From NCBI GenBank assembly GCA_024195585.1, contig SWBL01000028.1, forward strand, positions 1 to 64,000: a stretch of 64,000 nt of DNA. Reading direction: 5' to 3'. The notes under the pieces are model-generated. The model made no database searches, was not told the DNA's origin, and was given only the letters and a program-made list of their open reading frames with translations. Position 1 is the first letter of the stretch; each line of letters begins with the position of its first letter. This stretch comes from Aureobasidium sp. EXF-3400. Lineage: Eukaryota > Ascomycota > Dothideomycetes > Dothideales > Saccotheciaceae. Both the position numbers and the translations under genes were made by a program. Positions 1-64,000 of the stretch are shown here, piece after piece.

Positions 1-3000
1 ACGTGGTCACCCACCGTAGTACTAATCTGCCGTTCAACTGCTTATGTATGGCAGAGCGGACGGGATGCCCAGTTTTCAGCTGACTATGGCCGTACGTACG
101 AGTTATGCTGTTTTCAGCGAATATAAACTACAACAATGCTGCATCAAACCATCAAGACGTGGTTCGAACATTTTGCTTCTCAAGTCAGACACGCTGACGA
201 TGATAGTGGGCAATATTCGAATCGCAACCTTGCGCAACCACATTCACAACATACCTCCGGTCCAGGCAGTATTCCCTCAAGCAGTGTCGGCCCGAAGATG
301 TTCTATACCCATGATGAGTGATATGCTAAACCACCAGCAGAGCAGTTCAACTCAATTCAAACAGCTACTTAGGGCTTTATATCTCAAAAACCCAACCCTG
401 ACTCAACGTAATCTCGATTTCCTGGTTGTGCAAACGTCGGAGAGACGGACCGTCCATTCTGCGATGGTTCACGGATGATGGTTTTTGTCATTGGCTTTTC
501 CATGTGGGACAAAAGCCAAAGGGTGAGAAGAGTTTAACTCTGAGGTTGGATGATGTGGGGAAGTGGGATAAGAAAAGTGTTTGTTTCGAGTCATTAGTGC
601 AAGTGGGCCGATGGAGTTTGTACAAAAATACGTATCACAAAACCTCTTTTTCTGATGAGGTGAATGGAGGGACGAAATTGAGAAAGGAAAACCTTTCAAA
701 AGGTCGAGGTGGCTGATGATAGCGCGGGATCCCAGAGTCATGCTTACCATACGAACGTTGTACGAAACTGCGTTTTTCGGAAGCTGCACTCTAGGATCTT
801 GGTACGGGGATCTTGAAGAAAAGCAAATGTTTCGTGCGAACATTTTTTCCTCTTGCAAACAGGTATAGGTAGTCGCTGACGTTGATCTTCCGAATGAAGG
901 GCCGACTTGTTGATCCAAGTCGAGATACCAAGGAATTACACCCATCACATGGTCGAGATCACGCAGGTGCAAATGCTTGGATGCATGTCACCTGTTCTTA
1001 GAGTGCTTGTTGGCACGGTAGTTCGGCGGGCCAGCCCCTTTGACCAGCACAACAGTGATCATCCAGACCCTTCAGTGTTATTGTTTTGTTGTTCTCTCCC
1101 GTCTGCGTGCCATTAATAAATTCAACTCCTGTATCGTGCGTTCATGCATGAAGGTGAACACCGGCACCAGGGTGCTCCGCTCAGCAGGTGAAAACGATCG
1201 TCCTAACTAACGTCTTCTCGTGCAAGCCAGCTACAACGGTGCGTACCAAACTGTGCTGATGATCGAGCCATCATCGAGGGCTCAACGCGGTGAGCAGCCT
1301 AGAAACGCGCGGCAGCTATAGCAATTCGAGATATGGGATATAAGAGAGGTATATGATATGTTTGGTATAAGAACGTCTTGTCAGTTGCGCGATTGTAGAG
1401 TAAGCAGAGTGCATATCGAGAATAGACTTTTCGTTCATAGCCGGAGTCGACTACGTTATTACGTGCTTTGGCCATAGTCCAAGAGCTGATGGTGAGCCGT
1501 CAACGATGATTCACTTTTTGCCACGCTACGGTGTGCATCGAACCTGAGAGCCGGTTGCTGAGCGACATGACCCTTATGTAATGTAAGCGCCAAATAGCAA
1601 GGAAGTGGAGTTTGGTAGGCGAAGATGGCAAGTTTGGCAAGATTAGGTGGTAGTTAGCTCGGAGAGCTGCCGATAGGCTCGCTTGACACCTATCTTGCTC
1701 CTTGGATCGCTGATCAGCGACCCGGCAGATGTCGAAAGCAGATCTTTGGGTACGGCAGTCGACATCTTGCGGATTCGCGGAGTAGCGGCTCAGGTTTTTG
1801 GAATTTGACAGATGCTCAAATCGTACATCTGGTTAGCGAACTCGAATTATGAGTGTCGCTCATATGCGGCAATCGGCATTGGCATCCGCAATGAGCGATC
1901 GCTCGACGGAGCTCTGACTCGGCGGAGTAATCAACGACTCGGACTTGCAAGAAATTGGAGTGCAAGAGTCAAGGACAGCGCAAGATAAACATCTAATCAG
2001 ATCCTTTGTTTAGCGATCAGACTCAGAACTCTACCTTGGCAGCGCAGAGCTTGGGTGAGAAAGTTCAGAACGTGAATCGCAACGTCAAGGGGCGAGACAG
2101 ACAGCCTGAATCAGAAAGCAGCGAATAGCAGAGAGCCAAAGCAAAAAGTCAGGACAGATACTCGGCATGGTAGACCTCCCGCCAGTAGTAGCACGCCACC
2201 ATGGCACCATGTGATTTATTAGTGGTCAAAGAGTGGTACTCAAGGAGTCCCACATTGATCAAAGAGGATGTTCATTTGAGGTCTGCAGTGATTGGCTTAA
2301 AGTTATCAGGGTTTCGTGCCGGAGGCTGGAGCTTTGAAGGATGGTTGAATGGCGGAAGGATTTGGGGAACAGACAGCCATTGAGAAGTTCAAACTTTAAT
2401 AGACGACAAACAGCAGTTCCCTTTCAGCCATCAGAGCAGGGGTATGACAGACGGTTCGCGAGAGGAGAAGGGCAGGTCAACTGCTCGTATGTCTTTGGTG
2501 CTGGGTTAGAGAGGTCCGAAGACGGACGGGTTTTGATGGACGCGTGTGTGAAGAGGAACAAGGTTCAAGGCGGACAGTGGAGAAGAATGGTTAGTGCTTG
2601 GCTGTACGAGTCTTGATCTGAGTCTTGTTGTTGGCAGCTCGCAGTGTCGCTCCGGCATGTTGAAATGGTGAGTTCACACCCCGCAGGGTGCTGGGGCCTT
2701 TTCGGGTCGGGCTGCAAGTGGTCGTGCTTTGTGCTGCTCGTGGTTGTTGCTTTCAGGGAAACAAGCTCTCGGTGCTAGTTGCTAGGAAGGTGCTAGTTGT
2801 CGCGGCTAACTAGAAGACGCTCTCTCCCTCTTGAAGTTGCATCGTCCGTCTTTTGCTCGCACTTGCCTCTGCTTGAACAAGTTGGACTTCTCTCGCCATA
2901 CCGTTGTGACGTTTGACTTTACCAACCCTGCGCCTTCGTCGTTCCTGCCGCCCCCTTGAAGCCTTGTCTTGGCCCAGCGTCGTTACGTGCGTAGCAGTCT

Positions 3001-3259
3001 CCCTGTATCTGTTCGAGCTTCAGCAGTCCCTTCTGTTGCTGCTGTTCTTGCCCTGTTTACTGCGCGTCCGCTGCCAAACATTGTCCAAACGCTCGATCGA
3101 CGACCTGCGCCACCCAGCGACTTTGCACTGACCGACTGCAACACTCGACCGCTCGCCGCCCACCGCCGAGATTGAGCTTCCGCAGATCCTTCGCACACGA
3201 CGCACCACGGCTACTTCTCTTTCCACAACTCTAGCCCGCACCCATCCTCAGCAGTAAAG
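1..3259. other. Gene-poor left-edge region
   Basis: I see no credible coding gene here. The longest open frames (167 aa on the minus strand at 469-972, 144 aa on the plus strand at 44-478) have no domain-like composition, no supporting introns and overlap each other. The last 450 bases before the Ras gene are pyrimidine-rich, as in a fungal promoter and 5' leader. The remainder could be a long promoter, a decayed element or a non-coding transcript. Confidence 0.5.
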
Positions 3260-4016
3260 ATGGCGGGAAAAATGACTTTGTACAAGTTGGTCGTGCTTGG
3301 AGACGGTGGTGTCGGCAAGACTGCCCTTACGATTCAGGTATGTGCTAGCCCGCAGCTCCGAGGAATGCGACTACCAATGCTGACGACATGCACAGCTCTG
3401 TCTCAACCACTTTGTCGAAACATACGACCCGACAATTGAGGACTCATACCGCAAACAGGTCCAAATCGATGGCCAATCATGCATGCTCGAGGTCCTGGAT
3501 ACTGCCGGCCAGGAGGAATACGTGTCGCTGAGAGACCAGTGGATCCGCGACGGCGAAGGCTTCGTTCTGGTATACAGCATATCCTCGCGCGCCTCGTTCC
3601 AACGCATCAAGAAGTTTTACAGCCAGATCCAACGTGTCAAAGAGTCTGCACAAGCTGGTTCGCCCACCTACCCTGGCTCACCCAGCCTCTCAAACCCCGT
3701 CGCATCCGGCCCGGCCCCCGTCATGCTTGTCGGCAACAAGTGCGATCGTGTCACTGAGCGCGAGGTGTCTACTCAGGAAGGCGCCGCCCTTGCTCGCGAG
3801 CTATCTTGCGAGTTCGTCGAGGCTTCAGCTAAGAACTGCGTCAACGTCGAAAAGGCTTTCTATGATGTCGTTCGCCAATTACGCCGTCAAAGACACAACT
3901 CTACTGGTGGCAGAGGTGGCGGCGGCAAGAAGGACTCTGGACGCTCACACGCCGGCGGAAGTGGTGGCACTGCCAAAAAGTCCAAACGCTCTGGTGGAAA
4001 GTGTGTCATTCTCTGA
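3260..4016 (+). CDS. RAS2: Ras-family small GTPase, RasB/Ras2 type
   Basis: Membrane-anchored GTP-binding switch of the fungal Ras2/RasB subfamily, which in related fungi controls polarity, morphogenesis and cAMP or MAPK signalling. Two exons, 3260-3337 and 3396-4016. The intron (58 nt) has a GTATGT donor, CTGAC branch and CACAG acceptor. The product is 232 aa. The P-loop GDGGVGKT is at residues 14-21, the effector region YDPTIEDSYRK follows at 36-46, DTAGQEEY starts at 61, and NKCD and SAK guanine-binding motifs come later. A Ser/Pro/Ala-rich insert precedes NKCD, as in other RasB proteins. The tail is Gly/Lys/Ser-rich and ends in the CaaX box CVIL. A terminal Leu favours geranylgeranylation by the general CaaX rule (inference). 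The N-terminus MAGKMTLYKLVVLG resembles RasB orthologues rather than RasA, which makes the subfamily call firm. Confidence 0.95.
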
Positions 4017-5621
4017 TTGCCCGCCGCTGTTATATTCTGCACATCATCACGACGACTACACGACTTTGCAGAGCCTTGTTTCTATTCGACCATGTCCTTT
4101 GACTTTACCATTCGCCATGACGACGGCCGCCTTCTTTTCTTGACCATCATACTTCATCCTCCTTCTTCCTCCTCTCTTCATCATGACGCCTGATGATCGT
4201 CTAGGACATGCCGACTTGTCTGTCTCGAGGCCGCGGAATTGACCTTCTCAACGCCTCAAGCTCATGAACAAGTCATCAAGAAAGCCAGGGATACAGACAG
4301 ACTTACCTCAGCCGTTAACAACACTTGTTGCCGCTAGCTGCACTGTCTCATGCCTTCTGCTCCCGGTTTCATCCTCTACTACCCAAGCTTTCAGACGTCG
4401 TAGGCCTCTGTCCTGCCGACGCCTCTCTCCTGCACATCCAGGATATCATAGTCGTCATCAAACACCCATGATACATCGCCTCTGGCAAGGCATCACTATA
4501 TGTGCAACTCTGCCTCTTCCGATCCTTATCATCTGGTTCAGCTAGCATTACAAGAGAGCAGGTCTGCTCACATTTCACTTCTATGTACAAACGTTCTCCC
4601 AAGGATGTCTTTATCTTGTGCGGCGACACGCAGTGGTCGCTGTTTTCATAAAACTTCGACCTTTCATTTCTCTCGATATCTCGATATCTATCGTCATACT
4701 TTGTCCAGCGAAGGCGCTTGAGGCGTAATAATTTCTTAATCTGTTCGATTGGTGCCAGAGGAAGCGAAACTAAAAAGGGGGAACAAAAGGATGGAACAGG
4801 AGTGAGGGTTTGGACAAAAAGGTCTTTCTTACTTGGGAAAAAGCAAACTCATCGTGTTTCTGGGTTGTCCTCTTCTTATCTTCTTCATATATCCACAAAA
4901 CAAAAATACTTCATCACCTCTTCTTACATAATCCTCCTGTTGATCTCCACACCTGCATCTGATTGCGAAGATCTATCGATTTCTTACTGGTGCAATACGT
5001 CGGCGTCTTTGACCAAGCTCACTCTTGAACTTGTAAAGGTCATGATCACCATGGACGACGGATGTTTACTCCAATTTCTACTACCGCTTCTAGCCGCCTG
5101 TCTCCAAAAATTGTCTCCAACATACGGTCTCGTTAAACACCTCCAACAAATGATCGTCAAGCTACCTCCAATGAACGTCTCCGATTAGTGATCTACAATA
5201 GACGATCTTTAACGGTGTTTGCTTACCCCAAAACTCTATACATTTCTCTTTCTTACATTTCTTTTTTGTGTCTTTCCAGCACTGTTAGCGTGGATCTTCT
5301 TGATGCATACTTGCTGTTGAGTATGGTCTACTCTCATATCGAACTGATGATGATGGTTTGATACTGCAAGATTGGATTTTGCAGATTCGATAATGCAAAA
5401 ATTCGAATCAGAGGAACATGTTACGGAATCCAAAAGTTGTGATTTTGTAATGTACGAAGCGTTTTGAATGTATTGCTGTAGCTAGCTCGAATATGCTTCC
5501 TTGCGTTCAAAGATGTGTGGTTTGGCCATCTCGAGCTAAAATCAAAACGCTCTATATACGATTCTGTTTGCACTTCCTCTGGAAGGAATGCGATGTCCTT
5601 ACTGAAGTGGTGAAAAAGGTT
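4017..5621. other. Intergenic, convergent
   Basis: The 3' flanks of the Ras gene (+) and the sulfatase gene (-). A 156 aa open frame at 4718-5188 lacks any recognisable domain or codon signal and overlaps AT-rich sequence typical of fungal 3' regions. I find no gene here. Confidence 0.5.
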
Positions 5622-7502
5622 TCAGACCCAATCACTCCAACTACCTCTATACCGAAAAGGCTCCTGACCTTTTCTAGCGGGCAGTTCTCCCACAGCAGCA
5701 ACTTCCCATTCCACTCCCGCTCCAAACTCAATCTTACCCACGTTTCCCTCTGCTTCAGGGATATAACCCAATTCACACGATGAAAAACCTACTTTGGGGT
5801 AATTGGTGTAGTAGGCATCGAATTTAGGGTTTAGTGCTTGGAGAAGTGTTTCTACTTCTGCAGAAGAGGAGGGGTGGTGAGATGACCATGGTGCAATGCA
5901 AGAGGTGCCCTTGCAGGTTTTGAGAACAAGCATTAAGGCGTCCAGACGGTAGATTACTTGTTGGAATGATCTTCCCGCCAGTGAAAAGTCTTCTGCCAAC
6001 TTTGCATCTGAGAAGAGATTATGCATTTGAGCAGGGTCGCGAGAAACATCGTAGAATTCGTGTTCGCCGGTGCACCAGACCGAGTAATAGAGACTGTAGT
6101 TGCCGCTCACCAAGCGCAAAGCTTTGTAAGTGTTGTTTGGATAGGAAAGTCCTCCCAAAGGTTCAGCGATACCAAATTTTCCTTCTGGCAGACCAATACC
6201 CCAGAATTCGACGTTGACGTGTTCGCCGCGGGCGGTTATGTTGGAGAGTAAAGGAATCGCTGAGCCGTCAAAGTCAGGGTGTGTTGCGTTGGCGAGAGAG
6301 AGCAAAGTAGGCGCCATATCAGTGTGGGAGGTTACGATGTTTTTGGTGGCTCCTGCAGGAATACCAGGTCCGCGGATGACGAGGGGGATGTGGATGTCTG
6401 TATCGTAACCACATTCTTTGCCGGGATGCATGCGATGTTGGCTGGCGTGGAAGCCATTGTCGGTGGTGAAGAAAATATAGGTGTCTTCAAGTACACCTTG
6501 GGAGTCTAGAAGATTGATCAAGCGCTCGATCATCTCATCGACTGATTGTAGTGCGCGTAGTCTGGCTCGTTGGAATTCGTCGTTGTATTCAATCATTGTG
6601 TCGTTTAGTCTGGGTAATTGGGCTATCCAGCTTGCTCCACTTGGCTGTTTTAGCAATGTATTAGCTTCTATCGCGGACATTCAGGAACATGCTACATCAC
6701 TTACCACTTCAGGATTGAAGTCTTCTGTTCTTGGAATCTTGTAGTCCTTGAATAGATGTGCGTGACGAGGAGCATATTCGGGAATCGCAAACTTGTTGGC
6801 TGGTCCAGGAGCAAGTACCTCTAGCTCATTGATAGGGCCACTTGGTGGACGGGCCACGATGTTGCTGTGAGGGGCAATAGGTGCGACGGTGACAAACCAC
6901 GGAGCATCACCCTCGATAGCTTCCTCGAGGAATCCATACGCCTTATCAGCTACCACATCCGGTGAGTATTGACCTGAGTAATCTTGGGGCGTTCCTCCAT
7001 TTCTAGACATTCTGGCATGCCAGTAATCGTAGGTGAATGGATCCAGCAAAAAGTCCGAACCATTGAAACCCTTGACAAAAGGTTGGTTGTAGTTGTTAAT
7101 GGTATGCGCATTCCAGAGTTTGCCAGTGTAGTAAGTATTGTAACCAGCAGCTTGCATCCACACAGGAAGATAATCATCGTTAATGCCTTCCTTGACGATC
7201 TTGGGGTAACCTCCATAAGGTGGACCAACATCAGTGACATTGGTGTTGTGAGCTGCTCTTCCAGTCCAAAGATTGACTCTTGAAGGGCAGCAGATGGCGA
7301 TTGTGCAGAAGTGATTTTCGTAGGAGGTTCCCTTGTCGATTAAATGCTTTTTGAGCAGAGGCATGTGCTCAATTGAGCCCATGTGTCCATCTTGGTCGTC
7401 GGTGATGATGAAGAGAATGTTTGGTTGTTTTGCCAGAGCATAGTTGGCTAAAGCAGCCCATGCCGATAGCTTGAGTAGACTGAGCCTCATCCCGTGTATC
7501 AA
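5622..7502 (-). CDS. Secreted arylsulfatase-family sulfatase
   Basis: Hydrolyses a sulfate ester, probably extracellularly or in the secretory path; the substrate is not readable from sequence. Two exons, 7502-6705 and 6644-5622. The 60 nt intron has a GTAAGT donor and AACAG acceptor, giving 606 aa. A hydrophobic signal peptide occupies about residues 1-24. NILFIITDDQD near the start carries the metal-binding Asp pair. The sulfatase signature CCPSR sits near residue 70, and its Cys is the one converted to formylglycine in this family. The downstream motif TGK(L) and the second metal-site motif TDNGFH fit the alkaline-phosphatase-like fold. Several N-x-S/T sites suggest glycosylation. Closest in character to fungal arylsulfatases and the N-acetylglucosamine-6-sulfatase-like group. 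Initiation could also be at the Met four residues in (7490). Confidence 0.9.
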
Positions 7503-8932
7503 TGGATGATCTCGGTTGCGTGAAGTTGATTGAAGTTGAGACGCAACGAGATGCTTCGAACTCAGTGGACCAAGGTTATCAAGAGTCGATAACGTTCTTT
7601 CACATAAGTTTCACTTTCACGACTTCCAAGCCAGTTCCACAACATCAATTCCCGGAACCAATCACTTTTACAAAAGCTCAGCCAAGTAGATGAGGTGCGA
7701 TGGCGTGCCGCGTAATCGTATCGAGGATAGCCGGTGGCTGTTAGCAACAACCTCATTGAACGTTCCAAACATCGATACCTCTGTGATCATCCTGATCAAA
7801 GGCCTTTTCAGAAGCTCGACACAAGGGGATGGTATACATGGCACGCCGTTCTGTCGAAATTTGAAAACTGACTATGTGAGGTGCTGAGAAGCCTTGCCGA
7901 CCCACGTGTCGCGTGCTGCAAGCGTGAACAACACCTCTTGCTCTATGTCTAGAGAGTACAACCACAGCCAACAGAGCCGAACCAGCAGACATATCTCAGC
8001 GAAAGTCATGGTCGACAGTTCGAGCAACATCTGATACTGGCGACTTCACCGAGACATCACACTCAATTCTCCAAAACAGCTCATAATGTGCAAAGTGTAT
8101 TACATTATCTCTTCTACTATTACTATCTAACCTTAACCATCCTCCATATATACTCTGCATCAAAGCAGTTAAGTAAATCTGAAAAGCGCATGTTAGCACT
8201 CTTGCTTCCAATTCTTTTCGAGATGTATTGCGATATGCAAAAAAGCAAAGTCGAAAGAAAATCATTATCAGATTATTCCAAAGTATCCGTCATCAAGGGT
8301 CGGAACAGGTCTCCAAACCGGATATTCATCATGTTGATTTTCTTTGACTGCTGAGATGCAAGGAGAAGTGGAAAACTTACCATCGTGACCATTCGTGAGA
8401 GTGATGTCGTGGAAATCATTAGTAGTGGTTGTGGATATCGTTGGCGGTGCGTGGCTCATCGTCAGAAGCGCTCGATCATGATTTTAGAAGGCGTTGTTCA
8501 TCTCATATAACAAGTGCTTCGGCGGATCGTGATTGAGGCGCTTCAGAGACGTGTTATTAGTCGCATGTTGCGATGTTGGATGGTGAAGAAGAGTTGCAAA
8601 GATTTTCTGATTGTAGAGATAAAATAGCCGACTTTCTCCCGCTCGCTGGTCTGAGCTCTAGTAGGTGACCCTGTCGATAGCCGACGCAATGAGGTTCCTC
8701 GTCTCTAAGCTCAAATCTATGCTGGAAGGATGGGTTGTTCAATGGCAGTAACCAGGTGATATGATAATAGTACAATTGTAAAGATAAAGATCGAATCATA
8801 TTCATTCTCCTAAAATGCAGCAGTCTTTCCCAAACGCCTCGCCAGTAAAACACAGACAGAACCAAAGATGAGTAGAGTGCAGAATAACAATCAAGACGAG
8901 AGTGGAAACGAACCCAGACGGACAGAACCCTT
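7503..8932. other. Intergenic region upstream of the sulfatase
   Basis: The promoter side of the sulfatase gene and the 3' side of UGO1. A 63 aa minus-strand open frame (8268-8459) and several overlapping short frames are present, but none has homology I recognise. Nothing else is evident. Confidence 0.45.
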
Positions 8933-10493
8933 CTAGAATTCTCCACCAGTTCTGCCACCACCTCCGAGGGCAGAGGCACCCCAGACACCAACCAAGCCCC
9001 ACATACCGACTCTCCATCCTCTCCACAAACCACCGATACCCTGTCCCTTCTTGTCTTTCTTGTTTTGCGCTACAAGACCAGGTCTAGCAGGAGTGTTCAT
9101 ACGGCTTTGTGGAGGTTGCTCGCGGATACCTTCTTCAGCCATGATGCTCCAAGCGGTGCCGAAGACACCCTTGTAAGGGCCGACAGGGACGATGGTGTCC
9201 ATTTCCGGGCCGCTGATGGACTTGCTGCCGCGGAACTGGTTCATGGCAGCCTTGTTGTAAGCATGTTTGTGAGAAGATTTGAGATGGGAGATTTGAGCGC
9301 GGCGAAGGACGGTCTCGAGGGGAAGTTTGATGAAGAGCTCGGTGGTTGAGGTAAGGAAGGTGGCGAGGGAGTAGGTGGCTGGTGTCGAGAGAGGATCAAC
9401 GCGGAAGTATTGACGGAGGACGAGAGGAGTACTGGTACTCAACAGAGTCGGAAGTGTAGAGTGGAGTAGGGTGATCGGAAAAAGGGAGGTAGGGATTGTG
9501 AGACTCGGCAGGAGGCGGAGGTTTGGTAGGATGGCACGAGGTTGCGAAGTGGTCGGTGTAAGAATAAGTCTGAATGTGGTCAGCGTGCAACGGGACAAAA
9601 TAAGTTAGAATTACTTACCTCGTGCGGACAAGATCAAGAGGGGCAAGCAGGAGGCCAGCAATGGCCGAAGCGGCGACTGCAATACCCAAAGAGGCCAGAG
9701 GCGAGGGACTGTCTGCTAGGTCAAGACCGCCCATGGCCCCAGCAACGACCTCTGCAGGCACAGAAGCCAGAGACGAAGGATCGGGCAGATCGAACAGAGC
9801 AGAAAGCATATTCCTTGTCCAGCCCTCGACCGCCTTGAGCAGGACGTTGTAGATGAAGGTAGCATTGGTAGCCTTCCACATGGCAGCTGCACCAGCCTGC
9901 TGCCATAATTGTGACAGAGCCTCCATAACCGAGTCTGGTCTTCGTAGCTGCAGGACATGTGGAGCAGGAGATTGTTCCCTTGATGAACGTGATGGCGGGG
10001 TACGAGGACGACGAGAGCGGGATCTATCAGACTCTGCCGCTCTTGTAGGCTTGGTGGGTGTGAAGTAGCTCGGCTCATCCGGGTCGGACTCATCATCGCT
10101 GGGAGGGTATTGGTCGACAGCAAAGCGGGCAGAGGTTCTTCGTCTCAAGGTGGATTCAGCATCGAGCTGTGTGGCCAGGCGGACTTGTAGAATCGTCTTC
10201 GCAACGTCAAAGGGTTGTGCCAGGAGGACCGAGGTATATTTCCACAAGGCTTGGTCAAGGACCTTGCGACCCATGTCTGCAACAGAAGCCGAGTCGCCAT
10301 CATTCAGGAAGGAAGAATAGTCAAGATCGTCGAAAACATGGCGAGCGGAGCTGCCCAGGCTGCTGCTGGGACCGGTAGAGGCACTTGTCGCGTTTGCGTC
10401 TCCAGGCGGCAGGCCGATCGAGGGGGGGCGGTAGTATGGTCGCAGAGGGTTCGGAGTGTCGCGCGAGGACGACAGTTGTACTGGATGCGCCAT
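8933..10493 (-). CDS. UGO1: Mitochondrial fusion protein Ugo1 (carrier-like)
   Basis: Outer-mitochondrial-membrane modified carrier protein that couples the outer and inner fusion GTPases (known for the family). Exons 10493-9619 and 9569-8933; the 49 nt intron has a GTAAGT donor and TTCAG acceptor; 503 aa. The N-terminus has the conserved NPLRPYYRPPSIG stretch, then an acidic region, a helix-forming block (YTSVLLAQPFDVAKTILQV) and a polar Ser/Arg linker. Carrier-like membrane helices follow, including the solute-carrier signature APLDLVRTR, which is split by the intron. The start was set at the Met a few residues before NPLRPYY. An in-frame Met exists 37 codons upstream, but the extra sequence looks non-coding. 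It is divergent from YAH1, another mitochondrial gene, across 193 bp. Confidence 0.88.
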
Positions 10494-10686
10494 GTTGTAT
10501 GTGTTTGTATGTGGGAGCTGGTTGGTGGCAGAGGGCCGTGGTCGGAGAAGCTCCAGACTCTCGACTCCCGCATTTTGTTGCTGACCACTTGCACACTTCG
10601 TCATCCGTGACTTTTACAATCAACAAGAAGCACTTTCCTTCTTTGCAGTCACGCGTATTCCACCGCACCTCCCTCAGTTCTACACA
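10494..10686. promoter_or_regulatory. Shared divergent promoter UGO1/YAH1
   Basis: Only 193 bp separate the two start codons, so both genes must use a bidirectional promoter. No TATA box is obvious. The sequence includes pyrimidine tracts close to the YAH1 start, typical of fungal initiation regions. Confidence 0.6.
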
Positions 10687-11315
10687 ATGTCGGTCGCCGC
10701 TTCCAGATGCGCCGTGCGATCAATACAGCGCTCGTTGCGCTCCTCCATTTCGACCTCGTCGCCGCTTAGATCCGCCATCCCGCATTCACCATACCAATCT
10801 GGCCGCATTTCAATCGCTTCCTCCACACGATTCCCCTCAAGGCGACCCTTCTCCTCTTCTTCCACTTTGCTGCATGGTCACCTGGACGCTCCCAAGCCCG
10901 GTGAAGAGCGCAAGGTTACCTTTGTCGACAAGGAAGGCGATGAGCACACTTTTGTAGTAGCCGACGGCGACAACCTGCTCGACATTGGTGTGTTTCTCTG
11001 AGAACCCTGCAAAAAGTCACAACCTCAGGACTAACAAGTTTTCCAGCACAAGCCAATGATCTCGAAATGGAGGGTGCATGCGGCGGTTCATGCGCCTGCT
11101 CGACCTGCCACGTTATTGTCTCGGACCCGGACATGTTTGACAAGATGGAGGAGCCCGATGATGATGAGAATGACATGCTTGATTTGGCCTTTGGTTTGAC
11201 AGAGACAAGTCGTCTGGGCTGCCAGGTTAAGATGTCCAAGGAACTCGACGGCTTGGTAATTAAGCTCCCCACCATGACCAGGAACCTGCAGGCCAGCGAC
11301 TTTGCAAAGCGATAG
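10687..11315 (+). CDS. YAH1: Mitochondrial adrenodoxin-type [2Fe-2S] ferredoxin
   Basis: Electron donor for mitochondrial Fe-S cluster assembly, and for haem A and ubiquinone synthesis in characterised fungi. Exons 10687-10987 and 11047-11315; the intron (59 nt) has donor GTGTGT, branch CTAAC and acceptor TTCCAG; 189 aa. The first 60 or so residues are Arg/Ser-rich and lack acids, as expected of a matrix-targeting presequence. The ferredoxin core begins at KVTFVDKEGDEH. The cluster ligands are in CGGSCACSTC, which fits C-x5-C-x2-C, and the fourth Cys is in LGCQVKM. The acidic helix DMFDKMEEPDDDENDML is the reductase-docking region of adrenodoxins. The intron lies just before the cluster loop (…LDI/AQAND…). 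Confidence 0.95.
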
Positions 11316-11776
11316 AAACAACCTACACGCTCGACTCATGTTTGTATATAAAATTTCCCCTTTCTGTATTAACACACTCTGAAGCATATACAATCTGTTC
11401 AAGACGCCTTTTCCTCCTCTCCCAGCCCTGGACCGCGACCAACCAGTACTTATGCCCTTTTCACGTAGCTATCGCTCAGCATCGTCACATCCAAGTATTC
11501 GGCGGCCAAGTATAGTGGTATTCTCTCTTCTCTTTGCAAAGCTCCAGACTACGTTTCTCTTCCCTTTGGAAAGATCAGTGCATTTGATGAGTAGTGTGGC
11601 AGACACGGCACATGAGGGTAAGGGGTTTAGTGACAAGATACACTGTCATTTGCATTGATAAATCTCATCTCGATCATTCGTTCTGGATTAGATGAGATGT
11701 TTAAAAACTCTCCGTGCTCTATGTCTAATCATCATTGTGCTGTCTCGTGCTTCGTGAGGGTCATGTGTGTCTGCGT

Positions 11777-12606
11777 TCAGACAGCATTCTTCAGGGGCTC
11801 GCCATCATCACCCTTCTGCTCCTTCAACTTCTCATGCTCCTTTCCGAGATCTTGAGCGATCTGACCTTTGCCGAATCTACCGCCAGTAGGGTCGATGCTC
11901 TCCTCAGGCTTTTCATCATCGTCCCAGCCTTGTTCTGGTGAAGTCGTTAGTTGTCGTTCCAGAGTTCTGAGTACTTGAAGCAAACACTGACCCTCGGGTT
12001 CGCCGCCGGACCATCTAGACAGCTTCTCCTTTCTGAAAGTAGCGTAGTCCCACTCCTTGTCTTCGAGACGCTCATGGGTGTCGGTCCAGATGTAGGTCTG
12101 TGTCTCTACCTCATCGCCTTCGACATTGCCTTTGCCGGTGGCTGCATCGCCTTCACTCTTCAACAGACGCACACGCACGGTCTGGAGTTCGTACTGGCTG
12201 CCTTCGAACATGTCCAGACGGTAGATGTCGCCGTCAGTGAGGCCAGTGACGTAGGTGCCACGGACAGAATGGCCTCCCTGAGGGATGACGCCGGGGTAAT
12301 CGCAGTACTTAACACGAGAACGCTTGTGGTTGTGGAGGATGGCAGGAGCTTGAGTCACAGTCTGAATGTTGTATCTGCTGACTTCAGAGGTGCCGAAGAT
12401 GACGTTGTAGAGGACTTCCTTGGCCATGAGAGTGCCTGTTGGAAAAACACATGTCAGTCAAGGGAGAAGTTGTGGAGAAAAACTGGTGTCTTACCATAGA
12501 AGAAGGCGGTACGGTCACCCATCTTGGTTTGTGCTTGCTTGATGCGTTCCTCTTCGGTTTGGTCGAGAGGCAAGTCGTCTTCCGAATTACCGTAGAACTT
12601 GCCCAT
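11777..12606 (-). CDS. AIG2-like / gamma-glutamyl cyclotransferase-fold protein
   Basis: Small-molecule cyclotransferase-like fold; the substrate is uncertain. Exons 12606-12495, 12435-11992 and 11934-11777; 237 aa. The start exon leads to the family hallmark FFYGTLM (residues 35-41), formed across intron 1. It is followed by PAILHNHKRSRVKYCDYPGV and a glycine-rich GTYVTGL loop, as in AIG2/GGCT proteins. The catalytic Glu expected in GGCT enzymes is not assigned here. Intron 2 (57 nt, GTCAGT donor, CTAAC branch, CACCAG acceptor) is a multiple of three with no stop, so retention would insert 19 residues without a frameshift. The C-terminus is acidic and polar. The upstream neighbour on the other strand is the PQ-loop gene, 709 bp away. 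Confidence 0.82.
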
Positions 12607-13315
12607 AGCGTTAGGATTGTTGAGATGAAGAGATGGAGTTGTTATGGATTGGCAGTTATTGGGAATGTTGTGAACAAGAGATATGTGGAAATGGAAGACC
12701 TACATCAATATATATATGCTGAGGAAGGAGCTGGCCAACACGTCTAGAAAGGCACTGATCGCAGCAAACGAGCGGTCTCCAACACACAAAGACCAAGAGT
12801 TATACAGTTCAAAGACCTACGATGAATGAGTGAGTGTTGTCTCTAGGTTCTTTGTTGATGATGTTACCAGAAGAGGTAGACCCCTCCGCTATCGCCGATA
12901 AGACATGTCAGCCACAGTTTGCTGGCAGTGGCTTAACTCGTGGCGGTGCACTATGCGGCTCTGCGTAGGGCTGAGCGATGTGGACTTTCAACAACAACCT
13001 TTCGCTGACAACCCCTGATAAATTTGCGAGTTTTCCATACTCTCCTTTTTGTTTGGCTCTTTTTGTCTGAAGCCATCTGTTCGTTTCTTCGTCTGAAATC
13101 TCAATGACAGTAATCTGACGACCAATTCCACGACACCTGTCAACTTCGATCTTTTGACGATAGTCAACGACAAGCTCTTACGCCAAGCACTTGACTCTTG
13201 GACATCCAACGGATTGGTATTCTTTTCGTCAAACGAGCACGACTGCCTCAAAGATAACCAAAGAAGGAATCCAAAAGGGATTCATTCCGTTTCGACAACA
13301 CAGAAACAAGCTGCC

Positions 13316-14156
13316 ATGGGTTTCATCTCTTGGCTGATCACACATCTTGCCCCGGTCTTTCTGGCTACATCGCCTGTTACCAGTTATGCCGACCAGATCT
13401 ACTCGATCCACCGTTCGCGGTCTTCAGCAGGTTTCTCTCTTGACATACCTCTTATTATGCTGGTAGCGTCAATCTTGAAGTGAGTTCAGTTCGTGTCAAA
13501 ACAGAGCCAGAATATGCTCAACTTCCCAATTCCGACGACTAACAGTAGACTGTAGACTATTTTACTGGCTTGGGGCACGCTTTGATACATCCCTTCTGGT
13601 ACAAGCTGGCTTGATGGTGATTGTACAATTCGTCCTCCTACGAGTTGCTCTGCAGAACCGTCCCCTCGCAAGTGCTGCCAGCAACCTCAATCAGCCATTC
13701 GCAGGATCCAGAGAAGGCGATACTCATGTCAAGCGACCTTTCGATTTCTGGCAATGGAAGCAAGCAAAACCATACTGGATGTTCCTGGCATACTTCAGCG
13801 CAACACTGCTGGTTCTCCAGATTTTATTCGGCCGCTTGGATTCCTACGTCGCCCTTCAAGGTTATGTGGCTTTGGGAATTGAAGCTACGTTGCCTCTTCC
13901 TCAGATTATGTCGAATCAGAGGAATCGCAGCTGTAAAGGTTTCCGTTTGAGTGTTCTTGCGAATTGGTTGTTGGGTGATGCCATGAAGATGTCTTTCTTC
14001 TTCCTTGCTGAGAGCACCATTCCTTGGTCGTTCAAGCTCTGTGGTATCTTCCAGGCATGTTGCGATTCTTATCTTGGAGTTCAATATCTTATGTTTGGCG
14101 AGGGACCTGTTGACAGTATTGAGGGTCTTGCGAGAGAGATGAAGAATCTCAGTTAA
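13316..14156 (+). CDS. PQ-loop repeat membrane protein (SLC66A2/ANY1-like)
   Basis: Polytopic membrane protein of the PQ-loop (SLC66) family; the yeast member ANY1 and human PQLC1 act in endosomal/trans-Golgi phospholipid homeostasis. Exons 13316-13479 and 13556-14156 (intron 76 nt, GTGAGT donor, CTAAC branch); 254 aa. Residues 1-55 hold the first hydrophobic hairpin. RLFYW-type sequence with GARFDTSLLVQ follows the intron. A second PQ motif, LPLPQIMSNQRNRSCKGFRL, is followed by more helices and a hydrophilic tail. The first PQ loop is degenerate (ADQ instead of PQ). The start was chosen at the Met beginning the hydrophobic segment; an in-frame Met 54 codons upstream would add a non-conserved leader. 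Confidence 0.85.
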
Positions 14157-14395
14157 GCTACAAGCATACAATGATACAGACGTTTCTATGAGGTAGAAGC
14201 ACGACATCTTTTGGGTTGGACCTACCCAAATCTTGTCGAGAAAAGTGTAACATAGAAAAGCATCGGACTTCCAACGCAGAATTTCAGGACTATCATACTA
14301 CAATCTATTGTTTGAGAAGCAGTTTCCTAGATAGGACATTTGTTTCGCAAGACCGAACAGATATGTATAGATTTTCATCCACAAGGGAGCGTAAC

Positions 14396-14400
14396 ATTGG
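14396..14400 (-). promoter_or_regulatory. CCAAT pentamer upstream of the HapX-like gene
   Basis: A CCAAT box (reverse complement ATTGG) lies about 290 bp before the start. CCAAT-binding complex sites occur in front of iron-regulated fungal genes, but a 5-mer is frequent by chance, so this is weak evidence. Confidence 0.3.
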
Positions 14401-14632
14401 TCTTCTCTATCGTTGACAGTAATCCTCCACCATAGGCATGTACAGTCAACGGCAGCGATACTTGCTCTTCCTTATCAAATAATGGTTAATGGAATGTTTC
14501 TCGGACTTTTAGTATTGCAGAGCCTCAAGTTGAAGGATCATGAGCCAAGATGGCCGATGGCGCATGGACCAGACGCAGCGATTTCGGCGTGCCAAGGCCA
14601 AGGCGCAAAAGACGACAGGCCACTTTCATCCG

Positions 14633-14641
14633 ATCAGATAA
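14633..14641 (+). promoter_or_regulatory. SreA-type GATA site ATCAGATAA
   Basis: An exact match to ATCWGATAA, the site bound by the siderophore-type GATA repressor SreA in aspergilli. It lies 50 bp upstream of the chosen HapX-like start. In Aspergillus, SreA represses hapX when iron is sufficient, so the placement is meaningful. About one chance match per 64 kb is expected, so the position, not the motif alone, is the argument. Confidence 0.5.
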
Positions 14642-14690
14642 GATCAGTCCATATCCATCTACCCTCGGTTTCGACCACCACAAGTGCATC

Positions 14691-16205
14691 ATGACGACTT
14701 TGGCATCTCAACCACAACCCTCGGCCTTCCGTCCGACCAACATACAGGATGGCCAGTCTGTCGCCCTGTTCCGCTCTGCTGGTGACGCTGCCCCTCCCCA
14801 GTTGAAGAGGAGCTTTGGCTCGTTGGACAGTGTAATGGACGACCACTCGTAAGTCGCTACTATCTTCGAGTCTACTCGTGCATACTCGTAAGCAAAGGCA
14901 GATCGACTGACCTTGCCTTCTCAGGTCACCCGTATCAGCAGCATCTCCAGAGGAAGCACCACCCGGCAAGATGGCCATTCCCCGAGCTGCGAAGCGACCT
15001 TGCGACGACTCAACCGTCTCCAATGGCCCACTCAGCAGAGAAATTACCCTCAAGCCTCGACCGAAGCCCGGCCGCAAACCTATGGCCGACCAAAACGACT
15101 CTTCGGACAAGCGGAAGACGCAGAATAGAATTGCACAACGCCATTTCCGTGACCGTCGTGCTCAAAAGTGTAACGATCTTGAGATTGAGAACACACAGTT
15201 GAAGGAGACTCATCGTGTTGAGATGTCTGCTTTGCGGGAACAGCTCATGCAACGCGACGCCCATATTGCAGCACTCTTGGCTGAGAAGGTTGATGCCGTT
15301 GCTGAGAGGGCTCGTGTCGACTCAGAGTGTGGCCAACTTAGAGAACGTAATGTGGTGCTGCAGAGAGAACTTGGTATGTTTTATATCCTTCTCGCTCTCA
15401 CATTGCATGAGAACTGTACTAATCATCCAACTCAGATGCCGCCAAGCTTCATCATGCCAATGCTCATGCTCCTCATCCCCAGCGCCCTGCTATTGCATCA
15501 AACTTTGTCTCATCAGTTCATCAAATACTCACTCCTCCATCGGACAACGATCCTCACGACGAGTACGAAGTAGACTTCACAAACATCTACGCCACACGTA
15601 AACCATCAGCATTCACATCCGGACTCGGCACAGACGAACACTGCGGTTTCTGCAGCGACGTCGAAAACTGCATCTGTCGCCAACAGGAGGAACTCAACAA
15701 CAAGAGTTTACCCAGCCTTCCTCCTATCGATTCATCCCGTGCTGTCACTCAAATAAAACCACACTCTGATGTCACCACCCCCAGTTTCCTTGAAGCTCGT
15801 ACTGAAGCTTCAGGACCGGGTACTTGTGACATGTGTCTCGCCGACCCCGAGAAAGCCCGTCAATGCAAAGAACTCGCCGAAGTAGCCTTCAAAGAACAAG
15901 AAGCCGCTGCGTCCACCCAGGACAACTCCTCTAGAGACACAGGCACCGTCACCCTCCGCCGCCTCAAACAACTCGACCCACCAAAACACACCGAGCGAAC
16001 TTCCTGCTCTGACTTTTTCCAACAAGCTCAGCAGAGAAATGTTAGACTCAGACGAGATGACTATCAACAGATTAAACATGTGTATCGTGTTGATAGCAGG
16101 TCTGAGCATTCGCCTTATATGGAAATGGATACGCAGGATGCTGCTCATGCTTTGGCTGCGCTATCCAGACAGGACACTAGGTCTGGGATGGATCGCCAAG
16201 CTTAA
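14691..16205 (+). CDS. HapX-like bZIP iron-responsive regulator
   Basis: Nuclear transcription factor that joins the CCAAT-binding complex to reprogramme iron use (known for HapX). Exons 14691-14848, 14925-15373 and 15436-16205; 458 aa. Residues 90-105 contain a CBC-interaction motif ending in PRPKPGRKP. A bZIP basic region, KRKTQNRIAQRHFRDRRA, follows at about 115-132, then a leucine/coiled-coil stretch to about 200. Two cysteine-rich motifs follow: CGFC-x5-C-x-C near 272 and GTC-x2-C-x2-DP-x5-C near 331-346. Both are typical of the iron-sensing regions of HapX. The canonical Trp before the PRPKPGRKP core is replaced (REITLK), so a paralogue is possible. An in-frame Met at 14550 could give 47 extra residues. 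Both introns have good donors and acceptors. Confidence 0.85.
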
Positions 16206-16952
16206 TTGTTTCATGATGAAAATGTTGGGGATGATATAAACTGCTTTTTGAGGCGTTTTAGGAGGGTGGTTCTTTCCTTGGGAAGAGGTTGTTGGGGCGC
16301 TTGATGTCTATCGCGCATGCTTTTTGTTCTCTGATGTAGATTTTGAATGTTCATTCTGTAGATAAGTGGATCACGTATCTTTGTATCCTCTCAGTCTTCG
16401 CTATTGTCTATGTTCACAACGCAAATCAGCAAACACATAAGTGCAATGGTGGTAGCGGAAATCTCATGTGCGTACCCGGTGTTCGAGGCTGTGATCTAAC
16501 TTCACTTGACGGCTACCAGAATCACTGTATATCACTCGTAAACACACGGAAGACCTATAAGAAAGAGGCCAAGATATCCATGTACCCGGCCAGTCGGTGT
16601 CGCTCATGCTCACCCGAGCACCTTTCCAGCTCTTCCGTCTACCCGCATGATATGGCAGACCAGCACAGCTACTCGATTACTACGAGCCTACACAATTGCA
16701 ATCACATATCTCACTGCTCACGGTACTAGCCCGGTGGATTTCGCACTATGGACCCGGCCTAATGAATTGGAATAAAGTATGAATTGATTGAGTCTAGCAA
16801 GATTCGTCTCTGATGTGAGACACGATAGCAAGCGAATTTTGGCTCTTCTGCAAGAGCCCCAAAAATCTCTCTCTTGCTTGATATGGACGCATTTGTCCCT
16901 TTAAACCTCCGTGATGATGCTGGTGCAATGCGATATCTGCATAAGGGAAGCG
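16206..16952. other. Intergenic, convergent 3' ends
   Basis: Between the HapX-like stop (+) and the SUMO-protease stop (-). A 128 aa open frame at 16343-16729 has one hydrophobic segment, but no homology I recognise and no splice support. I regard it as non-coding. Confidence 0.5.
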
Positions 16953-19900
16953 TTATGATCGCTTCTGCACCAATACCATTCCGCCCTCTCCCTGTTCGTA
17001 GTCTTCTTCTTCTTCTTCTTCTACCTCAGTTTGGGCATATTCAGTGGCTTGACGAAGCTGATTGAAAAAGCTTTGTTCGTTGCTGAAAGTACTGGGCTGA
17101 TTGTTGTCCTGGCCGAGATGGCTGTAATTTTCGCGATCGTCAGGTTCGGCACTGTCGTTGAGTTCGTCAGGGCTACCGCCGGCATCGCCAAACAACATCT
17201 CGTCCGGGACAGGGCGTCTCTCTATCGATGGAGGTCTACGAGACGGCGATCTCGGGTAGAGAGTCGACTTCAGAAGACTGGTCTTCTGCATCGGCGCTGG
17301 TGGCGGCTTCACGGGCGAGCTCTGGACCATCCTAGAGTCTGCATACGCCGCTGGAGGTTTCAGAGGCGAACTCCTCTGTACGGCTGGAGGTCCTGGACTG
17401 GCAGAATCGTTGTCTTGACTCGCCAACCTGAGAAGACGCGCCTTTTCCTTCTTCCTTTGCTTTTTGGCGGAGCTCTGCTCTTCCTCAAGTTTGATCAACT
17501 TGTCACGTATTTCTGCTCGCTTCTTCGATGGATCAAAATCGGCAAAGTCGTTGTCGCGATCAAGCTCGCGAGACATTACCTTGCGAACAAACTCTGCAGG
17601 ATCGCGGACGAAAGCTTCCATGTATCCGATCAAGTAGACACCGCAGTCACAAAAATTCGTTTGCTGAGGTAGACCACGAGCTGTTAGTCCTTTGAGTGCA
17701 GTATACTCAAATTCTAGACCTCGTTTGTCGCGACCTTCGTGAACGACGTATTGCTTCAGATTCTTGATCTCCTGAGGGTGAGTGCCGCCCAATGAATCAA
17801 GGAGGATAAGAGCAGGTCTAGGGATAGTCAGCATATTTTCTTTGTACTGAGTGTGAGACGAGGCAACATACGTGTTAGGGTCCGTCTTTGGCAATGGAGG
17901 CGCCTGCTTTTTACCCTTGCGCGAAATTGACTTCAACTTGGCAAGAGGAGGGAATTCCTTTTCTTGCTCTTGAGAGCCATCGAGAGAAATACGTTTCACA
18001 CCCTGTGATAGACCATCGTCCTTGGCTTCCTGAGGCGACTCTGGGATCTCAATCTCGGTTTGCACTGTTGTCTGAGATTGTGTGGGCTCTTCGATGGTTG
18101 GTTGTAGTTCAGCTTTGGGTCCTTCTTCTTCATCGTCTAGGCCATCCAGGTTCAGTTTTCGTTCAAGTTTGTCGAGATTGCAAATGATGACCAAGAACCA
18201 GTGATATTGGGTGTTGATTGGGACCGCAACGTACGGATGACTGAACAAATCAATGTTCCTGGTCCAGCGCTTCACGCCGTCGTAGTTGAACCCTTTCTTT
18301 TTCGAAGGAAGACTGGTGAGAGTCTCATAGAAGAACGAATTGAATATATGCGCCTTGCCCTTCAACTCTGGATTGTTCTCCTGCATCTCTCGAAGACAGA
18401 ACAAGATAATGTTGTCGTTGAGAAGCTCGCCATCGTCCAGTCGTGCAATATCTTCAGCATCAATAGTAGTTCGACTCGGCCCCACAGCGGGATATACCAA
18501 GGGGGCATCCCACTTGGGAATACCATGTTTTACAGTCCATCGCTCAATCTCTGGCTCTGCGGGTCGCGCGGCTTTGCCACCGTCTTTACTCTGAAGCCTT
18601 CCACTGGTTCTCACAGGTGTAGCTTGTTCGATTCGAGGTTTAGGTGGCGGCAAAGAATGATCTTGCGCTGCTTTGGCGACAGGCTGGTTGGTGTATTCGG
18701 TTTTCATCTGGCGAGTCAATCTTGGCGTGGGTGCTTGGCTGGTAGCCTCAGGAAGCGGAAATCCGCTCTGTGCCGCTAAGGTTCGCTCTCGGTTGGTCGG
18801 CTCACTTCGACGATGGATCATGGCGTCTAACTCAGGGTTGGTTGACGCGGCTGCTGGGATGAAGTACGACTCGGAGGCCTGGCGTACATGCGTGAACTTG
18901 ACTCTGCAACAGTGTCAGCTCTGATAGTCAACTCGGCTGTTACTACTTACGGTTCCAAATTCTTGACCATCGCTTTTGAATTCATGTCATCGACAACGTC
19001 CAAGAAGGTATCGCGATCGTCTGACGTATTGAACTCAAACAAGATGCGACCACTCGATATACCGCCCTTGGCTCCTTGCAGTATGACTACCGTCGAGCTT
19101 TCCAGATCGCAAAACACATCTTTGGCGTGTTTGCTGCTAACCTGAATAATCTCGCCTTTATGACAAAGCATATCGCCGTTCTTGGTAAATTGCATGGCCT
19201 TGTCTGCCCAAGAGTAGATGAGATGAAGGTTTTTCATGCTGCCAGCCATCATACGAAGCGACGTTAAGGAAGCAATAAGTGGTTCTCGGATTTCCGGCTT
19301 CTTGGGCTTCGTGAGCTTCGTGAGCGTCTTGGGCTTCGTGAAATGTGTAGAAGTGATAGCATTCGGAGACGGGGACCGGGGCGTTACAGCCTTGTTGGTC
19401 TTCCGGGCCGACGATCGAATCGCGGGATCGCGTGACAGTTCGTCTTCGCTCAAGTCTTCCACGACTTGTGGCGGTTGCATGATTCGGGAAGTGTTTGAGG
19501 TTGACTGCATCCTGTTTATGAGTTTTGACTCAGCCTGGCGTGTTTCTGGAACCAGATCAGGTTCCCCATGATCTCTTTTGAACATGGCCGCTAGAGGAGG
19601 CGAGCGTGGCGTCCACTCACTGGCTGTGTGATGTGTGGGACGAGGCACGTTGTGCTGCTCAACAAGAATCTGAACATCATCATCGTCGTCGACAGAAACG
19701 GGATCAATGGCAGCGCCGTGTTGACGAGGGGAGCTGTGCTGTGTCGGTCCAGATTTGGGCTTACGACCCTTTTTCTTGCCGTTGTTAAGTATTCCGTGTG
19801 CATCACGGGCTTCATCGTGGCCAAAGGGATTGGACCTCTGACTGCGAGTCTCTTGGCTGTTTATGCTGATGGCGCTGATGCTCGGCTGTCGTTCAAGCTT

Positions 19901-20957
19901 GGTTGAAGAACGACCTTGCAGGCCACGGTTGAAGAATTCATCGTCTGGCAAGTCGTCAAACTCTTGCGGATATACATGACTTGTCTTTTGTCGTTTGATA
20001 GGACTACTCGAGACATTCTGTCCACGAGAGGTTGTCGTGGCCAGAGCGTTCACCCCAGGGCCTAGTCGGTTCAAGGTGTTTATTGGCTTGGGGCCGCCTG
20101 GAGGCTTTCTCTTCATGTCTATCGTAGAACCCCACTCGTCTTGTGGTACGGATATGGGGGTAGAGCCTTGCGTCGAGCTGGAGAAGATTAGTCAAGGCGA
20201 GTATCAAACACAGTTGGATGTGCATACGGGTACGATCCTGGAAACAATCTCTTCTCGTCGGAACTGGGCAATGTGCGTCGTTGTTTTACTCGCTGATGGC
20301 CTCGGACACTGCGACGATATGTTCAGATCATGTTTCGACAAAGGGTCAGATGTGACCTACTCGGTGGGCGATGTGCTTCGCTTTTTGACGGAACTTTGCT
20401 GCGGGTGTAATTGTCGAGCACTGGACTCTTCTTCTATGTGGCTGAGGCAAGGTCAGACGATGTACGGCGACAGTTTCTCGGGTGTGGTCTACTCTTTCGG
20501 GGATGCAATTCGTCTCTTGCGGCTGCTCGACAGTGTATTTTCTCTTTTGCTTCGCGGCTTTTCCTCTGGGCTGGGACGACTCGGTCAGATTGGAACGCGG
20601 ACGGTAAGGTGGCTGTTGCCTACTGTCTCGGAGATGCGATTGGTGTTGAGTGTGTCGCGGATCGCGTGCGAAGACGTTTGGATCGAGAGAGGTCTTCTGG
20701 ACTGTGGGAAATTTGTCAGGTTGTACGAGTCGACAGATTTCCAGGTGGGGCGTACCTCGTCGGCGATGTGCGGTGGTTCGATTGTGCTCTGATGTCCTCA
20801 CTCGGCTGCTCATGGTCCTGTTCGACGTTCGACTTAGTCTTGGTGGCATAGCTTCACTGCCTTGGTAGTGTCTTACCTTGGAGTCGGAATCGTTTCCTAT
20901 GAGTGTGTCGAAGGTCCGCTTGACGCCTCCCACGAAACTATTGACAAGGCCGGCCAT
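16953..20957 (-). CDS. Ulp2-type SUMO protease with a duplicated-exon N-terminus
   Basis: Cysteine protease (family C48) that removes SUMO chains, probably nuclear. Nine exons: 20957-20877, 20817-20756, 20701-20624, 20570-20493, 20441-20361, 20308-20228, 20177-18951, 18903-17872 and 17817-16953; 1194 aa. Catalytic residues are His in YHWFLVII (about 797), Asp in ILLDSLGG (about 914) and Cys in FCDCGVY (about 965). An acidic insert of about 100 residues between His and Asp is typical of the Ulp2/SENP6-7 branch. The tail is disordered, Pro/Ser-rich and ends with an acidic run. Exons 3-6 (78, 78, 81 and 81 nt, all phase 2-2) encode related basic repeats ending near SP. Intron 8 (54 nt) is a stop-free multiple of three. 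Starting instead at the Met at 20116 would still give a full protease; the extra exons join it in frame, which supports the longer model. Confidence 0.85.
20228..20701 (-). repeat. Tandemly duplicated exon-intron units in the SUMO protease gene
   Basis: Four successive units, each an exon of 78, 78, 81 or 81 nt plus an intron of 50-53 nt. All exons are phase 2 at both ends. The first two encode peptides identical at 12 of 25 positions by hand alignment (shared PE, RSKR and IASP). The second and fourth share R-x-K, TL and SS at the same offsets. Introns 3-5 begin with a similar GTAG(G/A)(C/T) donor, and all four have a CTGAC or CTAAT-type branch point. The preceding 62 nt exon ends similarly (TSP). 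Confidence 0.7.
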
Positions 20958-22386
20958 GGATCATATCGGACGAGGGAGAACATGTGCACACATCTGTTGC
21001 AAGGAACACACGTCTGGAAGGCGCTTTGTTGGTGACTGCCCGCACGCGCAAACTTTTGGACTCGTCGTTAATGTTTCTATTGTTTCCCGACGCCGCTGTC
21101 TCGCTTCCCGTTTGCCATCGACCTTGGACCTGTGCCTGCCCTTCTCGGTTCAAGTACGGTCTGGATAGGTATATTGCAGCTTCTCCCTAACCTCATATGA
21201 CTATTGACATCATCTGCTGCCGCGTCTGTTCTTTGGTATCGCTCGATATCTCGGACCGTTGCTATCCGCATGCGGAAGTCATTGACATGCTGGTCATGTG
21301 CCCGACTTGATCAGTAATACCATGACTCGTGACGACCCACCAAGACGAAGGTCAGACTTCAACAACACCGATCCTTGACTTCTAGCTATATGCTTGCATA
21401 CATCCCTTCATATTTGAGGAATCCTTCGACGAAAGATTGACACGCATTCACGTTGAGTAGCTGATAGTTATGTCTGTACTCCGTTTCCGACTCAGCCTTC
21501 TTTCTGGCACGCCACAGGCACTTCCACCAGGGTTCCAAACATCTGGACAAAGCCACCAGCACTTTATTACACCTTGCCACTGGTCGAAGATCGGATCGTA
21601 GATTGAATATCAAGTCTAACAGACTACTCTAAAACAGAGGCAGGATCTGAAAAGCTCATCTCCATCGCATGTAAGAGTATAGGATGGGAACGCATGAGGG
21701 CTGCCTGTTGTCAACACTTACGCGTCTCAGACCCTCGCATCTTAGCGTTGACCACAGAATGAAACGCAGGCAAACATCCATCGGACAATCATTTTTGGCC
21801 ATTTGGAACCATGAGCGCCAATCACCCATTTCCCGGTCCTCTTATAGAAAGCGATGGCTGAGCGACCGCACTATGGAGCGGCTGTCCAAGAAGGCTGTAC
21901 ATGACCAATGCAGCCTTGCCTGACCTCTGCCGAGAATGTCGAAACGGGAGCCATCTGGGTGTTCTCTATCGCGCCACATGTGTACATACGCTATACACAG
22001 AAATAAGCACTACTGCACAGACGTGGAGCTGCTGCAAGCATGGATTGCAGTTCATCATCTCCAAAGATCCCTACCTGAACGATCCAACATTCTCCAGATA
22101 TGCTCGATTGGATGTTTCATCTAAGTATGTGAAGCATACAGAGCTCTGTGAGCCCCTGAACAATATTCTAAGAGGACACCACCACCATGATGAGGCCCGA
22201 AGGTCTCGATAGCGTCTTCATCTACTGGTCCATATGCAGCATGCCGCAAAGCTGCAAGCCACTCCAAGGCTTGTTGGCTGCTTCCCGTCTGGACGATCCC
22301 ATCACTACTGCAGCGGTCTTAAAAGGCAGAAGTGTCCCACTGCCACAAAACCTACGATTCGCTATGTTATTTTCTCGTTGTTAAGC
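20958..22386. other. Intergenic, divergent promoters
   Basis: 1.4 kb between the SUMO-protease start (-) and the DUF3176 start (+). It holds only short overlapping frames. A segment at 21684-21790 resembles sequence on the far side of the DUF3176 gene. Confidence 0.5.
21684..21782 (+). repeat. Diverged direct repeat, upstream copy
   Basis: Shares with 24579-24648 the block CTGTTGTCAACACT then ACGCGTCTCA (21705-21729, one mismatch in 25), a flanking GATGGGAAC and a later AACGCA-GCAAAC stretch, in the same order with indels. Both copies keep the frame LLSTLTRL. It flanks the DUF3176 gene. Confidence 0.5.
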
Positions 22387-24444
22387 ATGGCCGACTTCGA
22401 GATGGATTCCCTTGTCCCAAACCATCGACCTGGGTTGCAGTCACGATCCTCTTCTCTTACAGCATCTTACTCCAGGCAGCTACAGGATATTGACACTCAC
22501 TATCATGATTCGGCAAGTTCAATCGCTCTTCTCAGTCCCGAGCCTACCGATATCGAAGAAAAGGTCCGGGACCGTATGTTAACAACAGAGATTGCTCCAG
22601 CCAAGGATTTGGACCCGAACCCAAGATCCGCTGCCACAGATAGTGCGAGCTCATCATTTCAGTATAGAGACGCTCGCGCCTGGTGGTCTGACTGGTGGCT
22701 CCCTGAGATACTGGCACTCGTTTTCAGTGTCGTGTGCCTCGGTTCTATTGTTCTTGTGCTCGAAAGAGTAGATGGCAGACCGTTATCCGAGTGGCATTCT
22801 TTCGTCCAAGGCAGCGTGCCTGGCGGGCATATTATGTCGATGGCACCCAACTCGGTTATCTCGTTTCTCTCAACCATCGCCAAATCCTGTCTTGGTTTCA
22901 CCGCAACTGCGTGTATCAGTCAGGTGAAATGGCTTCATATGCAGAAGGAGAGACGCAGCTTAACGAGTCTGCAAATTTTTGATGATGCAAGCCGTGGTCC
23001 CCTCGGTGCTATCGGTCTATTTCTCACAGCAGAGACGGCTTCGTCTGTGGCTGCAGTGGGCGCGCTAATTACACTTGCGGCGCTCGTGATAGACCCATTC
23101 ACTCAGTTGGTTATTACCTACCCGTTACAGCAAGTATCCTCAGAGAATGGGATAGCCCTCATCTATACTTCTTCGATATATGACTCGGGAGCGACAATAC
23201 AACGTAAGTCTTCCACACGTCTCGCACTTGATCATCCAATCTTGTTTGGCTAATCAGTTGTAGTGACGGCCGATGATATATCCGAGACTTACCTTAACGT
23301 TCCGATGCTAGGAGCCATCTATAATGGCATATACGATCTCGACTTGCACGACACACCCATCTGCTCTACAGGCAATTGCAAATGGGAGGGATGGGTTCCG
23401 TCGCTTGCAGTGTGCTCGAAGTGCACCGACGTCACTGACAAGGTCAACAAAAGTTGTGGTCACCTCTCTCGTGATTCCATGACATACGGTTCCAGCGTAG
23501 ATCCTACCAATAAGACGTGCAATCTAACTACACTTTCTGGCCTGGAGGTGTCCACTTTATTCCATTCCAATACAAGCACCATGGCCAACAACACTGTTGG
23601 AGTTCTCGATTACAACGACGGTATGACGCTCCTCTGGATGGCATCGGCAATGGCACGAAACGATCAGATGAACCCAGCGAGAGTCTCGCTCACAGCACCA
23701 AGCAATGGGTCATCTTACATAGTCTCTGACTGCACTCTCCAATGGTGTTACCAGTACGACAACGACGTTCAGATCGTCAATGGATCCATTACAAACCGTG
23801 ACACATGGTTGATAGCTCATCGCAATGCCACCAATAGCCTTCCTGCCATTGACCCCATGGCCAATCCTGTATGGAATGCCAGCTTTGCGCACGATCCATT
23901 ACCGAATACCTCCAACATCGAGGAACCAGTCCCGAATTTCAACATCTCCATCAACCACGCAGACACTCTCTGTATCAGAGACTACCTGGCCAGCATATTG
24001 GGGAAGGCATGGGCGGGTCAATCTTTCGAAGCTCCTTGGATGGATGTGACTCTTTATGCCTCTCAGAATGTATCTCTGATGATGGATCATCTGGCTGCAA
24101 GTATGACCAAACACATCCGCGCCAGCAGAAATGCTACGAGTGTTCCCGGACAGGCGTTGACGACTGTCACATACGTCAAGGTGCACTGGGCCTGGCTATC
24201 GCTCTTGATCGCCACGACTGGCATGTCGATAATATTCCTCTCGATGGTCGTCATCCTAAGTCATATCAGCGCCACGTTCCTCTGGAAGTCAAACAGCTTA
24301 GCGCTCCTCTTCCATGGACTGGAAGGCTGGTCATCGACAGAGCTTGATGCCACATCAGTTGCTACAATGACAAAAATGGCCAGGACCATGGATGGTCAGT
24401 TGAAGCGGGACTCCGATGGACTTCTCAAGATTGTTAGGAGTTAG
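22387..24444 (+). CDS. DUF3176-family membrane protein
   Basis: Multi-pass membrane protein of unknown function, common and often multicopy in Pezizomycotina. Exons 22387-23203 and 23264-24444 (intron 60 nt, GTAAGT donor, TAG acceptor); 665 aa. A polar Ser-rich cytosolic N-terminus of about 95 residues leads to WWLPEILALVF and a first membrane helix. Two more hydrophobic segments precede about residue 260. A large extracytoplasmic domain follows, with many N-x-S/T sequons and cysteines (ICSTGNCKWEGW is a family hallmark). A C-terminal helix (WAWLSLLIATTGMSIIF) and a short cytosolic tail end the protein. The start is the Met after an in-frame stretch beginning at 22234 that looks non-coding. 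Diverged repeats flank the gene. Confidence 0.85.
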
Positions 24445-25037
24445 GCGTGGATAAATCACGGAAAGGTTTAGCACTGGCGAAATGGGATTTGCTCCAGACC
24501 TTGTCATTCGCAGTATGTTTAGAAGGGGATATGCAGTTGTCAATTCCATCGAAGCAACTCAGCCCGCGAAAGCGTCCGATGGGAACATGCTGTTGTCAAC
24601 ACTCACGCGTCTCAAAGCCTTTACGAAAGAATGCAACGCAAGCAAACCTTGTTGTCGCCTCTTATGCCTCGAAAGCGTGTGCTCCATCACAGCTAATCGC
24701 GGACAGTCCACAAATGGTGAGATTTTACCTGAGGACAAGCATGGATGGCGCAAGGCACGAAAAGAGGTGGCTTCGGCTCGGGGGTCCAAGATCGACAGCC
24801 GAAACTGCCGGCTTCGTGTTGTCTTCCACTCACAACCGTTCCCTCAAACTCGTGGCAACCGACGAGTCCAAAAGCTGTTCGTTGGTGCTTCTTTCTCTCC
24901 AGGCACGTGGAGATTCTCATTGGTCTTGCCTCTTGCAGAGCGTCATACTGCTCAACTTACTCTCCAGCCATCTTCTGCCGTTCATCTCAAGCTCGTAACC
25001 TGTGGAAATATATAATGCAACCTATGCCCTCTTGATT
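24445..25037. other. Intergenic region with a 177 aa open frame
   Basis: The open frame at 24482-25015 is polar, Cys/Arg-rich and lacks recognisable domains. It overlaps the downstream copy of a diverged repeat. It may be a decayed gene; I cannot support it as functional. Confidence 0.35.
24579..24648 (+). repeat. Diverged direct repeat, downstream copy
   Basis: Counterpart of 21684-21782; the best-conserved core is 24590-24614. It has lost about 11 nt between GATGGGAAC and the core, and a further stretch after it, relative to the upstream copy. Confidence 0.5.
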
Positions 25038-26154
25038 ATGCGCCCTTTTTTGAACACAGCATCGATTATCTTATTATCAATCGCCATCATGTTTGCGACA
25101 CTATTGCTCCTGGCGGCTCCGTTTGCTCTCGGCCAGTCGGATATTCCTCTCTCGCAGGATATTCAGAGCGTCCTTGCTGTCAGCAATAGTTCTTTGTATC
25201 ATTATCCTACCGACCTCACGCAGGGGATTATGCCCAAGAATGTTCATTCCCACAATGACTACTGGAGAGCAAAGCCATTCTACACTGCCCTCTCCAATGG
25301 TGTCATTTCAGTAGAGGCTGATGTTTGGCTTTACAATGGCACACTCTATGTATGTAACCCCGATTGGTATTGAAGTCGATATATACCTGCGACTTCGTGT
25401 CTCGACTTTTTACTCACCATCAGCAGGTTGGACACGAGGAGTCTGCATTGACATATGCACGCACCTTTGACTCGCTTTACATTCAACCTATCCTCTCTGT
25501 CCTCAAGAAGCAGAACCCTAGCTCTCCTTTCGTGACTGCTCCCACCCACAACGGCGTCTTCGATACATCTGCCGGCCAAACTCTTTACCTCTGGGTCGAT
25601 GTCAAGACCAATGGTACCACCACCTGGCCGTACGTTGTCAAGGCTCTTGAGCCTCTCCGCCAGGGCGGCTGGCTCACCAAATTTAACGGAACTGGAATTA
25701 CGAATGGAACCGTCACTGTGATCGGAACCGGCAACACTCCCAGAGACCAAGTCGAAAGCCAGAACAACCGCGACTACTTCTTCGACGGACCTCTGTCTAC
25801 CTTGAACAGCTCTGCAAACTCAAACATTACTCAGTTCCTCTCTCCCATCGCAAGTACTAGTTTCTTGCAGTCTTTCGGATGGCCCAAGGACGGCAAGCTC
25901 AATGAAACTGCATTGGCCAAGCTGCGTGGCCAGATCTCCTCGGCAAGCGCCAGGGGTATCGGTACCAGATATTGGGTGAGTTTTGACACGATATTTGTTT
26001 GTCTGCACGTACTAACATATCGATCAAGGAAACGCCTAACTGGCCTATCAAGGACAGAAACGCTATCTGGCGTCTGCTCTGGGATGAAGGTGCAACTCTC
26101 ATCAACGCTGATGACCTCGAAGGAGTCGCAAACTTCTGGGAGGGTGACTATTAG
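25038..26154 (+). CDS. AIM6: AIM6-like PLC-like phosphodiesterase
   Basis: Secreted or membrane-proximal protein with a PLC-like phosphodiesterase (GDPD-type TIM-barrel) fold; the yeast relative is Altered Inheritance of Mitochondria 6, of unknown biochemical role. Exons 25038-25349, 25427-25975 and 26029-26154; introns have GTATGT and GTGAGT donors, and the second has a CTAAC branch; 328 aa. A strongly hydrophobic N-terminus (signal peptide or anchor) ends near FALGQ. NVHSHNDYWR gives the His-x-His-Asn region, SVEADVWL and LYVGHE (formed across intron 1) are the acidic metal and active-site motifs, and the tail is INADDLEGVANFW. Possible starts are 25002, 25038 or 25089; the middle one keeps the whole hydrophobic segment. 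Its stop lies only 3 bp from the convergent neighbour's stop. Confidence 0.88.
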
Positions 26155-26157
26155 AGT

Positions 26158-27348
26158 TTAGATAGATTCGACCATCTGAGATCTTGAATTCCCATGGATC
26201 TCCTCACACTCCCCATTCCAAAACTCATCCAGCAATGCCTTCATCCTCTCTTTCTCATCCTCTCCACCAAAAATAACATCTACCGCACCTCTACTCAACT
26301 CCATAAGTTGCTTCTTGTCAAGACCAAAATGCCTTGCAGCCAACAAGTACTCATTACTCAACCCCGACTCGAAGATTCCCACATCATCAGTCGACAGCGC
26401 AATCTTCCCACCATTCTTCCACCACTCCCCAAAGTGATGGGCTTCAAATCCACCTTTGCTCAACTTGCAAAGAACATTACAACTCAAACATAATTCCAAT
26501 CCCAATTTCCCCTGTTTGATAACAGCCTTTACATCTTCAGAGACATGTATGACATGACCTAACCTCTGCGGCTGCCACTCGAGCATCATATCCAACTCTG
26601 CTGAATCCTCCTGGGCAATTTCTCCAAAGTGTAGTGTTATCGCCAATTCTTGTGCTGTAGCTTCTGCAAAAGCAGGGGAGAGGTGAGAGATAGGTTTGCG
26701 GGTGGGATTGCCACAAAGGTCAATGCCTACAACACCTAAATGTCGATACTTGATTGCCAAAGCCACGACTTCCAGTGCTTCGGCAAGACTGTTCTTGCGA
26801 TCGATGGATAAGATGAGTTTTGTATGCAGTTTCTCCTCGTGAAGAAGGGTACTCGATTTGTTTTGCTCAGAGGCAGTAAAGTCAAATATAGCGTTCAGTA
26901 CAACATCCACATAATCCTCTTTGCTTATTCCAGCGGCTGGTATGGCGCGAGGTGTCGTCCGTAGTTCTAAGTAACAAACTCCGTCGTCGAGGAAATCCTG
27001 AAGCACAGAAGTGGTCGCGTATCGAATGCTTTGCTCATCGCAGACCAAAGCGTAGATATACTGATCAAAGAGTGGAAAGAAACTATATCACCATAATTCA
27101 CTCAGCCTCGGAATCATAGAGATATTGACGGTTTGGAGTGTTTACCTGACGACGTCAATGCTACCGTCTGCCGCACTCGGTATAGTCGTCAATGGATCTC
27201 CGAGCTCGAAACCAGGATTCTGGGATTTCTTTTGCAGCCATATGTTGTGGAGACATTGTCTACTGATGCTGCCTGTCAAGTGAGCGTGAAGCTCAACTTT
27301 AGGCAATGCTTTTGTGAAAGCAAGATCGGGTTGTTGTGAGTTTGGCAT
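26158..27348 (-). CDS. Adenosine deaminase-like protein (ADAL type)
   Basis: Zinc aminohydrolase of the ADAL/MAPDA branch; characterised members deaminate N6-methyl-AMP to IMP. Exons 27348-27146 and 27082-26158 (intron 63 nt); 375 aa. Metal ligands HAH at residues 21-23 sit in LPKVELHAHLTGS, the start of the barrel. Later motifs are GIDLCGNP, LHFGE (His ligand and the conserved Glu nearby) and STDD (catalytic Asp). The Met at 27348 was chosen because it starts just before the conserved core; an upstream in-frame Met at 27450 adds an unrelated leader. The substrate (adenosine or N6-methyl-AMP) cannot be fixed from sequence alone. Confidence 0.88.
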
Positions 27349-27645
27349 TTGTTCCAAGAGCTTGAAGTTACAAGTGGAGGTTGAGAACGAGGAGAAGCTT
27401 GCTTCGGCTTCTGTTGACCAGCCCCGAATGTAGAAGGAATAACCGACCACCGTGATTGACTATTATTTCAATATAGAGGGAAGAAGAAACACAACTCGGG
27501 GTATGAATGTTTTCATTGAAAGAATACTAGACACTAAAACCATCCCAGCGAAAGTGCAAATAACAATTGGTCGTTTCTTGCGGTTGAGAACCAGTGACAC
27601 AACCTATCACTACCATCATAATCATCATATATCACATAGCATCAA

Positions 27646-29688
27646 TCAACCCCAGAGCGCATCTTTACCACGGCCACTGCCGTGGACCACAGGAGGCGTC
27701 AGAATCTTGTGACTCCAAGCTTCCTTACCGTCGATGAAGAGACGGTATCTGAGCTCGGACTGGTCAGAAGTGGCTGGTGTGCTGATACTGAGGGCGCCGA
27801 ACTTCGAGTTACCGTCGGGCATGTACCTGTCGAGAGTCAGTCATTGATAAAAAATGAAATTGGGCCTGGAATACTCACTTAACACACACGTCGTCGTTAT
27901 CAGTCTGCTCATAAGTGCGAACAGGGAGGTAGAACATGCTCAGTGGACTGACACTGAACTCGTGAACTGTCGCACTGATCGGCCACTTCTTGGTTCTCAG
28001 CTTGCCTGTTCGGGTGTCCAGACCAGAGACCTTGTCTTCGGTGGGTGGTGGGAAAGAGGTGGCTGCAAACTCGTGTCTGTCGCCGCTGAGGACAACAACT
28101 CCGACGCCACCACGAAGACCAACGTCCCACATAGATTCCAAGATGATCTGCCTCTCGCCGAGGTATCCAGCCCAAGTGTCCTCACTGCCAAAGCGCCAGT
28201 TCTTGGTGAAAGGGATGCTGGAGACGACGACTTTCCATCTGACACCAGTGGGGACAGGAGCTGCAAGCCAATCGAGAAGATCCTTGAGCTGCTCGCTACC
28301 GAGCATGCTCTTCTTGTAGCCAGTCTCAGCTTGTGACTCGCCATACGAGCCATCTGTGCCATCGAAGGGTTGACGGTAACGGCGAGTATCGATCATAAAG
28401 AATGATGCAGGACCTTGGTCGAAAGTGAAGTAGGTCGCACCAGGACGAACAGGATCCGGGTTGACAGAAGCCTGGTAGTGGTGCCATGGGTCGACTGCAG
28501 CTTCGTAGACTCCAGTAGTGTTCTTATCCCAATCGTTTGCAATCTCATGGTCATCCAAGACGTGGATCCAGGGCAGATTAGCCTCTGAGCTCACGGACTC
28601 CCATTGAGGTGAAGAGTAGACTTGGCGGTACTCTCTGCGGTAAGTCTCAGCATCGGTACCGAATCGCTTGGGCACGTCGGCATAGATGAAATCTCCCATG
28701 AAGATCATGAAGTGAGCTTTCAGTGAGGGCAAGAGTCTAGCCAGATGCTTAAGGCCTGGAAGTTCGAGCGGGTGCTGCAGAGGATTGTATGGGAACCTAG
28801 GCTTGAGGCACGATGAATGCAAGAAGGTGAAAACATCATTGTTGCGAGGAGCGGTGCGGCCGAGTCTGGGAGCTGTGACAAAGAAGCCCGTGTGGTTGTT
28901 GGATGCAGTGTACTGGTATGTGGTGTCGGGTCTGAGTCCAGTCAGGTGGAAAATACCAGTGTAGTCAGTGCTCTCGTCGACATCAATGGCGTTATGAGGA
29001 TGCTTCCAGCTAGCATCGTGATCACGGATGCCATCGTCAGGCGATTCGCCGGCGTATCTGTAGCTCATGCGCAGGGGATGTTCAGATGTGCGTGGTTCTC
29101 TGACCAGAAGCTTTGCACTGTTCTCAGAAACATGGCCGAGACGCACGAAGGAAAGATTGTGAGAAGGATGGAAGAGAGGGGCGCGGTAGACCATGTCGGC
29201 CACCATGGCTAACAGAGCGACATTGGTCAGGAAGGTCACGGCAGACCAGAAGAGAGAGCTGGGGCTGGGAAGGCCGGTCAGAAGACTGCGCAGGACCTTG
29301 GGGTCTTTCTCTTCAAGCACGATGGTTTCCTGGACGTCAATTTCCTGGAGTGGCTCTCCGGTCTCAGAGTCGACAACCAACTCTAGCTCATCGTCGCTGT
29401 CGTCACGATCAATGGTATCTCTGGTGATGATATCAAGCTCATCTGCGACGACTTCATACGGGCTTGTGTGAGTGAATTGATAGAAAAAGGATGTGGCATA
29501 GATAGCGAATGCAGTCAGTATGACGGGAGGGGCGACATGACCGGGGATCTAGAGATTGATTAGCGAGCGTCCAAGAGAACCAAGGATTGTGCTAAGGATA
29601 AGCGAACCCAGCGGAGAAAGACATAAGTGGCCAGGCGCAAGACGGTTGAAGATAGCACTGTCACAGGACCTGCAATGCTGGACGACAT
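27646..29688 (-). CDS. Membrane-anchored PhoD-like phosphatase
   Basis: Metallophosphatase or phosphodiesterase of the PhoD family. Exons 29688-29608, 29548-27879 and 27826-27646; 643 aa. Two hydrophobic segments lie near the N-terminus (the first encoded partly by exon 1, the second around FWSAVTFLTNVALLAMVADM). A beta-rich N-terminal domain follows, then the phosphatase core: MGDFIYAD, VLDDHEIANDWD, VVVLSGDRHEF and the tail motif SPLSMFYLP. The last exon adds YMPDGNSKFGALSI and ends DALWG. Intron 1 uses an unusual GTTCGC donor but has a good CTAAT branch and CTCTAG acceptor. It is divergent from OXA1, with 374 bp between starts. Confidence 0.88.
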
Positions 29689-30062
29689 GATGGACGCGCT
29701 TTTGGGAGCAAGTTACAAGATGTCAGCGAGATGTGAAGTCAGCATTCCAAGTTCTTGAAGAAGCTGACTGTTGTGTGAGTGAAAGACTGGCAAGACGAGA
29801 CGCGTTTGCGACATGCCATCAAATCGTCATCGCATGTGACAATGCGGAGAAAGCGCGTTTGATGCAATCCTGATGCGATATTTATGCAGACCTGTGCATG
29901 CATAGTGTCTATACGAAACAGAGCGGGCGGCTCGGGGGTGAGATGCGGGAGCGATCCGAATGAACGGCAGATGCCGGGGTAGACAGCAGCGCCATTGATG
30001 CGTCGAGGCTGGGAAAAAAGTGGTGGACCAGTTGGACTCTATACACGTCAACAGTCACAGCC

Positions 30063-31564
30063 ATGATGATGTCGAGTAGAGGACTGGCGAGCGCTGCTCG
30101 TCAAGGCGCTCGTCTCAATCGCAGATTTGTACGTTTCAACAGCGCACGCGCACGACGACTTGGATTAACGCATACTAGATATCTACACCTTCAAGGCCGC
30201 TGGCTGCACTCAACTCGCGCTCGACAAGTCGCATTCTCCAGGGATCCGTCATCTCGCTCGCTGCACATGCTCGTCTTGCCTCAACAGCATCTCCTGCTGC
30301 AACTCCTGCCTTCTCAGCCGCCACGAATGCTCCTCCACCTACATCAGCTACCGATGCCCTGGCGACAAACAGCAACCCTTTCGACATCGCCGATGCTACC
30401 GATTATGCCAACATTCCCGAGAGACTCGGCTTCCTGAAAGATCTCGGTCTGGACTACGGTTGGGGTCCCACTGCCGTGATTGAATGGTCCCTGGAACACG
30501 TCCATGTGCTGTCTGGTCTTCCCTGGTGGGGTTCCATCGCCGCAACCGCTTTCCTCTACCGTCTGGCTCTGGTTCCCATGTTCATGAAAGCAAGCGAAAA
30601 CGGCGCCAAGATGCGCGCAATGCAACCCATCACACAGCCCATGAATGCAAAGATGATGGATGCCATGAGAGCCGGTGACAGAGTCACCGCAATGACCATG
30701 CGTCAGGAGATGATGCAGATCAACAAGGCCGCAGGCGTCAGCACTTTCGGCATGCTGGTCCCCAGCGTCGTCCAGGGTGTGTTTGGTTTCTGCGCTTTCC
30801 GTCTGCTGCGTGCCATGGCCAATCTTCCTGTTCCTGGCCTCGAGACTGGCGGTTTCCTCTGGATCACCGATCTCACGCAGACAGACCCCTACCTCCTTCT
30901 CCCTGCCATCATGGGCGGTACTCTACACATGGTCATGCGTATGGGCGGTGAGACCGGCACTCCCGTGACTGAGTCCATGAGACCCTTCCTCCTCTACGTA
31001 TTCCCCGGTATCGTCTTGATCACCACCGCCTGGCTCCCTGCCGCCCTCAACGTCTGGCTCTGCACAACCGGTATCATGGGTGTAATCCAAGTCCACGTCT
31101 TCAAGCGCCCCGAAATGCGCCGCATGTTCGGCCTGACTCCCATGGTCGACCCCCTGCAAGCCAAACGCGACGCCATCGCCGCCGGCCTTCTCAAAGATGA
31201 ACCCGCCACCATCGACGTAAAGGCAAAGTCCTACCCTGCCGACCAAAGACCCGTCTACCAGGCCCCGAACGTAAAGTTCTCCACTACCCCCGCATCTCCT
31301 AAGACCAACGCTTCCACTGCCGCACCCGCTGCCTCTGCCGTTGTTCAAGCCCCCCAGAGCCCCTTCGACAGTGTCAAGGAAAAGGGCTTCGGTCTCTTCA
31401 ACAAAGCCGGCAAGTCATGGGATGCCATGAAAGAAGGCGTCAACGATCAAATGATCAGAATGCGCGGAGCCGCCAACAAGCCCAAGAGCAAGACCCGCTC
31501 TACCGAGTTCATGAAGGCTGCCGAGGACTACGAGCGCAAATGGCAAAAGTACAACAAGAAGTAA
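30063..31564 (+). CDS. OXA1: Mitochondrial inner-membrane insertase Oxa1
   Basis: YidC/Oxa1/Alb3 insertase that inserts mitochondrially and nuclear encoded proteins into the inner membrane. Exons 30063-30128 and 30179-31564 (50 nt intron with TAG acceptor); 483 aa. Exon 1 is a basic presequence with three successive Met codons. An Ala/Pro/Ser-rich linker follows, then FLKDLGLDYGWGPTAVIEW. The conserved membrane core includes LPWWGSIAATAFLYRLALVP, MQPITQPMNAKM, TFGMLVPSVVQGVFG and FPGIVLITTAWLPAALNVWL. The matrix tail is Lys-rich, as expected for ribosome binding. Consecutive ATGs at 30063, 30066 and 30069 make the exact start uncertain by up to two residues. Confidence 0.93.
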
Positions 31565-31789
31565 ATGTCGAAAGAAAAACCTTGTACATATACGACAACT
31601 CTCCAGCACACTTTTGAATCGGCGTACATGATCGGAAACACATTTGGGATTTTTGATGGGGATATGCATGGGTGCGAGTTGCGTGTGTGTGGTGTTCAAA
31701 CTGTAAAATCTGTAAAAATAGTATTCAAAATCTTTTCATTCCTCTTCCTGCATGAGAACTCAAAGGCAATCCAGCTGTTTATCAGGAGT

Positions 31790-33497
31790 TTACAACCTTG
31801 AACCCGACTCCAAGAAGAACAGGTTCCTTCCATCTGATTGTCCACTTGCTCGCACATAGCCGCTTTTGCCAATGGGTTCTTCGCTTCTACTTGCAAGCCG
31901 CTTTAACGTTGTAGCATCTCCATGATTGGCGACAAATCGATGGCCAGAGCTTTTGAGTCTACCCACTACATGACCAAGTGTTGGCTCGTTTTTGCGATCA
32001 AAGTCTACTGTGTATGTCTAAACACGATCAGCAAGGAGCAACGCTATAGTTGTCTAGGTTTCTCACCTCGATGATGGCTTCTCCTTCGGCAGCTTCATCA
32101 ATGGCTGGCGTTGTATTGTTCTGTAATATGGAAGGAAGCGGGTTATGAGCAGGGTAGGGTTGACCGTCTGCGCGGGGTCGAGAGGAAAGGCAGATGACAT
32201 GCTGGTATGTCAAGACGCCTCCGTTTGCTAGCACTAGACCATGGTTACCATTGCCTGCACGCAGTTTTCTTGCCATGACCGTGATCGCCTAAGTAATAGT
32301 TAGCTATGCTACCTGATTGTAGGACTGTGAAAGGCACTTACATGCATAGAATAGTTGTTGCCCGCTCCTCCAAAGCTAGTCAGACCACCAAGCAGCGTAA
32401 AAGGTTTTTGAGGTTTTAGAATGTCCAGACCAAGATGTAGGCAGGCGAGCTTGGGCACAATCGGGAAGCAACTGTAGAAATCGTACATGTCGATATCAGT
32501 CTTGTTGAGTCCGCATGCGTCAAGTCCGGCATCTAGGGTACGACTGATGGCTGGGCTCGAGTGGAAGTTTGGCCGTTCCCAGAAGTTGTCGCTGTCTTGT
32601 GTGCCTGCTCCTCCAAGCACGTATATCCATCTATCTTGGGGGATGCCTAGCTCGTGGGCATACGAGACAGATGTCAGTATTACTGCTCCGGCGAGATTTA
32701 CCGTATTGAAAGCATTCATCAACAGAGGGTCTGCTTGAAGTCAGTTTTGGATGGCATGAGTTTCGGTCAGTCGTACATGGAGAACAGATCATGCGGTTTC
32801 TGCTAGAGACACGACCGATAGTGTCTTCTGTTTCTGCTGTTCGAGGGAAGTTCCACGCCAACGGATTCTTATTGGCAACTTGAGCGAACTCAGCGTATAG
32901 CTTTGCACTTTCGGTGTTGTTGTCTTCCAAAGACTGGCCTCTCTGAGCACGGAGACCATTTTCGAAGAGAGGATAGACTTGAATGGGTGCTCCGATTGTG
33001 TGTTTCGCTCCAATGCCTTTAGCCATCTCACTAATTGAGGGAGCAAAAACTTGAGTGACGGGTTTCTCGACCGGAGTCCAGTTTGGTGGAGGCATTACTC
33101 CTGCTTTGGCACAAGCAGCCAATGATGCCAATGCCTCGCCTCCGGTCACTACCGCCAGTTTTGTCTCTCCCTTTGCGATTCTGCGTGCTGCTTCGTCGAC
33201 CAGTTTAGCAGGTTGGTTACCTGCATGTGGTGAGCAATAAGTGTGGCTAGGTTTCGCGCCTAGTCTCTCAGAAAGTAACCCGGGTAGATCTGGATAAGGC
33301 CATGTCCAAGTGCGGACAACATCAATGCTGTCGATGTTGGTTTTGAGATCTGCAACGAGTTGTGGAGAGAGACCGGTATCTTGCAAAGCAATGGTTATGG
33401 CATCGAGCATCAGCTCGGCAGGCTCGGCAGCATGATGGACTCCAAGATTGCGATTGATGATGTCGCCTACACCGACAAGGATTGGCACCTCAGCCAT
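31790..33497 (-). CDS. Thiolase-superfamily protein, atypical active site
   Basis: Related to acetyl-CoA acyltransferase/SCP2-type thiolases, function uncertain. Exons 33497-32777, 32730-32342, 32288-32067 and 32017-31790; introns 46, 53 and 49 nt; 519 aa. The N-terminus is PILVGVGDIINR, then a conserved TYCSPHAGNQPAKLVDEA where thiolases carry their nucleophilic Cys. Downstream is VTGGEALASL, the splice-built RMICSPYPLLMNA and YDFYSCFPIVPKLA, then GGLTSFGGAGNNYSMHA, followed by an extra C-terminal domain typical of this subgroup (GHVVGRLKSSGHRFVAN). The classical CASG and GHP motifs are absent. The Met at 33497 was chosen because it immediately precedes the conserved first strand; the upstream in-frame leader looks non-coding. 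Confidence 0.82.
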
Positions 33498-34421
33498 ATC
33501 TCCGACGCTATATTCGTGAGAGCCTAAAATGGTATCGATGCTGGATCGGTGAATGACTCGGTGGTCAGACTTGAGCGAACTGAGTATGATCAATTGGACT
33601 ATGATGAATGATCACGATCGAACGGCAAACAAACTGTGAGACCGCTGTATATCAAACTCAGGTGTACACGACAGACTGGAGTGGTAACTTGACCGGACGA
33701 AGAAAGTCGAGTTGCTCGGAGTGGAGAAAGCAGGATGCCGAGGTCTGGAGCTTGGTGGGCTGTCCAAGACGACCCTATTGCTTGAGTCCTTCAATCACAG
33801 AGTATCATCGCACGAGCGGTTCGTAAGCCAGAGCTCCGTTTCTCATAAGGAGTGGTTTAGGCGCCACTGTGAGACGTGTGCATTCTACATTGAGGAAAGC
33901 CAGACCGAGCTGAAGATATCGAGGGTGCATGTTCTGCCGAGCAGGATGCAAGTGGACAACGGCTTTGCAAGCGAGCAGATACCAATACGGCTAGGTGCAG
34001 ACAGCGATGATGCTGTATAGGGATGGGAAGATGAGGAGTTCATGTTGTAGCTGCCTGACCTGTCAGCATGTGATAGCAAGGTCGCGGTATTGTTGTTCAC
34101 GCGTGATGTGCGTAGGCCGAAGCCGAGCAGAAAGTGATCGTCAATGACGTTGCTTGTTGGCAACCCCCACCTGCACTTCTCTTTGGTGTCTTTTTGGCGG
34201 ACCCGGTGCGCCTCATCATCAGATAACGAACGCTATTTCCATCTGCGTCACTTGCTTTGACTTTCGTCTGCCCGTCTTCGACTCAATAAACACAAAATCC
34301 TCCGACACTGCTGTTTCACAAGGCTCCAGCACTTTTCTTCCATCCATCAACTACGACAACACTCGCACCTGTGCTTCCACGCTCAAACTATTCTCAACCT
34401 GCACTCAGACCGACAGCAATC
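33498..34421. other. Divergent intergenic region
   Basis: 924 bp between the thiolase-like start and the GLC8-like start, with no convincing gene. A pyrimidine-rich stretch runs up to the GLC8-like start, typical of a fungal leader. Confidence 0.5.
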
Positions 34422-35325
34422 ATGTCCGCACCTGGCTCTTCTCCCGAGGTTCCTAAGAGACCCAAAGGTATCATGTGCCGTTCCTACCTAATTTCTCCCT
34501 CCAGCTAGCTGATTCATGTCGCAGGTATCTTGAAGAACAACAGCTCGTACGTGGGCGAGCACTCCACCCATGGCCCTCCCTCGCCAACCAACACGCACAC
34601 CGCCATGCAAACCGATATCCCCAGCAACCCTGACCGTCCCGCCTTGAATCGCGAGATGTCCGAGAAAGAGGTCGTCCAAATGAACACTGATTTCAACGCT
34701 GGCGGCCGTCGCAACTCTTCAAATCCTCGCAGCAGCATTTCGCGTCGCCAATCCGCTGCTGATGGAAGCCACCAAGGAGAGCACCCGTCACCAAGACTGA
34801 AGTGGGATGAAGGCAATCTTTTCCTCAATGAGAGTCAGATGGGTGGCAAGATGAAGATCGACGAACCCAAGACACCCTATGTTGGCCGCTACGATCCCGA
34901 CGAGGACGAAGCAACGTCCGCCCTCAACCCTGACGACTTGATGGTTGATGAACTGGATAAGGCCCAGGTGCTCGAAGGCGATGGTTCCAGCAACAGAAAA
35001 CCCCGTGAGGTTGATATTCCCGATCTCGACCTCGGAGAGCCTGAGCAAGATACGCTCGAGCGTAGACACAGCGACTCAGAGAAGAGAGTCGTGGTCGACC
35101 CTGACCAAATGGACATTGACGGCGCAAGACATGGCGAGACTCCCGAAAACATCCCCCAGGAGGAGAGAGAGAAGCACGAGAAGTTCGAAAACATGAGAAA
35201 GAAGCACTACGAGATGCACAACATCAAGAACTTGCTTGGGTAAGTGTGATCATCTATGTATATCATGGTGATTCGGGACTGACTTCGACTACAGACATGG
35301 CGCCGAGGAAGCCGACGACGAGTAA
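34422..35325 (+). CDS. GLC8: Protein phosphatase 1 regulator, inhibitor-2/Glc8 type
   Basis: Intrinsically disordered regulator of PP1 catalytic subunit. Exons 34422-34467, 34525-35239 and 35295-35325; 263 aa. The KGILKNN motif, formed exactly across intron 1, is the inhibitor-2 PP1-docking sequence. SPRLKWDEGNLFLNESQMGG and KMKIDEPKTPY follow, where KTPY carries the Thr-Pro kinase site of the family. The C-terminal helical segment FENMRKKHYEMHNIKNLL fits the PP1 active-site-covering helix. The last exon encodes only ten residues, an acidic tail. Low-complexity Ser/Asp/Glu sequence is expected for this family. Confidence 0.88.
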
Positions 35326-35673
35326 CCGAGTACGAACTACGCCGTAATTGACGCGACCAAGAACTGGTGTCTCTTTTCTACTTTCGCATTTCCTTTTGCA
35401 TAGCGGCGTTATACATCTGGGATGCGTGCATGAACAACTTTGGGAAACTCGGGCGATGGTGGTACGGATTGATGACCTTTTCTTTGTAACCAGAACATAT
35501 CTTGTGTCTCGATGTCTTTCCATTTTGTTGTTCTGTTCTCTTTTTTCTTGTGCTTGCATACGAGGTGGACTTTCTGTTTTCGGACTTGATTACTTGTATC
35601 AAGAGGTAACTCTGTGAGATTCTACATGTCTAACCATTGCTCATTACTACATGACAATTTACGAAAGTATGAC
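35326..35673. other. Convergent 3' region
   Basis: 348 bp of AT-rich sequence between the stops of the GLC8-like gene and the small hypothetical gene; no gene seen. Confidence 0.5.
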
Positions 35674-36198
35674 CTAGGCAGGGTTGGCCTTAAGACCAAT
35701 CTGCAGACGCAATTTCTCCCTCTTGACCATCTCGTTTCCTTCGCGATCAGCTTCGAGAGCACTGAGCATGGCATCAACAACAGTGACTGTTTTGGTTGAC
35801 ACAATTAGTGGTATACGATGACAGTGTGGTCAAAGACAAACTTACCACTCAATTTAGCCAAAGCCTTTGGTGTGTCGGGGAACTTTTCAAGTGTTCTTCC
35901 ATTCTTGAGACTCAAGAGCGGGTGCAGTTTATCATCTGCATTCACCAGCTGACTGTTGGCTACCCTGGCGACATTGTTTGCATTTCTGTTTATTTTGTCA
36001 ATCATTGATCAGCTGAAGCTTCTAATCAACTTCTCCACGTGTAGCCGTTGAAACAATCATGTGCGGTGGTAGAGATAACATAACATACACTGCTTTGGTC
36101 TTCGTTTCTAGCTTCTCGATCATGCGGACGGGGTCCTTTTCGGCTCCAGCAGCGGCAGCTGGCTTGGCTTGCTTGATGGGAGTGGTGGTTTGAGACAT
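35674..36198 (-). CDS. Small hypothetical protein, three exons
   Basis: I do not recognise this protein. Exons 36198-36089, 35985-35846 and 35786-35674; introns of 103 and 59 nt with GTATGT and GTAAGT donors and AACAG acceptors; 120 aa. It starts with a Thr/Ala/Lys-rich stretch. A helical region EKLETKTKAVNANN, a middle section HPLLSLKNGRTLEKFPDTP and a final helix rich in Glu/Lys/Arg (EADREGNEMVKREKLRLQIG) follow. There is no signal peptide, membrane segment or cysteine. Clean splicing and a continuous frame argue that it is real. It is divergent from the M18 aminopeptidase gene. Confidence 0.7.
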
Positions 36199-36818
36199 TG
36201 TGTGATCTGTTTGGTGTGTGGATGACTCAGAGCGGTGTGTTTCGATGGCTTTTGGTTTATCTATGGGCAAGAGTTGACCAAAAAAGGAAGTTGGATAGAG
36301 GATACCGTCAATTTATGGAAGGTGAGAAAGACAGATGGAAAATAATGGTGGATGACAACTACCTTGACTATTCGAGTACCTATGATGAAGAGTTGGAAAC
36401 ATGCTTGTCCTGGACGCGTGCGAACCTGTTCCTGAATCCCTGTCATGCATCATGGTTGGCAGACGGGACATTCTGAAACTCTGTCGCTGGCTGTGACGAA
36501 ATGGAAGCCGCGATGGAGGATCGGGGAAGGAGCAGCTCCACCTCCGTACCTGCCGTTTTGAGCGGAATGCGATGGTACGGTGATTGGCCGATGTTAAGTC
36601 CGAGCTCTGGAGCTCGGGTCATTGAACTGATGAGATGGCGGTGCCTGGGGCAACTGCATCAGTCATATACACTTGAGCACCGCCTGATAACACGCTTCGT
36701 ATCTGTTCCTTCTCTCATTCAGCATACATCTCCTTCTCCAGCATAGACCTGTTCTTTCCCTCGCTCTCCCATATACCGTACCACCAGCATCTTCGAACAT
36801 CGCATCAACACAGCCATC
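36199..36818. other. Divergent intergenic region
   Basis: 620 bp between the small hypothetical gene and the aminopeptidase gene. CT-rich sequence precedes the latter. No gene or strong motif seen. Confidence 0.45.
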
Positions 36819-38513
36819 ATGGTCAAGAACATGCAGGGACTGTCCCGCAAGACGTCAACACAATCCTTCCACCACTCAATGAACTCGCCGCCGCCGGCAT
36901 TCGACATGCCTTCTCTTCTCAAGGAGAGGCTAGATGCCGAGTTCAACAAGGCCGCATACGCAGACTCGTACCGTGCACAACTCGAGCTCGTTCACGAGCA
37001 CAACAAGCAATGCCTCCGCCTCGAACAGATGAAGCTCGACAACATGCTCCAATCTGCCACTCTGCACGCCCAATCCCCTGCCTACCAACAGGTCTCCGAC
37101 TCACCAGCCCCCATTTTGGCTACATCTCAGAATGCCGAGTCCTACGCTAAGCCCTTCTGTGACTTCTTGACCGACAACCCTACCGTCTTCCACGCCGTCG
37201 ACAGCATGGCCCAAGGCCTCAAGCACTATGGCTTCACCAAGCTCAGCGAAAGAGATTCATGGCGTGTTGAGCCCGGTGGCAAGTACTTTGTCGAGCGTAA
37301 CGGCAGCAGTCTGATCGCCTTCGTCGTTGGTGATGACTACAAGTCTGGCAACGGTGCCGCTGTCCTTGCTGGTCACGTCGACGCTCTCACCGCCAAGCTG
37401 AAGCCTGTCAGTAAGCTTCCCACCAAGGCTGGTTACGTCGAGCTCGGCGTTGCTCCCTACGCAGGTGGCCTAGGCCCTACCTGGTGGGACCGTGATTTGA
37501 GCATCGGTGGTCGTGTCCTGGTCAAGGAAGGAAACAAGATTGTCACAAAGCTGGTCAAGCTCGGCTGGCCAATTGCAAAGATCCCTACACTTGCTCCTCA
37601 TTTCGGCGCCCCTGCCAACGGCCCATTCAACCTTGAGACACAGGTTGTACCCATTATTGGCCTTGAGTCGTCAGCAAAGAACCAGATCGAGCCTCAAGCA
37701 AAGGCTGGCACTTTCGCCTCTACCCAACCCCCTCGTCTTGTTCGCGCCATTGCCAAGGAGCTGGGCTTCAATGACGGCTCCAACATTGTCAACTGGGAGC
37801 TCGAGCTGTATGATATCCAACCCGCCACTCTTGCTGGTCTTGATAAGGAGTTCATCACCGCTGGTCGTATCGATGACAAGCTGTGCAGTTGGGCCGCACT
37901 CGAGGCTCTGAAGCAGAGTGCCCGCAACGGTACTTCTGGCTCTGGTATCATCAAGATTGTTGGTCTCTTTGACGATGAGGAGATTGGCAGCGGCCTGAGA
38001 CAAGGTGCTCGCGGTAACTTCCTCCCCACTGTCATGGAACGTGCGGTTGGCAGTCTCGCAGGTCAGCACCCCGGTTCCGACCTTATGGGCCGCACATATG
38101 CAAACTCCTTCCTCTGCTCCTCCGACGTCACTCACGCCGTCAACCCCAACTTCGAGTCCGTATACCTCGCCAACCACGCCCCTGAACTCAACGTCGGTGT
38201 CTCGGTCTCAGCAGACAGCAACGGCCATATGACCACCGACGCTGCATCTACTGCTATCTTCACAAGATGTGCTGAGAAGGTTGGTGCCACCTTGCAAGTC
38301 TTCCAGATCAGAAACGATTCGAGATCAGGCGGTACCGTTGGACCCATGCTCAGTTGCGCGACTGGTATGCGTGCCATCGATGCAGGTATCCCACAATTGA
38401 GCATGCACAGTATCCGTGCCACAACCGGTACTTCAGACCCTGGTCTCGGTGTCCAAATGTTCCAAGGTTTCCTGGACAACTTCGAGTCTGTCGATGCCGA
38501 ATTTAGTGATTAG
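36819..38513 (+). CDS. M18 aminopeptidase I / aspartyl aminopeptidase
   Basis: Zinc metallo-exopeptidase of family M18, related to vacuolar Lap4/Ape1. Single exon, 564 aa. Metal and catalytic residues are visible: HVD in LAGHVDA (about 185), DDEEIGS (about 385), SSDVTHAVNPNF (about 433) and MHS in QLSMHSIRATTG (about 529). Residues 1 to about 110 precede the peptidase domain and include a strongly helical, charged stretch (about 30-80). The length is somewhat more than that of cytosolic aspartyl aminopeptidases, mainly because of this extension. An Ape1-like propeptide for vacuolar targeting is a reasonable inference but is not shown. The start context and the lack of an upstream in-frame Met support 36819. 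Confidence 0.9.
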   Translation: MVKNMQGLSRKTSTQSFHHSMNSPPPAFDMPSLLKERLDAEFNKAAYADSYRAQLELVHEHNKQCLRLEQMKLDNMLQSATLHAQSPAYQQVSDSPAPILATSQNAESYAKPFCDFLTDNPTVFHAVDSMAQGLKHYGFTKLSERDSWRVEPGGKYFVERNGSSLIAFVVGDDYKSGNGAAVLAGHVDALTAKLKPVSKLPTKAGYVELGVAPYAGGLGPTWWDRDLSIGGRVLVKEGNKIVTKLVKLGWPIAKIPTLAPHFGAPANGPFNLETQVVPIIGLESSAKNQIEPQAKAGTFASTQPPRLVRAIAKELGFNDGSNIVNWELELYDIQPATLAGLDKEFITAGRIDDKLCSWAALEALKQSARNGTSGSGIIKIVGLFDDEEIGSGLRQGARGNFLPTVMERAVGSLAGQHPGSDLMGRTYANSFLCSSDVTHAVNPNFESVYLANHAPELNVGVSVSADSNGHMTTDAASTAIFTRCAEKVGATLQVFQIRNDSRSGGTVGPMLSCATGMRAIDAGIPQLSMHSIRATTGTSDPGLGVQMFQGFLDNFESVDAEFSD

Positions 38514-38974
38514 ACGCCATTTGCATACATTGATAGGTGACCCTTTGCATTACACCCCGGGTCCCGTTTTAGATACGAGCTGCTATGATAATAATCTTTC
38601 CATCCTACATCCTCTTCTCCCTCCATACCGAGGTGATACAAATTGTTCCCGCCTCACGTTCAACCAAGGATTCAGTCAGAAGGACGGTCTACAGGAACGC
38701 CTATAAATCCATGGTTTCTTATTGCTGTCACAAACAAAATCGAACTGGTAGAATGAGCGACACGGAGTTTTGTATTGATGTTCATATGACGATGTGTCCG
38801 GCCTTTCCTTCCTCACTTCCTCCGAGAGAGCTAATCTTCTCAACATACCTCTTGCCTCCAGACGCAAATTCTCAGTTGCTGGGCATGGTATGCTGAAAAC
38901 CGCACTTTGATCACTTGAGTCTACAAACCAAAATCAGCTGGATCCCAATTCTCCTCACGGACGTCATCTTGTCT
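38514..38974. other. Convergent 3' region
   Basis: 461 bp between the aminopeptidase stop (+) and the first BTB gene stop (-). A short plus-strand frame at 38585-38896 is not supported. Confidence 0.5.
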
Positions 38975-39886
38975 TTACTGGAGTCTGCCATAATCCCAAC
39001 CCAAACTTTCACGGTGCCTAGCAAATCTTTCTTCAGGCACGGGGTCATTGACAGTCATACCCTTAAGGTAGGCCAAATCAACACTTTCCTTGAAGTCATC
39101 GCCGGCACAGTCTATGTCATGTCAGTACCATTTCTACGATAAGATAACCAATCTCGAAGTGGGAGACTCACTTGCCCATTCTTCCACAGATGCGTGTTCA
39201 TGGTAAGCACACGCCTGGCCTTTCTTGGCCCTCTCCTCACGACCCGAGCAACATTCACAGTTGCATCCGAGAGGCTCAATGACATTGCAACAAGGGTCTG
39301 CAAAACGCGACATAGTTGTGTTACGGCACTGGAACACATGAACCATATTGCGTGCGGCTATCACACCCACCGCAAACTCTGGATCAGTGTCTAGAGTGTA
39401 GCCCTCATGAAGAGCAAATCGATCGAGCATCCAGCGTACGAGACCACAGCTCTTTGGCAGCACGGAGAAAGCCTTGACTGCATCTTCGAGAAGCGGGCTT
39501 TTTCTGCGATGACTGCGTTGGTGGATGAAGGTCATGATACTTTTCTTCATAGCCGGTACGTCAAACTTGTCTGCGAAGATATACAACTCGAATAGCATCG
39601 GGTACTGAATACTCTCAGCAAACTGGCCAGAGTACATCCAAGTAACAAATGCTCTGGCTTGTGATCCGTTGAGTTCCAGAGTTATGTTGTTGCTGCCGGC
39701 TTCCAAAAAGTTTCCGTGCAAGAGGGCATTGTAGTAGCGTGAGAAGTAGCAAAGTAGAAACTCGGGGATGAGGATGATGAAGTCGTCATTACATTTGCAG
39801 GTGATTGGTTTGGTAGGTGTCTGAAGGATGGTACCGAGGGCTTCGGCGGTCCAGGTGTGGCTTTGAGGATCGGGTCTGGTCCCCAT
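38975..39886 (-). CDS. BTB/POZ protein, tandem paralogue 1
   Basis: Probable adaptor or unknown-function BTB protein; fungal BTB-only proteins mostly lack an assigned role. Exons 39886-39172 and 39111-38975 (intron 60 nt, GTGAGT donor, CATAG acceptor); 283 aa. The BTB fold runs over about residues 28-120 (PEFLLCYFSRYYNALLHGNF … MYSGQF … FADKFDVPAMKKSIM). A Cys-rich stretch (CCNVIEPLGCNCECC) precedes the shared tail CAYHEH then EEW. The last intron is phase 1, one codon after EW, and the spliced tail ends WDYGRLQ. The Met at 39886 was chosen because an upstream in-frame leader looks non-coding. It is the most diverged of the three copies. Confidence 0.8.
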
Positions 39887-40625
39887 GTTGAGAGATTGAT
39901 GACGAGAGATGTTGAGGTTGTGGAAGAGGAGAAATGGGATCAAGACCAGGCTATGTATCTAAGTTCGTGTTTGTATGTGAAGATGTTGGCAACAAAGGAA
40001 GATTTCAGGGTGTTTCTAGAATACCCTTACCAATTCTTGATCTGTGTTGCAAGTTCCCTTCATATCTTTGGAGGATGCTTTTCTCTAGCGGTTGATGTAA
40101 GTTTCATTTTCACTTGGCAGTGCTATTCTTCTTTGATGTCTTGTCTGACCCGTGTTGGCTTTGTTGTAACGACTGGACATACTTTGGGTCCTCCAAGAGG
40201 ATCTTTTGGAAAACACGAAGTGAACCCTGGAAAGTCTCTTACTGTATTCACAACAGGCTGCGGCTAGAGATGAGGACGGATGCAGATGAGTGGAATCGTA
40301 TGAATCTGAACAGTAAGCGATAGCACTAATGATATCCTCTGGGACGGCATGCCTTGGTCAACGAGGTACTCCCAGCATCAATATCGTCCTGACAATCTTT
40401 CTCCTGCCATTGCAAGCGAAAGATCATCCATCCATTCTAAAAGCTTCCTCTATCTCTTCGAAGTTTTTCTCTGGCGACTGAAATCGGTCTTCCTTCTATC
40501 GTGTGGTGTTGTCACCGTTTCTTCTCCTGATGCCTTGTCTGACCAGTGTATCGAAGCACTCCAAGCCATCGACCAGCCTATCTCCTTGACTCACTCACGA
40601 TGTACATATAGCATCTCATTGTTCC
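39887..40625. other. Spacer between BTB paralogues 1 and 2
   Basis: 739 bp containing only short unsupported frames. The similar size of the next spacer (743 bp) fits an origin by duplication of the whole unit. Confidence 0.4.
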
Positions 40626-41522
40626 TCATTGCTCCTCAAGGTATATCTTGTGTGGCTCGGCAGGCATTCTCCCTGGCGTCCAGAATGCGAGTCCGCCACC
40701 ACAAGCTGCTTCTGTAAGTAATAGAACATGTGTCGAAACAGAATGATAACGTACTTTCAGACCACTCGTCGCGATTGACATGCTCATGGTAGTTGCACGC
40801 GATCTTCAAGTCCCTGCCTGGACCCTTGTCCTCGACCCTGAAGCTGAGCTTCAACAGTGCTTGGTAGAAGAACATTCTTGGGATGCGTCTGTCACTGTCC
40901 AAGGCTGCCAACTGGAATCTGGAGTCTGTCTGACTCCATACGATAACCCAGTAGTCTACCAGGTAGCGGAACAGACCGGAGTCCTGTGGCAGATGTTTGA
41001 GGTGTGGTATTGCGGTTTGAACATCCATGGGATAATCCGCATCCAGATCCTGCGAAAGAATCAGTCTTGACATGATGGACCTGCGGAGGGCCAGCATCGA
41101 ATGTCTATCAGCAAAGCTGTAGAGATCCGTGAGATAGTCCTCGAATCCGCTGGTTATGATGCCTGAGTATAACCAGGATACCAGTGTCTCCATCAGATCA
41201 TTTGGAAGTGGTATGGTGACGGTGTCTTTATTCGACTCGGAAGAGCCATCCTTGAGTGCTGCAGCATAGAATAGCGAGTAGTGACAAAGCAATTCCTTAT
41301 GAACAAATGCGTGGAATGTTTCGCCATTATCGTCAGGTATGGTGTTGACGACGTTGATCATGTCGGCTGGGCTGATGATTATCTTGCTAGGATGGCTTAG
41401 TTGAGTCTGTAAGTTGAGTGAAGAGACACGACATACATAGCATCATCTGCGTTCCAAGTGTTGCGACTCCAGTCGTCCTTCATAGCTATCTCAGGCTGTT
41501 TGGAATCTCTAGAGGATGACAT
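40626..41522 (-). CDS. BTB/POZ protein, tandem paralogue 2
   Basis: Exons 41522-41437, 41386-40755 and 40711-40626; introns 50 and 43 nt; 267 aa. The BTB domain starts at about residue 32 with DMINVVN, contains FHAFVHKELLCHYSLFY, WLYSGII and FADRHSMLALRRSIM. The C-terminal tail has CNYHEH followed by DEW, then a phase-1 intron and a short last exon with an Ala/Cys/Gly-rich segment. Exon 2 is 632 nt, the same length as in paralogue 3, and both first introns end phase 2, so the two are a recent pair. Function unknown; oligomerisation through the BTB fold is expected. Confidence 0.8.
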
Positions 41523-42265
41523 GCTGTCTTCTGGTCGTAGAAGATAGTTATGGCGCTGAATTGAAGTGCGCTGTATTTTGATGCCGAATAAGAAAGGGTG
41601 TTGATTGAGAGATGGTAGTGGATGGAAGATGACGCTGAATATGAGACGTTGCTGGAAAACAAAGGATGTTGGTTGACAAAAGACAACATAAAATTATGCG
41701 AATTCAGGTTGTATGTAGAACAGATAAGATGAGGAAGCGGCGATGGCGGAAGCTAGAGATTCGAGGTAAGCAGTTAGACCGTAGCTCCTTCCTGATGGTT
41801 GCTCACCCACTCCTCACTAGCAATGAAGAACTACGCTAAGCAATCCAGCAGGTGCGAGGGTCGTGCAGTGAAAGTCAATGCGTGTCGTGCTAGATCATCG
41901 CGCTTAAAGATATTTGTTGTGAGAGGAGCGGAGGAGGTTAATGTGTGAATTGTTATGACAGCCGACAGTCAAGCCAAGGGAACATGAAAGGTTTATACCC
42001 GCTTTTCTGCAGATAAACATCGCTGTAACCCATCGGTGTCTGTATCTACAAACCTGGCAAAGCTATATGCTCTCCTATCTGCAAGTAGCATTGTGATCAG
42101 TCGTGCTGTATCAGAAGAAGCCACCATCGGATCCCTCATTTCTCCCCCTCCTGACTCCCCTCTTTCGTTGATCTCGTGAACTATTAGTCTTCCAGTCCTG
42201 GTGACACTGTAGTGTCGAGATCGCTGGCCGTGTGACTTTTTCTCTGAAGGATTTGTTGTGTGTGT
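41523..42265. other. Spacer between BTB paralogues 2 and 3
   Basis: 743 bp, no credible gene. A 90 aa frame at 42111-42383 partly overlaps the spliced-out intron and last exon of paralogue 3 and is rejected. Confidence 0.4.
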
Positions 42266-43125
42266 TCAGGCGCTGGCGTTCTTGTAGCATTGAGGTCGAG
42301 GTTCTGGAATACGGCGTGGAACGAATCGGGTGGCACAAGCTGACACACACTGTTAGGCTGTATAAATCATAGCGTCTGACCACTTTTCTTACTCATCTTC
42401 CATTCCTGTTCGTCTGTATGCTCATGGTAATCGCAAGCGATACAGCTTGGCAAGTAAGGACCATGTTGACCGTAGACGAGTTTATCCCAGAACTCTTCGG
42501 GAAAGTCTTCGCGAACATAGCCACGCGACTTCCATTCCTCTTCAGTCATAGCTCTTCGGTTTGCACCAACTCTCCACTCAGCAACAGCTTCTTCCAACAG
42601 AAACAGTCGGAGACCAGAGTCGTTGGGGAGCTGTGAGACAAGTTTTGCCATATCGCTGGGAGTGGGAGGAACGCGTCCACCTCTGACCAGGCAAGTCATG
42701 ATGGATCTGCGGAAGGCGATGATATCTGTCTGATCGGCGAAGACATAAAGAGAGTGGACTTCATGGTTGTTGATCTGTTGCCATGGATCGGAATCACAGC
42801 GTCCTGTGTAGAGCCACTCCACGAACATTTGTGTCTGTCTGTGGTCGAGCTCGACAGTGAATGATTCCTGACGACTCTCGGAGAATGCACCCTTGATGGC
42901 AGCTGTATAGTATGGCGAGTAGAAGCAGAGAAGTTCTTTGTGAACAGCTACGGAGAACACAGAGCCACTGTCGTCCTTCTGGCTCTTGATCTCGATCATG
43001 TCGTGCGATTTGCTGATGATGTCGCTAGACGGATGTCAGTTTGATAGTCTCACGATGACTGCCTCAACTCACCTCACGACCCACCAGCGCCAGATACGCT
43101 TATTGTAGACGTTCGTAGACTCCAT
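42266..43125 (-). CDS. BTB/POZ protein, tandem paralogue 3
   Basis: Exons 43125-43073, 43024-42393 and 42339-42266; 252 aa. The BTB domain includes HKELLCFYSPYYTAAIKG, FVEWLYTGRC and FADQTDIIAFRRSIM. The shared tail CDYHEH then QEW is followed by a phase-1 intron (53 nt; GTAAGA donor, CTAAC branch 13 nt before the acceptor). The last exon was chosen for that branch point; an alternative acceptor would give a different tail, so the final 25 residues are less certain. Related most closely to paralogue 2. The three genes share orientation and a period of about 1.64-1.65 kb. Confidence 0.78.
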
Positions 43126-43517
43126 GATGGTTAGGCTTGCGGTGATGTAAGTTGAAAGTGGTGAACTCGTCGTGAAAGAATCCGGGATGTTGGTGACGAG
43201 GGTCGTCGTGGCGACCATATCAAAACGAGTTCGACGACGTCGCGGAGAGACGGAGGGAGAGAAGCGTGAACGAAACGACAAACTGGCTTGGGCTTTGCTG
43301 CGGTAGTGCAATGATTGGAAACTTTTTTCTTCTGATACAGTGGAATAAGAAAGCATACTACCGGTCAGGGGTTGCACCTTTTGAACCCGTTTCCACAACC
43401 CTGTAGAATTACACGACCAGCTTGGGGTTAAACAAAACTAAATAAAAGACAAAAGGTATCTTTGAAACTCGCGCACCGAATGTGTTGCTGGACCTCTTCC
43501 CAAAAAGGTAGCCAGGC

Positions 43518-44927
43518 TTAACGACGTCCAGTACCTCTGACGCTGCCCTGCATACCTTCGATCTCGGTCTCCAGCTGCTTGATAAGCGCGTGGCTGGTTT
43601 CGAGGTCCTTGTTGAGACGGTCACGCTCAGCGATAAGCTTCTGCTCCCAGGCACGGAAGCGCTGCTCCTCGACCTTGACTTGCTCGGTAAAACGCTTGCG
43701 CAGAGCCTCTTCCTCCTCCTTGAACTTGGGGTTATCAAGCTTGCGTGGCCTGGCTTCGCCAAACTTGCGGGTCTCCATTTGCTGTGCACGGTAGGCCTCG
43801 TAGTGGTTCTCCTCTGTGGTGTGAATCAAGTCGAGCATGTGTGCGCGGATCAATACGGCGCGCAACTTCTTGAAGTCGCAGTGCTCCTCGTTCTCAACCT
43901 CGGCAACACCCCAGGCGTATTGTCTACCCTTCACGCTGCGACCATCGGGAGTAGTGACATCCTTCTCGGAACCAATGACGGCAAAGGGCATGGAAGTGAT
44001 AAGGGACTGAGCGTGTCTGAGGGCGGATTCGTCGTCTTCTTCAAGGGGAGGCGAGTAGATCTTGATGCCCTGAGCTTGAATAATGTTGCGGATCTGTGGG
44101 GGTCAGAATGTGGGGAAATGCAGGGAAAGACGAAAGACATACTCTCGACTTGAACTTCAGAAGGTCGTTAGGGCTGAGTGTGTCTGCTTTTGCGATAACG
44201 GGGATAAGGTTGACGCGGCTGGACAGACGCTTCATGACTTCGATATCGAGGGGCTTCAAGCCGTGGCCAGTGGGGCGGATGAAGTAGAGACAAGCGTGAA
44301 CGCGCAGGTCGATGCGCTCACCACGACGGGGTTGTTGCTCCTGGAGCATGTATGACTCGTGCTGGTCGTCGAGGAACTCGATGATGGGTTGCCATGAGTC
44401 TCTGTTGTTGACGTAGTCGCCGAAGCCAGGAGTGTCGATGACGGTAAGGCGAACTGGAGAGTTTGTCAGACGATGGTCGACATGAGAGGTGGAGCATTGG
44501 TGAGAAACGGACCCTTGAAGAACTTCTCCTCGAGCTCAGCCTTTGTGATTTCGATTTCGACAGTCTTGTCAATCTGCTTCTGGTGACGGCGGCGGTGGTC
44601 TGCGTAGTTCTTGATGGTGGTGGAGAAGAGAGTGTTGATGAAGGTAGTCTTGCCGAGACCGGACTCGCCAGCAACCTGGAGAATTGTGAGTACTTTGGCG
44701 ATGCGATTGGAAACATGTCGATGAGCTGACCATGATTGTGAAGGCGGCGCCGCGCTTGGCGACAATCTTGTGGCTAGAGGAGGCATTAGTTGATGGACGA
44801 TCGAGTGCGAGGGGCGAGCATGTACCGTTGGTTGGGGAGCTATATAAGAGTCAGCCATGGCATTAGGTAGTTGAAACAGTGCATCACATACGTTGGCAAT
44901 GCCAATGGGCGTAGTAGAGTCGGCCAT
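43518..44927 (-). CDS. CDC12: Septin, Cdc12 type
   Basis: GTP-binding filament protein of the septin ring. Six exons: 44927-44892, 44839-44826, 44773-44731, 44675-44513, 44453-44143 and 44093-43518; 380 aa. The start MADSTTPIGIAN joins LPNQRHKIVAKRG across a 14 nt microexon. The P-loop GESGLGKT is at residues 34-41, DTPGFGD and IAKAD follow as G3 and G4, and the conserved SEPT-type stretch FIRPTGHGLKPLDIEVMKRL lies between. A C-terminal coiled coil (about 300-365) is rich in Glu/Lys/Arg. The start IGIANLPNQRHKIV resembles Cdc12/AspC, not Cdc3, Cdc10 or Cdc11. Intron 4 uses a rare GTCCGT donor. Confidence 0.88.
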
Positions 44928-45261
44928 GGTGGTCGGTATTGTGTATGAGATGTGTGGGACGGCGAAACGAGTGGCAGACGAAGAATTAGCGGCGCAAGAT
45001 CAGGCACAGCTTTCGGAAACGACGGTGGATCGAGTAGATGCAGCAGCGGGTATAACAAAGGCAAGAGCAAGAGGGCCTCGTGTGTGCTTGGAGCAGGTCC
45101 CTGGTCTCCTTTCCTTGTGCTGAGGAAGCCACGACCAAGGAGTCCGTGCACATGTCCGCCGAACCCTTTTGCGGGGAAGCAGCAGAAGCCTCCGACAAGC
45201 CGACTTTTACAGCGTCAAAGCCAGAAAAAATGTTGGAAGTTGCGACCGAGACATTGACAAG
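44928..45261. promoter_or_regulatory. Divergent promoter CDC12/PWP2
   Basis: 334 bp between the two start codons, so septin and ribosome-biogenesis genes share the upstream region. No TATA box seen. Confidence 0.5.
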
Positions 45262-48040
45262 ATGAAGACTGATTTTAAGGTGCGCTCTTTCCACTCAGAG
45301 GCGCAAGATAGCTGAGCTAATGTTGCCTGCAGTTCTCCAACCTGCTCGGTACCGTATACAGGCGAGGAAACCTCTGCTTCAGCCCAGATGGCACATGCCT
45401 GCTGTCGCCCGTCGGCAATCGCGTTACTGTCTTTGATCTAGTCAAGTACGACCTCTCCATACACATGTCTGCCCCTACAAACGTACTGACCTGGATGGTA
45501 GCAACAAATCGCATACCCTTCCCTTCGCACATCGCCGCAACGTCTCTCGTCTCGCCTTGAACCCCAAAGGCAACCTCCTCCTCACCGTCGACGAAGACGG
45601 ACAGGCTATCCTCACCCACCTCCACCGTCGCGTATCCCTATACCACTTCTCCTTCAAAGGCCCGGTCTCATCGCTTGCCTTCTCGCCCTCCGGTCAACAT
45701 TTCGCAGTTGCTCTTGGCCGCAAGATCGAAACATGGAGGACGCCTTCCACTCCCTCGGATACCCAGGATGGCTCCCTTGAGTTCGCCCCCTTCGTAAAGC
45801 ACAGAGAATATGCCGGTCACTACGACACAATACAGAGCATTGAGTGGTCAAGCGATTCGCGTTTCTTCCTCACTGCCTCCAAGGACTTGACTGCACGCAT
45901 CTGGAGTCTGGATCCCGAAGCTGGCTTTGAGCCTACAACTCTTGGTGGTCACAGGCAGGCTGTCCACGGTGCGTGGTTCTCGGCCGACCAAGAGACGATC
46001 TGGACCGTGTCAAAAGATGGTGCTCTTTTCCAGTGGCAATACCTACCGCCTCGCAACGCTCCTGAGGATGAGATGGACATTGAAGAGAACTTCCGCTGGA
46101 GAATCGCTGAGAGACACTACTTCATGCAAAACGGCGCCACCTTGACTTGCGCTGAATTCCACCCGGAATCAAATCTTCTGGTTGCAGGTTTCTCAAATGG
46201 TACCTTTGGTCTTTACGAGCTCCCCGACTTTAACCAAATCCACAACCTTAGTATCTCACAAAATGATGTCGATTTCGTCACAATCAACAAGACTGGCGAA
46301 TGGCTTGCCTTTGGTGCTTCACAACTTGGTCAGCTTCTCGTGTGGGAGTGGCAATCAGAATCATACATTCTGAAGCAGCAGGGACATTTCGACTCGTTGA
46401 ACAACCTTACATACTCGCCATCTGGAGATCGCATCATCACATGTGCCGACGATGGCAAGATCAAGGTTTGGGATGTCGCCTCTGGATTTTGCATTGTCAC
46501 ATTCACCGAACACACATCAGGAGTCACGGCGTGCGAGTTTGCCAAACGAGGAAACGTTCTGTTTACAGCTTCTTTGGATGGCTCAATACGCGCATGGGAT
46601 TTGATAAGATACCGAAACTTCAGAACCTTCACCGCTCCCGAACGTCTTTCTTTCTCTTCCATCGCAGTCGACCCTTCAGGCGAAGTTGTGGCTGCCGGTT
46701 CTCTTGACAGCTTCGATATCCACATCTGGTCCGTCCAGACTGGCCAATTGCTGGATAAGCTCTCTGGTCACGAAGGCCCTGTCTCAACATTGGCCTTTGC
46801 CCCTAACGGAGGTGCTCTCGTATCAGGCTCTTGGGATCACACCGTCCGCATCTGGTCAATCTTCGCACGCACTCAGACTAGTGAACCTCTTCAACTACAA
46901 GCAGATGTTCTTTGTGTCACAGTCCGACCAGACTCGAAACAGATTGCTGTCAGCACATTAGATGGACAATTGACTTTCTGGAACCTGTCCGAAGGAACAC
47001 AAGAGGCTGGCTTCGATGGTCGTCGTGATGTTTCTGGTGGACGTAAACTCACAGACCGTCAGACTGCCGCCAACGCTTCGGGCACAAAGTCTTTCAACAG
47101 CATCAGTTACTCAGCAGATGGTAGCGTGGTTGTCGCATCAGGCAACAGCAAATACATATGTCTCTACGATGTCATGTCAGGCGTCTTGCTACACAAGTAC
47201 ACTGTCAGCGTCAATCTCTCGCTCGAGGGTACGCAAGAGTTCCTGAACTCCAAGAACCTGACCGAAGGTGGTCCAGCCGGCATGATCGACACAACAGGCG
47301 ATGCCTCAGACCTCGAAGACCGCATGGATAACTCACTACCCGGCGCCAAACGAGGAGACGCAGCCAACCGCCGCATCGGCCCCGAAGTCCGCGTCCCAGG
47401 CGTAAACTTCGCACCCACTGGTCGCTCCTTCTGCGCCGCCAGTACCGAAGGCCTCCTCGTCTACTCCCTCGACACAACAATCGCCTTCGACCCCTTCGAC
47501 CTCGACCTCGACATCACTCCCCAATCCACCCTCAAGACCCTCGCCAAGAAACAATACCTCAAAGCCCTCGTCATGGCCTTCCGCCTCAACAACCCCAAAC
47601 TCGTCATTCGCGTCCAACGCTCCGTCCCCGCTGCCGATATCCCTCTCGTCGTTGCAGACCTCCCTATCGTCTACCTCCCCCGCCTCCTTCGCCACATCGC
47701 TGTTCAAAGTGATGCTTCACCTCTTCTAGAACTTAACCTTCTCTGGCTGCAAGCACTTCTCAAATCTCATGGTTCCACACTCAAGAAGAACCAAGGGGAG
47801 TATGCTGAAGTTACCCGTCTTGTCCAACGCGCTGTTTCTCGCATCCAGAAAGAGATCTTCTCCGTTGCAGAGAACAATGAGTTTATGGTCGAGTATTTGC
47901 TTGCTCAGCCTGTGCGTAAGCAACAGGATGGAATGAAGATGCTACAGAGTGTGGAAGATGGTGCTGTCAAAGAGGTCGAGATGGCAGATGATGATGAGGA
48001 CGAGGATGGTGAGGATGGATGGATTGGTCTCGAGGAGTAG
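45262..48040 (+). CDS. PWP2: WD40 protein Pwp2 (U3 snoRNP component)
   Basis: Nucleolar beta-propeller protein of the small-subunit processome (UTP-B module) for 18S rRNA maturation. Exons 45262-45279, 45333-45445 and 45502-48040; the first coding exon has 18 nt; 889 aa. The N-terminus MKTDFKFSNLLGTVY fits Pwp2, followed by tandem WD repeats (for example HYDTIQSIEWSSDSRFFLTA, ARIWSL, IKVWDVASG, IRAWDL, VRIWSI) that form two propellers. The C-terminal Pwp2-specific domain includes TLAKKQYLKALVMAFRLN and YLPRLLRHIA and ends in an acidic tail (DDDEDEDGEDGWIG). Both introns have acceptable GT and AG ends; the first carries a CTAAT-type branch. Confidence 0.93.
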
Positions 48041-48566
48041 ACTTGACCTTTCGCGAATTTGTTTTGGGCATTTTTGTTTGCATAGTTCAAAGGTAAAAGG
48101 TAAAAGGAAAAGGGGGAGTTTTTGGCGATGTGTAGACTGGCGTTTTACCACAGAAGAATAAGTTGTTGGTGATTACTGTATAGAATATTCTTCATCCTGA
48201 AGCCTTTTCATTTGCATTTGCACTTGTACGTGCCACATGCATACTCTCACGTTTAAACAATCAAGCACATAATTGAAACCACGAAGGAGTCAAGAGCCCA
48301 AGCTACAAGGTGAAAGGCAGAAAAGAGACATTTGTATCCATAACGTGAATCAGTGATGGAAACATGAGGACTCGATTCAGACGAGCCTCCAAGTACGAAA
48401 ACAAGCATGCAAAACCAACTAACCATACAAGAAAAATCAACACCAATGCAACGCCATGGTCTGATCCCCAGAAGCAATGAACTTTCCTCCTCCTCCTCAC
48501 CACACCCAAATGTACTAAAACAATGACGGGAAAAAAAATGCTGCCGTGGTTGTGTGTCAAGTCTCT
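48041..48566. other. Convergent 3' region
   Basis: 526 bp between the PWP2 stop (+) and the adenylate cyclase stop (-), A/T-rich; no gene. Confidence 0.5.
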
Positions 48567-51500
48567 CTATGCGTCTTCTAACTCGACTTCACCTTTGAGT
48601 CGTTTCAATTCCTGCATGGCGGCAGTAACCTCTCCCAAAATCTCGTGCATGGGCTTGGAAGCAGCCAAAATACCAGGTCTGAATGGTTGAACCATATGTC
48701 TAAGCGCCAATGTTGTAACGCATGTCTGTTTGAGAATATCAGTATACGTTATCAAAATTGGTGGTGATGAGAATGGTTGAACTTACCTCGATTCTACTGA
48801 TCTGATGCTCGACGAAATTGATGACGAAGCGATCGGTGATTTCGCCTCCGCGCTGCTTCATGCGTTCGAGCAGTGCTGTCTCTGGTGCTTTGAGGGCAGT
48901 CAATCCAGTGGTTTCCAGACTGCTGCACAACATCTCCAGACGCAGAGATACGTTCCATAGATCCCAGACGTGGTCGGTGTCGATGCTGAGTTGGCTGTCG
49001 GCACTCTTTGTTGCAGCAGCGCCAGTCGGTGATTCGATACCGACATTTTTGTTAGGTGCGGCGGCGGCTGCCTTGACTAGCTCTGCCTGTGCTTGTTGTT
49101 GTTGTTGGACCACCAGACGTGCTGCTAGTGAGTGAGGGTACATGAGGTAGATGTATTCGGGGTTCTCCAGACCCTTAAGGTTGCGCTGACCAAGATCCTT
49201 GACCTCGAATCCTTGACTGCTGAGTGATCGCAACTCGCGGCGGATGGAGTTCCCCATGATCTCATCGCCCATCGCGTCGTCAGAGCCTGCAGAGCCATTC
49301 CTGTCGGTCTCGATATGTGTTTCGAGTAGGCGCTGGATCTCGGCGATGAAGTCTGAAGATACGGTGATCTGACCACCATCGGCCACAGACTGGATACGTG
49401 CAGATCTGTTCACCATGGGTCCGAAGTAGTCCATGCGACCAGTGACGGGATCTTGTTCACATACGGGACGGCCGAAATGTATACCCATACGGACAGACAG
49501 ACCGCGGAAGATGCGGTTGCCATCGGTGTCAAGCACCTCTTGACCATGGATGCTGTTGAGAATCTCTTGCGGCCACGGGACCTCCAGAAGTTGACTCTGA
49601 ATGGTGAATGTCCACAACAGCGCACTAGTCACTGTCTGGAAAGCAACCATGAAAGCATCACCTTCAGTCTTGACCTCGTAACCACCGATGATGCGCAGAT
49701 GCCTTCTCATGAGTTCGTTGTGCAATTTTATCGCACTTCTCATGGCAATGGGGTATGATTCCCATAGCATAGTACTGTTCTTGATATCGGTGAAGACCAA
49801 AGTGACCTCGCCCTGAGGAGGATCGATCTCTTGATCCAAACGAGCGAGTTTGGAGTCTCCGACGTTATCCCTACCACGCTTGGCGCGTCTCGAAATGGTC
49901 ATGAGTTCGTCTGGTGCGCCACTAGGACCCATACTCATACTGTGAGTTCTGAAACGAGCGCGTTCTCTCTTGCGCAGATCACTGACACCAAGCATCATGA
50001 CCATGATCTTACCCGTGGCACCAAATGCAATGGCCAGATCACGCAGCTTCTGTGCAGCACGCATTAGATCGCCACGTTCTGAGCGAGCGACATCGACTGC
50101 GAAGTCCATGGTCAGGTAGTCCCAAAGCTCACGAGATGCAATGACGATAATCTCATCAGACTCCTTGAGCGATATGCGGGCTGTGTGCGGGCAAGCGACG
50201 ACGCCTGGCATGTGTGGGACAAATCCAAAGGCTCTCGAGACCTCAAGAGCATCGTTGAGCTTTCCTTGACGTGAGACGTAACCTCCAGCTTCTCGGATGC
50301 GGATTCTTTCATCTGCTTCTGCAGGCGCATGCTTACGAGTGATGACTCGGTGACCGCCCTCTGAGTCGATCAGGAGAGCTTGAGCATCTCCCACGTTGGA
50401 CACGTACAACTCCATGTTTTGAAGATACATGATGGTAGCTACAGCACCCGAAGTCATGTCGTCTTCGCCTAACTCCAAGCCAGTCACGCTTGCCCTGTGA
50501 ACTAGCGCGGCACTCGGGTGGGCACGAGCTTCGATTGTTTGGGTTGCTGCTGTGGCAAGGTCCTTGTTGAGTGAAAGATATGCTCTCCTTAGCGCATCCA
50601 GGGGAGAGTCGTCACTATCTTCTTGCAGTTTCGCGAGCTCATCGGCAAAGTGATGCCTGAACTTTTCGTAGAGGAATTTAGCGACCTTGCTACCTCCTGT
50701 GGTTAGGGTTGCTCCATCAAACATGCCGAATAGTAGTCGGTCTTCATGACCTCCGAAACTCGGGATGACCATATCTAATGTTGACAAGTGCTCATGACGT
50801 CCAAGCGTGTCAGCCATACCGTAAGGAATGTGAGTACCGATTATTGATCCAGCCGTGCGCACACGTCTGTCAGGGCCTTGATCGGGCACAGAAGGAATTG
50901 TCAAAGTGACATCCATGAGACCCAATATCCTGAGATGCTGCAAGGTTGAGAAGTCTGTCAAGTCTCGTGTCTCGCGTCCTGGTACCACATTGACGTTTGG
51001 CTTGATCTCAAGACGTTTGTTACCAGACATATTGAGGTACCTCAACTGGTGGTTCCAGTTCCAATTCCAATCATACGGCCAGTTGGAGACGTTGTATTTG
51101 AGTGCGTTACTGCCGACATCCAGAGTCTGGAGTTTCTGAATCTTGCCAAGTTCTGCAGGCAAGACATTGAATCTGTTGCTGTTCAGGTGCAGCACCCGTA
51201 AAGCCGAGGCCTCCTCGAAGTCTTCTGCTGGTAGCGCTGACAAGTCATTGCCAGACAGGTAGAGCTCGGTCAAGTGTGGCCATCTCCTGATCGTCCTCGG
51301 TGGTATATCATAGAGTTCATTGTAAGAAAGGTTGAGCACTCGAAGTTCTGGAAGGAGGATAATTTCATCAAACACATCGTCAGAAAGGCGATTGTCGGCT
51401 AAAACCAGATGACGCAAGGTCGAAGAAAATGTGGAAGCAAGTCTGTTAGACATGGTCGAGTCTTTGCGAGGTCCTGGCGTAGTGACACCACTGCTGAGTC

Positions 51501-54500
51501 CGGATTCAGTCGATCCTCTTGGGGCCAAAGATGGGTGTCTTGATTGACCATAAGTCGAGGCTACTGAACCTTTGCGACCGGCTGGTGATCCACCAGGCAT
51601 CATGCCGTGGCCACCAACCTGACTGGGTCTTCTCATCTGGAACGCCTCGAGTTTACCGAGTTCATCAAAATCGGGAGTTTGTGGTCCACCGGTCGTTGTT
51701 ACAGGTGTGGGCGCCTCAGATATCAGAGCTGGCGGAGGAGCGCCCGGCTTGGGGAATTCGTTCAGAACGTTCGATGCTATGTTGAGCGACTCCAGCCTAC
51801 GAGCATACCAGATCTCTTGTGGTAATCTGCTAAGATTGTTCTCCCGAATGTCAAGGTACTTCAAATCTTGCAATCTGCCTATATCTGACGGTAGGTTGTT
51901 CAGCATATTTTTGGCCACACTGAGATGTTCCAGTCTAGTTAGTTTACCAATCAGAGGCGAGAGCGCGGTGAAATGGTTTTTATCAAGAACCAGCTTTGTA
52001 ATGTTCGAGATCTTGGCGAAGAGATCGTCTGGGAGTTGCGTCAATTTGGCAGAAGCAAGATTTAGCACCGAGAGAGTAGGAACGGGGGTGGTGAGGCCAA
52101 AACGGGTGACGGGGTTGTGATCAAGAGAGAGAACCTTGATTCGGTGGAAAGAAGCTTCGTACGCAGCGATCGAGTTGTGTCCAACCAAGAGATGCTCCAA
52201 TAGAGGGAGTTCGGCCATAATGTCGATGTTGTCCAGCGCGTTGAAGCGGATGTCAATCTGCGTAAGCTTGACAAGTTGTTTGAAGGTCTCGGGGAATGCG
52301 CCAGACAATTTGTTGTTCGTGGCAAACAAGCGTTCCAGATTAACGAGCTTACCAACCTTTGGCAATGCTGAGATACCATTGAAACTGATATCCAAATCGA
52401 CAACGGTCCTGAGCTCGCAGAGGAAGTCGGGGAAAATATCAAGATTGTTGGACGCCAGATTCAAACTGCGAAGAGCTTGATAGCAGCCAAAATAGGCAGG
52501 CAGACTCGTCAGTTTGTTATTGGACAACTTGAGACTAACAAGGTTGTGCAACTTGTGTAGGTCTGCATGTTGCATCTGCTCAAGTCTGTTGTTCGACACA
52601 TCGAGCATAGTCAGTCTTGAGGCCAAACAAATACTTGCAGGCAACTTCCAAGCTTCGTTACTGGTATATTTGATCTCTCGAAGGTTGGTGCAGCTCTGAA
52701 TAAAGTCCTTGGGAATGTCGAGGGACAGGTTTCTGGATAAGTTCAAGGTGATGATTTCTGCGGCTTTTTGGTATAGCGTGATGGGAATGGTGACCAAATC
52801 GCGACCTGCAAGATCGATATGGTTGAACTTTTGCGTGCCCTTGAAGCCGGGATCGCGTTCCAAACTTGAGTATCCGCTCAATTTGCCTGGCAAGAATGTG
52901 AATCGCACCAAGTACCCATGATCCTCACGGCCCAGGTCTTCTGGTCTGTCTTTGTCATTGTATCCAGCCATTTCCAACATGTGCTTCTGTATCGCCAGTG
53001 GTCGTTCGCCACCAGCAAGAATACGACTTGAGCCAGTCTTTCGCATGACGATCTGGTATGTGTCTAGCTCGTCTTGGAGGAATGTCTTCTTGGCCATCAT
53101 CTGAATAAGTTCGCTGGCAGTCGTGTTTAGGCCAGCTGAGATGACGGCAAACGTGCTGTCCGCTCTAAAAATTCGCATGAAGTACATTGAGCCAGGGTCT
53201 TCATCTCTGGGAACTTGGCCTTCATCGTCAACTTCGCGGAGCGCTGCGACATTCTGGTCAGGCACTCTTTTGACGGCCCAACTGTCAGGCACCTCCCAGG
53301 TTCCAGCCTCTTCTTCGGCGGGCTTAGAAGGTTCCATTCCCGGGAAGCCAGTAAAGATTTCGTTAGTAACGGGTGGTGTCATGGGTTGGCTGCGGTTCAC
53401 AATGCCTTCCATCTGGCTCATATCTGTATCGAGGTGCCACAAAGCAGACGCGTTGCGGACGGCCTCGGGTCTTGGGACATTCGGATCCTTTTTGTTGAAT
53501 TCGGCGCTTGGTTCGGCGCGCCTTGGTTTGAAAGGAATTCTCGTATGCTCTTTCTTTGTCAAAGCTAACGCCATTGGCTTACCATCAGGTCCCACGGGAC
53601 CCTTCTTTCTTCCAGCTGGTGCGGATGGTGTCTGAGATGCGAGTGAGCCCGTTGATGAGGGCATGTTCTTCAAGGTTGACTCAGCGGTCTTGTCATGCTT
53701 CTTGCGCCCAGTTACTCGGTCGAACAAAGAGCGTTTGGCGCTGTGAGATGTTCCAGGGGAGCGTTGGCCTTGGGCGTCGCTGGACTGGCTTTGTTGAGCA
53801 CTCATCATGCTTTTCATGCTGGGCGAGGGACTTGTTGCGCGCGTGCGTGCTCCATTAAGGCTTGTAGGTAGAGTCGAATCCTTCCGGATCGTGCCAGCAC
53901 GGCTACTCATGACAGAAGCGCCATCATCAATGTCCTCGAGGCTGGTCTTATGTCGGTGTCCAGGAAGATGAAGGCGATGGTGACGACCTGAGATGGATCC
54001 TTTGTCTTTTCGCGTGGGTTGCTGCTGTTGGGGAGGAGCGATCGACGTTTGCGTGGGCTGCGTGTGAAACTGTCGCATCCGACGTTAGTCAATAAAGCCA
54101 TCAAGACATTGCGACAAGCACAAAACATACGTTTGCTGGAGCTGGCTCAAAGTCCCACGGCGTCACTTCACTACTGGTATTCGGGGTTCGTGGACGGGAT
54201 GCCGATGGACTTCCAGGACGGGTAGTCTGAGTGACTTGTGTAGCATTGGATGGGTTGCGACCTCTTTTGTCTGGCTGATCGGGTTGATCTTTGGGCGGCG
54301 GCGCATTGGGGTCAAAGTCGTCTCCAAAGAAGCCTTGCAACTTCTTGTGGAATTTGCCAGTGATGCTGCGTTTGGATGAGCCAGTCGAAGACATGGTCGT
54401 TGTACTAGCCACGGACGGCCTTCGGTCTTCACCATGCCATTCGAGCGACAGATTGTTGATATTTTGCGGGATGAAACCCGGCGACATCTGGGGAAGGTCA

Positions 54501-54861
54501 TCACTGGATGAGTTGTAGAAAGAGTTGTTGAAAAGGTTGGACGAGAGATGGGTAGGGCGGTTGTTACGACCATACGGCGGCGGCGTGAAGTCGTTTGGCT
54601 GCTGGCGCGAGATGGAGGGCACTTGGCCGCTGGACTCGAGACACGACAATTCCTTGCGATGGTCACTAAAGTCAGGCGTGTCCCATGCCAGTGCAGGACC
54701 GCGGCCGTATGTGGGATTGACAACAGTGTTAGGCGAGACTTCTACATCGGGTTCCCTGTAAGGAGACAAGGTCAGCTCGCAGGCTTCATGCTGAAGCAAA
54801 CGGAATCGACATACCGTGCCAGTCGCTCGGGCTTTGACTTTTTGGGAGTGATTTCGGCCAT
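48567..54861 (-). CDS. Fungal adenylate cyclase
   Basis: Synthesises cAMP in the Ras/Gpa-PKA pathway. Exons 54861-54815, 54755-54131, 54069-48787 and 48725-48567; 2037 aa. Order: a long disordered N-terminus; a Ras-associating domain around residues 516-616 (PGSMYFMRIFRADSTF); many leucine-rich repeats from about 640 to 1230; a PP2C-like domain at about 1330-1600 (LFGMFDGATLTTGGSKVAKF); and a class III cyclase domain from about 1644. Metal-binding Asps lie in FTDIKNS and KTEGDAF, and the transition-state pair lies in MVNRSAR. The CAP-binding helix is the C-terminus, partly encoded by the last exon. The short first exon (MAEITPKKSKPERLA) joins R-EPDVEV in frame and is preferred to a start at 54958. 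Domain architecture matches CYR1/AcyA/CAC1 proteins. Confidence 0.93.
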
Positions 54862-56180
54862 TGTAGAAAACACTTTGGTCGAGTCTTCTGGGATGAAGTG
54901 ATATGGCAAGACGCTCCAGGGTTGTTTGGGGCGAAGAGAGGGTGTATGGTCGGCTCAAGGCTTCATGCCATTAGAGGGCACCCGAGATTCACTCGGACTC
55001 GACCACCAAACACAGTCTTGTCTTGGCGTGGTCCTGTCGATGTGGGTGTACAAGCGCGAAGGGATGGCCGGAGCAGAGGCTGATGGATAGGAGGGCGGAA
55101 GGAGCTGGTGGTGAGGGTGGGATGATGCGGACTTGTCGGGTCGCGTTCACGAGTAGTAGACAGAGACAGGTCTTTGGCATGGGAGAAGTGTCAATTGCGT
55201 CACGGGAGACGAGTATGGACGTCGCAGCGAGATGGTCGAGGGAAGGGCGGATGGGACTAGAGAAGGATTGTCCGAGGCCGCGTGCAGCGTGGGCATGGTC
55301 GATGATGGGATGTATCGACGGCTGCTAACAACGAAGGCTGATGCGCCAGCGTAACTGCTCCATCGCTTTGGCGTCGCTAGGAGCGGGGCCAAAGCGATGG
55401 CTCGGCCCTCCAAAAGGACTCTCCCGTCGCACCCGTGCACGAACCGAACCGACACAAGACTTCGACCCTCCCTCTTTTTGCTCACTAATCATTATACCAG
55501 ACGCGTCAACTGCCTGTCTGTTCAGCTGAGTTGCAGCAGCTCCTCCATGTCTGCAAACTGTAGCTCTGCAAACAAAATGTTTGCTGCAGTACTGCTCGAC
55601 TACTATCTTTAAGCTACGTTGTGTCTGACCCTGCAATCTAGCTCGCGGCATCTCGCCTGCAACGCTCTCATGGGCCCGAATCTCATTGGAATGAACTTTT
55701 GCATTGCACGTTGAGCCATGTCGGATTTTGTCCGCATCTTGACATGGCCGCATCCTTACCCCTTTTATCTCTTTAGATACCATGTCAACTTTGCTGCGGT
55801 TGTCGCCTTAATGCAATATTAAACCACGGCAGAACATAGAGCTCGTTCTGCCCGCCGTTGATGCAAAAGCAAACTTGCCAAACGTCGCCCCATCGATCCG
55901 TCGATTCGGGTTATCTTGTCCACCTGTGTCTTTGATCTTCATGGACGGCACGGCAGAAGTGATTTTCTGCTCCAGGGCTTGACTGAGAGACATCAGAATG
56001 GCATATAGATACAATTGTCTCGAAACTGCCTTAACCATAAAACAACATCCGGACGCCACAAGATCCCGGCAAACAAAACGGTCAAGAGGTGTACAATATG
56101 GACATGTCCAACACGCCGCCAACATTATGACGGTTGCCTCCTCTGCTGAAGTGAAATGTCATACAAATCATCATGGTTCA
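54862..56180. other. Upstream region of the cyclase gene
   Basis: 1.3 kb between the adenylate cyclase start and the Snf11-like stop. Several short frames overlap each other; none is supported by splicing or homology. Confidence 0.45.
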
Positions 56181-57073
56181 TCAATTTCCAAAGCCTAGGG
56201 TAGGTGTCGATGCGTTTGTTGCGCCATTCGACATTGACCGTCTCTGGCCATCCTTACCAGTCCACCCAGCAAACAAAGTCCTCAGTCTGCTGTACTTTGC
56301 TTCCAGCTGAGGCATGTTCGGAGGCGCAGTGACATATGACGGAGGGTGTGGCGCGGCTCCAGATTTGGACTGGCTCTCAGTCTGACTACAGACATAGCCC
56401 AAGTTCGCATGTAGTCTGAGGTTGATTCTAAGTGCCACACACATCAGTACGAATGGCTGAGATGGTATGCGGCTCGTCTTACTGGCTGTACTCTTCTGAC
56501 GCAAGGGCATCCGACAGACCCTCCTTCTTGAGGTGAGCGGCTGCCTGCGCGCTGGTTGCGCCGCCCTTGCCCTGCGCTTGCAATCTGTGCATTTCCTGCA
56601 GCAATTCAAGGTTGATCTCTAATAGCAGTGATATTCTCTCCTTCTCTTGCGAAATATTCACTGGTGATCCGCCCGCCGATGGAGAATGGAGTGGTCGGGT
56701 CTGCGGGGCAGCCATGGGTGATTGCTGAGGCGAACTCTGTGCAACTGCAGAAGAAGCATATGGCGGTACACGATGTGAAGGAGAGGCTGTCATGGGCATT
56801 ACGGCCGATGGAGACATGGCCTGTGAATATGGCGGCGCGTAGGCTGAGCGAAGCCAAGCCTGTTAGCACATGCGCAACCACATTGTCTTCCAGGGATGAC
56901 TTACCGCCAGACATGTGCTGGTATTGCTGCTGTTGCGAACCATTCTGAGCAAAACTAGGCGTTGGTTGGCCTTGGAGCGGGAATGGTTGCTGTTGCAGAG
57001 GGAGAGACTGGTTGGCCGTGTATGGAGAGAAGGACTGGCCAAACGAAGCCGGGTCCATGGCGGACAAGGACAT
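56181..57073 (-). CDS. Snf11-like SWI/SNF subunit (SS18/SSXT-like)
   Basis: Likely small subunit of the SWI/SNF chromatin remodeller. Exons 57073-56905, 56843-56483 and 56427-56181; 258 aa. The N-terminal half is Gln/Pro/Ser-rich (PLQQQPFPLQGQPTPSF). Two helices follow: ERISLLLEINLELLQEMHRL, with the second, INLRLHANLGYV, joined to the first across intron 2 (EEYSQ/INLRLHANL), where yeast Snf11 has LLLHINSILLARV and RVHANLQCISQ. A final PPNMPQLEAKYSRLRTLF segment parallels the Snf11 end. An alternative start is the Met at 57058. The assignment rests on my recollection of the motif arrangement, without an alignment search. Confidence 0.72.
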
Positions 57074-57365
57074 ATAACCGACGGTATCCGGCAGTGTATA
57101 CTAAGTTAATCTGTCTTTACAGCGCGAATCGTTGCGTTGATTGGCGGGCCAGGCACTAGTTGAGATGATGAGTATCGAACCTACAGAAAGCCCCAAACCA
57201 GAGAACCACTCTGGCCCACTCATCTTTGATTTGTGGAGACAACGACTTTCTTCGCAGCCGCGTTTTTTGCTTTCTCAACTCACCAGCCCACGCCCACCAA
57301 GTGCAATCTTTTGTGATAGAGAGTCACCTCCTGACAATCACGCCATTCGATCTGCTGCATCAATC
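57074..57365. promoter_or_regulatory. Divergent promoter Snf11-like/ATPase
   Basis: 292 bp between the two starts. No obvious TATA box. Confidence 0.45.
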
Positions 57366-59680
57366 ATGTCCGGTAAAGTACATCTCATCTTATGCGCCAA
57401 CGCACCCGCGTTGCGCAATGAAAGCAACCTTTAGATTCCGCTGCAAAGTCCCGACGACGGTCCAGGCTCCAACAGCTCGGCTTCGAATATAATTGCACAA
57501 GTCAGACTTGCTCCAACAGCAATTCACTGACGCGTTTGTGCACCAGGAAGAGGAAGAGGTGCCTATTTCAAGGCCAAGTATGCAAGCAGAGGCGGTCGTG
57601 GAGGCCGTGGTGTTGGTGATCAGTTCCAAGCCTCGTCTGCACACCCTATCAGCTCTGAATCAACATCTACTTGGGCACAACTGTCGCAAGTCCTAGACTC
57701 AATCGATGGACAGCAGTATGGTAGGCTTTTTGTTCTCCTTCTTTTTTCTTGTACTTTCTCATAACCAAACCAGGTTCGTACAAACGCCTACAGAATGCCT
57801 GTTTTCAACACAGCTCGCCGGACTTTACGCTATCAGTAAATCACGTCCAGACAGATGCATATGCGCCGCCTTCCAAAATCAGTGTTTCCATGGACTGGGT
57901 AAGTTTACGCTCTCACTCAATATTCAATTCCGCCTTCGAATTTATTCCAATTTCTCCAAAGGTCAGCATCATCTAACCAAGTTCAGGAAACTACTGGTTT
58001 CCCCGACGAATATGCATCATCCGACATCCGCCAGATCGCTTTGGCCGACTATCTCTCCAGACATGCTGCTGCCTTCATCCGCATCAAACACATGGACCAG
58101 TCTGTAGGTTCCGGAAACTCTGGCTGGTCAGGAGCCAAGGGTGGAGCTTTCAACATCAACGCACCAGCTCAGGAAGTCCTGCCTCGCACGAGTGCTCTCG
58201 TTTTATCCGGTAGAAACAAGAGTCTCGAAATGCGCTTCACAGTCTCCTTGCCTGCTCGCGGTCGTACCATCTTGGGTAGGGAAGCCAAGTCGATCTTGTG
58301 TGACAACCTTCCGGAATTGATAAAGAGCACTATGATGCACACGTCTCATGCTGAAGCAGACCTCCTGGCTCACATTTACTGTGTAGAGAACCAAGCATAC
58401 ATGCGGTCACAACTTGAAGCTAAGGGCTTGGTTGCTTTCGTCGGAAATGGTTCTATTCTCCCACGAGCTAGCGGAGTTTCCGCCCGCAAGATGAGCGGTA
58501 AGCACGTCGTACCTTTTCGGTCACCACCTGAACTTGAAGTCATCATGAAAACCAAGCACGGTCACGAAGTAGATGGAATGGGCATACGAAAAGGCGTGAC
58601 ACTGCTGACTGGTGGCGGCTATCATGGCAAATCGACATTGCTCGAAGCTCTTCAACTTGGCATCTACAACTATGTCCCTGGTGATGGGCGAGAGTTGGTC
58701 GTCACTAATCCTGCTGCGGTGAAGACCCGCGCCGAGGACGGACGCAGTGTCACCGGAACAAACATCAGCGCCTTCATCAAGAATTTGCCAGGAAAGAGAG
58801 ATACAGATGCGTTTACTACCGACGACGCGAGTGGTTCGACTTCTATGGCAGCCAACATTTCCGAGGCTCTTGAACTAGGAGCACAAGTCATCATGGTTGA
58901 CGAAGACACATCCGCTACCAACCTCCTCGTTAGGGATGAACGCATGCAAATGCTCATCAAGAACGAGCCGATCACTCCACTCGTTTCAAAAGTGCGTGCT
59001 CTCTACGTCCAGCATGGTGTCAGCACTATTATCGTGGTTGGAGGGCTTGGTGACTGGCTAGACATCGCAGACAATGTAATCGGAATGGACTCTTACGTTC
59101 CGCGACTGCTCACCAAGGAAGCAAAAGAACTAACCAAGAAAATGCCCAGAAACGTCGTGCAAGACAAGAAGTACGGCACAATATCCGGTAGAAGTGTCGG
59201 CTTCCCGGCAGCGATTCTTCACGACAAGACTCCGTATGCCAAGAGAAAGGACTTTATTACCATCTACGCCGACAGAGCCCTGCAAGACCCTTCGCAGAAC
59301 GAGGCTGGAATCGACATATCAGGTGTCGAGCAGATGGTAGAAGTGGGTCAGACACGAACAATTGCTCACTCTATCCGTGCACTTGCTCTGGCAAAGGATT
59401 CCGAACAGTGAGTAACAGTCTAAGAACACATCATAACTAGCAACAGCATAGCTAACTTGGAGGCAGTACTTCTTTACGATCGAGATTAGCAGGCATCGAG
59501 GCTGAGGTTGCTCTAGAAAAAGCCATTCCAGGGAATCTGCCCGGAGGAGATCTAGTCGCAGTCCGTCGCTTCGAGCTAGGCGCAGCAATCAACCGCATTC
59601 GAGGCTTAGAGTCACGAGCAGCAAAGGAAGAGGCTCAGACGGGAGAAGGACCAAAGAAGAAGGCACGCATGGACCTCTAA
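57366..59680 (+). CDS. ABC-class P-loop ATPase (PF09818-like)
   Basis: Predicted ATPase of the ABC class, function unknown. Exons 57366-57372 (ATGTCCG), 57547-57720, 57774-57898, 57987-59407 and 59467-59680; 646 aa. The first coding exon has only 7 nt, giving MSGRGRGAYFK across a 174 nt intron with CTGAC branch; an RG-rich stretch follows (YASRGGRGGRG). The core has the family segments SYKRLQN and FTLSVNHVQTDAYAPPSK, then the P-loop TGGGYHGKSTLLEAL (near 310) and the acidic box VMVDEDTSATNLL (near 405). The C-terminus is TGEGPKKKARMDL, a possible nuclear signal. It is soluble, with no membrane helices, so it is not a transporter. Confidence 0.85.
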
Positions 59681-60768
59681 ATGATCGGTATGGAGGCTTA
59701 GATGTTTGCTTGCTGGTACTGTAGCTAGAAGGATTTCACGGAAACAATAAGGAAATAATTGAGTTTTTGGGTGGATGCCTGACTTCTGATAGGATCAAGC
59801 TTCTCCGCAAAAGGATGAACTGGCCGTTGTTGCCAAACATAGCCACACGAACATCATTTGATCGCACATCAACATATCAGGTATCGATGATGCTTAGTTG
59901 AGAAGTACCCAAGTCGATTGAAGGATAAATCGGCACGGAGGATTGATCCTTCTAACACACATCTGCCAAGGCTTCTCTGCATAGAACACCGGTTAGAAGA
60001 AGCATATGGCTGGGCACTGCATTTACACTGTCAAGTGATCGCAGTTTCCTTGTAGGATTCACGCGCTCGGATCGCAATGCAGTAGTTGTCATTGAGTCAA
60101 GGGTCTTGGTTGCACGCCGAGATGGCCCGACTGTGCCGGTGAATCTCTTGTCAAGACTCGATAGCTCTCTCGTACGAGTCAAAGTCGAGCTTTTAATAAT
60201 ACATTTTGCGGTATGCTTCTCCTGGTAAAGCTGCACGAGACCATAATGCATGGAACAATCCTTTGGAATTGCTGCGCCGAATCTGCCGCTAGAAAAGCTT
60301 TGCGCTGTTTAAGATCATTGGACAAATGATAGAGATGGGCAACATTTTCGAGATGCAGACGCCCAGGGTGCTGCTGTACTCGGCTTCTCGGCATAGCGAC
60401 ACACAGACACAGCCCGCCATGAACTAGGCCAAAAGAAGCAAGCGAAGGGATGAGGATGGTAAAGATCTACCTGAGGATGTTCCTTCGGCCACTTGTGTGG
60501 TTCGTTGTTGTCTAGGATCAGACTGGAGGTGGCGTGCGTCAAGACGATTGTTGCTGGTGTGCCTGCCTGTCAGGAAGTAGACAAGATGTGACACACATAT
60601 AAAGGCAGCTTTGGTCGCACCTTCTGCTGTAGCTCCAGAACAATCACAAGCACCTCTTCAATTGTCACTCAGTCGACCATCACATTCCATCAAAGACAGC
60701 AATAATCTAAACCATTATTTCGCCTGCTCGCCACTCATCAATCGACCAATAATTCACTACCCTTCACA
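59681..60768. other. Intergenic region
   Basis: 1.1 kb between the ATPase gene and the stomatin-like gene. Several minus-strand frames of 70-100 aa (59952-60251, 60315-60542) lack recognisable content. The last 170 bp contain a TATA box. Confidence 0.5.
60598..60604 (+). promoter_or_regulatory. TATA box (TATAAAG)
   Basis: TATAAAG lies 165 bp upstream of the stomatin-like start, followed by a pyrimidine-rich leader. The position suits a fungal TATA element with a 5' UTR of about 100 nt. Confidence 0.5.
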
Positions 60769-61897
60769 ATGAACGACGAACACATCCGCCACCAGAACTC
60801 CGACTTGGGTAAGTCGCCAGTTCGTGGAAGCGCCAGCGACCACGATCCTCTGGTCAAAGTCCAACCCCCTCGCCGCGAGGATCTCCAGCCTTCTTACGCT
60901 TCGGTCATCAAGCCCGACACCGAGGATGACTCTCAGCACGGCTGGTATGGAGGCATGATCAATGGTCTAGGTGCCGTACTTGGTAACCTAGGAGCTATTC
61001 CTTGCTGCGTCGTTTGCCCCAACCCCTACAAGCCCGTCTCGCAGGGTAACGTTGGTTTGGTCACCAAGTTTGGTCGTTTTTCTCGCGCCGTCGACCCTGG
61101 TCTTGTCAAGATCAACCCTCTCTCTGAGCAATTGATCCAGATTGATGTCAAGATCCAGATTGTTGGTAAGTCATACGCTATTCCCAATACCCGCCTTTTG
61201 TACAGATGCTAATGCATGCGCAGAGGTCCCTCAGCAGATCTGTATGACCAAGGACAACGTCAACCTCCACCTTACCTCTGTTCTTTACTACCGCGTTACC
61301 TCGCCCCACAAGGCCGCATTCGGCATTTCCAACATCCGCCAGGCTCTGATCGAGCGTACTCAGACCACCCTCCGCCATGTCATTGGAGCCCGCGTGCTGC
61401 AGGACGTGATTGAGCGCCGTGAGGAGATCGCCCAGAGCATCCGCGAGATCATCGAAGACACTGCTTCCGGCTGGGGTGTCGAAGTCGAGTCCATGCTCAT
61501 CAAGGACATCATCTTCTCTCAGGATCTGCAAGAATCTCTCTCTATGGCCGCCCAAAGCAAGCGTACCGGTGAAGCCAAGGTCATCGCCGCCAGAGCAGAA
61601 GTAGAATCCGCGAAACTCATGCGCCAGGCCGCCGATATTCTTTCTTCTGCACCTGCCATGCAGATCAGATACCTTGATGCCATGCAGCAGATGGCCAAGT
61701 CTGCAAACAGCAAGGTCATCTTCTTGCCTGCACCCAACCAGACTGTTCAGCACCAGATGCAGATGGCCGATGCCGTCGGCGAAGGACCTTCTTCATACCA
61801 AAATGTTGTCGCACAGCAGGCACACGACAATGGCTTCGGCTCTGCCACTGAAGGCTTCCAGAATGCTATCAACAGCCGCGTTGTCGAGAATATGTAG
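60769..61897 (+). CDS. Stomatin-like SPFH/Band 7 protein
   Basis: Membrane-scaffold protein of the stomatin group. Exons 60769-61165 and 61224-61897 (intron 58 nt, GTAAGT donor); 356 aa. A polar N-terminus of about 60 residues is followed by a hydrophobic segment (GMINGLGAVLGNLGAIPCCVVCPNPYKPV, including vicinal cysteines). The Band 7 domain then runs from VSQGNVGLVTKFGRF through VPQQICMTKDNV, LTSVLYYRV, ERTQTTLRHVIGARVL, WGVEVESMLIKDI and SMAAQSKRTGEAKVI. A helical stretch AARAEVESAKLMRQAADIL and the conserved QIRYLDAMQQMAKSANSKVI complete the fold. It resembles StoA-type stomatins of filamentous fungi. Confidence 0.93.
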
Positions 61898-63237
61898 AGT
61901 TTTGACGACTACCAACGCCACCGGAACGATGAACGCAGGCTGCTCGCAGAGCTTGTTGCACATGTCATGCCCGATGGTCATTGAGTGCTGCTGAGGCATA
62001 CGAGGATGATTATGAGACGTTTTTATGGATACCCCCTTCTTGTTTTTGTTTATACCATACCCAGCTGTCGCTTCTGCTTTAGTTATTAGTTTACTGTTTC
62101 TGTATCAGACATGATCAATCTCCAGTTTTCATCAAAATCTCTGTTCCATTGCTGTCTGCAGTGCACCTTCCTCGTGCAAAGCTATGTCTCGCTGCAGCTA
62201 TGAAAATGCACAGTTCCTTCATCAAACAGTAAACATCCACTGAGAGTCGTGATATTATCTGCTCTCCATGGATCTATCGATCATCTGGAATTTATTGTGC
62301 CTTTTGATAGTATCTAAACCTCTAAGAGGTAAAGTCAGTCTATCTCATGTCTTCCTCCTTCGAAGACACTACCGAGTAAATGCTATAGAAGATCATAATG
62401 ATTCTCAAAACCGAGGTGCATCTAATGAGAGTGTGCGAGATTTTCTATCTCGATGTATAGTATCCTGTTTCTCCATAATATTTTGCATTTTTATGGTTGT
62501 ACGCGGTTGTACATTGGGAGGGCGGAACTTGAAAGCGGAAAATCGTCATACGACCAGGGTTGTACCATCGACAAGTGGTTCCAGAGCGATATAACATATC
62601 ACGACCGCCATATCATGGGTAGCATGGTTAAAGCTGTTTAAATATATGAATGAGAGTGTTTTTGATCTAAGGTAAGACTATCCAGACTATGAGTTCAATG
62701 TGCGGATGTTTAAAACAGATTTTCGATCTTGACAAAGTGGAATTTAGAAAGTAGCATACAACCATAGCAGTTTGTGATTGTCATGTTGACGATGTTAAAC
62801 CAGAGGCTATGAAGACAGAGCTGAATCAAGTGTGACATCAGTATATCTACACAGTCAACGATACAAGAAGCCTTCCAAAGTATGTTAATGAAAAACAGGG
62901 CGATCGAACCACATATCTCGAAGGCAACAGATCTTGACGTCTGCAACAGCGATTTGAGCACAGTATCGTTGAGAACCAACAGCATCGACGAAGGCAACAA
63001 CTACCTTGACTCCCCATGCCAGTCACAAGCAATACCGACAATATCTCCAAGACAAACAAGTATCGACTTTCCGAACAACTAATACATTAAACAATTATAC
63101 TATATCCCTTTCATGCTAAAACATCACTACCATCATCCTTACATCCCTTAATGCTGAATGCCATCAAAGTCCAATCACACTACGAACAATCATCCAAACA
63201 ACTTCCTTCACATCCTCCTCAAACCCCCATGATCTCC
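61898..63237. other. Convergent intergenic region
   Basis: 1.34 kb of AT-rich sequence between the stomatin-like stop (+) and the stop of the edge gene (-). Short frames at 62268-62594 and 62710-63000 are not supported. Confidence 0.5.
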
Positions 63238-64000
63238 CTATCTCGCTTCTCCCGAAGGACTGATCCAAAACCCCTGTTGATCGTACAGGCTCCTCACACT
63301 CTTGGGCGTCTCCATAGCTTTGCTCTTTCTCTTGTCCCAAAGCATTGTTTCCTGGTCTTCGAGTACGACCTGCAAGTTGTCGTTTCCCGACTGAAGTTGA
63401 GAGGTTTGTTTTGGTGTGGGTGTGGTTTCTTCTTCTTGCCATCCTAGCATTTTGTCAAGCGAGGCGGTGGGTGTGTCTACATGATCCTCCTGTTGTGCCC
63501 AGTAGCCCTCTCCGTTCTCCCAGACCGAGAGTTGGTTTCGGGTGGCTTCAGGGAGTGTGGTGAGTAAACTCAAAGTAGGCTTTGTGGGTGAGTAAGTAAC
63601 AACATGACACTCTTTGCTTCCTGTTTCCTCTTCACTTTCGTCGTGCTCTAGTAAAATATCTCTCGGAGGGTCATCTTCGTTATCAGAGATATCGGACGAA
63701 AAGCCAAAGTCAAAGGGAAGTTGCACAGATGCTTCGCGGCCGAGATGCAGGTATCGGTGTGATCCTTTGCCTAATTCGTCTTCTGAAATCTGTAGCGAAG
63801 AATTCATGCGGCGTAGTGCCATGATGCTTTTGCGTATATCCTTGGGTGGTTGGGCGCGTGGTCCTGTCACGCGTTTATTGCGAGAAGATGCTTTCTCAAT
63901 GCCACCGCTGTGACGATTGGGACTAGAGCTTCCACTGCGGCGACGGGGACTTGTGCTACTGTTACGACGATGCTGACGAGTTGCACTGCTGTTTGGATTG
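63238..64000 (-). CDS. Unrecognised protein, 5' part cut by the window edge
   Basis: An open frame with no stop that enters from the right edge and ends at 63238; at least 253 residues visible. I do not recognise it. The visible part opens with a Ser/Arg-rich low-complexity stretch, followed by KDIRKSIMALRRMNSSLQIS, an acidic segment (DISDNEDDPPRDILLEHDES) and a C-terminal piece with LSVWENGEGYWAQQ and SVRSLYDQQGFWISPSG. There are no membrane segments and no signal peptide in view. The composition suggests a nuclear or cytosolic regulatory protein (inference). Introns inside the visible part are not required. Confidence 0.6.
   Translation of the reverse strand, partial: NPNSSATRQHRRNSSTSPRRRSGSSSPNRHSGGIEKASSRNKRVTGPRAQPPKDIRKSIMALRRMNSSLQISEDELGKGSHRYLHLGREASVQLPFDFGFSSDISDNEDDPPRDILLEHDESEEETGSKECHVVTYSPTKPTLSLLTTLPEATRNQLSVWENGEGYWAQQEDHVDTPTASLDKMLGWQEEETTPTPKQTSQLQSGNDNLQVVLEDQETMLWDKRKSKAMETPKSVRSLYDQQGFWISPSGEAR

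What the first reader, a model, noticed from the sequence alone, without database searches (positions are those of the whole stretch)
20228..20817. Tandemly duplicated symmetric exons build the N-terminus of a SUMO protease
On the minus strand, five short exons follow the first exon of the Ulp2-type gene. Exons 3-6 measure 78, 78, 81 and 81 nt and all begin and end in phase 2, so any can be lost or gained without a frameshift. Their peptides are repeats: exon 3 and exon 4 match at 12 of 25 residues (PE, RSKR and IASP in register). Exon 6 matches exon 4 at R-x-K, TL and SS at the same offsets, and exon 5 ends in the same basic-then-SP block. Introns 2-6 are 50-54 nt with similar first bases. 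This looks like repeated duplication of an exon plus its intron in a fungal gene, an unusual arrangement that would allow exon skipping to vary the number of basic SP modules. The repeat peptides may be SUMO- or chromatin-contact segments (speculation).
Basis: partly seen in the sequence, partly recalled or inferred. Interest (0 to 1): 0.8.

Follow-up and report, generated by a model that had tools for sequence, protein, structure and literature searches.

The report
Tandemly repeated exons in fungal SUMO protease
The start of a fungal SUMO-protease gene is built from several short exons that look like repeated copies of one exon together with its intron; the copying appears real but is a known kind of gene evolution, and nothing yet shows that the exons are spliced in or out at will.

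Summary
On the minus strand of a diploid Aureobasidium genome, a Ulp2/SENP7-like SUMO protease begins with six short exons. Exons 3-6 are 78, 78, 81 and 81 nt; introns 2-6 are 54, 53, 51, 52 and 50 nt, all phase 2. The gene's diverged second copy (homeolog) keeps five of the six N-terminal introns. Tandem duplication is supported at DNA level: four of the five best internal matches lie at offsets 131, 132, 263 and 395 nt (one, two, three units) and run across exon end, donor site and intron start. Exons 3 and 4 match in register in both gene copies and in orthologues. Introns 2-5 resemble one another.

Corrections: exon 6 looks like a chimera; its first half is a repeat copy, its end (SSDEKRLFPGSYP) resembles an N-terminal motif of distant fungal Ulp2 proteins. 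Unit-end SP motifs are mostly not conserved. The homeolog lacks intron 5 plus eight codons, in frame, and shows the repeat more weakly. No SUMO-interaction motif was noticed by eye in exons 2-6. Exon skipping is untested; fungi generally show little of it. Best reading: constitutively spliced tandem exon duplications that lengthen a basic, probably nuclear-targeting tail.

The parts
20877..20957 (-). exon 1 (81 nt), start codon, MAGLVNSFVGGVKRTFDTLIGNDSDSK
   Evidence: similar start in the 8 rows; dN/dS 0.19 against the homeolog
20756..20817 (-). exon 2 (62 nt); its last about 16 nt belong to the repeat unit
20702..20755 (-). intron 2 (54 nt, GTACGC..CTGAC..CACAG), repeat-family intron, 83% identical to the homeolog
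20624..20701 (-). exon 3 (78 nt, phase 2-2), SPEDLSRSKRLRTRSATHSTPIASPR
20571..20623 (-). intron 3 (53 nt), weakest member of the intron family
20493..20570 (-). exon 4 (78 nt, phase 2-2), HPEEKPRSKRENTLSSSRKRRIASPK
20442..20492 (-). intron 4 (51 nt), donor GTAGAC; alignment score 46 against intron 2 and 28 against its positional orthologue
20361..20441 (-). exon 5 (81 nt, phase 2-2), DHIEEESSARQLHPQQSSVKKRSTSPT
20309..20360 (-). intron 5 (52 nt); absent from the homeolog together with 24 coding nt
20228..20308 (-). exon 6 (81 nt), probable chimera: first half a repeat copy, end resembles an N-terminal motif of distant fungal Ulp2 proteins (SSDEKRLFPGSYP)
20178..20227 (-). intron 6 (50 nt), phase 2, not significantly like introns 2-5 once splice signals are cut off
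20730..20771 (-). repeat block copy 1 (exon 2 end + intron 2 start); 29 of 42 identical to copy 4
   Evidence: offset 395
20611..20644 (-). repeat block copy 2 (exon 3 end + intron 3 start); 26 of 34 identical to copy 3
   Evidence: offset 131
20478..20519 (-). repeat block copy 3 (exon 4 end + intron 4 start); 28 of 42 identical to copy 4
   Evidence: offset 132
20335..20389 (-). repeat block copy 4 (exon 5 end + intron 5 start)
   Evidence: offsets 395, 132 and 100
20265..20289 (-). repeat block copy 5, inside exon 6, not followed by a donor in this gene model; 20 of 25 identical to copy 4
   Evidence: offset 100
18951..20177 (-). exon 7 of the same gene (1227 nt)
17872..18903 (-). exon 8, first part of the Peptidase_C48 domain
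16953..17817 (-). exon 9, rest of the protease domain and C-terminus, after a 54-nt intron at 17871-17818

Best explanation
A unit of about 131-133 nt (one 78-81 nt phase-2 exon plus one 51-54 nt intron) was tandemly duplicated several times near the start of a Ulp2-type SUMO-protease gene. The exon 3/exon 4 duplication is older than the split between the two Aureobasidium lineages that meet in this diploid genome, since both gene copies have both exons. Unit number then changed by lineage: the homeolog lacks intron 5 and eight codons, in frame. Because the units share one phase, gains and losses leave the protease frame intact. The exons are probably all spliced in constitutively and encode a disordered-looking, basic tail that helps carry the enzyme into the nucleus or onto chromatin. 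Shown here: an open gene model with matching structure in the homeolog, the repeat structure, the same joins in several database gene models, the in-frame difference. Inferred: constitutive inclusion, tail function, order and direction of events.
For: The top five self-match offsets in 640 nt are 131, 395, 100, 263 and 132, each rank above the same rank in all of 150 dinucleotide shuffles; the blocks cross exon-intron borders. Exons 3/4: register 0 scores 29.8 over 7 + 7 sequences, the next best of 25 registers 4.3; 0 of 500 column shuffles reached it, 1 of 500 without the window row. Introns 2-5: mean pair score 36.5 against at most 28.3 in 20,000 random quadruples of 200 intron-like segments; composition-preserving shuffles of their cores P 0.0001. 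Last 14 nt of exons 2-5: mean 9.0 identities against at most 7.3 in 50,000 draws. The homeolog keeps introns 1-4 and 6 in the same phases and an open frame. Of 6 database rows aligned, 5 join exons 1-2-3-4 and 3 of these (P0002, P0003, P0005) also join 4 to 5; two keep intron 4 and one lacks exon 4.
Against: No transcripts. Outside exons 3-4 exon similarity is weak or absent. Of the six pairs among introns 2-5, two (2-3 and 3-5) are not significant as cores, and an outside pair (1-4) has P 0.022. In the homeolog the intron cores alone give P 0.077, and only one of its five best self-match offsets, 131 nt, fits the period (ranks 1-3 P 0.02, 0.007, 0.04; ranks 4-5 not significant). A tree of seven border blocks has supports 40, 75, 76 and 98 and leaves the order of duplications unresolved. 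Internal repeats of equal raw strength occur in 8 of 397 other genome segments. Coding constraint is modest: dN/dS 0.53 in exons 2-4 (bootstrap 0.29-0.93) and 0.63 in exons 2-6. Public models P0001 and P0008 lack exons 1-6 and exons 3-6 respectively.
Confidence: 0.72

Rival explanations
1. The exons are not copies; a disordered basic tail selected for nuclear-localisation clusters converged on similar RxKR and ASP peptides, and equal sizes and phase are chance.
For: Only 3 of 10 window exon pairs reach P<0.05 at protein level. One serine and one arginine shared by exons 3 and 4 are encoded by codons two changes apart (TCC/AGC, CGT/AGA). Introns 6 and 7 are phase 2 without being clear repeat members.
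Against: Similarity continues through the donor into the introns, where peptide convergence cannot act; four of the five best offsets are multiples of one period; DNA z is 4.6-4.7 for exons 3-4 in both gene copies.
Confidence: 0.12
2. The introns were inserted as related mobile introns (introner-like elements) into one long ancestral exon, and their common target sequence gives the similar exon ends.
For: Introns 2-5 are alike as a set, and such elements are known in Dothideomycetes (PMC4457414, passages).
Against: A genome search with the 871-nt interval returned only the gene and its homeolog, and the first 25 nt of intron 2 with up to 3 mismatches found only itself; [quoted passage not shown] Exons 3 and 4 are alike over most of their length.
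Confidence: 0.05
3. The duplicated cassettes are alternatively spliced, so that skipping tunes the number of basic modules in the protease tail.
For: Exons 3-6 are symmetric. Intron 4 has a donor off the usual consensus in both gene copies (GTAGAC, GTACCT; the consensus is recalled). A public model of the homeolog type goes from exon 2 past the fused exon 5/6 (P0008), a model labelled A. pullulans lacks exon 4 (P0007), four keep intron 4 (P0004, P0006, P0009, P0013).
Against: Those are predictions whose transcript support I could not see. Fungi show comparatively low exon-skipping levels (PMC6142364, passages). Introns of about 52 nt favour splice-site pairing across the intron (general knowledge).
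Confidence: 0.11

Closest known systems
Tandem exon duplication (Kondrashov and Koonin 2001, Letunic et al. 2002: recalled, and seen only as references)
   Same: adjacent exons of equal phase and near-equal length with recognisable sequence similarity, intron copied too
   Different: here in a fungus, with exons under 82 nt and introns of 51-54 nt, in a disordered-looking tail, and with no evidence of mutually exclusive use. The Exonize paper reports full-exon duplications in about 4-7% of vertebrate genes and none detected in yeast among 20 genomes (PMC12343006, results section; its table was not shown)
Ulp2 / SENP6-SENP7 SUMO proteases
   Same: Peptidase_C48 domain; best solved relatives by sequence are SENP7 (7r2e, 3eay) and Ulp2 (5lnb)
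   Different: N-terminal extension of repeated short exons; among the N-termini that I read I recognised it only in Aureobasidium
Introner-like elements of Dothideomycetes (PMC4457414, passages)
   Same: several similar short spliceosomal introns
   Different: not found outside this gene and its homeolog, and the exons are duplicated as well
Stwintron-linked exon skipping and exon loss in Aspergillus rtnA (PMC6616335, abstract and outline)
   Same: fungal exon that is skipped, and lost between species
   Different: there through nested introns; here tandem units and an in-frame length difference, with no skipping shown

Membership tests
tandem exon duplication | adjacent exons of equal phase with significant sequence similarity | tested here: met
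   exons 3-4; exons 4-5 weaker
tandem exon duplication | copying at DNA level, introns or borders included | tested here: met
   period of about 131.6 nt across borders; intron similarity; weaker in the homeolog
tandem exon duplication | each copied exon is a complete exon | tested here: inconclusive
   met for exons 3 and 4; exon 5 weak; exon 6 only in its first half
mutually exclusive or cassette exons | alternative inclusion in transcripts | not testable with these tools
   no transcript data; only protein predictions that disagree with one another
Ulp2/SENP6-7 SUMO protease | Peptidase_C48 catalytic domain | tested here: met
   PF02902 E 3.2e-29
Ulp2/SENP6-7 SUMO protease | closer to Ulp2/SENP6-7 than to Ulp1/SENP1 | tested here: met
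   SENP7 and Ulp2 chains rank above SENP5, SENP1, SENP2 and far above Ulp1; no SENP6 chain was listed
Ulp2/SENP6-7 SUMO protease | cleaves SUMO chains | not tested
   needs an assay
[quoted passage not shown]
   none returned by the two genome searches

The most novel reading that the evidence does not exclude
The array is a working, frame-neutral counter: copies are gained, lost and perhaps skipped to set the number of basic segments in the protease tail, and the exon-end/donor/intron-start block is itself kept by selection on RNA (synonymous differences between the gene copies are fewer there than in exons 7-9), acting as a repeated splicing element.
Probability: 0.1. Interest if true: 0.65.

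Novelty: new member of a known kind. Interest (0 to 1): 0.42.

Why it matters
Tandem exon duplication is studied mostly in animals (general knowledge). A multi-copy fungal case, with a different unit count in the second gene copy of the same cell, would let one follow how exon-intron units are gained and lost in a short-intron genome. It also suggests that public gene models of this SUMO protease miss or garble its N-terminus.

Tried and rejected
An antisense reading frame of 270 codons (19980-20792, plus strand) spans exons 2-6 and their introns and is open in the window. It was rejected as a gene because each of the three antisense frames of the homeolog holds 5-10 stops.

Gene conversion in the window lineage was considered because intron 4 scores 46 against intron 2 but 28 against its positional orthologue, and intron 5 scores 49 against homeolog intron 3. 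A tree of the seven border blocks does not support it, so it is left open.

Tandem Repeats Finder finds nothing, as its own description leads one to expect for copies this diverged. Codon-position counts gave no clear coding signal for exons 2-6 (37, 27 and 38 differences at positions 1, 2, 3 over 119 codons); NG86 gives dN/dS 0.53 for exons 2-4 and 0.63 for exons 2-6. Random change of the same number of bases in exons 2-4 would give a stop in 88% of trials and none is present, though the homeolog model was itself chosen to be open. Fourfold sites in exons 2-6 are not significantly slower than in exons 7-9 (9 of 30 against 132 of 289 differ, P 0.12), while codon changes at identical residues are fewer (13 of 61 against 276 of 643, P 0.001), so nucleotide-level constraint is suggestive only.

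The regex for the N-terminal motif was written after seeing the sequences and has no chance control; it matched 17 of 118 proteins within the first 330 residues, 8 of them Aureobasidium. Many models begin elsewhere.

Literature. In the rows listed (10 papers; 1; 15 of 29; 1; 10 of 19) I saw no title or abstract start about tandem exon duplication in a filamentous fungal gene; a Cryptococcus paper (PMC2740785) mentions exon duplication in its text and was not opened. The library lacks most subscription journals. Searches gave nothing that I used on Ulp2 N-termini.

Full report
What was given.

The gene. rebuilds exons at 20957-20877, 20817-20756, 20701-20624, 20570-20493, 20441-20361, 20308-20228, 20177-18951 and 18903-16953; the last is split by a further 54-nt intron at 17871-17818, where the homeolog has a stop. 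Introns 1-8 are 59, 54, 53, 51, 52, 50, 47 and 54 nt. Introns 2-7 are phase 2 and intron 1 is phase 0. The 1194-residue protein has a Peptidase_C48 domain (E 3.2e-29); its best solved relatives by sequence are SENP7 and Ulp2.

Where it comes from. The genome is 53.4 Mb in 717 contigs and holds two diverged copies of the gene. The best database match is a protein of Aureobasidium sp. EXF-12344 (98% over 85%); the second copy reads like the EXF-12298 protein P0008 where I compared them by eye. A population study lists both strains as diploid and possibly of other species than A. subglaciale (PMC9430960, passages). The exact strain is not established.

The second gene copy. G000:C11 carries exons of 93, 62, 78, 78, 138 and 1326 nt, then further exons. 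Introns 1, 2, 3, 4 and 6 are kept in the same phases. Exons 5 and 6 are fused, and intron 5 plus 24 coding nt are missing (76 nt in all): an in-frame unit loss or gain. A. subglaciale models P0025 and P0026 have a stretch of about the window's length there, by eye, which hints that the long form is older; the DNA could not be read.

Are the exons copies? Protein: exon 3 against 4, 12 of 26 identical, 0 of 3000 shuffles; 4 against 5, P 0.001-0.002; 4 against 6, P 0.03-0.04; the other 7 of 10 window pairs are not significant. In the homeolog, 3 against 4 P 0.02-0.05 and 4 against fused 5, P 0.01; the other 4 of 6 are not significant. DNA: exon 3 against 4, z 4.72 and 4.61 in the two gene copies, 0 of 2000 each; three more window pairs have P 0.009-0.04 and 6 of 10 are not significant; the other 2 of 3 homeolog pairs tested are not significant. 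Over 7 exon-3 and 7 exon-4 sequences, register 0 scores 29.8 and the next best of 25 registers 4.3; 0 of 500 column shuffles reached it, 1 of 500 without the window row.

Are the introns copied too? In a 640-nt self-comparison the best ungapped diagonals are at 131, 395, 100, 263 and 132 nt (scores 18, 16, 15, 14, 14); each exceeds the same rank in all of 150 dinucleotide shuffles. Four of these five are one, two or three times about 131.6 nt, and their matches run through exon end, donor and intron start. Introns 2-5 have a mean pair score of 36.5; 20,000 random quadruples of 200 intron-like genome segments reached at most 28.3, and with the splice signals cut off none of 20,000 reached the observed 12.2. 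Single core pairs: 2-4, 2-5, 3-4 and 4-5 have P 0 to 0.025; 2-3 and 3-5 are not significant; of the 15 pairs with introns 1, 6 or 7 only 1-4 has P below 0.05 (0.022). These introns are richer in G+C than most of the background; composition-preserving shuffles of the cores give P 0.0001, but in the homeolog alone P 0.077. The last 14 nt of exons 2-5 share 9.0 on average against at most 7.3 in 50,000 draws; homeolog exons 2-4 share 6.3, P 0.007.

Results against. In the homeolog self-comparison only the best offset (131 nt, 43 of 72 identical, P 0.02) fits the period; ranks 2 and 3 (offsets 50 and 242) have P 0.007 and 0.04, and ranks 4-5 are not significant. Among 397 other 640-nt segments of this genome, 8 have an equal or higher sum of the five best diagonals and 10 a best diagonal of 18 or more. 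I printed four of those 8 and did not work out what they are. So strength alone is about a 2% event; the period and its fit to exon borders carry the argument.

Exon 6. Its first half holds a fifth block copy (20 of 25 identical to the exon 5 end), not followed by a donor in this model. Its end, SSDEKRLFPGSYP, resembles stretches in Talaromyces (SDERRLFPNYGRP), Coniosporium (PEDERRLMGDY) and Hortaea (SEDELRLTGNY); a regex found such stretches in 17 of 118 proteins, 9 of them outside Aureobasidium. So exon 6 is best read as the old exon with a repeat copy at its front.

What the repeats encode. A basic, disordered-looking tail (by eye; no predictor was run). Exon 3 keeps KR-x-R in 7 of 7 sequences used. 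The SP at the aligned unit ends is present in 4 of 4 window units and 0 of 3 homeolog units; both gene copies have an SP across the exon 2/3 join, and P0004 has ASP at the end of exon 3. I noticed no hydrophobic SUMO-interaction motif by eye in exons 2-6; exon 7 has a candidate (VQILV after acidic residues). Selection on exons 2-4 is modest (dN/dS 0.53, bootstrap 0.29-0.93; 0.63 for exons 2-6) against 0.06 in the catalytic domain; synonymous differences in exons 2-6 are fewer (pS 0.37) than in exons 7-9 (0.61-0.64), a possible sign of splicing-related constraint (P 0.001 by one measure, 0.12 by another).

Public models. Eight rows were aligned (window, homeolog and 6 of the database proteins). 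All 8 run exon 1-2-3; 7 carry exon 4 and P0007 lacks it; the 8-codon stretch is in the window only. Of the 6 database rows, P0002, P0003 and P0005 join exon 4 to 5, and P0006 and P0013 keep intron 4, as do P0004 and P0009 outside that alignment. P0001 begins at an internal Met in exon 7, and P0008 goes from exon 2 past the fused exon 5/6. These are predictions, not transcripts.

Verdict. Tandem exon-plus-intron duplication: supported. Variable splicing, SUMO contact and a conserved SP module: not shown. A new member of a known kind; I saw no fungal case in the paper listings, which are partial.

Noticed in passing
window 21031-21090: A 60-nt stretch upstream of the gene is 90% identical between the two gene copies, higher than the exons nearby; it may be a conserved promoter element.
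   Followed up: no
window 19661-19675, minus strand (exon 7): VQILV directly after a run of aspartates looks like a SUMO-interaction motif (recalled pattern); the homeolog has VQIL at the same place.
   Followed up: no
window 19980-20792, plus strand: Antisense reading frame of 270 codons open across exons and introns; not open in the second gene copy.
   Followed up: yes
window 17818-17871, minus strand: A 54-nt intron without in-frame stop inside the protease domain; kept as coding in public model P0001, though the homeolog has a stop there.
   Followed up: partly
G000, contigs C56/C65 and C71/C164: Other Peptidase_C48 genes also appear as pairs with similar scores on different contigs, as expected of a diploid with diverged gene sets; the pairs were not aligned.
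   Followed up: no
window 14911-15573 and 22213-23253, plus strand: Neighbours: a bZIP-like frame (just under the Pfam cut-off) and a DUF3176 protein.
   Followed up: no
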